The notes under the pieces were generated by a model that had not been told where the DNA came from, ran no database searches, and saw only the letters and a program-made list of their open reading frames with translations. A stretch of 64,000 bases of DNA from contig OY754466.1 in the NCBI GenBank assembly GCA_963575645.1, positions 35,310,001 through 35,374,000 of the forward strand, given 5' to 3'. This DNA is from Xanthostigma xanthostigma. Taxonomy: Eukaryota; Arthropoda; Insecta; Raphidioptera; Raphidiidae. Each line of letters opens with the position of its first letter. Position 1 is the first letter of the stretch. A program made the translations under genes and the position numbers. Of this stretch, positions 1 to 64,000 are shown piece after piece.

Positions 1-1065
1 TAGCTTCGTGTGCCAAAGCAGAGAACGCAGAATGACCATGAACTATCTGAATTCCCTCTCGAACAAAGATGTATCGTATAAGAGGTAAACTACATATCAT
101 CGTAGGTAGCACACACTGGTTATAGAACACTCGGATTGGTAAATAATATACTTTCAATCCATTTGTCATGTATCGAACACCTAAATTCAACAAGCTTTTT
201 TAAAAATTCCGAGTGTATTCATTTAAATATACATGTATTATGAAAGTATTAAATAGTTACCTACACGTTCCCCGTAACTATGGGTCAGTACGATTACTTT
301 GTGACCCTTCGATATTAAACATTGTGAAAGATTAAATATATGTTCCTCGACTCCACCCATATTTGGATAAAAAAAATCAGATGCCATACTGGGAAAGAAA
401 AATACCAATTAAAATTTCGTAGTAAATACAGAATATAACTGATAAAAGCTATAGTTGAAGTTAGAATTAGAATTAAATGTAATGGTCAACATTGTGATCT
501 GTCTTGTAGTTGAGGTTAGAAAAAAATCAAACCTAAATACAATAACTTAAAAAACATACCATATTCTATGATGCATTGTTAAAAAGAGACTACGGCAATA
601 TAATTTTGGTCATTAACACTCAAAATAAAACAACACATAACAGAATTTCATTGTCAACAATAGTCAACAACGACTTTGACAGATCGTGAACGAAATGTGT
701 CAAAATCGAGAGCAAGGTTATGGGAGAAAAAACTCGACTGTAGGTATTTTCGAAAATAGTCGATTAGATACACGTTCGTTATCCGAAGGGAATGACATTA
801 AAGATGGCGTTGTAGTGAAGTTTTGAACAAATATGTTAGATATTTTTTTAATTTGATTAATATTAATGCGTATTTATATTAATAAGATTTATATGAAATG
901 ATATTTTTAATGTGCAGTGTGTTAAGGTGCATTTATTTTCTTTCAATCACAACGTATTGAATAAACGAAAGTTAATTGCATAGTCTGTTTCGCAATAAGG
1001 TCAAGCATTTAGAAAATTGTAACACTATTTTCCAGTTTCTAATTTCACATTATTTTATTGTAAAC
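1..1065. other. Upstream region of ARL5, no gene seen
   Basis: AT-rich sequence with no convincing coding frame or repeat. The last few hundred bases presumably hold the promoter and 5' UTR of the ARL5 gene that starts at 1066; no core promoter motif could be assigned with confidence. Confidence 0.4.
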
Positions 1066-3887
1066 ATGGGGTTACTGTTCTCAAAACTATGGAGCCTTTT
1101 TGGAAACGAAGGTACCTAGGTTGAAAATATATATTTTTTTAATATAATCTACCATACGCAAATTCATTTAAAGCAGTGATTTTTTCAATTTGATTTTTTT
1201 TAGAACATAAAATAGTTATGGTTGGTTTAGACAATGCTGGAAAAACTACAATTTTATATCAGTTTCTTATGAATGAAGTTGTACATACGAGTCCTACGAT
1301 TGGATCTAATGTCGAAGAGGTAGTTTGGAAAAACATACATTTTATTATGTGGGACCTAGGGGGTCAGCAATCTCTTCGGGCAGCTTGGAGTACATATTAT
1401 ACAAATACAGAGGTAAGAGGTCCTTTACAAAATAAGTATAATGTTCTGACGTAACATGTTTCAATAAAAAATCCATCAAATGATATCAGTTTTAAAATAT
1501 GTTATGAGTCATCAAGATTTTCAGGGAACATTTTACCAGATGTTTTATTTTACTGTATTTTTTCATAACTAATGAGAGAATTTTGTTCGTTTCAGTTTGT
1601 TATTATGGTAATAGACTCGACAGATCGAGAACGTTTAGCTGTAATTAGAGAAGAACTTTATCGTATGTTAGCACATGAAGAATTATCAAAAGCTAGCTTA
1701 CTTATATATGCCAATAAACAGGTAATTATTAATTTAAAAATTGTCATTTTAATGTCGTAGCTTCAAGACATTTCAACAATATCTACGTTTGCCATAAAAT
1801 TAATTGCATTTCTCACATATTAATTACAAGTTAAATGACAATGATAATAATACATTATTTTTTTCATAGAAACTAGCCAAAATGTGTAGCTGGTAATTTT
1901 TAATAATCATTGTGCAATTCTGTATATAATGTATATTTTTAGGATCTGAAAGGGTCAATGACTGCGGCTGAAATCTCAAGTCAGTTAGATTTAACGTCAA
2001 TCAAACAACAACAGTGGCACATACAGTCCTGTTGTGCGTTGACGGGAGAGGGGTGAGTTATCCAAAATATTATCTACGCTTGTTTAACATTTTTATATTT
2101 GCATATAACTTATAAACGACGAACTGATAACACACTATAGTGAATATTCATTCCAAACAAAGGCGTGCCCAATCAAAGATAACGATTTTTGATTTCTGAT
2201 CGCAAAATAGTTTTTGATTTTTATTTATTTTTTTTTACTTGCATTTCACAAAGAAATACGACTAAATATTTCTTATAGTTAAAAAGTTATAATCTCTTGT
2301 TTATCTTTTTTAAACGTGTTACAAAATAGATGCAGAAAAAATTATATTCTTTGATGGTAATGCTTATCTTGTGATTTATACGGGCCGAATGTAATCATGT
2401 CTTACATTCAATACTGTGATTTGACACCGAAATGTTTTATTGAATTTTTAACCCTGAGTTGTGTTAACCTTTCGAATTGATAAGACAATTCGGTTCACTT
2501 ACTTTAATCCGTCATCAATCGACCAATTTAATTCTTATATTGCGTATTTACATTATTAATAAATTTTTTGAAGTCAAAACTAAATTATATTACAACAAAC
2601 ATCGTCCTAAAACAGAGGTATAAACAAATTTTAACTCAAGAACGACTTTTTTATGAAAAGTCCATTCGCGATCTAATTTTTCAAAAATGAAGACAAAAAG
2701 TAATTGTCCTATAAAAATAAAGTAGGCACAACCACACAATACAAGTAAACGAAGAACACTGTCGATATATCATGTTAGTAAAAATGACAAAACTGCGCCT
2801 GACGATAACATAAATAAGGACGAAAATTTAGGTTTTTTTATCTCCGGGGAAGTCAGTGATTACCATAGTGTTTCAATGTTCTCTTCGTTCTCTACATTAG
2901 TCCTAAATGTTAGATCCATGTTCTTTCAAAGGTCCATGTTAATAAAAATTGTTTTCAAAGGGAACAATAATCTTAATTGCCCAAAAAATATTATGTGATT
3001 TATTTAAATTTCACAAGGAAATTGCTCTTAAAATAACCAAATTTACTACTGGGGCTTTCTTTATATGAAAAAAATGCAACCTTACACTATGAGTACAGAA
3101 GAGGACATCTTGGTGTACTGGTTAGCGTGCTAGTCTTTGGATCAAACTGTCATGGATTTGAATCCCAGCTCCGCCGCTCATGGATCTGTCGTAGCGTTTA
3201 ATTTAATTTGATGTTATTAAATGTAATTTTCACTACCATCCAATTTCTCCAACACATTACATAAATACAAAATTTCGCAAAATGAACTTTCTCCTAACGT
3301 TTATAGCCGACACGTCTGACAGTAAACAAAAGGACATTGTTAATTTTTAGTGATATGAGGGAACGCAGTAAAATTATACGATTCTAAGGTTAAGTATACC
3401 TGTGTAACTTGATTGCAAAAGGATATGTTTAGTAGATTATAGATTTAGTGTCGTAATTGCGAGGTTTGACATCAGTGAGTTTGATCAGGTACACGAGCCG
3501 TGTTACACAATATCATTATGTATGTATCTCCTATATTCTATAATATAGCTAATTTTCACTTAATTTTCAAAATTTTTGACAGTTCACTTTTGAACAAATG
3601 TCACTTTTAATAGTAGGTTATAAAAAAACAACTGACAGACGAACAGTGATTTACTGTAGAATTGAGATAACGCGACAGGTTTTGTTTTACTTTACCGCAC
3701 TATAAAATAATATGTTGTAAATTGCAGTTATGACGCGGTTAGTTTAAAATTTACAGTGTCTTATGAAGTAATAATCTAGTTGGCCTAGTAACTTCCTGGC
3801 TGTTATACATAAAAGTGAAAGTGTTGGTTCTGTTACAGATTATACCAAGGCTTAGAGTGGATTGTGAGCCGCTTAAAACGGAAATGA
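1066..3887 (+). CDS. Arl5: ADP-ribosylation factor-like protein 5 (ARL5), five exons
   Basis: Small ARF-family GTPase; ARL5 proteins are known to act at the trans-Golgi, where they help recruit the GARP tether. Exons are 1066-1111, 1204-1412, 1596-1721, 1943-2052 and 3839-3887, all with GT...AG introns. They join in frame to 179 codons plus stop, the usual ARL5 length. Visible motifs are Gly2 after Met1 (myristoylation site), the P-loop GLDNAGKT at residues 23-30, WDLGGQ at 65-70 with the catalytic Gln70, and NKQD at 125-128, split across the exon 3/4 junction. The stretch MLAHEEL and the C-terminal end LKRK also fit ARL5. Residue 71 is Gln where I recall Glu in vertebrate ARL5. The last intron (1.8 kb) carries a tRNA-like SINE. 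The gene looks intact. Confidence 0.96.
3100..3260 (+). repeat. tRNA-derived SINE-like sequence
   Basis: An A-box-like TGGTGTACTGG at 3111-3121 is followed about 43 bases later by a B-box-like GATTTGAATCC at 3155-3165, the layout of an internal RNA polymerase III promoter. No clover-leaf can be closed, so this is a tRNA-derived repeat rather than a tRNA gene. It lies in ARL5 intron 4. Ends are approximate. Confidence 0.5.
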
Positions 3888-6800
3888 CAGCTCGACTTAA
3901 GTGATAGGAGATAAATTAACTCATCTTAAACATCGACGTGCGTGCGTCAAGTCCATTGACTCATTTGTAAAGACATATAAATACTATTAAATAATAATAA
4001 GAACCTTGACTTACCTGTATCAGTGCTGTATGGATAACAGAATTAATTGGTGATACCAATCTCATTTAATGTGTCGCTGATAATAATTAACTAAACCGAA
4101 CGATGCTCGTTGTGGAGAATGTGACACGACTGCTCGGAAATTGCTGAGGTGATCGTATTTTCATTCTTGGCTAAGATAGAATTTGTCAGTTCAAATGGCT
4201 GCGGGACACAGAGCGTAAAAGAGATAACGTGTTTATTTTTAAGAATTCACGTTTTATTTTATGTGCCAAAAACAAACAGATATTTTTGTACTTCGAAATA
4301 ATACTAAAGTAGAGTGACACGTCTTATTTTGGCCGCGAATGGCAAGACATTAAACGGACCTTTCAACGAAACTGTCCACTTGTTTTGCTTTATTACTGCG
4401 CTACTCTTTCGTCTGATATACAAAAATATAGTGCACCCTGTGGACACACAGACAAGTTAGTGTCATAAATGTGCAAATGTCTAGATCCACCATTGGGTTG
4501 AGGTTATGTTATTTTAAACAATGTTTAGCATAAGATAATGCGTTTTAACAGCTTTTATTGACGTTTGACAGCTGACAGATGTTTCGTTGCCTTGGGAATA
4601 CATAAATTTAAATTCATATAAAAACAGGCAGCTATTACAAATCGGATAATAAGATATTACTTACTGAACAGAATTAATCGGATTTTAAATGCTTACTTTA
4701 TTAGACTACAGTTCACCAATTTGTATACCTAATTAAAGATTGAATAGTTTATAGTAGTGACCCCCAATTATTTTTCCTGTGGATCCCTTTCAAAATATTG
4801 TCGACTTTTCGCGGTCTTGAAAACTTAAGCTCCCCTCCAACTCCTGCTACCCCCTTCCACCTGTTACCAACTCCCCTACTTCTAGACTACTTGCTTTGCT
4901 TATAAAACTTTTCTTTGGAATCTATTATCTTATGCTCAAAATACAATCGATACCGGGAAATGAAGTGGATAAAATATCGAATAAAAAATTTAAATATGAT
5001 ATTAATTGGTGTCTGATCTCTAATTATTTTCTGAAAATATTCATCACGGTCCGTGAAAAACTTGCCTGCTGTTCGGAAACCGATCACAGTCCGCCATTTG
5101 GTGATCACTGATTTATAGTTTGTTAACTCGCAAAAATATTGTAACTCTGATTGATAAATAATATACGATCATCTTAGGAATTTATTTCGGATTTGTAATT
5201 TTTGTTATATCTATAAAATGGTTCTCCAATTTTTTATTTTTCTGCCACTTCGAGCACCAGTTGGAACGGACAGCTATTCCGATGAAATGTATTTTTCAAT
5301 AAAAGCAGATGTGCGATCTTAAAAAATATTATTAGTGTATATAATTTACAGAACCGATACACAACTTTTAAACGGGTATTTGTCAATTATTATATTGTTA
5401 AATAGATATGACTTTTAAATTATATCAAAATATACACACTAATAACTTCATTGCAGCCTTATTTTATTATATCTGAAACACAGCTCTACTGGGCAGGCTA
5501 AAATTACAAATGTGATTATTGTCGAGCGTCTACAATCTACAAATGTGTTTTCTGCATACACTTTGTAATTTAAATTCTCGATATGGAACAACTATTAGTG
5601 AATTTGCCCGTATTAAGAGTATTATAATATATTCAAATCGGGAAATTCTTGTTTACTATACCCACAACCTTGAGTGTAGCTAAACGTGATTATCGAGTAG
5701 AATAACAAGCAAAAATAAAATAAAATTCACATTACATAGTCCAATATTTCATTTTATGAATCGCTTTAAATAAATAACCAAATGAATCAACTGAAGGTTA
5801 TGTTGTCATAAAGAAACGTGTTATGTTTGTAAAGTGGATTGAAAATATTTTGCGTAACTAGATATCAACCAAAGTGTAAATAAAATTAAATACCCTGCAA
5901 TGTTTATAGGTTTTAAATTATTTTTTCCTGACGACTAGTTGGCCGTTCCAAATAAATGAAAATGGACATGTATTTCATTTTTTTTATCATTATCATTGAC
6001 TATTTTTATTTGATCATATTCTAGGAATGTTTTTTATTCTTAGGGCATGATTAAAAATAACAATATAATGTAACTACATATATATTTTCGGTTGTAAATT
6101 TTATTGTTATGGATTATTAAGAAATGTATCTATTGCATAATATATAAGACAGAAGTATTGCTCATTATGAAGTCAATACATAAAGCATCTGACCGATTTT
6201 CTTTTATGTGATATATGCAGGCAAAGAATATTAAGAGCTATCGATATATATAGAATAATTTTTAAGGTATTTTTTGTTTTTAATGTGATAGTTATCCCAA
6301 GAGAAAATATCAAATCTTAAATGCCACATTCGAGGCGTCATTTAGAATAACATTGGCCATAGATCGTAGTGATGTCGATATTTTAAAGTTACCCAAAAGT
6401 CATTACTTTATTAGATCCGAAAGTGCGATTACTCATAGTGAAAAAATAATGGTTACCTCGATTACTAGTAGCCGAGTATTTATTCGTTCTCTTTTCCGTC
6501 AGCCACTATTACAGGCATGACCTTGATATTGATACCTAGCGTTGCGATCTTGAAGATCTCTGTTGGCATGTGTCATATGACTACTCGTTTAACTGCTTCT
6601 TGGAGCATGTTGCGTGTAGCCATCAAAATATAGAATACTATAAGTACTGCCTGTAATCGATAACGAATGCAAAATAACATTTAGTCCTGATACTCAAAAG
6701 TAATAATTTATGTTTGACATCACAATTACGTCCGAAAGACCTATTCAGATCTGTTGTCACGACAACAAGAATATGAAACTGTTATTTCAAAAACTTTTTA

Positions 6801-7086
6801 GCCAGTGGACTTGGTTGACTTTCTAAATAATAAAATAATTTTATTGTCAGAATATTAAGTTATCAATTGCTTGATTATTATGTTAAATTAATGCCGTGCT
6901 GCTGCCTATAGTGAGTTTTTCAAACTCGTTATCATGCTTCAAATCTATTGTAAATTCAGTATGCAGATGTTTTTATTTTCAAATTTAACCCTAATTTTTA
7001 TTACGGTTAAATTTTCAAAAAGCGTGCTTCAGCAACGCTTAAAAATACATATCTGCCGCGCTGACGGTTGAATGTAACTGGAATTT
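3888..7086. other. Intergenic, no gene recognised
   Basis: Long AT-rich stretch downstream of ARL5. Short open frames (for example 4887-5111 on both strands) show no recognisable family or splice structure. No transposon ends were recognised. Confidence 0.4.
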
Positions 7087-7492
7087 AAGGCCGCTACATA
7101 TGAGGCTGGTTTTGCCGCTGGAATCGTTGCTGGGACTTGTGCTGGTTGGCGCGCTGGCTGCAGGCTTGCGTGCGTGATCACAAGATAGATTTCAAAATTA
7201 GAGTCGGGGCTATTTTCCTTGCTTGTTTTGATCAAGAACCAATCAGGAAACAGTATCTTGTCACATGGGCAAACGCCAACAAACAAACATGGCGTCAAAG
7301 TGTGTGCTCTGTTCACAGACTGTCACTTTGCGTGCACCAAACCCATCTACAAAACAGGCTTCAATACACGCATCGTGAGAAGCGGACACACAAAAGCCAT
7401 CACGAACCCAGCGCCACAACAAGCTTGAAACGTAGCAGCCAAATCTAGTAAGGAATCTAGTGTCAAAACCAGCCTCGTGTGCAGCGACCTTT
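7087..7492. mobile_element. MITE family A, copy 1
   Basis: Terminal inverted repeats begin AAGGCCGCTACATATGAGG on the left and read CCTCGTGTGCAGCGACCTT on the right, followed inward by the shared GCTGGTTTTG. Two further copies (18645-18972 and 44709-45174) share the ends and internal sequence, so this is a dispersed non-autonomous element. The open frames at 7029-7448 are parts of it, not genes. No target-site duplication could be fixed. Confidence 0.8.
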
Positions 7493-7629
7493 AGTTATTG
7501 CAAATGGCTCCCAGAATATATTTTTATATAATTTCATATGTTCATACTAAAACAATTGACTTCAGACACGCTACCATTAGACAAATCAAATCTTTTTTCG
7601 AGTTTGTTCATTTTCATACTAGACCAATC

Positions 7630-8426
7630 CCCAGACTCGTATAATCGATTTAAAAATGTGCAAATTTATATCACGCCAATTATTGAATAAATGGGCTCAA
7701 ACCAGCTGAAACTTGAAGCATTCGATTTTATGACCTTGGATTCTGAATAGTGGTCATTAGAAAAACTACACATGACTTTTCGCGTTCTGTTCTCTGTTTC
7801 CGACCCTAATCTTAATTTATATTGAAGATCTGGTTGGTCAATGCTTGATATAAAATGCTGAGATGTTACGGAGTTCCAAATACGAAACTACGAATAATCT
7901 AATAGTTCTTCACGACCAATTCCAAGATAATTTTATCGGACGTTAAACATTGATGTCTTCGATTATTGTCTGTTTAAAACAACTCTGATTCCAATATAAG
8001 TCATCGATAACATCTCTGCTGAAATGCTTGAATGTCACAGACAAATGCCATTTTTTCATTCTTTGTCTCGTAACTGTTTTTTTAATGAGAAAAACTCATA
8101 GGATTTCATTTGTATTAGAGTGAACAAAAAATGGTACTTTTTGGTGATTTTTGAGTGTAGTCAAACTTTGATTCACCTGATCTCCAAAACAAACTAGCGT
8201 TACAAGTTCATTTTTTTTTTTTTTTTGTTATTTTCAAGCAAACAAAATAGTTCAATAAAATAGTATTGAATAGTTTTGTCGGATTTCGCGATAGGGTCGG
8301 AGATAGGGCGCAAAAGGTGAAAAGTCATATTTATTCATAATTTTCCCATTCCCTCCCTCTCGAAATTCAAATTGGAATGAGCCCATTTATCGAATAATTT
8401 ACTCATTTTTATTTAGGTCTGGAGAC
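7630..8426. mobile_element. Possible degenerate inverted-repeat element
   Basis: AAATGGGCTCA at about 7688 is mirrored by TGAGCCCATTT at about 8378. The similarity continues imperfectly outward to CCAGAC near 7632 and GTCTGG near 8419. This suggests an old element of about 0.8 kb; the ends are uncertain. Confidence 0.3.
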
Positions 8427-9426
8427 TAGCCTATACCGATCGATACAAAAAAAAAATATTTATAAATTTTCTCATATTGAGAAATAAATGGTTGTGTTTA
8501 TATTCATGAACATGTTTAAATAATTTCGGTCAGTGGTTTTGGAACACAAAAATGGTGTACAAAGAGTGTTACGTTTTGTTTGAAAATCGCCTTTCATAAA
8601 ATTCCGATATCACTGATTTCTGTATTATACATAATCACATGTAAAAAAAAATACTTTAGGTAATAATGCTAAAATGGCATTTTATTGTTGAAAAAAATTG
8701 TACATTTGCTTTTAATTTTTATTTCGTCATAAATAGTAAGTTTTAATTTTCTTTTAATCCTTTGAATGAAACAGTTAATGTTCATATTTCTATCTTGAAA
8801 ATATTTTATATACCTAAAGTCACATTAATTGTTGGACTTTACAATTCATCGGTGACACCGCAAGACCGCTAAACGTTACTCTGCAATCGCTCTACAGTTT
8901 TACGATGAAAATAACTCTTTTACGTAAAGTAACAAAATGGGTTACGGACAAATGTTACGTTTAAATTTACTTTCAAACACTTATGTGATGTTGCAGCATA
9001 ACTTGACCCGGTATTGCAAAGTGACCTTTAGTGGTTTTATCACCGACGAAATGAAGCTTTATAGTCAAATAAGAATTGAAACAAGCCAGGAAAAAAGACA
9101 GTCAAACAACAATTGTTTGTCGTAGATTGTAGCTTTTATGAATTCACTGTCTGAAAAGTACAATATAAATAAAGACCTGCGTATGGTTTAGTGAAATTTT
9201 ACTAATTCGTCGTGTTTTCAATTATAAAATATCCACTTGCATTGTTTATTCCTTTTTCTATTAATTTAAATCAAAGTAGTCTTAAAACGTAATTCCGCAG
9301 CAAACCAGAGCCAATAGCCGCGCTAGTGGCATTCGTGTGTGAATTTGGAAGCAATTCAAACACTTTGCAAACGTTCTAATGTGATGTACTACTCTTCGAA
9401 CAAATGTAAGTTAAGACCACGAAAAT
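8427..9426. other. Intergenic, no gene recognised
   Basis: AT-rich sequence. One 62-codon frame at 8937-9125 has no recognisable features. Confidence 0.35.
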
Positions 9427-9667
9427 CTGTAACTAGGAGACCTAGCTTCCTATGCTTGCTGTTTCGAGTTGGATCGTTTTCTGGCGCACGCGAGATGGCA
9501 CTGGGAAAACTTCGATTCATTCCACCTGTTTTCGCCATAGTTACCAAAGTTGTTTAACTTCACAGACACTACCCACATGTAAGCCATGAACAGTAGCTGA
9601 CGCCATATTGGTTCATGCGACAGATATCTGTCCACCGCTACACTTGAGCTGGGTCTCCTGGTTACAG
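9427..9667. mobile_element. MITE family B, copy 1
   Basis: Ends are CTGTAACTAGGAGACC on the left and GGTCTCCTGGTTACAG on the right. The interior matches a second copy at 56985-57265 almost throughout, for example TTTTCTGGCGCACGCGAG and ATGCGACAGATATC. Comparing the two copies suggests the true end extends outward to CATGAAGT. Open frames here are incidental. Confidence 0.75.
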
Positions 9668-9736
9668 ACTTCATGGTTAAGAGCAACGATTGAGTTGGAA
9701 AAAATGGAAATACGTTCGATGACGTTGTATACACTT

Positions 9737-10287
9737 AAGGCTTCTCTCATAGTGGAAGTGTGGACGTGCAAATATTTTAAAAGGACGGAAACGCACGAAT
9801 AATAAATTGCGAACCATCCTAGTCGCATGCTTTAGATACACGCTCTCACGCTATCATCGGCTCAGTTTGTACATACACGTGCGTAAACTTGCGATCATAT
9901 AGTATTTAGTTTGGATTTTTGCATCAATTATCAAAATAGACGTTCCGTGTGAGGAATTGAATCTCGAAAGTTACAATATTTGGTTAGCTTGGCACGTACT
10001 GTATGCAAAATGTGATAAAACATTCGGAAGTAACTAAAAAACTGTCTCTCGTTATTCCTTAAATCTTCTCAAATGCGCTGAAATTCAAGATTTTTTTTCT
10101 TTTTCGTAAATCAGTCACCCACATTTTTCTCTTGCGGACTCTTCGCCTCTTTAGAAAGATATTTTCTGTTCGCATGAAACTGCAGTCAGTATGCGATATC
10201 GATGGATGTATACCGACGTCCAAAAATTCGTGCGTTTCCGCGCGTTCAAAAATTTGCAACTCACGCTTCCACTGTAAGAGAAGCCTA
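9737..10287. repeat. Foldback (long inverted repeat)
   Basis: The left arm (9737-9800, starting AAGGCTTCTCT) is the imperfect reverse complement of the right arm (10227-10287, ending AGAGAAGCCT). Both contain CGGAAACGCACGAAT or its complement. The spacer is about 430 bases with no recognised content. Confidence 0.65.
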
Positions 10288-11802
10288 ACACAACACTTAA
10301 AACAACGGTTCCGAATATATCGGAGCACACGTATCTTTGGTTGCGTTGTGTCTTCGATTTGTGCGCGGGTTTATAGTAGGGAACAAAGTAATGACTTTGT
10401 AATATTTTCCACAGTTTTTGGCTATCAATAAATCTATTCAGATTTTTGGTTGCAGACAAGATATTGAATTTCTAAGTTTTAAGGCCAGGATTATTTGGCC
10501 CAGTACAAATTCATTTTTTAAATTTATTAAAAAATTAAAAATTCACTTGATGTTTTTACCAGTTCTGGGATTAGAACCGGGGGACACCCAATTGAGTTGA
10601 TAATTGAACATATGTCTGCAATACATGCCTATAGGTATTCCATAAGTTTTTAAGGGGCGTAACTGATTAGTTCTATCTCTGCTAGCCGTTTTTAAAAATA
10701 TGTTGCGGACGTAATGAATCATTTTACGCATTCAAGTTGACTCGTGTTAAGTGTACAAGGTTCAATGTTCATGACCACAAGACAAAACGGTATATGTTGA
10801 ATTTGTGATAAAATAAGATTAAGAAAAACAATTGAATCATCCAATTCGCTTAAATAGCCAGTGGACGCTAATTACGTCAGCTATAGAGCGTCTATAATTT
10901 TGAATATCGGCATGTAGTCTACTTTTTTTGCAATGAAAAGAGTAATGCCTGTCACACCCAACGAAATTGGTTCAGTATTTTACATTTTAAGTAAAGTAGA
11001 TTGATGAATTTAATCTGCGAGAGACAGTAAATTCATTAGTTTTCTGTTGACTGTTCCAGCTGATAACTTGAAGTATTCGAAAATCGTTAGAAGGTATCTT
11101 TAGAAAGTCAAAACAGTTCCTAAAAAATAATTTCAAATTGCTGTGCCAAATAACTAATACGATGGTACAGTTCATCGAAACTGAACATGTTATACAAATA
11201 TCATAACGTTGTGAATCAGTTTCGATGGATGTCATCAATGGAATACAACAATAACTGTTTCAACATAAGTTTATTAGACGATTTTATTATTATCAAACAA
11301 TAATCATAGTAAGTATTATATATAAATATTTTAAAAAAACATTTACTAACTACAATGCAAATGTAAATATTAAAGAACAGTAACACTTAAATATTAAATA
11401 TAATATTATTACAGAACAGTTTGTTTATAATTTTATTTGTCAATGATTTCCATTTTTTTCATTGTACATCCTATATTGTCAATATTCATTTTAAATCACA
11501 TAATAACAGTAACATTTCATCTTAAAAACTACTAGCAAACCACAACAGTGGTTTTTATTATCTGAGTTTTGGTAATTTTTATAGATTTAAATAGCTTAAT
11601 AGCTATGGAAAGATTACAAAGATAATGCAATAGTTTATCGGCAACTGGTCAGGCCATTAACATTTAAAAAAAAAATTCAATAGTTTGCGCACGCTGTTGA
11701 AAAAATAACGAATAGGGAAGAACAATAGATGGACATGTATGTAATATTCCGATATTGCCAGTTTCCTCATCTAACTGTAGTTCAGCAATCAAGTACATCT
11801 TA
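10288..11802. other. Intergenic, no gene recognised
   Basis: No coding frame with family features. The motif GGGATTAGAACC at about 10569 resembles a reversed B-box, but no matching A-box was found, so no RNA gene is called. Confidence 0.35.
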
Positions 11803-12274
11803 GGGTGCGTTCCGATATGCACTGGGAGCACTGTACAGTGTGACGTCAATTCAGTATACTGTGAAGCCGTTCCTTTATAGCCAGTAATACTGGTTACTAT
11901 TTAAAACGGAACGCACTCCAGTATACTGTCAGCATCGTTTTTTGATGCAGTTTTCAAATGAGCGTATTAAAGATTTCTAATTAAATAAGCTCAATTTTTG
12001 CAAATTTTCCATTATTTTCAGAAGTCCAAAATAATTTCAGAATTTTTAATGTCAACTGTTTAGCACTCAAGCGGCTTTGACTGATCACGTGATCAAAGTA
12101 CTGGCGAATACCTTACCTCGAAAACGCCAGTGCTCGCAGTAGAAATATATGGTTATTTATGACGTCATATATTTCCCTAGGGTACTGCGCCAGTATACTG
12201 GCGTTCATAACGGAACGAATTTTTCTACAGTAAGAGCACTGGGCAGTGCTCCCAGTGTATATCGGAACGCACCC
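11803..12274. mobile_element. PIF/Harbinger-type MITE with TTA duplication
   Basis: Inverted ends GGGTGCGTTCCGATATGCAC and its near-complement finishing in GGAACGCACCC are flanked on both sides by TTA (11800-11802 and 12275-12277). That is the TWA-type target duplication of PIF/Harbinger transposons. The interior is rich in CCAGTATACTG-like repeats and holds no transposase frame. Confidence 0.8.
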
Positions 12275-12701
12275 TTAGTAACTTCGCCACTTCTGCGCAT
12301 ACTTTTATTTCGGCGGCTAATGTTTTTATACGACTCTTGATAATGAACCGAAACATTCATTTTTGATAACGCGCGAACATGAATACTTCCTATTGGTCAA
12401 TATTCATTTTCGACGCGTGCGCAAAGTAGACGAAATCCATAAACAGTTGAAATAGCGATATCCCTCTGCGCCGTGATGTTTTCTGAACGAGTCTACTCCA
12501 TATACTAGCAATATAGGAGTATTGCATATATGTAGATGGGTCGATTAATTTTTAAAAAATCACGATCAATAAATGTGTAAACTGTCAACTAATGAACTGA
12601 TATATAAAAGTATAAAAAATATGTAAAAGTATAAAGAATAAATGTATAAATGCCCGCATTAGAAAACAATCTGATGAAGTTTATACAAGTCAGTATAAAT
12701 C
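12275..12701. other. 3' flank of the PRXL2-like gene
   Basis: AT-rich sequence between the MITE and the stop codon of the minus-strand gene. It presumably includes that gene's 3' UTR. No clear polyadenylation signal was assigned. Confidence 0.35.
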
Positions 12702-14508
12702 TCATCGCGCACATTCTTCAGAACATGCCAAATTTTCTCTTTCCTCCGTTAGCTCACTCTTAGGAAGCGTTGGCAATTCGTGTTCAAGTTTTAGGATTTT
12801 CAAAAACTCTTCATTTGAAACATGTTCTGCGGGACCATCTTGTTTAAAAGTGAATAAAACATTACCTCCTTTTTCGATAACGGCTGCGCCACCATTTTGA
12901 ACCCAATCACCGCGAAGGTCACCCCCAAGTTTCATTTGTTTTCCTTTTGCTATGGCATCACGGGATTCTTTCCGAAGAAGGGAAGTTAAAATAGAAAAGT
13001 GATTATACCGCTTGAAATCCAAGTTGCCGAACACATTTCTGTCAATATCTCCATAAAGTTCTGAAATCAATTAAGAACGTGATTAGACAAAAACTATTGT
13101 AAATTCCAAATTTTGGTTTCCGTCCTTGTAGGTCGTGGTTCATTGGTATTATAGCTAGAAATACCAATGAACCACGGCCGCCCACAAGCTCGAAAACCAA
13201 GAGATTTGAAACAACATCGGCTTTGAACACTTAGATATTGTTAATTTATCTAAATGTATATACCTACCTCCATCTAGAAAGTTTCCTTCCAAGAATTCCT
13301 TAGCGCCAATATCATCCTGACCAATGCCAATCAGTCGAATGTCATGCTTCTTTAAAATCGGCGCTATTTCAGATATCTCTTTTGCCCACAGACGACAAAA
13401 TAGGCATCCCCAACGTCGGAAGAAAATTACGATGCATGTTTTGTCTTCCCACAAGCTTTCGAATGTAATGGTCTAAAAATGAGATTGCGTGATATCCATT
13501 AATAACAATCAAGACATTAAGAATTATTAATTTCTTAAATTAATATAGCAAATAGGCAGAGTTGATTGTGTTTATTGTGGCCGCTTGTCAACATATTTCT
13601 AAATTAATGACTAATTTTAAAATTTTATAAACTATAATGCATATTTTTTATATATTCATCTATTTGGTTTTGTCAAAAAATATACGCGTCGTTTTTTAAC
13701 CCGGTTAAAATGTATTCAAGAGAAAAAGGTCTTTGTATATATTAATCGAGCTTGCACATTCAGTAGTTGTCTCCAGCTAGGCAAGCAGAAACTTTTATAA
13801 ACATAACAACTATAAAGCGCTGTATTACTGCGCCAGTGAAATACAGGGGACACCAGGCGTAAAGCTGCTGCTAATATGCTTATATTATTTTTTATAGTAT
13901 AATTGATACATGGAATTAAAAAGCGTGTACATACTTTAAAAAAAGGAAAACTATATAGTATATTATAATCAAAAAACGATTAAATTTGAAATATAAATCG
14001 CGAGCTTCAACTAAAAACTACTAGCCCATGTGGAGATATAAACGTCTTTAAAAATGCATTAATTAAATAAAATTGAGCTATCAACAAAGTTCATCTTATC
14101 CCTCGAAAACTACCGACCGGGATACAAAGTAGCCTAGATATATTTCGATCCATGGAAAATTTCATTCAAACCCTTTGCACTTGCGCCGTTCCTGAGATAA
14201 GCCCGAAGAGAGCAACAAAAATTATAAAAAATGTCAAGTTATTTTTATAAATCAATATTAAAATGAGTCACTTTTTACAATAAAATTAATAATAACATTA
14301 CCCCCACAGTGACCTCTAAGATAAATAGCATCTTTTAACTTTCTTCAGTTAAGCGCATTAACCACGCAACTGTTCATGATTGTATAAAGCTAATACCTAT
14401 AATTAACACATTTAATTACACCGGTGTTGTAAACAAATCAGCAAGTGAACTTACATTGCCGGTAGCTAAATGCTTAACCTGGCTTTTCATAACCTTTGTA
14501 ACATCCAT
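12702..14508 (-). CDS. Peroxiredoxin-like 2 / prostamide-prostaglandin F synthase homologue, three exons
   Basis: Thioredoxin-fold reductase of the PRXL2 (FAM213/AAED1) group. In mammals the PRXL2B member reduces prostamide and prostaglandin H2; the substrate here is unknown. Exons on the minus strand are 14508-14455, 13472-13268 and 13060-12702, joining to 205 codons plus stop, close to the family's length of about 200. The start gives a short lead-in, then KHLATGN. Residues 41-44 are the CLFC redox centre, within RRWGCLFCR, where the family has its CxxC. DFKRYN, SGGxxV-like NGGAAVIEKGG and HVSNEEFLKIL follow in the expected order. The closest match by eye is PRXL2B. The last 25 residues are acidic and unlike the family. 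Exon 1 was chosen because it splices in phase to a GTAAGT donor. Confidence 0.88.
13131..13179. repeat. Short near-perfect hairpin in a PRXL2-like intron
   Basis: A 20-base arm (13131-13150) and its complement (13160-13179), with one mismatch and a 9-base loop, lie between exons 2 and 3. This could be a MITE remnant or a structured intronic RNA. Confidence 0.65.
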
Positions 14509-15354
14509 TGCAGCGTGCACAACACAGGTATGTAAAAAAACAATAATATATAATTATACTGTATTTCCGCAAACAGTTGACTGTTGTCGATGTTACACTG
14601 TATATCTCATTTGTTTTTTACTCTCCTCGCCGCACTATTCGTTCATTACACTGCAGTATAATAAAAAATTACAAGAGACACAAACAAGTCAATGCTATTT
14701 CAAGGTTATTCAAACTAGTCGCGCCGTGCAGCATTCCACGCAGGCATGTATTCAGCTGCTATTTGTACCTGTAACGTGACGTGATTTGTTGTTTTAAAAC
14801 AATTATTATTCAGTAGCCAATATGACGCCCGACTTGCGAGAACTATGTCCTGAGAGTGAAATCGAAATGACAGAACGGCGTCGTCATAGCTACACTCGTA
14901 TATGACTTGTATTTTTCGCGACCTATCCAATGCTTAATTCGTCCGATCACCGTTCAGCGCTGCGACGAAAATAAAACGAAATTCAAATCTGGGCGATTGT
15001 CGATGTCTTCAGTCTTGCATTTAGTTACAACACTGTAGCTAATTATTATTACAGACAATTATTCACAATCGTAAACAATATGGTAATTAACATCACAGAA
15101 TAAATTTTCCCAAAACTGCAAAATACTTACCTACTTAAAATTAAACAGGTCGCATTCTGAAATAAGATTAAAATGTTAAGACAGTGGATGATAGAGATTA
15201 AAATAATTGTTATGAAATAAAACTTACCGACATATTGGTAAGTTTTATTTCAGATACATCGACTTTTAATTGTTTGACTTGAAATTAAAGAAGAAAACAA
15301 GATTACCATCTACCATACACCCAAAAGTTTGCCCAGAATGTATGTCCAGGACCT
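14509..15354. other. Upstream of the PRXL2-like gene, no other gene seen
   Basis: Presumed 5' flank of the minus-strand gene. It contains a hairpin at 15213-15252 with arms TGAAATAAAACTTACC and its exact complement around an 8-base loop. No other feature was recognised. Confidence 0.4.
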
Positions 15355-15540
15355 ATGCTGGGTTGCAAAAAGCATTGTTAAAAAATTTGATTTGACAATG
15401 ATGGGTTGTGATCATAAAAATATAATTTTTGTGAATGTATAGAAGCCGTCTAATGTTATGAAACTCGCTGTCATGTAAAACATTAGATTATATTCACGCA
15501 AAAACAAATGAGTGAACTACAGTGAAAAATATCGCTATTC
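15355..15540 (+). repeat. Dispersed repeat C, copy 1
   Basis: Starts GGGTTGCAAAAAGCATTG. It contains TTGATTTGACAATGA and ATTAGATTATATTCACGCAA, which align in opposite orientation with 23990-24150. Non-coding and of unknown class. Confidence 0.55.
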
Positions 15541-15617
15541 AGACTAAATTTTGGCCAATATGCGTAAAAAAATGTTTCAAAATGAAAATTATGCAAAAAA
15601 CGATGCTAAATAGAATT

Positions 15618-15780
15618 AAAGGCCACTGCACACAAGACTAGAAACGCTGCTAGATTTGCCTATACTAGTTTTCTAGCGCTGCGCGCTGGTTTCCTTGATT
15701 GCTGTTATATGTTCGCTTCACACGAGACGTCTTTTCAAGCTAGTTTTGTGAGATTGACAATAGACATAAATGAAGGAAAG
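15618..15780. mobile_element. Relative of MITE family A, truncated
   Basis: AAAGGCCACTGCACACAAG resembles the family A end. Shared words such as GCGCGCTGG follow, but no clear right end was found. Confidence 0.4.
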
Positions 15781-16109
15781 CTGAATACACCTGGAATAAA
15801 ATTTAAAAAAAAATTCTTAAACTAATAAGATTGATTCGCGTCTCTAGTAAAGGGTTAATAAATCAAAGTACATAAATAGTACTCCACACTTTTTACAGTT
15901 GGTACACAATGACTTGAATTAGTTTATCGAATGATAGTTTATATTTAGATCTATAATACAAACAATAGAATATAGATAATTTCAATAAAAACACTCATTA
16001 TTATTTTATTGCTAAAAAAAGTAAAAGAAACGAAGAAACTATGTAAAAGTATAGTGGAACCTCCATTACGTGAATCACGATACCCAGCGTTCTTCAAGCC
16101 GAACTTTTC

Positions 16110-16241
16110 GAACTAAAAGTTTTTTTCATCGCTGAAACAAATGTTCTTTAAAAACTCTGGATCATTATTGCATTTTTCGAACATTTCTTCGTAAGAAGAC
16201 ATTCGAAATACATCGCCCTCGTCGAGTAATTCCTGACGATG
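16110..16241 (-). pseudogene. Mariner-like transposase fragment, broken
   Basis: On the minus strand a frame reads RQELLDEGDVFRM, then an acidic stretch, then EFLKNICFSDEK. FSDE matches the first catalytic Asp region of Tc1/mariner DDE transposases. A run of seven A residues then causes a stop, and neither end of the domain is present. This is a decayed remnant. Confidence 0.6.
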
Positions 16242-16907
16242 GGTATTATTTATAGTATTAAAATTTCTTTGCTTTTCAAAAAATTTGTAATCGCGATAAG
16301 AGCTGGTTTCTGCGGCATTTGCTTTCTTTGTACTTATGTTTTGATTTATTTAAGGTGGGCAATTATTCCAGCATTGCTTTCAACTTTCAAGTTCTGCCTG
16401 ATGCGTACAATTTCTTGTAATCTTTTTATGCCCGATGCTATATATGCAACCACTATTTTTAAAATTATCAACTGTAACTTGCACTATAGATACCTATCTA
16501 TATTTTATCGACATATTAAACACTAACTTAATATCAACCACTAATTGTTGGTAACTCTATTTCTTTCAGATATTTCCCAAATAATCATTTCATTTTTTTT
16601 TGTTGAATGAAACATTATTTGAAAATTAAATGTAAGTTAATTGAAACTACAAATTTATTTTTTGGTATAGAAAATATTTCAGATTGAATTAATTTTTACA
16701 GTATAGCAACCTGTAAACCGTAACCATCTTTCGTGATGACTAAATATGAAACAGAAATTATAAGCAAGCGTTCCAACAAAGAGCTCGTAAATACTCGAAA
16801 AATTAGAAATTGGGAAAATGAAATTTTTGAACCGATCAAAACATTTCAAGCAAGGTAAGAACATGTATTTCACAGTTTTTTTTTTCAAAATTTACTGTAA
16901 TTAAGCA

Positions 16908-17269
16908 AGGGCGTAGATATGGGGGGTACAGGGGGTAATTAACCCCCCAGGATTCATCAAGACCGCAGGTACCCTCCACAACAAACGAAAAAAGGGAAAT
17001 TACCCAGGATTCAGGATTCATCAGGACCGCAGGCACCCAGCCACAACAAACGAAAAAAGATGTGCACACGACACAGGATAAAATTTTCAAGTTAGGTTGT
17101 TAAAAAAAGGTCATTCGTTTTGTTTTTCTTTTTTGCTCTCCAATTGAGCACACGACAAAATTTGTTAAGTTATGTTGTTAAAAAAAGGTCATTCGTGGCT
17201 AATAAATCTTTAAAAAAAATGATTTTTTTGCTTTACCCCCCCTCAGAAAAAAAATATCTACGCCGGTGT
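16908..17269. repeat. Inverted-repeat element with internal direct duplications
   Basis: GGGCGTAGATATGGGGGG on the left and ATATCTACGCC on the right are inverted ends. Inside, GATTCATCA(A/G)GACCGCAGG and GTTAAAAAAAGGTCATTCGT each occur twice in direct orientation. No coding content. Confidence 0.5.
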
Positions 17270-17389
17270 AATTAAGGTACCTAAATAAGTGGATGTAATT
17301 TTTACTCATGTAACTTTGATTAACACCCTATTGAGGACTCTTCTCCACTATATCGCTTTTATAATTAAAAAAAAAAAAACACTACAAAA

Positions 17390-17860
17390 CAAAAGACAAG
17401 CTTTCCAATCATAAAAAAGAGTATTTTACAATACACACTACAGAGGTGTAACTGATGTAATTGTAAAAAGAAGAAAAAAATAATGGCACCTCGCCGCCAC
17501 CTTAGGTAATGTTCTACAGCCAGTTTTATAGTCTAGTACAGCCTGTACAGGCATCTCAAACTCATATGATATTGCGGGATTTATTATATATCTATTTTTT
17601 ACTAAGTTGGGGGCCGCATGTTTTTAATATTGAAAAATTTTAATAAAATACGATTATTAGAATGATTATATTATTATAGTCAATGTTTTTTTAACGTCTC
17701 GGCGGGCCGTAATCACTGTATTGGCGGGCCGCGTGTTCGACATCACTGGTGTAGTATTCAATATATTTTATACGTACATAGCAACACATTTTCAATCTCA
17801 TGAATCAATTTTACCTTCCATTCCAAAAGAAATTTTATTTCAAAAATTGAACTACGTAAT
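17390..17860 (+). repeat. Dispersed repeat D, copy 1, interrupted by a hAT MITE
   Basis: 17390-17538 plus 17757-17860 align with 22794-23080. Shared words are GTATTTTACA, ACACACTACAGA, GTAATTGTAAAAA and CCAAAAGAA, in the same order. The hAT insertion explains the length difference. Confidence 0.6.
17539..17748. mobile_element. hAT-type MITE with 8-bp duplication
   Basis: Begins CAGCCTGTACAGGCATCTC and ends CGACATCACTG. Flanking octamers are GTCTAGTA (17531-17538) and GTGTAGTA (17749-17756), one mismatch apart, as expected for an aged hAT insertion. The interior has GCGGGCCG-type repeats. Confidence 0.7.
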
Positions 17861-17883
17861 GTAGATTTAATATGCTTATATTA

Positions 17884-18223
17884 CAGTAGAACCTCTGTAA
17901 GTCGAACTTCAAGGGAGACGCTAAAAAATTCGACTTAGGCGGATTTTACAAGGAAATATTTGACTTATAAAGGTTAAGATTCATTCTAACTAATTTTGAG
18001 TTGTTATGTTCGAGATACAGAGGTCCAATTTATGTTTTCGAGTTATATAGAGAAAAAATATGTACCGAATTTGCTTGTAGGGACTCACTGATTATTTCGA
18101 CGTATAGAGGGTTGTGATTTCAGGTAATGTAAGTTTTGAGGCTTGAAGAGAAGGGAACAAAACATTTTTGCGAGTTTTGGAGGTTTTCGACTCATCGAGG
18201 TTCGGCTTAAAGAGGTTCTACTG
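17884..18223. mobile_element. pogo/Tigger-like MITE
   Basis: Ends are CAGTAGAACCTCTGTAAGTC and GAGGTTCTACTG, flanked by TA on both sides. This resembles the CAGTAGAGAC element at 54860-55376. The interior has repeated 'TCGA...GAGG' words but no transposase frame. Confidence 0.75.
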
Positions 18224-18644
18224 TATTTCCAAGTAAAAAACAATATATTATTGGAACCTTTTTCATAATAATAATGATAATTTCAACATCGTTTTTATGT
18301 AACAGAAAAACCTAAAGGAAATTTTAACAGAATGAATAATGATTGATCTTATAATAGCTCAGTTCCCTATGGGCTATTGTCACAGTTAGTTACGTTTGTG
18401 TTATTAAACTGATGATTTGGGTTGAGAGCATCCATGCGATTCCATTAACGAAATAAACTTCCAAAGTTAAAATATAAATTTCAATTCTCGACTTTCTTTG
18501 TTTAGAATGTAATTAAATATTAACAAATTTTAAACCCACGAGAAATGTTACACAATGTGACTTTTGTTGAAAAGTTTTGTTAGACAATTAGTACTAATTA
18601 CAATTACAATTTTGAAATGTTAAATTAAGCTTTTAAGGTCGCTG

Positions 18645-18972
18645 CACACCAAGCTGGTTTTGCCGCTGGAATCGTTGCTGTAATTTGCGCTGGCTACGAG
18701 GATGGAAATGACATCACCGCGGCTTCTCTTGCGTGGTTACCTGGGCTATTTTTCGTGCTTGTTCTGAGCAAGAACTAATCAGAAAGCAGCATGTTATCAT
18801 GTGGACGACATGGGCAGGCGCCCACAAACAGACGAGGCGTCATAGGGTGTGTTCTGTTCAGAGAAAATAAGCGTCCTGCACTTTTGTTAACATTCGAACT
18901 GTTACTGTAGCGTGCGCACCAAACCCATCTACAAAGCCAGCTGCAAAACCAGCCTCGTGTGCAGCGACCTTT
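18645..18972. mobile_element. MITE family A, copy 2
   Basis: Ends are AAGGTCGCTGCACACCAAGC and CCTCGTGTGCAGCGACCTT. The interior matches copy 1, including TTGCCGCTGGAATCGTTGCTG and CACCAAACCCATCTACAAA. Confidence 0.8.
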
Positions 18973-19606
18973 ATACCAATGAATAATTTATTATAAAGTT
19001 TTCTCCAAACTGTATAAAGCCTAATTTACATATTAGGCTAGACGGCGAGGAGGTAAAAACATTAAAAAGTTTATATTATTATATATTCAGGCACACGCGA
19101 GATTATTGTTGGAATCGCTTCGTTTTAGGGTGTAGTTCAACCCCCTAAGTTTGCTTACAATTTGTTGGTGTGCTTGATTTTATAATTAACAATTAGTGAC
19201 GAAAATAGTGTTTTTTTCTCTATTTCCTTTAATATCTCCGTTCCTCTTGACTTTTAGTATAGCATATGCATTGAGAAAGTTGTTCCTTATGAAATTTCTT
19301 AAAAAACGAGCACTGACAGAGGTCGTTAAGTGCAATTGTTAACTTGCAAATAGCCCCGAAAGTTAAAAAACACGTTTTGTTCACTATTTTTTTACTAAAA
19401 AATGACCGCACATAGATGGCTGAAAATTATCAAAAATGATGTCTATGTTGACCCAAACATGCATGAATAATTTTAGCGTTATCGGTCAATTACTTCTCGA
19501 GTAATTAACGATCACTTTTTTTGTTTCCTTAATTGCAAATTGCGCCATTTTTTCACAAACGGGTTTCGCTGGTCGGACCAAGCCAGAAAAATCACAAATC
19601 CATTCC

Positions 19607-19768
19607 CGTTGGAATTTTTGCAAAAAATTAATTCTAACCGATTTTATAACGATTTCTTTCGCGATACAAATTTTAGACAAACGTATAAAACCATATAACT
19701 TTTTCAATATTCAATCGTTATAAAATCGGTTAGAATTAATTTTTTCCAAAAATTCCAATGGGATACTA
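19607..19768. repeat. Foldback upstream of the MTHFR-like exons
   Basis: Arms at about 19607-19655 and 19714-19768 share TTAATTCTAACCGATTTTAT and its complement. The spacer is about 60 bases. It sits 200 bases before the first recognised MTHFR-like exon, so it may lie in an intron. Confidence 0.6.
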
Positions 19769-19967
19769 AAGTTGTTGTCAGCTAGCATGTCAGCCAAATC
19801 AATTTCAACCATGCTGATTGACTTCATAGATTCTTATACGACCTTTGCTAATTAACCAGCAGAAAGAGTGTGCTTCAAAACACGAATGTGCGAATAAAAT
19901 TTTTTTTTTTATTGATCATTAATATATTTTATTTAAAATACAGTGCATAAAATGGTCAATTGTTTAG

Positions 19968-22900
19968 GAAATCGTTGAAATCAATTCTTCAGGATGTCAT
20001 GTCGACTGGAAGTGCAATATTTTCGGTGGAAATTTGCCCCAGTATACCCATTTGTTCACGTAATTGGCGCTCGGTGTATCCAACGTTTTATTCAATAACG
20101 TGGCACTGTGAACGCAAAGGATTTATTTCACTGCACACTGACATCCCAGCTTTAAATTTAGCGAAAATACTTCAGGAAAGAAAAAAGGAACGCGTCTTAT
20201 TACACCTGGCTTGTAAAAATTTAACGAAACATGATGTCTTAACGATATTGGAGCGTGCAAAACGAATAGGAGTAAAAAATATCTTGGCTTTATACGGAGG
20301 TAATTTCAATAACTTTTCTTCATACCTCGATCGAAAGTACATAATTATTTTCGGCATCAATTGTAAGACAGAAAGTCTAACATTTATGCACTGATGCGGG
20401 AAGTACGTACGTTCGGGCGGCAGTACAGAAAAAAATAACCTATTAACTGTTATTTAGATGTCGTTAATTCCATAGCGACCCTATTACATTTTAGCTAATA
20501 GTCACGAACAGCTGTCATTCGTGTTTTTACGTATAACCTCAAAGCTTGCTTGGAATTTATCTGTATTTTTATGTAATTAATAATCAATTAATTAATGTAT
20601 TTAATAAACGTACTTACGACCGAGGTATGAATAAAAATAGTATACACCACACTGGTCGAAAGTTTGATACATTGCACTTTCGCCTCGGGCATCTTGGCGC
20701 GCTGTGCAAGAATATAAAATTTTCGGCCCTTGTGCGGTGTAATATACTATTATCGAAAACAGAAAACGCAATAAGAACCCACTATACTTTTCTCCCAGTA
20801 AATATTTGTTTACACGTAAATATACAATATACAGTGAATTTCATTTAAGAAATTAATAGCTGAAGGGCTCACGCACCACTTTTCACGAAGTGTTTGATGC
20901 ACGTAGAAATTTTGACCAATGGTACAGATAGGATAGATGAACAAGAAAAAATATGTTTGCCTTACTTACCGTGATACTACAGGTACTGCGCATACAAGTA
21001 ATGTGCTCAAAAATTTATGTCAAAAAAAGTGTCTGATTGAAAGAAATCATCTAAACATGCTTTGAATAATTGGAACATAATATTATGTAGGTAACCATGC
21101 CAATGAATAGCAATGATCGGATTATTGTTTTTGTACTAAATCGCGTGCGGTGTGCGGGTAATGGTTAGTATTACCTAAATACGATATTTGCTATTCATTG
21201 CCATGGTTACCTACATAATATTATGTTCCAATTATTCAAAGCATGTTTAGATGATTTCTTTCAATCAGACACTTTTTTTGACATAAATTTTTGGGCACAT
21301 TACTTGTATGCGCAGTACCTGTAGTATCACGGTAAGTCAGGCAAACATATTTTTTCTTGTTCATCTATCCTATCTGTACCATTGGTCAAAATTTCTACGT
21401 GGATCAAACACTTCGTGAAAAGTGGTACGTGAGCTCTTGGGCTATAAGACGCAATATTTTAGGTACATAAGTTTTGTTAATATGGTAGCTATAGAAATCA
21501 TTAATGGATTGCAGAAATTCGTTCTACATAAAACTTATTATTCAACATAGATTCGAAGAGAGATTTGTATGCATTTTGTGCGGAACGATTTTCTATAATC
21601 AATTAATGATATCAACAAAACTTCACTGCATGTGTATATTATAACGTCATAAAGTACAGTTAAAAGACCATACACACTTGTCAAGCATGAACCTGCACAA
21701 CCAGCACATCACGGAACCAAAAAAAACCTATTCGTTAAGGTAAACATGTTATTTAACGGAATAGCGCACATTAAACCAGCACCTGCAACCAGTAACGACT
21801 GTTAGTCGTTCTACTGCAATTTCTGTCTAGCCGTGTTGAATCGATTTAGTGTGCTAGTCCTGTGTGGTTTTCATTAATTAATTTGCACTGATAAATCTAC
21901 TTGAAAACTGCCAAATATCTGCTGCACGTTACGAAGCCTGCACTAAAATGTTTTGTTGGTTTGTGATGATTATACTGGTCTACTTCTAGTGTGCTGTGCA
22001 GGTCGTGCAGGTTTATGCTTGACAAGTGTGCACGGTCTTTTAATGTTAAAAAATTAATTGGTATCATAAAAGCCGTATATAATTGTAGTTATTGCACACC
22101 CCCGTGTAAAATTTAGCGATTATATTTTTTCCTTAACTGAAACAAATGGAAACGAAGTAGCAATACGGCAGTAATAGAAAAATAAAAATACCTACCTAAG
22201 AAAGTCCAGCTTAACATGTATTCATTCTATAGATCCATCAAGAGACCTGCAGAAACAGCCAAGAGATCGCGATTTCTTTCATGCAGTTGATTTAGTCAAA
22301 TTTATTAAAATGTATTACGGAAGTTATTTTACAATAGCTGTGGCGGCCTATCCAACCCCTCATCCTGATTGCGTTTCTATGGAACAAGATCTGTATTTTC
22401 TCAGGGAAAAGGTAAAATCCACAACACAGTCTCTATTTGGTTCTTAAATTTTAGGTATCCGTAGTTCATCTTTCAAATCTTTTTTGGGGAACTTACTTCT
22501 ATGTACGCATTACGTAAAAATGTTAAAGATCTTGAAACATTAGCAACCAGAAGTTCCTGACTATCTTGATTTTACCAACTGCATTGAAAAAAAGTTGACA
22601 AGATGTGTACTTTCTTTAGAAAAATCATTTTATAATAAAATATTTCTCAAAAAAACCCTGAATATTCTTACCCACCAAATAAAAAACCGTTGCGTTTTTT
22701 TACTTCCAAAATTTAGGGGAAAATCTCATAGTTAGCTACTTTTACAGACAATCGACCGCTTTCAAATTATTAGTTGCTCCAGTGAAGACAAAAAAAAAAG
22801 ATACTGTGTATTTTACACTACACACTACAGAAGTAAAACTGGTATAATTGTAAAAAATTATAATAATAATGGCCATTATTATTATAACTGACCGTCAGGA

Positions 22901-23596
22901 TAGTACCTACAACCTTTAAGTTACAAAATAGAGACTATACCTCCCAACCACCATAGCATAGCGTTGTACGGCCGATTTTTATAGTACACGGTATACGTGC
23001 ATTGCATCGTTTTGTTACACTTTCAATATATTACGATTTTGCCTATCGTACCAAAAGAAGTTTTACTTCAAAAATTATTATACTTGTTGACATTGATTCC
23101 AAAAGTTCCTCATTGTTCCTTTGATCAATATCGGGTTATAGTAGTATGCTTCGTATTTCAGGTGGACGCCGGCGCTGATTTTATTCTCACACAAATCGAA
23201 TTCAGCGTCAATGTTTTCAGCACATTTGTACGTAGATGTCGTCAAATGAACATCGATGTACCAATAATACCTTCTGTTTTTGTTCCAAACTCATACGAGT
23301 CCTTACAATCTCTGTCAGGCATATGCAGAATCCGCTTACCAGATACTGTGGTACGAACGCTGCAATCCATCAAAGATAATCCGTTAGCTGTTAGAGCGTA
23401 TGGAGTATTTCAAGCAACGACTATTATAAAACAATTGTTAGATAAACAACAGTTTCCTGCAGTTGTTGGATTTCACGTCATTTCATTGAATAGACTTGAA
23501 AATGTTAGCGTACTTTGTAAGAACTTGGGTTTTGGTAAGTCGTCAATAGAACGCCCAATCAAAATACGTAATGAAGACTGTGGGACATCGATGTAG
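19968..23596 (+). CDS. Methylenetetrahydrofolate reductase-like protein, single catalytic domain; 5' end missing
   Basis: The family uses FAD to reduce 5,10-methylene- to 5-methyl-tetrahydrofolate for methionine synthesis. Exons are 19968-20299, 22233-22411 and 23162-23596, joining in frame to about 314 codons. Landmarks in order are FSVEI (catalytic Glu, FEFFPP region), SITWH, NILALYGDP (the LRGDP motif, split at the exon 1/2 junction, Arg replaced by Tyr), AVAAYPTPHP, DAGADFILTQ (active-site Gln), VPIIPSVF and FHVISLNR. So the Glu, Asp and Gln that bacterial MetF uses are all present. The frame stops soon after LNR, near the bacterial MetF length, and no SAM-binding regulatory domain was found downstream. 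However, GTAAGT at 23535 could be a donor to an unseen last exon. The first exon opens at an AG with no start codon, so a 5' exon is missing, unless translation starts at the internal Met (19996). Confidence 0.82.
20863..21438. repeat. 251-bp-arm near-perfect foldback in an MTHFR-like intron
   Basis: Left arm 20863-21113 is the reverse complement of right arm 21188-21438 with only a few differences. The 74-base spacer includes GGTGTGCGGGTAATGGTTAG. No transposase. If transcribed with the gene it would form a long double-stranded RNA hairpin. Confidence 0.9.
21664..22039. mobile_element. TIR element flanked by TTAA in an MTHFR-like intron
   Basis: Ends are AAGACCATACACACTTGTCA and TGACAAGTGTGCACGGTCTT, continuing inward as AGCATGAACCTGCAC-type inverted repeats. 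TTAA stands on both sides (21660-21663, 22040-22043). This is either a target duplication, as in piggyBac elements, or part of the palindrome. No coding frame. Confidence 0.75.
22794..23080 (+). repeat. Dispersed repeat D, copy 2
   Basis: Uninterrupted copy of the repeat at 17390-17860, ending about 80 bases before the third MTHFR-like exon. It contains CACTACACACTACAGAAG and CCAAAAGAAGTTTTACTTC. Confidence 0.6.
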
Positions 23597-23734
23597 CCAC
23601 AGGAGCAAATGGTATACTTTCATTCTATTATTTTATCGATGAAACATTTTAATTATTATTATGAAAATCCACTTAAACTTGTCATATTCTGCTTCTAGCC
23701 AATTATAGTACAACTTTGTTACAAGTAGGGGTCT

Positions 23735-24150
23735 AATGCTGGGTTGCAGAAAGGGTTGTCAAAAAATCTGACTTGACAATAACCTTACATATTTCTCCAT
23801 ATGAAAAGCATTGTAGTTTTAAGTGGATCCTGCTCGAAAAATAATTGATCGTTTGAAACGTAATTTTTTTAAAACTGTGTATGCATGTGTTAATCATCAT
23901 TTTTTGTACAGTTTTTACTTCGAAACAACGTTTTTATGCGCAATTTGATCAAAATTTAGCTTGAAAAGTGATCTTTCTTCTATATAGGACAATCATTTGT
24001 TTTTGTATGAGTACAATCTAATGTTCTAGATGACAGGAGGTTTTAATACAACATTAGACTGCTCCTGATGTATGGAAAGTGTAATTATGATCACATGCTA
24101 CGGTCATTGTCAAATCAAATCTTTTGACAATCCTTTGTTAAAAAAGATCA
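23735..24150 (-). repeat. Dispersed repeat C, copy 2, with inverted ends
   Basis: Left end GGGTTGCAGAAAGGGTTGTC and right end GACAATCCTTTGTTAAAAA are imperfect inverted repeats. The right half matches copy 1 (15355-15540) in reverse orientation. It lies just downstream of the MTHFR-like stop and would be in its 3' region. Confidence 0.6.
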
Positions 24151-24307
24151 GATGAGATGATTGTACTTATTATGGCTGAAATAAAACTTATTTCTATATC
24201 TAATATTTGCATTTAACCTATATCTAAAGCCTCTTTAACTCAAATCCACAAAGCACATAACTGAAACCTCACTGACTAAAAATATGGGCCTTTGCATTTT
24301 TAAATAA

Positions 24308-24505
24308 AATTGGTTGTCTGTAAAGTCGGTTTACGGACGATAGTTTTACGTGATAACGTATTCCGCTCGAATATCATATTTAATAATCACGCACAGGGTC
24401 AGACGGAACGTTACACTTTTTCGTGCTTGCAGCCGGTGTTTCATCTTTTTATATTGACGTGATTCATCAATTTATAAGACGTTATCACGTCAAAAACTCT
24501 CTATG
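24308..24505 (+). repeat. Repeat E, copy 1
   Basis: A unit of about 200 bases starting TTGGTTGTCTGTAAAGTCGG. It contains TTTTACGTGATAACGT on the left and ACGTTATCACGTCAAAA on the right as inverted repeats, and CGCACAGGGTCAGACGGAAC in the middle. Other copies are at 34567-34770, 47534-48904 and (right part only) 49613-49757. Confidence 0.8.
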
Positions 24506-24656
24506 ATAAAAACTCTATAACTTGTTTTTAACGTTTCCCTAATTGCACTTAAACTCGTCGAGGTTCTACTGTAAATAATATATATTGCAGTATTTAGTAA
24601 ACAGAAATAATTATGACTTGTCAGGATTAATGTTCATATTCTCTGAAATCTGAATT

Positions 24657-24693
24657 AAAAAAATGATGACACATTATAGTGTCATCATTTTTT
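24657..24693. repeat. Perfect short hairpin
   Basis: AAAAAATGATGACAC and its exact complement flank a 6-base ATTATA loop. It is followed by T residues, so it could be a terminator-like or MITE-derived palindrome. No function assigned. Confidence 0.6.
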
Positions 24694-25140
24694 GAATCAG
24701 CAATGAATTAACATTTCCATAATACGTGAGAGTTTATAGAATTAGTATGAGAAAGATTGACTGTTTGGATATGTAACTGCTGAGTAATTGATAACTCATT
24801 CCGCCGCGATAGTGGGAATATTCGAGTTTGAGTCCCGACGGTGAATATTTTGAAAATGAAGTGAACAGCAGTTGTTTTATAGTAGACGGGTGCAAAAAAT
24901 ATCACAGATGTCTCGTCCGTAATTATATTACGACTCGGGTGACTGTTAAATTCTCTTGCTTTCGTTTTAAACATACAATCACATCCACTGTAACGTAACC
25001 CATTACGACGCCAGATATACAATCTACTATTAAATGATAAGGCGTTTAGTCGTTAAACAATATTATTGTTAGCTAACCTTGGAGTCATACTGCTTCTATA
25101 CTTAAATTTTAAGTCACACTTAAATTTGGTAACAGCCAAT

Positions 25141-25677
25141 CAGTGATTCCCAAAGTGGTCTATATCGACCCCCAGGGGTCGACGACAACTTGCAAGGGGT
25201 CCATGTCAGCGGGAAAAAAATTGGGGGTCCATGAAATGAAAATGGGGGTCCACGATAGTGAATCTCCTAACAAGAAAAGAAACAAACTGGACATCGTTAA
25301 CCGAAGAGATTTAAGAATTAATCTAACTAAATTGATGCCAAATGTTGAAAATTTATTATTAAAGCATCTGGTTCATCCCTCACACTAAAAGCATTTATTT
25401 TTTGCTTAGTTATTTTATGTAACAGAAAGTAAATTTTGATTTGATTCGTTTAATTTGAATCTAATTAATAAATGTATAAAACTAAACATTTCACCCTACA
25501 TTTCACTACCGTTATAAATTTAAATCGTTCGAAGTGAGTAGCACTATACCGGTTGTCAAAAATACATTTGAAATTAATGAATTTGCAAAAAAATCAATAT
25601 CAGATAAGCAGGGGGTCTACCCACAACCGAAAAACATGGCAAGTGGTCTATGAGACAAAAAAGTTTGGGGACCTCTG
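25141..25677 (+). mobile_element. Decayed hAT element
   Basis: Left end CAGTGATTCCCAAAGTGG and right end complement CAGAGGTCCCCAAACTT are typical hAT ends. The flanking octamers do not match, so the element is old or rearranged. It carries a scrap of transposase (next entry). Confidence 0.7.
25262..25388 (+). pseudogene. hAT transposase C-terminal (hATC) fragment
   Basis: The frame contains RNKLDIVNRRDLRINLTK and ends HLVHPSH before a stop. The pattern 'RNKL..E.DLR.ALS...P.I..L......HPSH' is the C-terminal dimerisation region of Buster/ZBED-type hAT transposases. No catalytic part remains. Confidence 0.7.
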
Positions 25678-26384
25678 GTCTAGATGAAGGCTGTATGAAG
25701 TTTAAGTGCAAATAAAATAATTAATCACTTGATCTAATGTCAGTCAACAAGTTAATTAGAATAATTTGCAATGAATGTAAATAAATTGTAAAAACACGGG
25801 CCGCAGTGCCAAACCCTATATTATAGTTTATTTGCTTACACAGGCAAAGTGACTATTATGTGAACTGAAGTTTGTTTTCGGCCAAAATCAAAAAATTAAC
25901 TCCGTGATTCCTTAAAATAATAGTTTTTTTCTTAACTCGAATATTATTATCAATTCAACGTTTTCAACCTTCAGTAAGTAAATCCGTAATCCGTATCCGC
26001 GAAATAATGTTCTCACAAAAGTAAATCCGGCCCTATCGGGCGCCGATTTCATTTAAATTTTAGCGGCATATTTTAACGTTGACCAAGGGGTTAAATTGCA
26101 AATTTGAAACGCTTCTGAGAATTTTTTCGGTATTTTTGGGCTCAAAAGATTTTTTTAACCCCTAAATACTACCCTTAAAATGGTCTGATTAGACCCATTT
26201 TAAACAGGTTACGTGCGGTGAGGAGTTCGAACATGTAGACAAAATTTCCTTTAAATCGATTAAGACTCATCATATGGCACATAAGTACTCTCTATTAACA
26301 ACAAATGTAGATTTTTTCACTGTCAAAAGTCGGAAATTTAATCTGATCTTATATTAAGTTGATGCATAATTATTGCGGCTTTAG
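25678..26384. other. Intergenic, no gene recognised
   Basis: No coding frame or transposon ends recognised. Confidence 0.35.
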
Positions 26385-26655
26385 GGCCATTCAGGTATTA
26401 CGTAAGCACCAAAGGGGGGAGGGAGCCTTTGCTTTGCTTATTTTTGAAGACGTGGTCGGGGGGGTCTAGATGGTAATGACGTCAGCAATATTTATTTATA
26501 ACAATAAAGAAACTTGAACAGATTTAAAAAAATATATATTAATCACTAATGTTTACGTAAGCATAGGGGGGAGGGGTAAGAGCTTGCTTACTTTTGCTGA
26601 CAAGGGGAGGGGTAAAACATTACTAAAATTCTGCTTACGTAATAGTTGAATAACC
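26385..26655. mobile_element. TIR element with TATTACGTAAGCA ends
   Basis: GCCATTCAGGTATTACGTAA on the left mirrors TTACGTAATAGTTGAATAAC on the right. G-rich runs (GGGGGGAGGG) follow both ends internally, and TTTACGTAAGCATAGGGGGG also occurs internally in direct orientation. Non-coding. Confidence 0.6.
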
Positions 26656-27769
26656 CCTTTTCATTATTTTTCACTATAGTCGATTTTCACTATTGCGGAT
26701 TTCAAAAAAATTTTCTACACCCATTTTTATTAACTGCAACAAATAGAGAAAATTATCTGGAAAAAGCACACAAAACACCAATTTTTCCAACGAAAAAAGG
26801 CGCAAAATATTTTTTAGGGTGGGAATTCAAAAATCTAATTTTCTGCAAATATAAACGACGTAAACGACTTTTATGTAACTTCTAATTATTATATGTCTAA
26901 TTATTTTGAAACTTTATTTCTGGAAAAAACTGTACCTAATCGGCTCTGCGCTCCCTTGACTTTGACCTAATATACAAGTTCAGGTTTAGGCTAGAATTAT
27001 TCACTGCTTATAGAAACAGCGATACCCCGACCAAGGCCCGTCTTAGGACAAGTGGGGTTTCATGACATAGAATATACGGGACTCCTTTGGCAGAAGTTTG
27101 GGTTGCCAACGTGAATAAACAACCTTCTATAGTGATAATTGTTATTTTGTCTCGGGGGACAAGGGGACCCCACGGAATACGGGTCTCTGAGCTCAAGTCC
27201 AACGAGCCTATGCGGAAAAATGAACATTATTTTTCTTGCAGGATGGATTTATCAACAGTAGTTCAGGACTTTGAAAAATCATAGAAAACTTTTTTTTCGT
27301 TGAAGCATGTAAGATGAACAATTTACTTAAGCGTTGCTCGCAACATAGATGGTGGCCTTGTATTGATGAGTCGAAAGAAACTAAAGTTTTTTGCGAGGCA
27401 GCAATATAGGTATTCTTCGCGGTCGCGATGGCCGGCGTCGTTACGCCGTAGAGACGACGCCCACGCTCCAAGCACACTGCGGACTTTTCAACACACACAA
27501 ACACAATAACTGTGTGCGTGTGCGTAAAAACGTCGAATCGTCCTTGTTATCAATATTGTACAGTTCCGCTACCGGCCAAAGTGTGTCACTGTGTGTATGT
27601 CGTCTGTCCCTCTCATTTCCATTCGTATATATAACATATTATATCCGTTCAGGGTTGCCAGACGTATCAAAAATACAGGTGAAGTTGTCAGATTACACAC
27701 AGAAGTGTGAAGTTTAAAAATGTTCTAAATATGCTGTTCCGGACTACCTATATACCATACAGTTATTAG
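26656..27769. other. Intergenic, no gene recognised
   Basis: Contains a more GC-rich stretch (27000-27650) with several overlapping open frames on both strands but no recognisable family or splice structure. It could include an unrecognised old transposon. Confidence 0.3.
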
Positions 27770-27972
27770 ACTAGAGTACGCGAGTGAGCCGTGAAAGTGT
27801 CTGCAATTCAGACAGAGAACAGTTCCTTATCTCTATGGTAACTAATGATTCAAAACAATGCTGATTTGAGTAAACAAATATCTGCTTTTATGGACTTTCT
27901 GCAGTGTTCTCTCTCTCAACAGAGGACACTTTCACTTATGGCAAGCATATGAACTAGCGTACTCTAGTTACT
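27770..27972. repeat. Small inverted-repeat element
   Basis: ACTAGAGTACGC on the left and GCGTACTCTAGT on the right, with GTGAAAGTGTC and GACACTTTCAC further in. Probably a short MITE. Confidence 0.55.
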
Positions 27973-30018
27973 TATATCTCTATAACCTATACCTGTGGTC
28001 AGCCAACAAACCACTTACATAAAAGTTACCATTTATTAGCCATTTAAAACTTGTGATCCTGACGGGAGACAATTAGATAGTCTCGTACCAGACACAAAAT
28101 TCTGATATCGATATAGGTAAGTACCATAGGCGTTTTAATACAGGTTACTCAGTATAATCAATAATAAATAAAATTAATAAATAAGCGAATATAATATTTG
28201 GACTAATATGATAAGGACCCTAACGAAACAGGATTTTGATCAAATGAATAGCAAGCAAATCATTATAATGTTGTTTTATTATATGATTCCGAGCGTTTTC
28301 ATCCCCCAACAAAACAACCCCCGACAATATATCCTATCAGCAAAACTGGTGTAGAATTACTGTATTACTATCTCATTTTGTATACACGACCCCGTAATTG
28401 TTTTTTAAAGAACTCCCTCCAAAAGCCTTCCCCTTTTCACTGCGAAAAAAAAACGTCATCGCATCGACACGACCCCGTAATTGTTTTTATGTCGGGGGAT
28501 ATTTAGTCAAAATGATATTTTGTCGGGGATATTTTGTCAGGGGATCAAAACGCTCATTACCCCATTCTATACCGCATAATTTTAGAATGATGTAGGTATA
28601 TTTTCAATATTTAACAAATATTTAATGTTAAGAAATAGTTTAATAGATACACAATCAACGCTAAAATTTAACAGCCACTGGCAGATCACAAAAATCGTGT
28701 ATGTTATGTGTGACAGATTTTCTTGCGTTTAGGCGATGTTTTGCATTCCGAAACTCAAAATCTGTTTAACATCAACACATGAAATTTGGTTTATTTATTA
28801 AAACCCTTTAGATTAACTAGAACCTCAAATTTCACGAATACAGCTCAAACGGTTATTGAGATATTAAGGTTTAAAAATCGGCATTTTTATCACTGACTGA
28901 CTGACTGACTTATAGATCAAAAACTTAACCCACTTCCAGATGACCCAGAAAGTTGGAATTTGGCGTCCAGCCAGGTAATTGTATGTATAAAAAGGAAAAA
29001 ATCAGAAAACAGTGAATTTTTAAGATTTGAAATATTTTCCAAGCAATCGATTTTTATTAACACCTATCAAGAGAAATAAGTACAGGAAAAAATATTAATT
29101 TTACAAATCACTTTTGAATGATAAATTATAATAATTTCTTTACAAAAAGTAATGATATCCCATCAATAACATAAAAGTGAAAAAGGGAGCCAAGTTCAAT
29201 ATTCAATACAAAAATAATTGAGATCTAAAAAGGTGTCAAGTTTTCACTTTTTGATGGCATTAGTATGTTACAGTACATATTGTAGTTTGTTGTCAACAAT
29301 GTTTTTTGAAAAAAAAATAATAAATAAAAACATCATAAAAATAGATATGATTCATAATTTAACTACCCCCCCCCCCTCCCATTTCTATTCCGTGTTAGGT
29401 GGTACGCCCGGGTGATCTGGAAACACCTACTTAAAATGTTCACGCACCGCCACTGGTTCTATTACATCGGCGACAATAATTTTCACCGTTTGAACTTAGT
29501 TCTGGCAACCCTGCTTCTGTTACATAATCTCCCGGTGTTCGCAGCATGCCGAAGTCTCTGGACCAGTCGGTTCGAATCGTTCGGATCATCTCATACTGCA
29601 GTAGTAACGAGTTCTGTCCAATAAGCAACGGGTATATCTAGAAAACACAAAATAATAACATTATTAACTCTCAAAATAATGCTAATGAAACAACTGTCAG
29701 TCGATGATAGCGAAACAATTGAATGCCACGAGTGTAGTGAAACAAATGATAGTTTTAAACACGCAAATGTCTCGTAAAACACACTGCCGTCGGTTTTTGT
29801 GTACGCTGTTCCTAATTCGTCCCATTTTATTATAATACAAAGTAGCTATATATTTAGCTGTCCGCCTGTGACTTTAATTATATATGGAATGGTTGTACGT
29901 TATATTATTACATAATAACTTTAGTATAACATAACACGATCGTGTTTGTTTTGTGGTTGAGTAGCGCCTGACTAGGTCGTTTCTTTTCGGACTGTATAAC
30001 CTCAAAAACAACACAACA
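27973..30018. other. Intergenic, minor repeats only
   Basis: GAGCGTTTTCATCCCC (28289) and GGGGATCAAAACGCTC (28541) are inverted and may bound a small element. GACTGACTGACTGACTTATA near 28890 begins sequence resembling a widespread insect repeat. The minus-strand frame at 29440-29628 has gene-like composition but no recognised family, so it is not called. Confidence 0.35.
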
Positions 30019-30425
30019 ATGCCGGGAGATTTGCTGTTGTTAACAGAAGTGAGATTGGTAAGTATTTTAAAAATGTTTAACTCAGCTTTTTTTAATAAAT
30101 ATAGCCTATTACAAAAAAACACACTTTTAAATCTGATGTTATCTTTTATAACTAATAAAACTACAATAGGTAAGACAAGATTTCGCCTGACGTATTTGTT
30201 TTAAAAAATTAAGTAACAAGTCACTGTTTAGTGATCAAAACTACAAAAATGTACATAAATTGATTCTCAAGAAACTATAAGCTTTGAAACCGGTTGCCGC
30301 ATTGGCCATTATTCGTCAAGCCTGCTCTCTAGTAGCTCGAATATGTACTAAAGATACCGCCACATTCTGTGAAAGCTGTGTAGACTTGATAAGGATACAA
30401 GAGGCCACTCTTCGCAGGGGCGTAT
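30019..30425 (+). other. Candidate unknown exons, unproven
   Basis: ATG at 30019 opens MPGDLLLLTEVRL and runs into a clean GTAAGT donor at 30058. A second frame from about 30286 (ALKPVAALAIIRQACSLVAR onward, to about 30420) has coding-like composition. The two do not join in phase with any good acceptor I can see, so a gene is suspected but not supported. Confidence 0.2.
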
Positions 30426-30945
30426 TTGGGGGGAAGGGTATATTGACAATCTCTCCCCTAAACGCTTTTAATTTTATTAAATTTATAACAATTGAAACTC
30501 CGCAGTTTCGTCGTCAAACTCTGCATCGGCACTGTTTTACCGTTTCTTATTATTATTTTGTTATAAAAAGGTATAAGCGACAGCTAGTAAACAGTCCCTT
30601 AACGCTCTACATGATTATACCTAGCAAGTTGAAAGTACAAGAATAAATAAATAACCAAAAGTATAATTCTACATTACGCGCTTGATTCCTTCCCGTTACC
30701 TCGGTGCTCGGTTAACCTGAGATTCTATCCTGAAACGGCCGGTGTTGTACCGTCTTGAGAGGAAGGCTGCAGCGAATTATTACTTACGCGTCGCGTTTAA
30801 TAAGACTTTTATGTTTACTTTGTCCAGGTATCTACTTGTTTTATTTCATTTTAAAATTGTTATAATAAAACATATTTTTAATTTCCTGCAATCAATAAAA
30901 AATCGGGAAGTTATTTTCAACCCAATTTTCGAAAATCGAGTTTTC

Positions 30946-31480
30946 GTCAGATCTCGACGTTTTGAGGTCCTAGGAAGCTATTCTTACTATTTTGGCGATG
31001 ATGTCCGTAATGCTGTATGTGTGTATGTGTGTTGGTGTGTGTGTGTGTGTGGGGGTGTGTTGGTGTGTGTGTGTGTTGTAAACCTTTTATTACTTTTGAA
31101 CGGAGTGTCCGTTTGAAACGCGGTTTGCGGCATCTGAACTTAGATTTCCTGAAAATTTGGAATGATTCGGCCCCATAGATTTTGAGAAATCTCAAATATA
31201 TCTACAAGTTTCAAAAATTTTTGGAAATTTGTTTTTTAGAATATTTTATAAACTACTAAACCGATTAATTCCAAAATCTAATCGGCTCTTCTCAAAAAAA
31301 CTGCGTCGATTGCCGCAAACCGCATAAAAATCGGTTCATTTGTTCAAGAGATATATTGTGAACGAAAATGTCGTATAAGAGAGTGCTTCTTTATTTTGAG
31401 CTCGAAGAGCTAAAAAATAAACTTCTTGTTTATTTTATATATTTCTGAGCATTTTGAACTCGAAAATAGCGGGAAGTTTT
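30946..31480. repeat. Repeat region with TG microsatellite
   Basis: 31015-31078 is an interrupted (TG)n tract. The flanking text (GCGGTTTGCGGCATCTGAAC and following) is low-complexity and resembles a dispersed insect repeat, but no second copy is present in this window. Non-coding in all frames of note. Confidence 0.45.
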
Positions 31481-32427
31481 AGGGATGGGCTGAAGGGTCA
31501 AACTTCTTATAAATTAAAGCAAAACCGTAATTATATCAATTAATTAGGTACGCTGATGGAAAAACAAGAAAACTTGAACTTTTACTTGGAACCAAGGTCA
31601 CGGATCCGTCGGTAGCCACATTAAAGACGTCTCCCTGAGTTATGTTTCTGGTTATTTACTGGTTCTTGTGTTGCAAGCTCATTATAAGTACCTATTAAGA
31701 ATAAATGTTGCAATGAAATAATAAATGTCTTAAATTACTCTGAAAATTAATAAGCAGCCGTCCTACAAATAATTACTAGGGAAATTATAAATCTACTTAC
31801 TTAGATACAAAACCCGTATTCATCGACGACAAAATGCATTGTTCTGGTTTTAAAACTTTTCGTAAATTTATTGACACAAATATTGAAAAGCTGAACATTT
31901 GCACAATAAGAAAAGTTTTCCATTAACTTTTTCAATTAAAAAATATTTTCTGTAAACTTTGTTAATTAGAATAGAATTCGGAAGATCATTATTCTTTTAA
32001 TTATTCTATGGTCTCTTTCACCTGGGATTTTGGTGTTTAAAGCATTCTTCCGGTTTTACAAAATATCGCAATTTTTTTCATGTTTTCATGCGTTTTTCAA
32101 ATCTACAACTTTTTATTACAGTAAGCGCTTTTTGACCCGAATAATATTAACCGATTTTATAGAAAAAACCAAGGTAAATCATTTCCGACTATCCGCAATC
32201 CTGTATCTATTTTAGTTTTAGAGATATGAGCGTTTACATATGTTTTTTTAGAAAAACTTAAAAACGCCATAACTTCTAAACGAAGATACAGAGGTGGGAT
32301 CTAAACGAAGATACAGAGGTGGGAGTGATCGGAATCGATTCAGCGCGATTTTTTGTACAAGAATAACTTCAGTTGTAAGTCATACGTAAACCATATTAAA
32401 CAGATTTTTATTTTTTTTTATTGTAAC
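31481..32427. other. Intergenic, no gene recognised
   Basis: Contains a 22-base direct duplication around 32275-32320 (CTAAACGAAGATACAGAGG twice). Otherwise nothing was recognised. Confidence 0.35.
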
Positions 32428-32972
32428 TAGTGATGTGCCGGATATCCGTATCCGTATCCGTGGATATCCGAGGGAGAAAAAAGATCCGTATCCATATCCG
32501 TTAGTTTTTGGCGGATCTTTTACGGATCTTTCACCTTATTAATTTCCAATTCATAGATGAAATTTTATATATATAGGTGATTAGGTAATATTGAAAAACT
32601 GTTAAATTCCATTCAGATTATTTTTTATTTTTTAAAATCGTATTTGGCACCCTTATATTGCAAACATTTATCGTAGTGAGTACCATACCAATAGTACATA
32701 ACTCAAAGGTACTAAAAAACTATCTTTATAATGAGATATTGCACATCGATCTTTGGAAAGAGACAATCTGTTATGAGAGTTTACTCTTAGAGAGGTCAAT
32801 AACTTTTTTCCATAATAGATAGTCTCTTTCCAAAGGTCGATGTGCAATATTTACCGTTGCGTACTCTAAGAAAGTTAAGATTCGTATCCGTATCCGCGGA
32901 TCTTGAAACCAAATATCCGTATTCATATCCGTATCCGCGGATATACATTTTTAACGATCCGGCACATCACTA
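32428..32972. mobile_element. hAT MITE with exact 8-bp duplication and ATCCGT arrays
   Basis: Ends TAGTGATGTGCCGGATATCC and CCGGCACATCACTA are flanked by ATTGTAAC on both sides (32420-32427 and 32973-32980), a perfect 8-bp hAT duplication. Both subterminal regions carry short tandem ATCCGT units. The centre holds a smaller inverted repeat (CTTTGGAAAGAGAC and complement). Confidence 0.9.
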
Positions 32973-33061
32973 ATTGTAACAGCTGGTAAGTTCTTAAAAA
33001 ATTGAGAAAGTTTTGAAAAATAATATGACCTAAGTAGAAAAAATCATGCTGATTCGATTCC

Positions 33062-33298
33062 GACCATCTGAATATTTTTTAAGTTGGAATGGTTCTGTCG
33101 CCCAATTGGCTGGTATCTTTGAAGCTGGAATTCTTTTGTCGCCCTATTTGGCTGGAACTTTTCCAGATCAATAACTTCAAAACAAACGAACAGTTGATTT
33201 TTTTTTAATTTTAAAAACACTTACGAAACTGTGACACAAAAAAAAATACAGCCAATTGGGCGACGGAACCATTCCAACTTCAAAATTCGGATGTTCTT
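33062..33298. repeat. Foldback
   Basis: AAGTTGGAATGGTTCTGTCG at 33081 is mirrored by CGACGGAACCATTCCAACTT ending at 33280. The next bases (CCCAATTGGCTG and its complement) also pair. The left arm also contains a partial direct repeat of TGTCGCCC..TTGGCTGG. Confidence 0.7.
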
Positions 33299-33879
33299 TT
33301 ATTCTGAAGTTATTGATCTGTCAAAAGAAAATAACTATGGCTGACAAGCATTCTTTGGTTAATTTTGTCAAACCATAAGTAACCATCATAACAAAAAGCG
33401 GTTACCATAATATAAATATTTTTAAATGTGTGTATTTTATTTTATTTATTATAATAAGTATATCAAATGACGGTAATTTTCAGGAGGCTCAATTGTCTGG
33501 AATTTTTTTCAGACACGTTAATGTTATAAGCATATTTGAGTATTTTGATATTGTTCATAAATAAAAACCAGTGGGAGTATATGCCCAAGTAATTCAAGAA
33601 TTACAAGGCGCGAAATTTTACGTCATATACCCCGGTGTTTTGCTTGAAAATCGGTGTATATATTTAACGACACTTGGAGAATAATATAGTATAACTTAAT
33701 TTACTTATTCTAAGTAAAAATAACAGTTGAAAATAATGAAACACAGAAAGGAAAATATAATTTTAATAAATTCATGGTTCTCTATGTAATATGTTATTGT
33801 GTCATGCAAAAATTAAACATAACTAACATCTTCAGAACAAAAGAATAACAGATTTGTTTTCAAAATATTTCTGAAATTA

Positions 33880-34566
33880 TGAGTTTAGAAAAAAAATTCA
33901 TAACTTTCTTGTAAAAACAGATAGAAAAATAAACCGTTATGAAAAGTACCCAATTATTATATAAAAACAACTTTATAACATATATGTGCCGACTTTAGCT
34001 CAAAGAATTTTTTACAAAACTTTCTTTAAAATAGAATAATAAAACATTATAAAAACTACACCATTATTATATAAAAAACAACGATGGCATGTATCTCTTT
34101 TGCGCATGCGCCGATTTTTCCCAAAAATTATAAAAAACTCTTGTCAAAATAGATCGAATAATAAACTGTTATGAGAAGTATACCATTGTTATATACAAAC
34201 AACTTTATAACTTATACCTCTTCTGCGCATGCGCCGACTTTCCCTCAAAAAACATTTTACAAAACTTTCTTGTAAAGTAGAATAATAAAACATTATAAAA
34301 AGTACACCATTATTATATAAAAAACAACTATGGCTTGTATCTCTTTTGCGCATGCGCCGATTTTTCCCAAAAATTATACAAAACTCTTGTAAAAATAAAT
34401 CGAATAATAAACTGTTATGAAAAGTATACCGTTGTTATATACAAACAACTTTATAACTTATACCTCTTCTGCGCATGCGCCGACTTTCCCTCAAAAAACA
34501 TTTTAGAAAACTTTCTTGTAAAGTAGAAAAATAAAACATTATAAAAAGTACACCATTATTTTATAA
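33880..34566 (+). repeat. 123-bp satellite with GCGCATGCGC palindrome
   Basis: The palindrome recurs at 34102, 34225, 34348 and 34471, a 123-base period, with a degenerate copy upstream near 33986. Alternate monomers resemble each other most (TATCTCTTTTGCGC versus TACCTCTTCTGCGC), so the array is a two-monomer higher-order repeat. Related single units occur at 37681-37830 and 48905-49150. Confidence 0.85.
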
Positions 34567-34770
34567 AAAAATTGGTTGTCTGTAAAGTCGGTTTACGGAC
34601 GATAGTTTTACGTGATAAAGTATTCCGCTCGAATATCATATTTAATAATACATTACTGCGCTCTCGCTTACACGCACAGGGTCAGGCGGAACGTTATGGA
34701 ACGTTACACTTTTTCGTGCGTGCAGCTGGTGTTTCATCAATTTATAAGACGTTATCACGTCAAAAACTTA
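34567..34770 (+). repeat. Repeat E, copy 2
   Basis: Complete copy of the repeat at 24308-24505, sitting exactly between the 123-bp and 120-bp satellites. It starts TTGGTTGTCTGTAAAGTCGG and ends in TTATCACGTCAAAAACT. Confidence 0.8.
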
Positions 34771-37680
34771 GTCACCATCTTTAGAAGTCCGCAATATTGG
34801 ATTTAGAGTGACGTCACTTTATTTTTCGAGTTATTCTCAGCAAGCCCTTTCATTTGATACCCATATTGTAGGAAAGCATAATAAAATTAGTCCGCCATCT
34901 TTAGAAGTCCGCCATATTGGATTTAGAGTAATGTCACTTTATTTTTCGAGTTATTCTCAGCAAGCCCTTTCATTTGATACCCATATTGTAGGAAAACATA
35001 ATAAAATTAGTCCGCCATCTTTAGAAGTCCGCCATATTGGATGTAGAGTGACGTCACTTTATTTTTCGAGTTATTCTCAGCAAGCCCTTTCATTTGATAC
35101 CCATATTGTAGGAAAGCATAATAAAATTAGTCCGCCATCTTTAGAAGTCCGCCATATTGGATTTAGAGTGACGTCACTTTATTTTTCGAGTTATTCTCAG
35201 CAAGCCCTTTCATTTGATACCCATATTGTTGGAAAGCATAATAAAATTAGTCCGCCATCTTTAGAAGTCCGCCATATTGGATTTAGAGTAATGTCACTTA
35301 ATTTTTCGAGTTATTCTCAGCAAGCCCTTTCATTTGATACCCATATTGTGGGAAAACATAATAAAATTAGTGCGCCATCTTTAGAAGTCCGCCATATTGG
35401 ATGTAGAGTGACGTCACTTTATTTTTCGAGTTATTCTCAGCAAGCCCTTTCATTTGATACCCATATTGTAGGAAAGCATAATAAAATTAGTCCGCCATCT
35501 TTAGAAGTCCGCCATATTGGATTTAGAGTGACGTCACTTTATTTTTCGAGTTATTCTCAGCAAGCCCTTTCATTTGATACCCATATTGTAGGAAAGCATA
35601 ATAAAATTAGTCCGCCATCTTTAGAAGTCCGCCATATTGGATTTAGAGTGACGTCACTTTATTTTTCGAGTTATTCTCAGCAAGCCCTTCCATTTGATAT
35701 CCATATTGTAGGAAAGCATAATAAAATTAGTCCGCCATCTTTAGAAGTCCGCCATATTGGATTTAGCGTAATGTCACTTTATTTTTCGTGTTATTCTCAG
35801 CAAGCCCTTTCATTTGATACCCATATTGTAGGAAAACATAATAAAATTAGTCCGCCATCTTTAGAAGTCCGCCATATTGGATTTAGAGTGACGTCACTTT
35901 ATTTTTCGAGTTATTCTCAGCAAGCCCTTTCATTTGATACCCATATTGTAAGAAAACATAATAAAATTAGTCCGCCATCTTTAGAAGTCCGCCATATTGG
36001 ATGTAGAGTGACGTCACTTTATTTTTCGAGTTATTCTCAGCAAGCCCTTTCATTTGATACCCATATTGTAGGAAAGCATAATAAAATTAGTCCGCCATCT
36101 TTAGAAGTCCGCCATATTGGATTTAGCGTAATGTCACTTTATTTTTCGAGTTATTCTCAGCAAGCCCTTTCATTTGATACCCATATTGTAGGAAAACATC
36201 ATAAAATTAGTCCGCCATCTTTAGAAGTCCGCCATATTGGATTTATAGTGACGTCACTTTATTTTTCGAGTTATTCTCAGCAAGCCCTTTCATTTGATAC
36301 CCATATTGTTGGAAAGCATAATAAAATTAGTCCGCCATCTTTAGAAGTCCGCCATATTGGATGTAGAGTGACGTCACTTTATTTTTCGAGTTTTTCTCAG
36401 CAAGCCCTTTCATTTGATACCCATATTGTAGGAAAACATAATAAAATTAGTCCGCCATCTTTAGAAGTCCGCCATATTGGATGTAGAGTGACGTCACTTT
36501 ATTTTTCGAGTTATTCTCAGTAAGCCCTTTCATTTGATACCCATATTGTAGGAAAGCATAATAAAATTAGTCCGCCATCTTTAGAAGTCCGCCATATTGG
36601 ATTTAGCGTAATGTCACTTTATTTTTCTAGTTATTCTCAGCAAGCCCTTTCATTTGATACCCATATTGTAGGAAAACATAATAAAATTAGTCCGCCATAT
36701 TAGATTTAGAGTGACGTCACTTTATTTTTCGAGTTATTCTCAGCAAACCCTTTCATTTGATACCCATATTGTTAGAAAGCATAATAAAATTAGTCCGCCA
36801 TCTTTAGAAGTCCGCCATATTGGATTTAGAGTAATGTCACTTTATTTTTCGAGTTATTCTCAGCAAGCCCTTTCATTTGATACCCATATTGTAGGAAAAC
36901 ATAATAAAATTAGTCCGCCATCTTTAGAAGTCCGCCATATTGGATGTAGAGTGACGTCACTTTATTTTTCGAGTTATTCTCAGCAAGCCCTTTCATTTGA
37001 TACCCATATTGTAGGAAAGCATAATAAAATTAGTCCGCCATCTTTAGAAGTCCGCCATATTGGATTTAAAGTGACGTCACTTTATTTTTCGAGTTATTCT
37101 CAGCAAGCCCTTTCATTTGATACCCATATTGTAGGAAAGCATAATAAAATTAGTCCGCCATCTTTAGAAGTCCGCCATATTGGATTTAGAGTGACGTCAC
37201 TTTATTTTTCGAGTTATTCTCAGCAAGCCCTTTCATTTGATACCCATATTGTTGGAAAGCATAATAAAATTCGTCCGCCATCTTTAGAAGTCCGCCATAT
37301 TGGATTTAGAGTGACGTCACTTTATTTTTCGAGTTATTCTCAGCAAGCCCTTTCATTTGATACCCATATTGTAGGAAAGCATAATAAAATTAGTCCGCCA
37401 TCTTTAGAAGTCCGCCATATTGGATTTAGAGTGACGTCACTTTATTTTTCGAGTTATTCTCAGCAAGCCCTTTCATTTGATACCCATATTGTTGGAAAGC
37501 ATAATAAAATTCGTCCGCCATCTTTAGAAGTCCGCCATATTGGATGTAGAGTGACGTCACTTTATTTTTCGAGTTATTCTCAGCAAGCCCTTTCATTTGA
37601 TAGCCATATTGTAGGAAAGCATAATAAAATTAGTCCGCCATCTTTAGAAGTCCGCCATATTGGATTTAGAGTGACGTCAC
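34771..37680 (+). repeat. 120-bp satellite array, 24 units
   Basis: Units start at 34808 and follow every 120 bases: 15 full units to 36607, one 103-base unit (36608-36710), and eight full units to 37670. Partial sequence lies at each edge. Each unit has GTGACGTCAC (or GTAATGTCAC in six units) and two CCGCCATNTT motifs 17 bases apart. Because 120 is a multiple of three and one frame lacks stops, the array shows 571- and 338-codon open frames. These are a by-product of the period, broken by a TAA in unit 15 and a frameshift in unit 16, and I do not call them genes. The short unit lost exactly one 17-base interval between the two TCCGCCAT copies. Confidence 0.95.
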
Positions 37681-37998
37681 CGATTTTCCCCAAAAAATTT
37701 ACAAAAATTTCTAGTAAAAATAGATAGAGTAAAAACCGTTTTAAAAACTATATTATTATTATTATATAAAACAACATTATAAGAGATATATTCTTTTACG
37801 CATGCGCCGATGTTCCCCAAAAACAATAGGCCACTTCATATTTGCATATCAAACATCCTCCCAAAATTTGGTTTCAATCCGCTCTTCCTTGATGTCGGAA
37901 TGATAAGAAATGTCAAAAGTGATGTTTGCATCAGCTGTCAAAGTATTAAGTTCTAATAATTAGTTATTCAAATTGTTAACTTAGAAGGCGTTGCATTT
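37681..37998 (+). repeat. 123-bp satellite remnant and shared segment F
   Basis: From CGATTTTCCCCAAAAAATTT onward this matches 49016-49320, including GCATGCGCCGATGTTCCCC and AGGCCACTTCATATTTGCAT. The right edge of the 120-bp array therefore falls inside a 123-bp monomer. Confidence 0.75.
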
Positions 37999-38565
37999 TA
38001 TTAAACGCTTTATATTAGCTTGGGTTGTAACTAACTATGTATGTATGTATGTAACTAACTACCGTAACGGAATCTTTGAGCATAATTTTCACCAATTTCC
38101 CGAAGTCTGATTAATTTGAAACTTTGCATACGTATCAAGGACCGATGACAATGCAATGATTTGATAACAGTTTCCCATTATCCTTATTAGGACCCCCAGG
38201 ATTAATAAATTCTTTTATAGATCCTCTGTAGTAAACGCTTTATTTTCACCAATTTCCCGAAGTCTGATTAATTTGAAACTTTGCATACGTATCAAGGACC
38301 GATGACAATGCAATAATTTGATAACAGTTTCCCATTATCCTTATTATTAAACGCTTTATATTAGTTTGGGTTGTAACTATGTATGTATGTCCGTAACGGA
38401 ATCTTTGAGCATAATTTTCACCAATTTACCGAAGTCTGATTAATTTGAAACTTTGCATACGTATCAAGGACCGATGACAATGCAATAATTTGATAACAGT
38501 TTCCCATTATCCTTATTAGGACCCCCAGGATTAATAAATTCTTTTATAGATCCTCACTAAAAAGT
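37999..38565 (+). repeat. Tandem duplication, about three units
   Basis: TTCACCAATTTCCCGAAGTC (with variants) and TTTGCATACGTATCAAGGAC occur three times at about 38090, 38238 and 38420. Units are unequal in length. ATGTATGTATGT short repeats lie in units 1 and 3. Confidence 0.8.
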
Positions 38566-38791
38566 GAAAAATAAAATATAGTTTAAAAAAAACTAAAAAA
38601 CACGCTTTATATCGGACTAAAAAGTAAAAAATAATTGTTTTAAAATAAGCTTAAAAAGCGTTGGGCGCTCGATGTACGAAAATGTGGAACAAAGCGCCCC
38701 ACGCTTTTTAAGCTTATTTTAAAACAATTATTTTTTACTTTTTAGTCCGATATAAAGCGTGTTTTTTAGTTTTTTTTAAACTATATTTTTA
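38566..38791. repeat. Foldback
   Basis: Left arm 38566-38669 and right arm 38693-38791 are reverse complements. ACACGCTTTATATCGGACT on the left matches AGTCCGATATAAAGCGTGT on the right. The spacer is about 23 bases. Confidence 0.85.
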
Positions 38792-40193
38792 AATATTTCA
38801 AATGGCATCCGTTTTTGAACAAATGCTATCTCCTTTGTTTTATTATTGTCATAAATAAAATTATCGACCAATTTTGTTTTAAGACAGAACATACGCAATA
38901 ATTAAATTACCATGTTATACCGTGCAACAGAGAGAGATAACCGAAAGATGTTTGCTATCGGTTATATCAGATTGAATTTATTTCTATATAAATGTGTATA
39001 AGAAAAGTGATTGGGCGAATTCTGTTGTACGAAATTTATGTAAAATTTTCTCCTCTTTCGTTTAAGACAGGTTTCGAACCGATCTGATTTAAATTGAGCG
39101 AGTTATAAGCGAAAAACTTCGTTTTTTCTAAATTGCTCCCCTCTGGAGCAAAAATTCAAAAATCGGGCGACGTTAGGATTTAAGTTACCCGGAGACAAAT
39201 CGAACAAAAAAAAGTTTTTTAAAATCGGTTAAGTCGTTTGGGCTGTACGCTGGATACAAAAAGCGTGACTCACAGATTCACAGACAAAGCGAGTACATAT
39301 AGGCGCTTTAGCTTACGCTATTCGCGCCTAAAAAAGACGAGTGTCCTTTAGACCACACGACTGAAGTAAAACTTCTTCCTGCCATAATTTGTTATTATTC
39401 ACCCCACAGAACAGTGTTCTGTGATTCACCCGAAAATTTACAAAATATGAACTTTAAAATGAATTTACAATTTTAATCACTTTAAATGTAGAATATTAAA
39501 GATATAATGAAAACAAAAGTAATACGTTGCAACGTTGTCACTGGCAAGTAAAGAGTACTGCTTATATTTTCGGCCACCTGATGGCGCCAAGTATGTGTCA
39601 TTCAACACTCTCTCTTTCTATCTTCACTAACTTATATCTCCCTCTCAACTTCCGTTCGCCTCGAACGATCACGCACCGTTCGCCTCGTCCGATTTCCGTA
39701 AACGCTTTCGTCAGCTTACTCCCCAAGTCAAGCGTGCCTAAAGAAGTTTTACTTCAAAAAAAAAAACCATCAAGTTTTGAATCAGTCGATACGAACACTG
39801 TAAGTGAAGTTCTCTTCTTTTGTTCGGCAAACATAAGAACGCATTAAGTTCTCAATTATCACGAACAATGGAAACAAACGCCCATCACGGACTACAACTG
39901 TTACCAACACACAGATTGTACACTTCATATACTAAGTACATTGTGATAAATTGCCTACTCCTGTCTTCATAGATTGATTCCCATTCCATTGTCTTTGCCG
40001 AGTCACAACTTCAATATGACATTGCATTACAGTGCTATTACATTGCGACAGATAAATGCACCTGTTGTGTCAGATTGACGATTGGGCAGCTATCCAGGGG
40101 TCTACATAATTGGGCGATTTTACACTGGCAGTGAGTCACGAGTATGATCCATGTTTTCGTGATTCACTTTTTTCATGACGATGGGCTAATGGG
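38792..40193. other. Segment F continuation, then no gene recognised
   Basis: About 38990-39130 (TTCTCCTCTTTCGTTTAAGA onward) matches 49540-49610, so the shared composite extends to here. From 39130 to 40193 nothing was recognised apart from AAGAAGTTTTACTTC, also seen in repeat D. Confidence 0.45.
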
Positions 40194-40660
40194 CAGGCCC
40201 GGATTTCGGAGTGTGACTCCCCTAGATAGTTCAAAAAAATTTCTGCCCCCCACTCCTGTCCTTCAGTGTAGAAATAAGTTAGGTACAATAGAATTTCAAT
40301 CAATACAGTGCGCATTCCTGCGAGCAAATATTTTATTTTATCATAGTTAATTGACTTTATAATTTTATATTATATTAGTACCGATAATGGTAGTTATTAA
40401 ATTACAATAACTACCATTATCGGTACTTATCGAATACTCGACAACAAGGAAACATCGATACATAAAAGTTTTTCAAGCCTACACTTGTGTAAATCGATAC
40501 TTTTATTTGGGGATTTTCTATTTATTACGTCGGTACATGTACCAACAAAATAGGCAGAAAATTCTTAAATTAGAAAAAGTTCCCCCCAAAATTTGCTGCT
40601 TCCTAAATCTTGCCGCCCTAGGCAACTATCTACGTTGCCTGTTCGGTAAATCCAGGCCTG
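40194..40660. mobile_element. hAT MITE with exact 8-bp duplication
   Basis: Begins CAGGCCCGGATTTCGG and ends TCCAGGCCTG. It is flanked by CTAATGGG on both sides (40186-40193 and 40661-40668). The interior holds AATAACTACCATTATCGGTAC-type palindromes and no transposase. Confidence 0.88.
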
Positions 40661-42589
40661 CTAATGGGCTATGAGCAAGTGGGTTTCCGAATGTCATACT
40701 CTAGTGGCAAAATAAGAAAACTTGTGCATAGTTCGTTACTATGGTTTTTCGCGTTAAACTTAACGTTTGACAAAATCGCGGACTCTATCATATTACATTT
40801 AATTTGTAAGAATGTAAAAAAGTGATATATAAAAGAACATTTTTATTAAAAAATTATGAAAACACGATTTTTTTTTGTAATAAGAGCAGACCGAATGAGT
40901 TACTCAGGGTATTTTATATTTTATTTTTATTTTTATAACACGTTAGAGAAAAGAAAATGCCATATACAGGATGATTTTTAAGTTAATTTTTTTTACAGCG
41001 TGTATAAGTAACTTTTTTTATCCAAACTTAAAAATGAAAAAGGAACGGGCTTTCAGTTTTATTAAATTGGCGTTATGTTATGTCACTATGGAAATATGTC
41101 ATTATCAAGTATTCACAGAAATTGTTAGAAGTTGACTCGGTTTTGTTGGACACAAAGATGCGTGCGTCGTAGCCATGCTTCTGTATAGGCTTGTAGTAGC
41201 GATAGTAGCCTTCCGCGAATTATTTGGGATGCAATTCCGATTTGTGGTATCATTTCTTCGCGTGTGTTAACAGGGCTTTTGATTAATTAAATAAAATTTA
41301 AAATATTTAATTAAACTTTGAAAGGCTGTTTTTCTATTATTTTTGAGTTTTGATAAAAAAATACTTAAAATATTTGTTCGTCTATATTTGATTTCTACAT
41401 GCTGTTAAAAAAAAATCAACTTAAAAATCAACTGTATATGAATGCATGAATTTCCAAAACTATACTGATTAAAAATTATTAATTTATTACTATAAAAACC
41501 TTCTTACTTTAAGCTAGTTTTTACCTGTTATATATAATCCTGCAAATAATATTAATTGTTCAATAAAAACGCTTGGCAAGATAGTTATTAAACACTATAA
41601 TAATAATATGTCTCTGTCGCAAAACGTGTGATTGACAGCTATTAAAAGCGCCGTTGTTCATCATCTTTGACAGAGTAAGTACGCGCGGTTTAGGAAGAGA
41701 ATTGTACGTCTTTGAAGTAATTCTGAAGAACACTTCGTTTGTAAATATTCTTCAACTGAAAAATATTTTCAAGAAAAACTCTATTAAGAATTACTTTTGA
41801 CTGCTCGCACAGGCTACAGATCCAGAATGAGTTGTATCAAGTCTTGAAAATTATTTTTTTTAATATACAATCTATAGACTTTAATTTACATTATTTTACG
41901 AGTAATCATCTGCGGCTTCGCTTCGCATTAATATCGGTTCTAATAGACTAAGAGCTTATGACGAATTTAAGTTGTGTTAGGCAAGTTGAATAATAAAAAA
42001 ACAGTATTTTATCGATGGGTGAATCTGGAATTGCGAGTCTGGCAGATAGAGCATTTGCAGTTATTTCGCTTCTGCACAGCATATGATATTTGCAAAAAAA
42101 AAAAAAAATTAACCAAAAAAATGTTTTAGGCAACTTGAAATTTCTTTATCTTTTATTTTAGCTTTTGTATAATCCAAAAGTAAAAATTAGCAGGTATTTT
42201 TTTCACAGGTATGTAGACTAAAATATGTTTTTGTCCACATACCTGCGATTTTGCTTATTACTTTTAATTAGTTTTTTATAAAAGAAGTTTTGAGATGTCT
42301 GGGTTTACTAAATTAGAAATCCGAATACTTTCATTCTAAATAAATGTCTCATTTTTCTACTTTGCTAATGTCGATGTTTTTATTCGATGTATCGTAAAAC
42401 ATCGATGATTTTATTCGATGCAACGTTTCGATGTGTCACATCTAAAAAAACATATGATATATTTTCTGCATGCGCATCTCTAGTTCACGAACAGACTTTT
42501 TTGCTCTTCTGCTCTGTGGTGTGCTGGTCGTTCTGCATAAGTGTGCGCGATTTTTTATCGTGGCATAAGTTTACTGATGTACAAAAATC
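40661..42589. other. Intergenic with a mariner-like remnant
   Basis: On the minus strand at about 41160-41285 a frame reads TREEMIPQIGIASQIIR and later AWLRRTH. This resembles the C-terminal part of insect mariner-type transposases. The plus-strand text ATACAGGATGATTTTTAAGT at 40972 could be the corresponding end. Nothing else was recognised. Confidence 0.35.
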
Positions 42590-42742
42590 GAAAACTGCTC
42601 CAATGATTTTGTTCAACTATATTCTAATATTACAAAGAGGTAAAGTTTGGATGTAGGAGGTAATCTCCGAAACTACTCATCCGATTTAAAAAATGTTTTC
42701 ACCAATATTTAGAATGGACCTTTAGGATGGACATAAGCTATA

Positions 42743-43343
42743 CAGGGTGTTCTACAAGCTCTATGACAAACTTTGACAGATGGTAGGCTGCTTGATTTTA
42801 AACATATTTTTTTTATAAACATGTGTCCGATTCGTTTTTGTTTAGAAGTTACAAGCATTTAACCTTTATTAACAATTCACAATAAAAATTTAATTTAAAT
42901 GATAATCACAAACTTAAGACTATAAAAATTGTTCGAAATGTCCACCCTCAGCTTGAATGCAAGCCTCACATCGACGAACTAAAGATTCGGTCACTCGAAG
43001 AATGAGATTTGGATCATTTCTTATTTGGTCGTCGGTATTCTTGAGCAGCTTGTCTGGCGTTACCATTGGAATACCCATATACAAACACAATATCTGCATA
43101 TTCCTCAGTCGAGAATAAATGCATTTTTTATTCAGAACTGTCACACGAAATATCTAATAAATAATTAAAATGACACTAACAATAATTATTGTCATAACAA
43201 CCGATATTTCTATTTATCAGCCTACGTTTTTGATTCTTTAAATGCTTGTAACTTATAAACAAAAACGAATCGGACCCATGTTTATTAAAATCAAGTGACC
43301 TACCATCTGTCAAAGTTTGTCATAGAGCTTGTAGAACATCCTG
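42743..43343 (-). mobile_element. Mariner-type element with TA duplication
   Basis: Ends are CAGGGTGTTCTACAAGCTCT and AGAGCTTGTAGAACATCCTG, with TA on both sides. Inverted similarity extends for about 100 bases inward (CAAACTTTGACAGATGGTAG). It carries only a transposase C-terminus. Confidence 0.8.
42920..43144 (-). pseudogene. Mariner-type transposase C-terminal remnant
   Basis: A 74-codon minus-strand frame ends RRCEACIQAEGGHFEQFL and stop. 'C....GGHFE.L' at the very C-terminus is typical of mariner-like transposases in insects. The DDE catalytic core is absent, so the element cannot be autonomous. Confidence 0.7.
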
Positions 43344-43460
43344 TATATTAGCGTGTTTTAAAATAAAAGTGTTTTTCGTAGAGACCAAATTTACAATCTA
43401 AGTCGACGAAAAAACGGTGGCAATCTACAAAATCGAGCGAAGCCGAACCGGGCCGCTAGT

Positions 43461-44708
43461 ATCTCATAAACGTCATTACCATTCCAATAATATGCAAGCG
43501 TTCAGTTTTCTTGTAAAAATCAAGAAATAACAGTTTACTGATGAAGAAAGTCGGTACCATTTCAGGTGTTAAAACAATAAATTGTCGAGTGAATACAGTA
43601 TTCAAGTCATTAGCAAGGTAGGAAGAAAAACAAAAGAAGAAGAAAAATACAACTTGAAAACATATTGCAAAACTATGTTTACACTGCAGGTTTCTAATAT
43701 ATTATACGTACCGCACTCGCATTCTGTAAACAACATCCTGACAACTATAAATGTGTAATTAATTTACTCAACCTTTTGCAATAGTTTTATGTTCGAAGGA
43801 ACATAATAATATACCCACATTTTGAAAGTTAGACAAGTTACACACCTTTGGCCATTTTATTGCAATGGCAGTTTATGTAAAACGAATTTATTGAAGACAT
43901 GAACAAGGCGGGATATTACGACGAGATTAATTCAATTCGAAGTATCCGTTAACCCTAAATACGCTGTATTGGTAGGCATTTATGCCCACAGATTGTACAG
44001 GCGCGTTTACACTTCAGTTTTCTAGCGATCAAACGGCGAAGAGCCCCGAACATGCACGAATATATAATCTCCATCATTATGTCCATAATCCATATTCACC
44101 GAACACATTAAAGATAGAAGTCACTAATCTTGGAACAAATTTACTTTCAATTCACCAAGCAAATTATCAGGTAGAAAAGTTCGTTAAACAATAAATATAC
44201 ACTGCACTATACTTCTTGCTCTTTTTGTTGAATATTTTGACGTTCACCCAAAAATCCAACCGATGGGAGTGTAAACGTCGAAAAAAGTATATAATAATGT
44301 TTTATCCTAACCCAATTGCACACAAAACTTCAACTTGAATGTTTTACAACGATACACTTCACAAAAGGTTAATAAACAGCACATAAATTCACAAAAGCAA
44401 CTGTAGATATAATACTCCACGTTTATAGGTTAGGTAGTTTACCCAACATGTAACACTACGAAATTGAGTTATACGGCGCCATTAGTGCGTCATGTTATAC
44501 TGCCCATCGGTCACGCGAATTAATCGATTTGTTAAAAAGAACGCTGCTTGGGTTGTAAATATTTACAGAAGGGCCGCGGCTAATGCAGCGTCGTTGAAAA
44601 AAATTACTGATCGCGTTTATATCCATGCTTGCTCTAAATAGTGGTATAGATTATTATAGACGACCGAAAACGCTTATATATAGTTTGCAATAATCCAATG
44701 TTCTTATT
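43461..44708. other. Intergenic, no gene recognised
   Basis: No convincing coding frame. The 70-codon frame at 43982-44194 has no family features. Confidence 0.35.
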
Positions 44709-45174
44709 CTCGCTGCACACGAGGCTGGTTTTACCGCTAGAATCAATGCCGTGATTTGCACTGGCTGGCGCGCTATCTACGAGAACGAAAATGGCATCAC
44801 TGCGGGCTCACAAGATGAATTTCAAAATTAGAACCTAGGCTATTTTTATTACTAGTTTGTCTGCTTGTTTTGAGCACGAACTAATCAGAAAATAGTGTCT
44901 TGTCACGTGGGCGACATGGACAAACGTTAACAAACAAACATGGCATCATAGTGTGTGTTTTGTTCAGAGACAATAAACGTCCACTTTTGTTAACAATCGA
45001 ACTATCACTGTGCGCGCACCAAACCCATCCACAAAGCTAGCTTCAAAACACGTATCGTGTGAAGCGAACACGTAACAGTCGTCACTGAATCCAGTACCAG
45101 AGCAGGCTTAACACCTAGCATCCAAATCTAGCAAGGAATCTAGCGGAAAAGCCAGCTTCGTGTGCGGCGACCTT
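44709..45174. mobile_element. MITE family A, copy 3
   Basis: Left end TCGCTGCACACGAGGCTGGT and right end TTCGTGTGCGGCGACCTT. The interior matches copies 1 and 2, with AACATGGCATCATAGTGTGT and CACCAAACCCATCCACAAAG. Confidence 0.8.
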
Positions 45175-45961
45175 TTTTCTTATCTATCTAGACCTCCGAT
45201 ATCATTATATCTTAATGCATAAGCCATGAATGTTTAATAAAAGAGGCGATATGTGAGCAAAAACTAAAAAAAAACGCCAAAATGTGTCATGTGTAACTAA
45301 GTAACGCTCTGTAACTAAATTTCACCCTGTTAACTAACGAAGTTCTAATAACTAGATATCGTCCTGTAATTGAATTTCACCCTGTAACTAAATTTTGCCT
45401 TGTCGTCTAGTCGTCGCCTTTAATAAAAGCCAAATTATAATCCAGCACACATATACAAAGCAAGCGTCACGCGCTGTCATCTTACGAAATACTAGTAACT
45501 AAATTTCTCCCTTTTATCATAGATGTTGCCTTCAACTAAAACCATGTTTAATCCCATAAAACTATCGCGCCAATTGCACGGTTTTACTCCCAACCAAACG
45601 CGCTATCAAACATATTTATTCGAATTGCAAAAATTATAACTAAACTATTCCACTATTTAAGATAATACTTTCGAAAATTGATAAGGTCAACGATTTTTTA
45701 TGCTATTTTGAGAAGATAGTGTTTTATATATAAACAGCATGTATAATAAAAGTCGATAGCTTTGTATACACATTAAAGAGAATGTTTCCATTAATTTGAA
45801 TTAAAACGTAATAAAATGAACGTGTTATAAAACGCATTTCGGAGAGTAATGTGTATATTTTTAAAACAACATTAATTTACGAAATACACTAATTTATAAA
45901 TTGTTAGTGTTAAATTTAATACTATAACATATCAGTTGGTTACATACACAAAAGTAATATA
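45175..45961. other. Intergenic with irregular CTGTAACTAAATTTC repeats
   Basis: Between about 45290 and 45400 the phrase CTGTAACTAAATTTCACC recurs with variation at irregular spacing (four to five times). The rest is AT-rich without recognised content. Confidence 0.4.
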
Positions 45962-46622
45962 CAGGGTGTTTCATAAACATTGCGCCAAACTTATAGAGGT
46001 TTCAGAGGGCAGAAAAATAAGCAATTTTGGTCAATAAACCCCTGTCCGGAAATGTGCCGTTTTGGCGGTAGGTTAAATGATAAATTTATAAGGTTCTATT
46101 AATTTATTAATGCAAACTACAACATCAACGGCTCAATATGGCGTCCATTTTGCTCCATGCACAGCTGGGCACGGTTGTTCATTGATGTCCGAACCCTGTG
46201 AAATATCCTTGACGAAGATGAATCCTGCTAAAGATGCCACGATCAGGATGGCGACGTGCTGGAAATCTCGCGGCATACAACCGTTTGGCTCGTCTTCCAT
46301 TCCCCTCAGCTTTTCCGTAAATAAAATGCATGTCGGCGAGTTCGGCATAAGAAAATTGGGCCATGTCGATAACAAATTAATTCACTATACTTAATTGTTA
46401 ATGCAACTGACATCTTGTCAATTGTTTCAAGGCGCTCTTAATTGAAATACGCTACTTAACAAAATACAAACTCCGTTGATGTGTAAAAGAAACCAAAAAT
46501 CTTTGATTTCCTTTAGAACCAAAATGGTACATTTTCGGACAGGGGTTTATTGACCAAAATTGCTTATTTTGATGCCTTCTATAACCTCTATAAATTTGGC
46601 GCAATGTTTATGAAACACCCTG
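45962..46622 (-). mobile_element. Mariner-type element with TA duplication
   Basis: Ends are CAGGGTGTTTCATAAACATT and AATGTTTATGAAACACCCTG, flanked by TA. Long inner inverted repeats include AATAAACCCCTGTCCG and CGGACAGGGGTTTATTG. It contains only the N-terminal helix-turn-helix part of a transposase. Confidence 0.85.
46179..46364 (-). pseudogene. Transposase N-terminal helix-turn-helix remnant
   Basis: Minus-strand frame starting MAQFSYAELADMHFIYGKAE and continuing through ARFPARRHPDRGIFSRIH. 'Y...E.ADMHF.YG...GN...A...Y..RFP.RR.P....F.R.H' is the N-terminal helix-turn-helix (DUF4817-type) of insect mariner-like elements. It ends before any catalytic residues. Confidence 0.75.
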
Positions 46623-46799
46623 TATATACGACTACATTTTTAAGCCTCTGCACGGACAGACGGCTTTTTTGATATGTTATAGGAACCATAATATGTAACA
46701 TCTAAATCCGCCGAAATTTTTTTACCATGACAAGACTTTCGTCACTCTAGTTATTTGATAAAGCAATTGTAATATTTTGGCTATCTTCATATTTTAAAG

Positions 46800-46862
46800 A
46801 GAGTAAAGTTTGTAAGTTTGAAATTTGAATGAAGGAGATAATCTCCTCATCCGTTTTCAACA
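46800..46862 (+). repeat. Fragment of repeat G (left boundary of the composite)
   Basis: AGTAAAGTTTGTAAGTTTG and GGAGATAATCTCCTCATCCG correspond to 42590-42660, and in reverse to 49760-49822. Confidence 0.55.
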
Positions 46863-47527
46863 TTTTTTTAGCCAATATTTAGAATCGAATTCAGATGAAT
46901 TAATTAACTTCCCAGTACACTGGGAAGTTTTTGTAATTGGTTCGAAAATCGAAATCAATTATAGAAAATGTTTCAAGAACACCACACTAATTTTTTTCTA
47001 TTTTAAAAAGTTCATTAATTTGTTGTCGCTGTGGTTACGTAAGAAAGTAATCCCACCAAAAATATAAATGTGAAAAAGGGGCCAACTGCGTTTCGTTATC
47101 TTAAAAAATCACTGAAATGTAGAAAATATGCTACGCCAAACTTGGCAAGTTTTCATTAAAGAAGTAATTATTGAGACCCCTGAAAACTTTCCAAGTTTGG
47201 CGTGTAAATTTATAAACGTGTAGGCAAGGAACTTGGCATATTTTCTACATTTCAGTGATTTTTTAAGATAACGAAACGCAGTTTGGACGAGAACTTGGCC
47301 CCTTTTTAACATTTATGTTTTTGGCGGGACTACTTTCTTACGTAACCACAGCGACAACAAATTAATGAACTTTATAAACGCTGTGTTCAAAAATAGTGAA
47401 AAATTAGTGTGGTGTTCTTGAAACATTTGCTATAATTGATTTCGATTTTTGAACTAATTACAAAAACTTTCCAGTGTACTGGGAAGTTAATTAATTCATC
47501 TGAATTCGATTCTAAATATTGGCTAAA
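46863..47527. repeat. Large foldback, arms about 300 bases
   Basis: The left arm (46863-47155) pairs with the right arm (47179-47527) from TTTTAGCCAATATTTAGAAT on the outside to CGCCAAACTTGG in the centre. Small indels distinguish the arms. Frames here (46825-47067, 47109-47312) are incidental. Confidence 0.85.
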
Positions 47528-47572
47528 AAAAAATTGGTTGTCTGTAAAGTCGGTTTACGGACGATAGTTTTA

Positions 47573-48365
47573 TAGGCCCCACTCACGATCAAACTTCATG
47601 CCACAGTTCAGTGTTCAGTGAAGTTGGACAGATTAATCGAAAGACTGACTGGCACCACACACAGTTCATGCAAACTGCTCAGTTTTTTAAATTTTTTGTG
47701 TTCAGTTTGGTTCAGTTGTTTTGTTGGCATACACTCGTCGAGTATAGATACATAACATATTATATTATATACATACTATAATATTATACTATAGAGTATA
47801 TAGTTCATTAATAAGAACTAAATGAGTAATTTAAATGGTGAGGATTGGCTGTTCATAGTTATGGGATTGTATTTAAAACAGAGAAATAAGAAAAAAAAAG
47901 AAGAATATGGGTGAAAAATTGGTTAGAAATGCGTGATTCAAGAAGTCATGTTTATTTGATTAATGAATTACATCTTGAGCCGCTTGATTGCAATAATTAT
48001 TTACGAATGAATGAATTAACTTACAATTATTTACTGGAATTAGTTACCCTATTTATTAAGAACCAGGACACAAATATGTGAAAATCTATTTCTGCACAAG
48101 AAAGGCAGCAACATTGAGATTTTTGGCTTCTGGTTGTACAAAACACAGAACTCCAAAAACTGAACTGAAAAACACCCACACACACAACAGTTTACTTGAA
48201 CACTGAACACTGAAGTCGTTCAAAAATCAAGATGCATTTGATGAGTTCATGCTTGACTTCAGTGTTGGTTTCAGTGTTTATTTGTCCCACACACTATCAT
48301 GCTTCACTGAACTATAAGTTTGAACACTGAACTGTTGCATGAAGTGTGATCGTGAGTGGGGCCTA
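47573..48365 (+). mobile_element. PIF/Harbinger element nested in repeat E
   Basis: Ends are TAGGCCCCACTCACGATCAA and TGATCGTGAGTGGGGCCTA-type inverted repeats. TTA stands on both sides (47570-47572 and 48366-48368) and only once at the uninterrupted site in repeat E copies 1 and 2. This confirms the insertion and its 3-base duplication. Confidence 0.92.
47822..48166 (+). pseudogene. Harbinger transposase N-terminal remnant
   Basis: After a first frame from ATG 47822 and a frameshift, 47902-48081 reads IWVKNWLEMRD, then LINELHLEPLD, NNYLRMNELTYNYLLELVT and FIKNQDTNM. This is the start of PIF/Harbinger transposases ('WV..W......G....L..EL...D...F..F.RM....F..LL..V...I...DT.M'). A stop follows, then SISAQER in the same frame. 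Two stops and a frameshift show it is dead, and the DDE region is missing. Confidence 0.8.
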
Positions 48366-48904
48366 TTACGTGATAACGTATTCCGTAATACATAACCTAA
48401 ATTTATATAATAATTATAATAATTCGAATCTATGATATTGCATCTTTCGCTTCAAATTTAGGTAAATTTTATTTATTAAATTACTCACCACCTATAAAAA
48501 TAATTTTTTTTATTAACTTTCTTTCTTTCGTATTTATTTAAGTCTCAAAGATTAACTGTCATACTATTTATAAAACAATTGTTTCACTGTTTATATAAAA
48601 TTCCAAAACCTACTTACAATATTTAAGTATTTTCATACGTCAAAAAATTGATTTTTATAATGATAAAATTTGTAAGAAAACGATTTTTTCGAGAGATGAG
48701 ACCTAGCTAAAACGATTTTTTGCCCCCCAAAATCCCTTTTCAGTAAATTTCATCCAAATCGTTAGGGCCGTTTTCGAGAAAAGCACGCACAGGGTCAGGC
48801 GGAACGTTACGAACGTTAGGAACGTTACACTTTTTCGTGCATGCAGCCGGTGTTTTATCAATTTATAAGATTGGTGATTCATCAATTTATAAGACGTTAT
48901 CACG

Positions 48905-49150
48905 TCAAAAACATTTTACAAAACTTTCTTGTAAAGTAGAATAATAAAACACTATAAAAAGTACACTATTATTATATAAAAAACAACTATGGCATGTATC
49001 TCTTTTGCGCATGCGCCGATTTTCCCCAAAAAATTTACAATAATTTCTAGTAAAAATAGATAGAGTAAAAACCGTTTTAAAAACTATATTATTATTATAT
49101 AAAACATCATTATAAGAGATATATTCTTTTACGCATGCGCCGATGTTCCC
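48905..49150 (+). repeat. 123-bp satellite, two units
   Basis: GCGCATGCGCC at about 49008 and ACGCATGCGCC at about 49132. The flanking text matches 34490-34560 and 37681-37830. The 120-bp array is absent here. Confidence 0.75.
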
Positions 49151-49612
49151 CAAAAACAATAGGCCACTTCATATTTGCATATCAAACCCCAAAATTTGGT
49201 TTCAATCCCCTTATCCTTGGTAATTATAAGAAATGTCAAAAGTGACGTTTGCAACTGTCAAAGTATTATGTTCTAATAATAATTAGTTATTCCAATACTT
49301 AACTTAGAAGGCGTTGCATTTCACAAAATACTAATGTCAAAAAATTGAATTAAACATTAGAAATGCAGCCGTTTTCATGTTAAGACAAGACGTACGTTAT
49401 CTTCTAATTTCCATGTACGGCAAACAAAGACGACCGACCGCGTCGCGCCAAGACAACATTGCATTTATACAGCTATTTTTCTATATAAATTTGTATAAAA
49501 AAACTGTTTAGGCAAATTCTGTTATACGAAATCTATGTAAAATGTTCTCCTCTTTCGTTTAAGACTGGTTTCAAACCGATCTGATTTAAATTGAGCGAGA
49601 AATTAGCAAAAA
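49151..49612 (+). repeat. Segment F, second copy
   Basis: AATAGGCCACTTCATATTTG through GGTTTCAAACCGATCTGATT corresponds to 37825-38000 and 38990-39110 in the same order. It lacks the tandem duplication and foldback that separate these parts in the first copy. Confidence 0.65.
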
Positions 49613-49822
49613 GCACGCACAGGGTCAGGCGGAACGTTACGCGTTACGAACGTTAGGATTTAGGAACGTTACACTTTTTCGTGCATGCAGCCGGTGTTTT
49701 ATCAATTTATAAGATTGGTGATTCATCAATTTATAAGACGTTATCACGTCAAAAATTTTGAAAACGGATGGGTAGTTTCAGAGACTATCTCCTACATCCA
49801 AACTTATAAACTTTACCCTCCG
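49613..49822 (+). repeat. Repeat E right part (copy 4) and inverted repeat G fragment
   Basis: CACGCACAGGGTCAGGCGGA to TTATCACGTCAAAAA repeats the right half of E. From 49760 the text CAGAGACTATCTCCTACATC and TATAAACTTTACCC is the inverse of 46800-46860, closing the composite. Confidence 0.65.
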
Positions 49823-50545
49823 TGCGCTATGATTAGGACACAATTATGTAGTAGAATATAGCTAATTGTTGGTTTTGTTAATAAGTTATCTCACACAAAA
49901 TGAACATAATATTATGATATTATATTAGATAACATGCTCTATCACGCGTATGCGTGATTTTCCATCACGCATATTATACACAAAGCACTAATATAGCTAA
50001 AATAAATTATAGAAATGGACCACTAGATAGACATCTTAATGACATTAAATTAATAATTTAGTGCCATTGAATAATTTATCTAAACTGTCCGACGCACTAA
50101 GCTGGTAACTCACTATACTACGATTGTGAAATAGTAGAGAGTGAGTCATCATTTATGTACGGTTCGTTGAATGGAGCGGCTAAGTAATGGAACAATTGAA
50201 GGAAACCATGCCCTCCCCACGAATATAAGCTGTGCCGATTGTATTACTGTTGGATTTTTAAAAGAAGACCGGTCTATGGAATGTAGTCCCATGACCTTAT
50301 TGCAGAAGAGCGCACATGTATTTTATATTGGTAAAAGGTAATGATCCTGGAACCGCTTCTATGCAATAAGGGAGTCCAGTCGACCAAACGTGTCGCAATT
50401 GTCGTATCGCGATAATTGTACTATTGCCATAGCTGTACGACTACACAGCGACACTTGCTAACAGTACAAAAAAATCATACACCAGACAGTACATAGGTGT
50501 GCGTTCACGGACTAAGTTGAGGGGTGTTGTCTGAATATCATCAAA
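49823..50545. other. Intergenic, possible flank of a transposon
   Basis: AAAAGAAGACCGGTCTATGG at 50258 is partly mirrored by CCCCACCGGTCTTCTTTCG at 50737, so the transposase-like fragment below may lie inside an inverted-repeat element. Otherwise nothing was recognised. Confidence 0.3.
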
Positions 50546-50704
50546 ATGGTAAGTAAAAAGGGAAAAACAGTTAGAAGTGGCGCTAGGGAGGTCATAGCGA
50601 ATGTAATTAAAATGTGCGAGTTAGAGGCTCAAAATAATGCCTTAAAATTTAAAGCTATACATTGTTTGCATGCCTTGCTATGCGCCGCCTATGAATTCCG
50701 ATAA
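50546..50704 (+). pseudogene. Transposase N-terminus-like fragment (low certainty)
   Basis: A 52-codon frame starts MVSKKGKTVRSGAREVIANV and continues KMCELEAQNNAL before losing similarity. The 'SGARE...NV.....E.......' pattern resembles the N-terminus of IS630/mariner-related transposases annotated in arthropods. It has no catalytic part and a spurious-looking tail. Confidence 0.4.
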
Positions 50705-51161
50705 TTTGGGAACACATCAACGACTTCGTGCCCTTTCCCCACCGGTCTTCTTTCGCCGATCGCACAGTATATTGTGAACTATAATCGTTTATGAGTCACT
50801 ACGGAAGTACACACGCAAGTTTATTATTTAAAGCTAGATAGTGGATTATTTAACGCGTTGTCACAAAATCTAACTACAGTAGAACTTCGATAAAACGATT
50901 TTTTATTTATAAATAAATAATTGTTCAGTGTGAGGACCACTTCCCCAAAGTATTACACCATATCTTAAGACTGAAAAGAGATAATACGCCGTTTCACGAA
51001 TGCATATTGTTGATAAATTTTTATTCGATTTAAAAAAAAAAGTAGGTACGTCATGTATATTATTTTTTTTTTGTTCTGTCATAACTTTACGAGGGGTTAA
51101 CCAATTTTTAAAAAAATCGACACCATTTTGTTCAGAATGTTAACGGATTGGACACATAATA
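50705..51161. other. Intergenic, no gene recognised
   Basis: AT-rich. CAGTAGAACTTCGATAAAAC near 50877 looks like one end of a pogo/Tigger-type MITE, but its partner was not found. Confidence 0.35.
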
Positions 51162-52551
51162 AGGTCAAGTTGGGTAACTGGGCACTAATTTTACATCACT
51201 TCTGGGAAAAAATATCTTGGAAATAATTGTGATTAATTTATAAAGTGTTTATATTCTTAGGATGTTTTATAGGGTTTGGGGAAGTTCCGGTAAAAATCAT
51301 TTTCAAATCAGACTCTTGAGTCTTGAGTTATTTTTTTTTTTATAAATTCTTGTCTGTTGTTCCAGTTGCCCCCGTATATGAGGCAACTGGAATCTATGTG
51401 TGTAAATTGCTATTGACACACATATAAAATTATCTGAGGCATCTGGAAGCAATAAGAACACGTGTGCAAAAAGCACAGAAAATTTTACATTTTTATCTTG
51501 AAAAATCAGGGAGATATGGCAAATGCAATAATAATGTGTTTACTTGGAGTAATTAAAGCTTTATTAAAAATAATGTGAGATACAAAAGAACTTAAGTAAG
51601 TACTTAATATTGTTTCTAATTACTTAAGTAAGCACTTAAAACTTACAAATTTGATGAAAAAAAAAACAAACAAAATAAAATTTACTCTATTAAAACCTAA
51701 TAAAAAATCAATACATAAATCATTACTCTGAAAACATAAATTTACCCTTTTTTTCTGTAGGTTTGGATAGTTTTCTTATAATCTGGTCTTGTGTTACATG
51801 AACAGTGTCCGGTACAGTTGGAAAAACGTAAAAATTTTGGTTGTTTCTAAGGCACGATACCACATAATTTGTCTTATTTAGTCCCCTTTCCTCGAGTACC
51901 GGCTACGTAGTGCCTTAAGGTAGATTTAGAAATTCCGTATATCTTGGCAGCCCCGTAAATAGTTTTATTTCCGTTTATAACATCTTCGGTAGCCTGATTT
52001 AGAGCATCTCTGCTATATGACCCAGAGTCTGCCCCTTTACTGGTTTTTCTTTTATAATTTCGGACCATCGTTCTTCTGTAGCAAAAAAAAACATACATTT
52101 ATTGCGTCTTCGGGGTAATTGGAGTCTATATTCCAGTTGACCCAAGTGATATGTTCCAGTTACCCCGATTCATAGATTTTACCGGGGCAACTGGAACACA
52201 GTGAAAATAAACTTCATTTTCAATCCTAACCTCAAATCATTAACATGCTACCTTCTTTGTGTTATTTTTCACCCCCCAAAAACATTTCCTATTAATTAAA
52301 AAAAAAAAGTACTTACCATTGGTCAAAGAATCATAAGATGTCACTCGTTGCATAAGGTATATATTGGCAGTTGACAAAAATAAGAATTTTTCGCTAAAAA
52401 TGTTGCACTTACAAGAACCACATGTGATGTAAATGACACTTTAGAAGTTAAATGACCGCCAGAAAAAATGCGGGAATTTTAAAATAGTTAATAAGGGAGT
52501 AACAGACCTAGGGCCCAGTTACCTCTGAGTCCCAGTTACCCAATTTGACCT
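51162..52551 (-). mobile_element. pogo-like element with psq ORF
   Basis: Ends are AGGTCAAGTTGGGTAACTGG and CCAGTTACCCAATTTGACCT, with TA on each side. CCAGTTGCCCC / CAACTGGAA-like motifs recur several times inside (51362, 51421, 52130, 52150, 52190), like subterminal transposase-binding repeats. It contains the short ORF below. Confidence 0.75.
51874..52068 (-). CDS. psq-type helix-turn-helix protein of a pogo-like transposon, truncated
   Basis: Starts MVRNYKRKTSKG. It contains YSRDALNQATEDVINGNKTI followed by YGAAKIYGISKSTLRHYV, the pipsqueak-type DNA-binding helix-turn-helix ('AA..YGI...TL..HV'), and ends GTRGKGTK at a stop. The Met at 52068 fits the domain better than the upstream Met at 52098. 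A pyrimidine-rich tract and CAG lie just upstream, so the start could follow an intron. The DDE catalytic region of pogo transposases is absent. It may be a DNA-binding relic able to bind the element's own ends; expression is unknown. Confidence 0.65.
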   Translation of the reverse strand: MVRNYKRKTSKGADSGSYSRDALNQATEDVINGNKTIYGAAKIYGISKSTLRHYVAGTRGKGTK

Positions 52552-53170
52552 TATAATATATTTTTTTTAAATTCATTCAGTCTTTTTTTATGTACTAAAA
52601 TCTGCAGCATTTGTGAATCGATTTTGATGATACTTTTTCTCTTTGATATGACACACCTTCAGCGTAAATTTATATCGATTCAGCAGTTTTTTTTTTTAGT
52701 TCAGTAATAAAATATTTATATTGGCGTTTAATAACGTTCAAACCACGCATTGCAAGCCACTTAAAAGTCAAAAATAAAAAACTCAAAAAAAGCCACTAAA
52801 AAGCAAATAATAATAATATTTTGAAGTCGGAGCCATTTTAGTACATAGGTACTTAACTAAATTCGCGCTGACCTCAAAAATTTTTTTTTTTCGATTTTTA
52901 GTAGCTTTTTAAGGATGTGCAATTTTTTTTTAATGGATACTATTAAAGATATAATTCTTACATGCAGTTATAACGAATTCAATCCGATTTGCATCCAGTC
53001 GAAGCCAGACTGGACAATTATTATAGATTTAACCTTCCTCAAGAAATGAGTTATCGAATTGTAAAAATTGAATGCAAATCAGCTCAGTAATTCTCGAAAT
53101 TATCCGGTACAGACTGACAAACATTTACTGAACTTAATTTTATTATACTTTTATTAGCTTTTGTACAATT
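52552..53170. other. Intergenic, no gene recognised
   Basis: AT-rich with long T and A runs. No coding or repeat signal recognised. Confidence 0.35.
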
Positions 53171-53642
53171 GTGGCGTGTGTGAGTCGTACAAGCATGTAA
53201 ATATTTTGAGCCGGAACGAGATTACCTTCCCCCCCCGTTTTCGAGGATGCTGAACACGGTGGAGATATTAAAATTTGGGGTTACGCAACCCCCCAAAATG
53301 GCCAAAAACCAGCCCCGAACGGGATTAAACGCGCATTACGTGATTACCTTTCCGAAAAAAATGTTTTTTTCTCTATTTTTGATGGTGGTTAACATTGCCG
53401 CCGACTCTCACCAACCATCGGCCAAATCTCACCCCTGAAACGGGTGAATTTTGTCGGCAATTTGAAAAAAAAACACCTGTTTCGGAGATGAGATTTGGCC
53501 GGCGGAGGGGTTGGTGAGAGTCGGCGGCAATTTTCAACATCACCACCGTGCTCAGCATCCTCGAAAACGGGGGGAAGGTAATCTCGTTCCGGCTCAAAAT
53601 ACTTACATTTTTCGAGATTTTTTCCGACTCACACACGCCACT
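53171..53642. mobile_element. Foldback MITE just upstream of the receptor gene
   Basis: Ends GTGGCGTGTGTGAGTCG and CGACTCACACACGCCAC are exact complements. The arms continue with GAGCCGGAACGAGATTACCT and its complement, and inner GACTCTCACCAACC / GGTTGGTGAGAGTC pairs. The element is GC-richer than its surroundings and ends 194 bases before the receptor ATG. Confidence 0.8.
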
Positions 53643-53836
53643 ATAGCTTACGTGATCAAATTGTCTAAATCATTTTTTCATATCTCATAATGACAGAAAT
53701 TTAATTAAAAGATTACTTTAATCGATATATACGTGCACCGATGAAAATAGTTCTATTTCACCGTAGCTAAACATTTAATATAACTCGTAAGCGTATACTG
53801 GTTTAATATATTGTGTAATTGAGTACTGTTGTCATC

Positions 53837-56800
53837 ATGGAAGTGAATACTTGCGTTTGTAAAGCACTAAAACTGACTTTTATTTTCGCTCGTACCACCG
53901 GGTCCTTACCATTAAATTGGAGACACGGTCCAAACGGATGTACTTTTGAAGTGTCACGGTTTTGGTATTCGTATTCGATTTTATATTTTTCATTGTCACT
54001 ATATTCAATTTTTATGGGTAACGGTTTCTCGGCCCAAAACAAAAATTCGTATGTGCTAACGGCCAACATATTCGCCAGTGGAATTATAGGAGGATTTCTG
54101 TCGCTGTTTGGCTTGTCTTACGCCAAAAAAATGTCGCAGTGCCTTACAAATTGGGGACGAGTCACGTTGACTTGTTCGGAAGCTACAGGAACATTGCATA
54201 TGTATCAGATATTATTTCTGTTTTTTTATTTCCTGTATAAATTTATATTTTTCAGTTTCATTTATTTTTATTCCTCGAAGTACGAAATGAACGTAATCGA
54301 CGTTATTATAGCGGCCTCGTTTTGTGCCGGCTGGTATGGTTATGATATGACTTATTGTATCATAGGATTGACTTTCATAAGCACGACAAATTGCCTCTAT
54401 GAGATAATGGTGAATGAATTGCGTTACAGAAGCATCCATCCGCATCATTCTGTAGAAGTGGCAACGAATAATTTTTACCTTCTTGGTTATTTGAGCCCGA
54501 TGGCTAAGTGCAGCAAAGACCACACTCTATTACCAGTGACACGTGCGATGACCAATGCTGAAAAAATTGACTATTTGCGCTATTGGCACGAATATTTGTC
54601 AACTAAATGCTTTGAAACTGCTAATAAAGTATATAAAAATCACGTGATGGTCATGGTGTTGATCCAGTTGATATATACGATATTTTTAATATATTACTCG
54701 TTTAATTCTATTGTCACATATAATTTGGATCTTGTCACATTCTTCGCTATGTTTCTTTGGATGGCGCCGACTGTCATTTATTTATTCATATGTCAAGGTG
54801 GAGGAGTTATCATCGAAAAGGTTAATACTTTTTTTATTACTCATGCGGGAAAAGTGGTACAGTAGAGACGCGTTAATCCGAACCTTCATAATCCGGATTC
54901 TTTGGTAATTCGGACAGTCGTTTGATAGTATTATGTACATTGTAGTCCGGATTTTTCCAGTTTCAGTAATCCGGATCATGATACTTAGTTATTGAGTAGC
55001 TGTACCGGCACTATTTGCGTCAACACTATTGGCCGGCGGTGTGTTACAAACAGTTACATACATATTTGTTGCCGGAGAAGTGAGAGAATTTAGATGGTTT
55101 TAGTATGTATGTGGTCGTTGTCAAACTCAGATAGAAATACATAATAGAGAACGCACTATGGCGCCGCGTAAACGATCACACGTTACTTTATCACTGCAAG
55201 TAAAAAACGAAATTCTTGACAAATTAAAAAAGGGAGCCTCAAATATACAGTTAGCCGCAAAATATGAGCATTTTAGTTTGTTTTCTTGATAATTAAAATT
55301 ACATCCAGTAATCCGGACATTTTGATAATCCGGATCAGCTGTGTTTTAATTAGTCCGGATTATCGCGTCTCTACTGTATGTTTACGCACGCTGTTACGGT
55401 TGAAAAGTAGCTATTTTCATTTGCGTGCGGAAAATTTATTTGTCGCACTGAAATTATTGTTTGCAGCACGCAAATTCAGAGAAAAAAACAAAATAATAAC
55501 GGTGTTAATGTCAACGAAACAAACTGTCATTTGAAGCAGATTTGAGGTTAAAATTTTCGATTATAGACTTTTATTCTTGACAATTTTAACAATTTTAACT
55601 GAATTTTTAAATTTTTAATGATTTAATTTTAATTTTTATTACTTCTAATTTTTTTTTAATTCGTAATCAAATGTTAATTTTAATTTAATTTAATTCGTAA
55701 TAAAAAATAGTATGTGCAAAATAGTATGTGCAAAAAAAAATAGTAGGTATGTTGTGCATGCCGCACAACATACCTACTATTTTTTTTTAAATTTTTCTTT
55801 GGATGTCATTTTTGTACTGACAAATATTCTTTTAAGCGTCATTGTACCATATCTATAAGTATTAATATATGTACCTATAAAAGCTGAAGAGTTTGTTTGT
55901 TGGTTTGTTGGTTTGGTTGAACGCGCTAATCTCAGAACTACTGGTTCGAATTGAAAACAAGTTTTTTTTTCTTGGATACTCCATTTATCGAGGAAGGCTA
56001 TAGGCTATAATATAATATCACCCTACGACCAATAGAAGCGGAGCATCAATGAAAAATGTTGCAAAGTGTAACTCAAAATTTGTTCGTCAACAAAAACTTT
56101 TGAACGGTAACTTCGATCATCATGAAATTTGGACACAACATTCATCTCGGTAAACTAAGATGAATGTGCGTACTCATATCCCTCCCCCATTAGTTCTTTT
56201 GCACCTGGGTGAAACCGGGCGGGACCGTTAGTATAAAATAATAGATTTTTATCTACATTTGTTTGATGATACTTACTGTAAAATGTTCAAAAACCAATTT
56301 TTTTTCCATATTGCAAAAATATCTAGAAATTGTTAATAAAAATTATGAGATCATGCTAGCCGCGTATTTTTTAAATCTTTTTCATATTTAATATTATTGA
56401 AGTAAAATTACTTTAGACGCGACTTGAGAGTAACGCAGATTTTTTATCGGACCGAAGTAAGTGTTTACGCTGTTCCTCTATTAAAAACCATCGACTGACA
56501 GATGGCAGAATGAAATGTGAAACATAGCTACGGACACAAACCAATAAGCATAGTAGTAACGCGCGGCGTTCTAATAGTATATTTATTTTCTCCAGGCGTC
56601 AAGTTTTAAGGAAATTTTAAACGAATATTCCATAAGGGACATGAACAAGGACGAAATATTGCAAGTTAGATTATTTATGGATAAGATAACTTATTGGCCT
56701 AAAACGCCTACCGTTGGTAATCTTTTCGTGTTGGATACTTCTTTAATCGCAGGTGTAAGTATATATTGATGAGATAGATAATGTATTAAAAATATGGACT

Positions 56801-57374
56801 GAAGTTAGTGAGATGTTAGACGCCAATGAGATGAGCTTTTTGACAGAATAAATATTTATAACCAACTTCAAAAACTTGTTGTGAAGATGTTTTAAGTGCT
56901 AGACTAAAAAATTCAGCAGCAAAAAGTTAGGCGGAGCTCATTCCAATAATTTAATAAAAAAAGTTTTTCATTGGCTCAATATAGAATACATGAAGTTTGT
57001 AACCAGGAGACCAAGCTTCCTATGCTTGCTGTGTTTCGAAACGGCCTGTTTTCTGGCGCACGCGAGGTGCGCTGTTATCACTACCTGGGAAAACTTCGGT
57101 TCTTTCCATCTGTTTTCGCCAAAGTTACGAAAGTTCTTCACAGATACTACACACATGTACTCCATGAAAGTGTGTGCGTTACCCAGTAGCTGATGCCATA
57201 GTGGTCCATGCGACAGATATCGGTCCACCGCTACGCTCGCGCTGGGTCTCCTGGTTACAGATATGTAACATAAAAACTGGTTATTATTTTTTTAAAGGAC
57301 TTCCTTTTTTACAGTTGGCCGCAAATATAATAACATATGTTCTGGTCCTCATCAGTTTGAAATTAATTGAGTAA
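53837..57374 (+). CDS. Gustatory-receptor-like seven-transmembrane protein, three exons
   Basis: Insect gustatory receptors are ligand-gated ion channels of sensory neurons; the ligand here is unknown. Exons are 53837-54820, 56596-56752 and 57298-57374, joining to 405 codons plus stop, the normal receptor length. The start ATG at 53837 leads into CVCKALKLTFIFARTTGSLP, like the short cytoplasmic N-terminus before TM1. Several hydrophobic segments follow (residues about 45-65, 80-100, 130-155, 165-190, 280-300, 305-325). A long loop contains YLRYWHEYLSTKCFETANKV. Exon 2 gives the C-terminal core ending NLFVLDTSLIAG, and exon 3 gives LAANIITYVLVLISL, matching the family's TYxxVLxQF signature in TM7 with the final Phe region altered. 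The exon 2 donor used is GTGTAA at 56753, which keeps the frame. Introns carry transposons. No disabling change seen. Confidence 0.87.
54860..55376 (+). mobile_element. pogo/Tigger-type element in receptor intron 1
   Basis: Ends are CAGTAGAGACGCGTTAATCC and ATTATCGCGTCTCTACTG, flanked by TA (54858-54859 and 55377-55378). TAATCCGGAT-type subterminal motifs recur inside. It begins about 40 bases after the exon 1 donor. Confidence 0.9.
55158..55289 (+). pseudogene. CENP-B/Tigger N-terminal helix-turn-helix remnant
   Basis: Frame MAPRKRSHVTLSLQVKNEIL continues DKLKKGASNIQLAAKYEH, the N-terminal DNA-binding domain of Tigger/CENP-B proteins ('KR..LTL..K..I...L..G......A..Y'). It then runs out in a short tail and stops. 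No catalytic domain. Confidence 0.8.
55732..55789. repeat. 26-bp perfect hairpin in receptor intron 1
   Basis: TAGTAGGTATGTTGTGC and its exact complement surround a 5-base loop (ATGCC), extended by A9/T8 runs. The size is that of a short hairpin or palindromic MITE core. Confidence 0.75.
55880..56233 (+). repeat. Widespread insect repeat, Helitron-like
   Basis: GAACGCGCTAATCTCAGAAC, then ATCGAGGAAGGCTATAGGCT and GACCAATAGAAGCGGAGCA, ending GTGAAACCGGGCGGGACC, is a repeat I recognise as common in insect genomes. It is often assigned to Helitron-like elements. It lies inside receptor intron 1. Confidence 0.5.
56985..57265. mobile_element. MITE family B, copy 2, in receptor intron 2
   Basis: Left end CATGAAGTTTGTAACCAGGA and right end GGTCTCCTGGTTACAG. 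The interior matches copy 1 at 9427-9667. It fills most of the 545-base intron between receptor exons 2 and 3 and ends about 30 bases from the exon 3 acceptor. Confidence 0.85.
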
Positions 57375-57949
57375 TTTCTATAAATTCAAAAGAAATTTGA
57401 AAAATAAGAAAACACACAGCTTACAAACATTTTGGCTTGTTACGTCTGATTCATCTGTATGGAGATAAAAGTTATACATGTTACAAAATTTTAAAATATC
57501 ACTTTTATACGTTTAGTGATTTCAATATCGGCTATGTTCGTTGGTCTCCTCTTTTTGAATATTTTCACTTAAATGATGACTGGCGCACGCGCAGTCTACA
57601 ATTTGATTAGCAAACTTTACTTCTAATAGCAGTAGATTAGAGGTACCTATGTCCAAAGAATTACAAACAGCACAAATTACCACTTAACTTCGTATAGTAT
57701 CTTGATATTGTGCTTTTTGGAGTCACTGAATAAATATGCTCTAAATTCTAAAAAATAAACTTATTTTTATTAAAATACATAGTCCTTACGAGAAAACCCT
57801 GCTGTACCTACAAAAAAGTGTCTAGAAAACAGTATTTTTTACCTTAGTTTTTTATAAAAAATAAAAACAATTTGGAATCTTAACCATTTTTTAAGTTTTT
57901 AATAATTAAAAAATTGAAAGAAATTCTAGTGCAGGGACAAAATCAAATC
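57375..57949. other. 3' flank of the receptor gene, no other gene seen
   Basis: AT-rich. No further exon or recognised repeat. Confidence 0.35.
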
Positions 57950-58180
57950 TGTATATATATAAAAGGAAACCGTGATGACTGACTGACTGAGTGATCTATC
58001 AACGCACAGCTCAAACCACTGGACGGATTGGGCTGAAATTTGGCACACAGATAGTTACTATGATGTAGGCATCCGCTAAGAAAGGATTTTTGAAAATTCA
58101 ACCCCTAAAAGGGTGTAACGGGGGTTCAACTTTGCATGGAGAATAAACGCACAGCTCAAACAATCCGTCGATTGATTTAT
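57950..58180 (+). repeat. Widespread insect repeat
   Basis: GACTGACTGACTGAGTGATC, then GCACAGCTCAAACCACTGGA and GGGCTGAAATTTGGCACAC, is a repeat shared by many insect genomes. The related piece AACTAGTTGTGCCCGCGACT lies at 58868. The family class is uncertain. Confidence 0.5.
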
Positions 58181-59002
58181 TTTATAAATCAGCATAGCTT
58201 TCGTATCATAAAAGTACTTTGAAAAAATCTGAAAATTGACTCTGCAAGGCTCAATTTGAGCACAATTTAATAAATTCAATAAATGTCTACAAAAAAAAGT
58301 TTAAGAAATTTTAAACAAAAAAAAACAGTCTTTAAATATCACTTTATCACTTAAATTGAAATAAATAGTCTTAAGATTTGTAAAATAGTTGAATAAATTG
58401 ATTTAATCATATTTTCTTCGTACTAATATTCTATACCTGAAAACTTTCCTTTTCTTCGAACCCTAAAAAATCTAGGACGAGCCTAAAAGGTAGCCGTGTT
58501 GCAGCTAATAATAAAAGTTGCGCCTGTCAATAAAAGCACTTGTTATTTGCACATTGTGTTATATGATTAGTGTTCCGATAGTTTGCGATCATCTGTATAA
58601 GAAGCGATTCTAGATATAGACAGAGGTACGGTCGGTTAATAATTGGGTGTTGGTGACGTCAAAGCATGTGTCAAACATTGCCAAAAACGCGCGACTTGTT
58701 CGCAGTCTCTCTTGAAACTCACTTTCGCATTTCGATATGGATATCGATTTTACAACAATACTCTCTTCTCATAGTCAATGTTCGTTCCAATTCACCGCTT
58801 TTATATATTCCCGCAAGTATATGGAAGTACCTATCGAATAACTGGCTCATCTACTGAAAATATTCGAAACTAGTTGTGCCCGCGACTTCATCCCGTGAAT
58901 TTTATCACGTTTTATTTAACTTGCTTTCTTGTGTGTCTATCCGGGTGGTAGCATACATATTATTGTCGGGATCATAAAAGCGCAGCGGTCGGGACCTACA
59001 AT
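58181..59002. other. Intergenic, no gene recognised
   Basis: Apart from the repeat fragment at about 58865-58920, nothing was recognised. Confidence 0.35.
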
Positions 59003-59215
59003 TTAGTGTTGACTTAAAAAACGACGCATCAACAGAAGTACACATAGGATGTACGCGTCACTTTCTCGGTCGGGAGCGAAATCTAACGCAACTTCAAACG
59101 CCTCGCGCAAATCATTTACCCTGACGTTCAAAACGCTCCCGTCCTCGAAAAAGATACTGGACGCGCCGCTTCCGCTTGCTTGATTGCTGTTGTTCTGTGC
59201 GTCTGCCATTTTCAA
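59003..59215 (-). CDS. Hypothetical small protein, 70 residues
   Basis: I do not recognise this frame. It starts MKMADAQNNSNQASGSG in a good context for initiation (AAAATGG at the second Met). It has a polar Ser/Asn/Gly lead, then a mixed helical stretch SVLNVRVNDLREAFEVALDF, and ends at a natural stop after a Leu-rich segment. It is more GC- and CpG-rich than its surroundings, unlike the random frames nearby. It could be a real small gene, a first exon, or part of a transposon whose ends I could not find. Confidence 0.35.
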   Translation of the reverse strand: MKMADAQNNSNQASGSGASSIFFEDGSVLNVRVNDLREAFEVALDFAPDRESDAYILCVLLLMRRFLSQH

Positions 59216-59367
59216 AATCTTCGAGTTTTCTCACGGATAATACTTTGCAAAATTACTGAATGCGACTGATGACAACCGTTCTAACTCGGCTCTTTTTATA
59301 CCCAGATGATTGCGCCATTACCCACTGCAAATATCACAGATACTGCATAATGGAAATATGGTTCAAA

Positions 59368-60376
59368 AGCTGCCACCGCAGCCACCTGCATTGGGTAACA
59401 AACCTTCACTAGGTACAGCACAAATTACGAAATTCAACTTTTCAATTGCACATACCGCTAAACTAGCGGTATGTGCTTTATTATCGCTTTGTGCGTCAGA
59501 GCTGACTTTCGTTCATATAAGAAGTTATATTTAAGTTAATTTCACACGAAATCCATTCAAATTGAAGCTTTTTGAAAAGAGGAGATTCTAATCTATAAAA
59601 TAGAACCATTTTTAAATCAATTTGAGTTCATAAATACTATTAAAATTGTAATTGAAAATCACAAACAGCAGTTGTCGGTTGGTCTGTACGTATGTACGTA
59701 CGTACGTATGTACGTACGTACGTCACGACTCTACAGATCGCAATTTTGGTCGGATTGCCTTGGGTTATATTTTATTCACTTTGTTTACTATCAGACCAGA
59801 ACCCTATTTAAATTCACTAAAATGTGTTCAGTAGTTTAATTTTTATAAACAGTTTTATTTTTTATTATTTTTGACAGCTAATATAGTTTAAAAACAATAT
59901 AATAATCGCTGTGAAAATATAGTGTAATCCATAAAACAAGTGCTACACTTGTATACCGTGATAACACCACTAGACGTATTAGGCAGCCGTGGCGTAATGG
60001 TTATGCCGTTGGATTCCCAAGGGCAAGGTCCTGGGTTCGATTCCTTACGGTATCATTGACTTTTTTCTTTTTTTTTTCTTTTTATTTTGTTTTATTTTAT
60101 TCCACTTGATATTAATTATATATTATATTATGTATAGTTCTTAATTTTTTTTATTTTTGCAAACTTAAAAAAAAATATTTTTTCAATTTTTAATTATTTA
60201 TTTCTTTAAATTTTTAAATCTTTTTAAATTTATTAAAAATATTTTTTAATTGTTATTTTTTTATCATACAGTGGAAAACTTGCGGGATGTGCACTTTTGG
60301 TTTTGCCAACTATTTCGTAATTTTTGTCGTACCTAGTGAAGGTTTGTTACCCAATGCAGGTGGCTGCGGTGGCAAA
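59368..60376. repeat. Long foldback enclosing a tRNA-like unit
   Basis: The left arm 59368-59450 (GCCACCGCAGCCACCTGCAT, then TGGGTAACAAACCTTCACTA) is mirrored at 60290-60376. The spacer of about 840 bases contains a CGTA-rich microsatellite at 59690-59722 and the tRNA-like unit below. Confidence 0.75.
59983..60056 (+). repeat. tRNA-like polymerase III unit / SINE head
   Basis: A-box TGGCGTAATGG at 59990-60000 and a consensus-matching B-box GGTTCGATTCC at 60034-60044, 44 bases apart, are followed by a long T-rich tract from 60061 that would serve as a terminator. The acceptor and T stems pair poorly, so I call it tRNA-derived rather than a working tRNA gene. Confidence 0.55.
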
Positions 60377-61012
60377 TATCAAAAAGTTTCTTTACATAAT
60401 TCCGCAGGAGAAGTCCCGCTCTAACCAAAAAAATAAATGGTCACGCCAGTCATAAAAGCAAGAGAATCTATTTTTTGGACGAAGCTCTGATTTTCACATC
60501 ATACTAAAGGCTCTCACAGACCAAGGCGGCCATGGTGGCGATGGCGATAGCGGCCGCGGTGGTGGGAAAATAAAACATGTTGTTTTAATGTACGTGTTCA
60601 TACAGAAGTGCGTTCGCGGTCATTTTGGCGGAAATTTTCAGTGTTCATTCTTGCGGACACTATGCGGTGGCGGCCAAAAGCTTCGTGTCGTATTTGGCCC
60701 CTGAATGCTGTGTTAGCTGTTAGTTAAATACAAAATTGAAATGTCGAGTATTACCGAAAAAATTATTAAGCTTGTTAAAATGCATAAAATTTTATATGAT
60801 TTGTTACTTCTATTTGTGCAGATTAAACACAGTTTATTACGTTACCATGTAATAGTTGAGACACTAATAACATTGGTTAAGGTATTGTAAAGATTATTAA
60901 CCAGGTAACGACTTTTATATAGTAAACTCCTTACGTTTCATACCCCTGGCCCACAAACTGAATGTTGTTTTGTGCTTCCACCTACATAATGTAGCTTAAG
61001 CGACGAATAATT

Positions 61013-62186
61013 TGTAGACGGAAAAGTCGAAAGCAGAACAATTGACTTAGGAACTTTGTTTGGACTAGTTAGGAGATAAACATACTAAAAGTCCTTACCC
61101 CTCCGAGGTACGCCCGAAGGGGGGGAGCACAAAGAAGGTCCCGTTTTTTGGTTTTTTGCTTTCATCTCGAAAACGGTACGTCGTACGAAATTTTGTTGGA
61201 ATACATAATGAAAGCTGATAAAATTCTCTACAACTTTAGCTTTCACACTTTTTATCTATCTCCAATCTTTGACCATTTTTCGGAGCTCCGAAAAATGGTC
61301 GATTTTCAAAAATGTGTTAAATTCTCTGTAGCACATTGTAACAATACGAATTTGTCAAAATCATTTCGTATTGCTCATCCACACTATTAAAAACACCCAC
61401 ACACTATTAAAAAATAACATAAGCTGGGAGTACCTCCACGCAGGGCCCTCTTTCCCACTGATTGTAGTAGTGCTAGATGTGGGTGTAGGAAGGCCTCTAT
61501 GCTGTGCTCTACCATTTGCCACAATTGCAACGGAAGTTGCACAAATAGCATTCGCATGTTGGAGGACAACGACGATGACGACGACGGTAGGGATGATGTA
61601 GCAGAAATAGTAGCCTGCGGTCCATCATCTGATAATGACTCGACAGATGAGGAGAAAGAAGAAGAGGCTAATGCTGAGGAACCACAACCAGGTACGTCAT
61701 GCCCAAAGAGGCGGCGAGTGATTAAATAATTCATTGTAAATAATAATTGTTAAATGTATGGAGGTACTCCCAGCTAATGTTATTTTTTATTAGTGTGTGG
61801 GTGTTTTTAATAGTGTGGATGAGCAATACGAAATTATTTTGACAAACTCGTATTGTTACAATGTGCTACAGAGAATTTAACACATTTTTAAAAATCGACC
61901 ATTTTCCGGAGCTCATAGCTAGGCAAAGATTGGAGATAGATAAAAAGTGTGAAAGCTAAAGTTGTAGAGAATTTTATCAGCTTTCATTATGTATTACAAC
62001 AAAATTTCGTACGACGTACCGTTTTCGAGATGAAAGCGAAAAACCAAAAAACGGGACCTACTTTGTGCTCCCCCCCTTCGGGCGTACCTCGGAGGGGTAA
62101 GGACTTTTAGTATGTTTATCTCCTAACTAGTCCAAACAAAGTTCATAAGTCAAAAGTTCTGCTTTCGACTTTTCCATCTACATTCC
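61013..62186. repeat. Foldback with arms of about 430 bases
   Basis: The left arm (61013-61440) and right arm (61757-62186) are reverse complements with few differences, from GGAAAAGTCGAAAGCAGAAC outside to GCTGGGAGTACCTCC inside. The central 316 bases are single-copy and carry the acidic ORF below. Confidence 0.9.
61499..61729 (+). CDS. Acidic 76-residue ORF in the foldback loop, transposon-associated
   Basis: Unrecognised protein. It starts MLCSTICHNCNGSCTNS (four Cys), then RMLEDNDDDDDGRDD and EEKEEEANAEEPQPGTS, and ends in the basic run PKRRRVIK at a stop. An acidic region plus a terminal nuclear-localisation-like motif resembles the N-terminal regions of some transposases (for example piggyBac-type), but no catalytic domain is present. 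The opposite strand is also open because of the Asp/Glu codon repeats. It is the only unique sequence between two long inverted arms. Confidence 0.35.
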   Translation: MLCSTICHNCNGSCTNSIRMLEDNDDDDDGRDDVAEIVACGPSSDNDSTDEEKEEEANAEEPQPGTSCPKRRRVIK

Positions 62187-62637
62187 CCTTATGAGCACTC
62201 ATTGACCAAACTAATGGTTAAACTAAAAGTTCAGATATTCTCAAAGCTACCTCTATAGTGATCCTAATTACTCGCTCAATGGTTTAAAAATTGTTAAAAA
62301 CCATCAATCGGCGAGCATCATATAAGTGGTCTCATTTTGGTTCACTGAGTAACCGATCTTCCTATAATACCTTAATCAATGCTAATAAGACAAAATAAAA
62401 AACTTACTCTTCTTTTTGGTTGTCTTCTAAAATAGCTCCTACAAGTAAAACTTCTTCTAGTTCATAACAAACCATATTTATTAAACTCATTTAACTTATT
62501 GATATACATATACGTTTTATTTTAATTTGCGTTTTTCTATGTGCGCGATCAGGCGATAAATTCGCTTTGGTGTGTCTGCAGAACCTGATCGCAATCACGA
62601 TCGCCACCGCGGCCGCCTTGGTCTGTGAGAGCCTTTA

Positions 62638-63485
62638 AAGTGTATAGTTGTACCTAATAAATTTGACCGTTCGCGTTCGGCCATATTGATATCTATATTG
62701 ACTTTTCAGCACCTACTTTGCTTCTCTGTTTCTCATATGGATTGAAACGGCAACTGATATATAGACGTTGAATTGGTAAAATCGAATATCTTTTATTTTA
62801 TTTCACAGACTAATGCGAAAAAGAGTAATTTTACTACCGGTATACAAGCATGAAAAACAGCTGTTTTATACAGGGGACCGTGCAAAAAATGTAGTATGTA
62901 TCTCGACTGTAATGCTTGTATGACTCGTGTGACTGTTAAAAGTCGCCTATCGCTAAATAAATAAATTCATAATTCATAACGGACGTAAAAAATGATCTAA
63001 TCAACTTAGCAAGAACGTTAGTTTTCTGTTATCATTTTTCGAAATATTATACTGATCTAATATAATAATGTTTGAATCGGCTGTCTAAGTTTCAGCTCAA
63101 CCGTATAAATTACTTCTAATGCAGTGTAGCGTATTTTAACCCAACGGGCTATAAATTTTGGTTACACTGACAGTTAAATGAACAGACCGTAGATGTCAGG
63201 CTAAACTTAACTAACCTAAATTATTTACAGCCATTGCGCATAATAATTTGTAATATTGTACGGCTGGTTCTAAATTATAAGATGTATGATAGAACCTAAA
63301 TAATGAATACAAAACTGCAGTATTCAGATTTTTTCTGCCAAAAACTTGCCGGTACTTTTTCTCCGTCCTATACAAAAACATGGGAAATGTTAAAAACAGC
63401 TTGCATTAAGGGCATCCGCGCACTAGGCAGCTTGGCTGCGCAGCCAGGATGCGGCGGCCGAAATATTTGAGCAGCCACTTTTAAC
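62638..63485. other. Intergenic, minor repeat only
   Basis: 62863-62943 resembles 24861-24952 (GTGCAAAAAAT, then GACTCG.GTGACTGTTAAA). This suggests another dispersed repeat. No gene recognised. Confidence 0.35.
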
Positions 63486-63859
63486 TAGGGATGTTACGGA
63501 GGTGGTTTTATCGGAACCGAAGTCGGAGTCGGAGTTTTTAAATTTGGTTTTTCGGAGTCGGAATCGGAGTCGGAACCAGAATCGGACCGGAATCGGAGAT
63601 GGTGACAGAAGTTTAATTATTATTATTAATCGATGACAGAACGTGTGCAATGTGCATGTGGGAATAGACATGCACATGCATAAACCTGTTCATACGTTGG
63701 CCGCAGTCGCATGCTTCGACCTCTGATTAAAACCTCCGATTTCAAAGTATCGGAACCGAAATCGAAATCGGAGGTGTAAGTTCAATCGGATCGGAACCGG
63801 AGGTGTAAGATCAATCGGAAGTTTCGACATATCGGAGTCGAAGCTCCGTAACATCCCTA
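63486..63859. mobile_element. hAT MITE with exact 8-bp duplication and GGAGTC arrays
   Basis: Ends TAGGGATGTTACGGAG and CTCCGTAACATCCCTA are flanked by CTTTTAAC on both sides (63478-63485 and 63860-63867). Subterminal tandem GGAGTCGGA/CGGAACCGG units recall the ATCCGT arrays of the element at 32428-32972, whose TAGTGATG end is also similar. No coding content. Confidence 0.92.
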
Positions 63860-64000
63860 CTTTTAACAGCCAACTGACGGCCAGTTGTGACCCTTTCGTC
63901 GAGCGATATGGACGTGGAAGAACTTGTAATTAAATAAAAAACGCAAAGCTAAGAAAAGACATTGGATTCGTTTGTGGCTGCTCCCATACACAGTCATATG

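Follow-up and report, generated by a model that had tools for sequence, protein, structure and literature searches.

A 120-bp tandem array with paired YY1-like motifs is probably the central module of a Helentron-type transposon in Xanthostigma xanthostigma

Our analysis of a 64,000-nucleotide stretch of Xanthostigma xanthostigma DNA (contig OY754466.1; the whole stretch is hereafter termed the window) indicates that a 120-bp tandem array within it very probably forms the central repeat module of a HINE, i.e., a non-autonomous rolling-circle transposon of the Helentron type. HINEs with satellite-like central repeats are of a kind already known, and the present family is an added member. What appeared to be a dense regulatory array would thereby become a defined transposon module with ends, a copy number, and an older relative. 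Moreover, this very abundant HINE system, in which two elements (HINE-O and HINE-T) have one repeat module, should aid the study of satellites derived from rolling-circle transposons. The relevant features, in window coordinates, are as follows.

34764..37680, strand not applicable: central repeat array (Tandem Repeats Finder; 120-bp period, head-to-tail)
34764..34882: degenerate left edge copy of the unit (CACCATCTTT, CCGCAATATT) with an intact CRE-like site, read from the sequence
36683..36785: 103-bp unit without one 17-bp CCGCCAT repeat; limits approximate and phase-dependent
33568..39333, minus strand: HINE-O, non-autonomous Helentron-type element carrying the array; both ends matched across loci
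33568..33614, minus strand: HINE-O 3' terminal segment, with subTIR, palindrome, and a 26-mer matched in the genome
39291..39333, minus strand: HINE-O 5' terminal segment, with T-tract, subTIR AGGCGCGAA, then GCGCCTA
33984..34570: second tandem module of HINE-O (Tandem Repeats Finder; 123/246-bp period), with GCGCATGCGCCG
37681..37998: HINE-O segment adjoining the right end of the array; junction GTGACGTCA/CCGATTTTCCCC, identical in L010
34572..34765, minus strand: HINE-T, complete 194-bp HINE adjoining the array; 5' TTTTGACGTGATAACGTC, 3' ...ACTTTACAGACAACCAA

Composition of the array

At its left edge, the array has a degenerate copy of 120 bp; 22 full 120-bp units, a single 103-bp unit, and an incomplete final copy make up the remainder. 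Within a unit, the starts of the two YY1-like cores lie 17 bases apart, the cores being direct repeats of 17 bp; what the 103-bp unit has lost is exactly the 17 bp separating the two cores. An exact plus-strand count yielded 22 copies of CCGCCATCTT and 24 of CCGCCATATT in the array (i.e., 46 matches to CCGCCATNTT) and none outside it on either strand of the window (0.2 expected from base composition). The CRE-like sequence TGACGTCA, which reads alike on both strands, occurs 19 times in the array, and GCGCCATCTT is found in one unit near 35372, in addition to the degenerate edge copy. Unlike the edge copy in the window, those at three other loci (L009, L013, and L022) retain both YY1-like cores intact. 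Thus, the numbers that a first-pass annotation had obtained by eye (46 YY1-like and 19 CRE-like sites) are identical to the exact counts; its tally for TGACGTCA, with 18 of 24 units and an additional copy at the right edge, agrees with the latter figure, and the 17-base spacing it described was confirmed in the units. Because a unit with an internal 17-bp duplication was amplified, the 46 sites represent one doublet multiplied rather than 46 independent matches. Elsewhere in the window, TGACGTCA occurs four times (at 11841, 12160, 26477, and 58654; 0.6 expected from base composition).

Over 22 units in the window, we observed 0.0023 substitutions per position in the YY1-like cores, 0.068 in the CRE-like site, and 0.018 elsewhere, with the CRE-like position reading AATGTCA in 6 of the 22 full units. 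The earlier statement that motifs are kept while the rest of the unit varies therefore holds, within the window, for the YY1-like cores and not for the CRE-like site.

One plus-strand frame is open over 571 codons (34808-36523) and again over 338 codons (36711-37727), in favour of a protein-coding repeat of 40 codons. However, in the older relatives of the array (family B, described below), successive unit anchors are separated by 108 to 122 bp, or in some cases by roughly two units, and the frame is therefore not kept. In addition, a Pfam search placed DUF4984 above the whole-protein cut-off and FTA4 below it, with no single stretch passing for either; summed scores of this sort, without a passing stretch, are what is expected of repeats. 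We rejected a coding array on the basis of the lost frame in family B and the repeat-summed Pfam matches, and we consider its probability to be close to nil. Exon-like open reading frames were detected elsewhere in the window (19960-20394, 22997-23596, and 12702-13070), with matches to methylenetetrahydrofolate reductase (PF02219) and an AhpC/TSA-type antioxidant protein (PF13911). A search of the window against Rfam at gathering score returned no match, i.e., no structured RNA.

Element ends, insertion sites, and genome distribution

According to passages of Thomas et al. 2014 (PMC4067079), HINEs carry subTIRs of 12 to 15 bp, one close to the 5' terminus (within a few nt) and the other 38 to 60 nt from the 3' terminus, as well as a palindrome 8 to 35 nt from the 3' terminus; their targets are T-rich, with a variable number of T and no target modification, and some copies contain tandem repeats. 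Consistently, we found both elements at the array to have subTIRs and palindromes at these distances. At its 5' end, HINE-T has TTTT and then, beside this T-tract, the subTIR GACGTGATAACGTC; its 3' subTIR (a copy with one mismatch in the window) is 38 to 40 nt away from the 3' end (the value varies with end placement), and its 15-nt palindrome (GTAAA-CCGAC-TTTAC) lies 10 to 12 nt from that end. HINE-O extends from a 3' end at 33568 (reverse complement of CCAGTGGGAG...) to a 5' end at 39333 (reverse complement of ...ATTCGCGCCTAAAA), with its 3' subTIR TTCGCGCCT located 38 to 39 nt from the 3' end (the range reflecting end placement in an A/T tract) and its 16-nt palindrome (GTAATTC-TT-GAATTAC) located 21 to 22 nt from it. 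Both HINE-O ends are matched at 100% in L010, L011, L013, L014, and L021, and also in L018, where the 5' end is matched over 41 of 43 bases. Two features argue against filing HINE-O as a HINE, namely, its subTIRs of 9 bp versus the published 12 to 15 bp, and its 3' CTGG, which fits the CTRR of canonical Helitrons, although its 5' end is not TC. Canonical Helitrons, as characterized in the same passages (PMC4067079), have a 5' TC, a 3' CTRR, a palindrome ~11 nt from the 3' end, and insertion between A and T. We rejected this class, since HINE-T has neither end and HINE-O lacks the 5' TC and carries its palindrome 21 to 22 nt away.

Clean empty sites of HINE-T were recovered for three of the nine candidate pairs listed (L038, L043, and L052), in which filled and empty versions differ by 5 to 6 A, with no duplication beyond the A/T tract, which could itself mask a short target duplication. 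For HINE-O, a single case read by eye (L021) revealed an A/T-tract change plus one host base. Insertion was T-rich at all of these sites, i.e., the three clean HINE-T sites and the one HINE-O site. A LINE/SINE-type insertion, considered in view of the A-tracts, was rejected, as the clean empty sites lack a longer duplication.

Exact matches were counted over the 623-Mb genome (28 contigs), revealing 1,430 for the HINE-O 3'-end 26-mer (palindrome and subTIR), 20,094 for a 31-bp segment of the HINE-T 3' end, 11,605 for the paired motif with any 7-base spacer, and 10,982 for a motif-free unit anchor; an exact 19-base unit string had no match in viral contigs. We compared 15 stretches of contig C1, of which 14 contain the array family of the window (family A) and one (L017) contains the older relative only. 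For each of the nine HINE-O ends listed in C1:0-4.4 Mb, an array is found no more than about 2.5 kb away. HINE-O and the array occur with no HINE-T inside the element in L011, L014, L018, and L021 (in the last of these, a HINE-T copy lies at another place in the stretch); in L009, L015, L019, L020, and L022, the array resides in a HINE-T composite whose 5' end is present twice, HINE-O ends being absent; and in L012, L013, L016, and L023, a HINE-T composite occurs together with HINE-O ends, the 47-base HINE-O 3' end being present at <70% of its length in L012, L016, and L023, with its 26-mer among the matches listed there. In L010, as in the window, HINE-T adjoins the array. The arrays contain 30 (L018), 24 (window), 22, 20, 12, 12, 11, 10, 9, 9, 7, 6, 2, and 1 full units, and that of L019 consists of one partial unit with no full unit. 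On both sides of the array, the element ends stay fixed, in flanks that are unrelated between loci.

A classical heterochromatic satellite or boundary, located here by chance, would share the tandem structure and the 120-bp period, but the family A arrays sampled from the assembly are short, and in the window and at all 14 places on C1 they are located within or next to HINE ends; we deem such an origin very unlikely. A stand-alone satellite is also disfavoured, the arrays being inside HINEs. The satellite array first described for this DNA has its 120-bp tandem period but is not stand-alone, as it sits inside HINE-O.

Additional repeats were seen in and around these elements. Segments related to the second tandem module of HINE-O (33984-34570) occur in other loci, also within the HINE-T copies L048 and L053 (by eye). 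A hairpin within HINE-O (38573-38789) has 97-nt arms that are 99% complementary and a 23-nt spacer, with related pieces in L023. Another part of HINE-O (38020-38560) holds several altered repeats of a ~100-bp stretch starting CCGTAACGGAATCTTTGAGC (by eye), which by eye was not found in the sampled relatives. Elsewhere in the window, an element of ~793 bp (47573-48365) with near-perfect ~28-bp inverted ends (TAGGCCCCACTCACGATC...) and TTA on both flanks lies inside a HINE-T copy (47534-49754, by eye); from its 3-bp target, it looks PIF/Harbinger-like.

Helitron_like_N Rep/helicase genes have 89 matches in the genome. None of 14 Rep loci bears HINE-O or HINE-T ends at ≥70% length, 12 of these loci being 3.5-kb pieces that would seldom reach an element end and two covering one side only. 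No endonuclease domain, which the Rep/helicase of an autonomous Helentron would carry, was seen in the two long Rep ORFs scanned. Long Helitron Rep/helicase ORFs carry a deubiquitinase-type domain at their C-terminus, which is UCH in L067 (C3:36858000-36867900) and OTU in L066 (C10:6816221-6826200); an OTU domain in Helentrons is already described in passages of PMC4067079.

We propose that the 120-bp unit entered or arose in its carrier HINE-O, where units may have been gained and lost via slippage or unequal exchange, a view that the clean 17-bp loss and the array-length ladder fit. Copying of the element would then have seeded the array into genomic T-tracts, probably by a rolling-circle mechanism with a Helentron Rep/helicase presumably acting in trans; the family to which the elements belong points to both this copying mechanism and an autonomous partner. 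The abundant HINE-T has the repeat module in common with HINE-O; this sharing, like the structure, the copy number, the array-length ladder, and the empty sites, was observed directly. The dense YY1-like and CRE-like matches would descend from a founding unit with CCGCCAT as a 17-bp direct duplication.

Motif conservation and regulatory readings

The first-pass annotation had proposed comparing diversity inside and outside the motifs across genome copies. For the young arrays of family A (175 units from 14 arrays, with L019 having no full unit and B-type units left out), the 18 fixed core positions had a mean non-majority fraction of 0.0187, compared with 0.0555 for the CRE-like site and 0.031 for the remaining positions. 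When each mask was rotated through 120 placements (1 = least diverse), the core ranked 18 and the CRE-like site 106; weighting arrays of ≥6 units equally gave ranks of 10/120 and 99/120, respectively. Comparison of the core with the rest by base class gave p values of 0.055 (A/T) and 0.12 (C/G), and CTTTCATTTGATACCC, which matches neither motif, displays at least core-level conservation in family A. Genome-wide, between fixed flanks, 6,877 of 7,896 cases (87.1%) had an intact first core (CCGCCATCTT side), 7,331 of 9,353 (78.4%) an intact control segment, and 4,136 of 6,512 (63.5%) an intact TGACGTCA, where the control is one chosen 10-base stretch, the core count covers the first core only, and the patterns have 8 fixed positions for the CRE and 9 each for the first core and the control.

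Family B consists of older, divergent relatives of the 120-bp unit, present singly or in short arrays (L017:2070-2610; L018 [C1:2784000-2793500] at ~2792300; L068-L087). A right flank shared by L017 and L018 (...TTTATGCGGACTTTTACACGTGTG...) hints at another carrier element. The sample derives from 150 anchor matches at ≤2 mismatches, with 20 regions fetched in addition to L017 and part of L018, and about 47 units from 20 of the 22 loci were analysed; the anchor lies inside the unit and was excluded from the value for the rest. Variability was 0.089 in the core, 0.168 in the rest, and 0.171 in the CRE-like site, and the core ranked 1 of 64 placements, i.e., least variable (p of 0.002 for A/T and 0.05 for C/G versus the rest). 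In consensus, families A and B are identical at all 28 motif positions, those of the CRE among them, and at 62 of 92 others (Fisher p = 1.1e-4, with neighbouring sites non-independent and B aligned to A).

These results refute the CRE idea. Selective conservation of TGACGTCA, as would be expected of a CREB/ATF-type platform acting through it, was not found across the genome copies: although there are 19 such palindromes in 2.9 kb and the site is kept in the consensus of both families, it is the most variable part tested in family A, it is intact in 63.5% of cases genome-wide, and in family B it varies as much as the rest. The claimed conservation of the CRE-like site thus fails by the annotation's own comparison, and a platform of this type is extremely unlikely. 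The YY1-like cores fared better, passing weakly (rank 18/120 in young arrays, 1/64 in family B) with CTTTCATTTGATACCC equally conserved. Taken together, the sequence comparisons weakly suggest a modest, older constraint on the YY1-like doublet, of which the cause may be a host factor, an element function, or sampling.

The conserved block could serve the element itself, either as a signal by which the transposition machinery recognizes or replicates it or as one for recombination between units. Its occurrence in HINE-O, HINE-T composites, and the older B repeats would fit such a function, as would the two separate conserved stretches in the unit, but the unit was present in just 1 of 30 HINE-T copies found by their 3' end (within the fetched stretch, some loci overlapping), and we know of no function of central repeats in Helentrons. 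We hold this reading to be unlikely.

Alternatively, the paired CCGCCAT of a transposon-borne array might recruit Pho/YY1, so that the arrays would act as sinks, Polycomb-response-like modules, or regulatory modules, a reading compatible with the HINE explanation, since both can hold. It would account for the retention of cores and spacing between families A and B, for the least variable placement of the family B core and its base-class p values, and for the higher intact fraction of the first core genome-wide relative to the single control segment. It has to contend with the less extreme ranks and p values of the young-array core, with the equal conservation of the motif-free CTTTCATTTGATACCC, with the retrieval of family B by an anchor within the unit, and with the use of one control segment genome-wide. 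A precedent is provided by the DINE-1-like sites of the MSL complex in D. miranda (cited in passages of PMC4067079), to which a Pho/YY1 platform, if true, would be comparable. On this evidence, we regard the platform as quite unlikely, and we assign the same low probability to the scenario that a HINE family spread the paired CCGCCAT to hundreds of sites or more and that host Pho/YY1 binding has preserved the doublet from a time predating the divergence of families A and B. The roles first suggested for the array, i.e., protein sink, Polycomb platform, or boundary, are speculation. The regulatory idea is now cleanly testable through Pho/YY1 binding of the doublet and the effect of gene-near copies.

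Comparison with known systems

In the open-licence papers searched, we found neither the string CCGCCATATTGGATTT nor any joint mention of Helentron and YY1. Two systems resemble the array in its YY1-like motifs. Human SVA elements, as portrayed in excerpts of PMC9239442, are likewise non-autonomous transposons that contain YY1 motifs and have tandem repeats in their interior; in contrast to the present family, they are retrotransposons, and YY1 binding by ChIP-seq is located in their Alu-like/SINE parts, whereas the sites described here are sequence matches. Mouse gamma-satellite is a tandem repeat proposed as a YY1 target (Shestakova et al. 2004, cited in excerpts of PMC6309819), and it differs in being pericentromeric and in having experimental evidence.

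Closer likenesses exist among HINEs. As described in passages of PMC4067079, HINE/DINE-1 elements share with the present family subTIRs, a 3' palindrome, a T-rich target without duplication, a variable T number, a very high copy number, and tandem central repeats in some copies; the differences lie in another sequence, the 9-bp subTIRs and 3' CTGG of HINE-O, and the lack of a partner among the 14 Rep loci. Cg_HINE of the Pacific oyster, according to excerpts of PMC7492417, has short satellite-like central arrays (monomers of 140 to 180 bp versus 120 bp here) and modules combined between elements, and it has not been linked to an autonomous partner either. Its arrays mostly contain ≤5 monomers, the longest reaching 29 (PMC7492417), whereas at least 10 full units are present in 8 of the 14 arrays sampled here.
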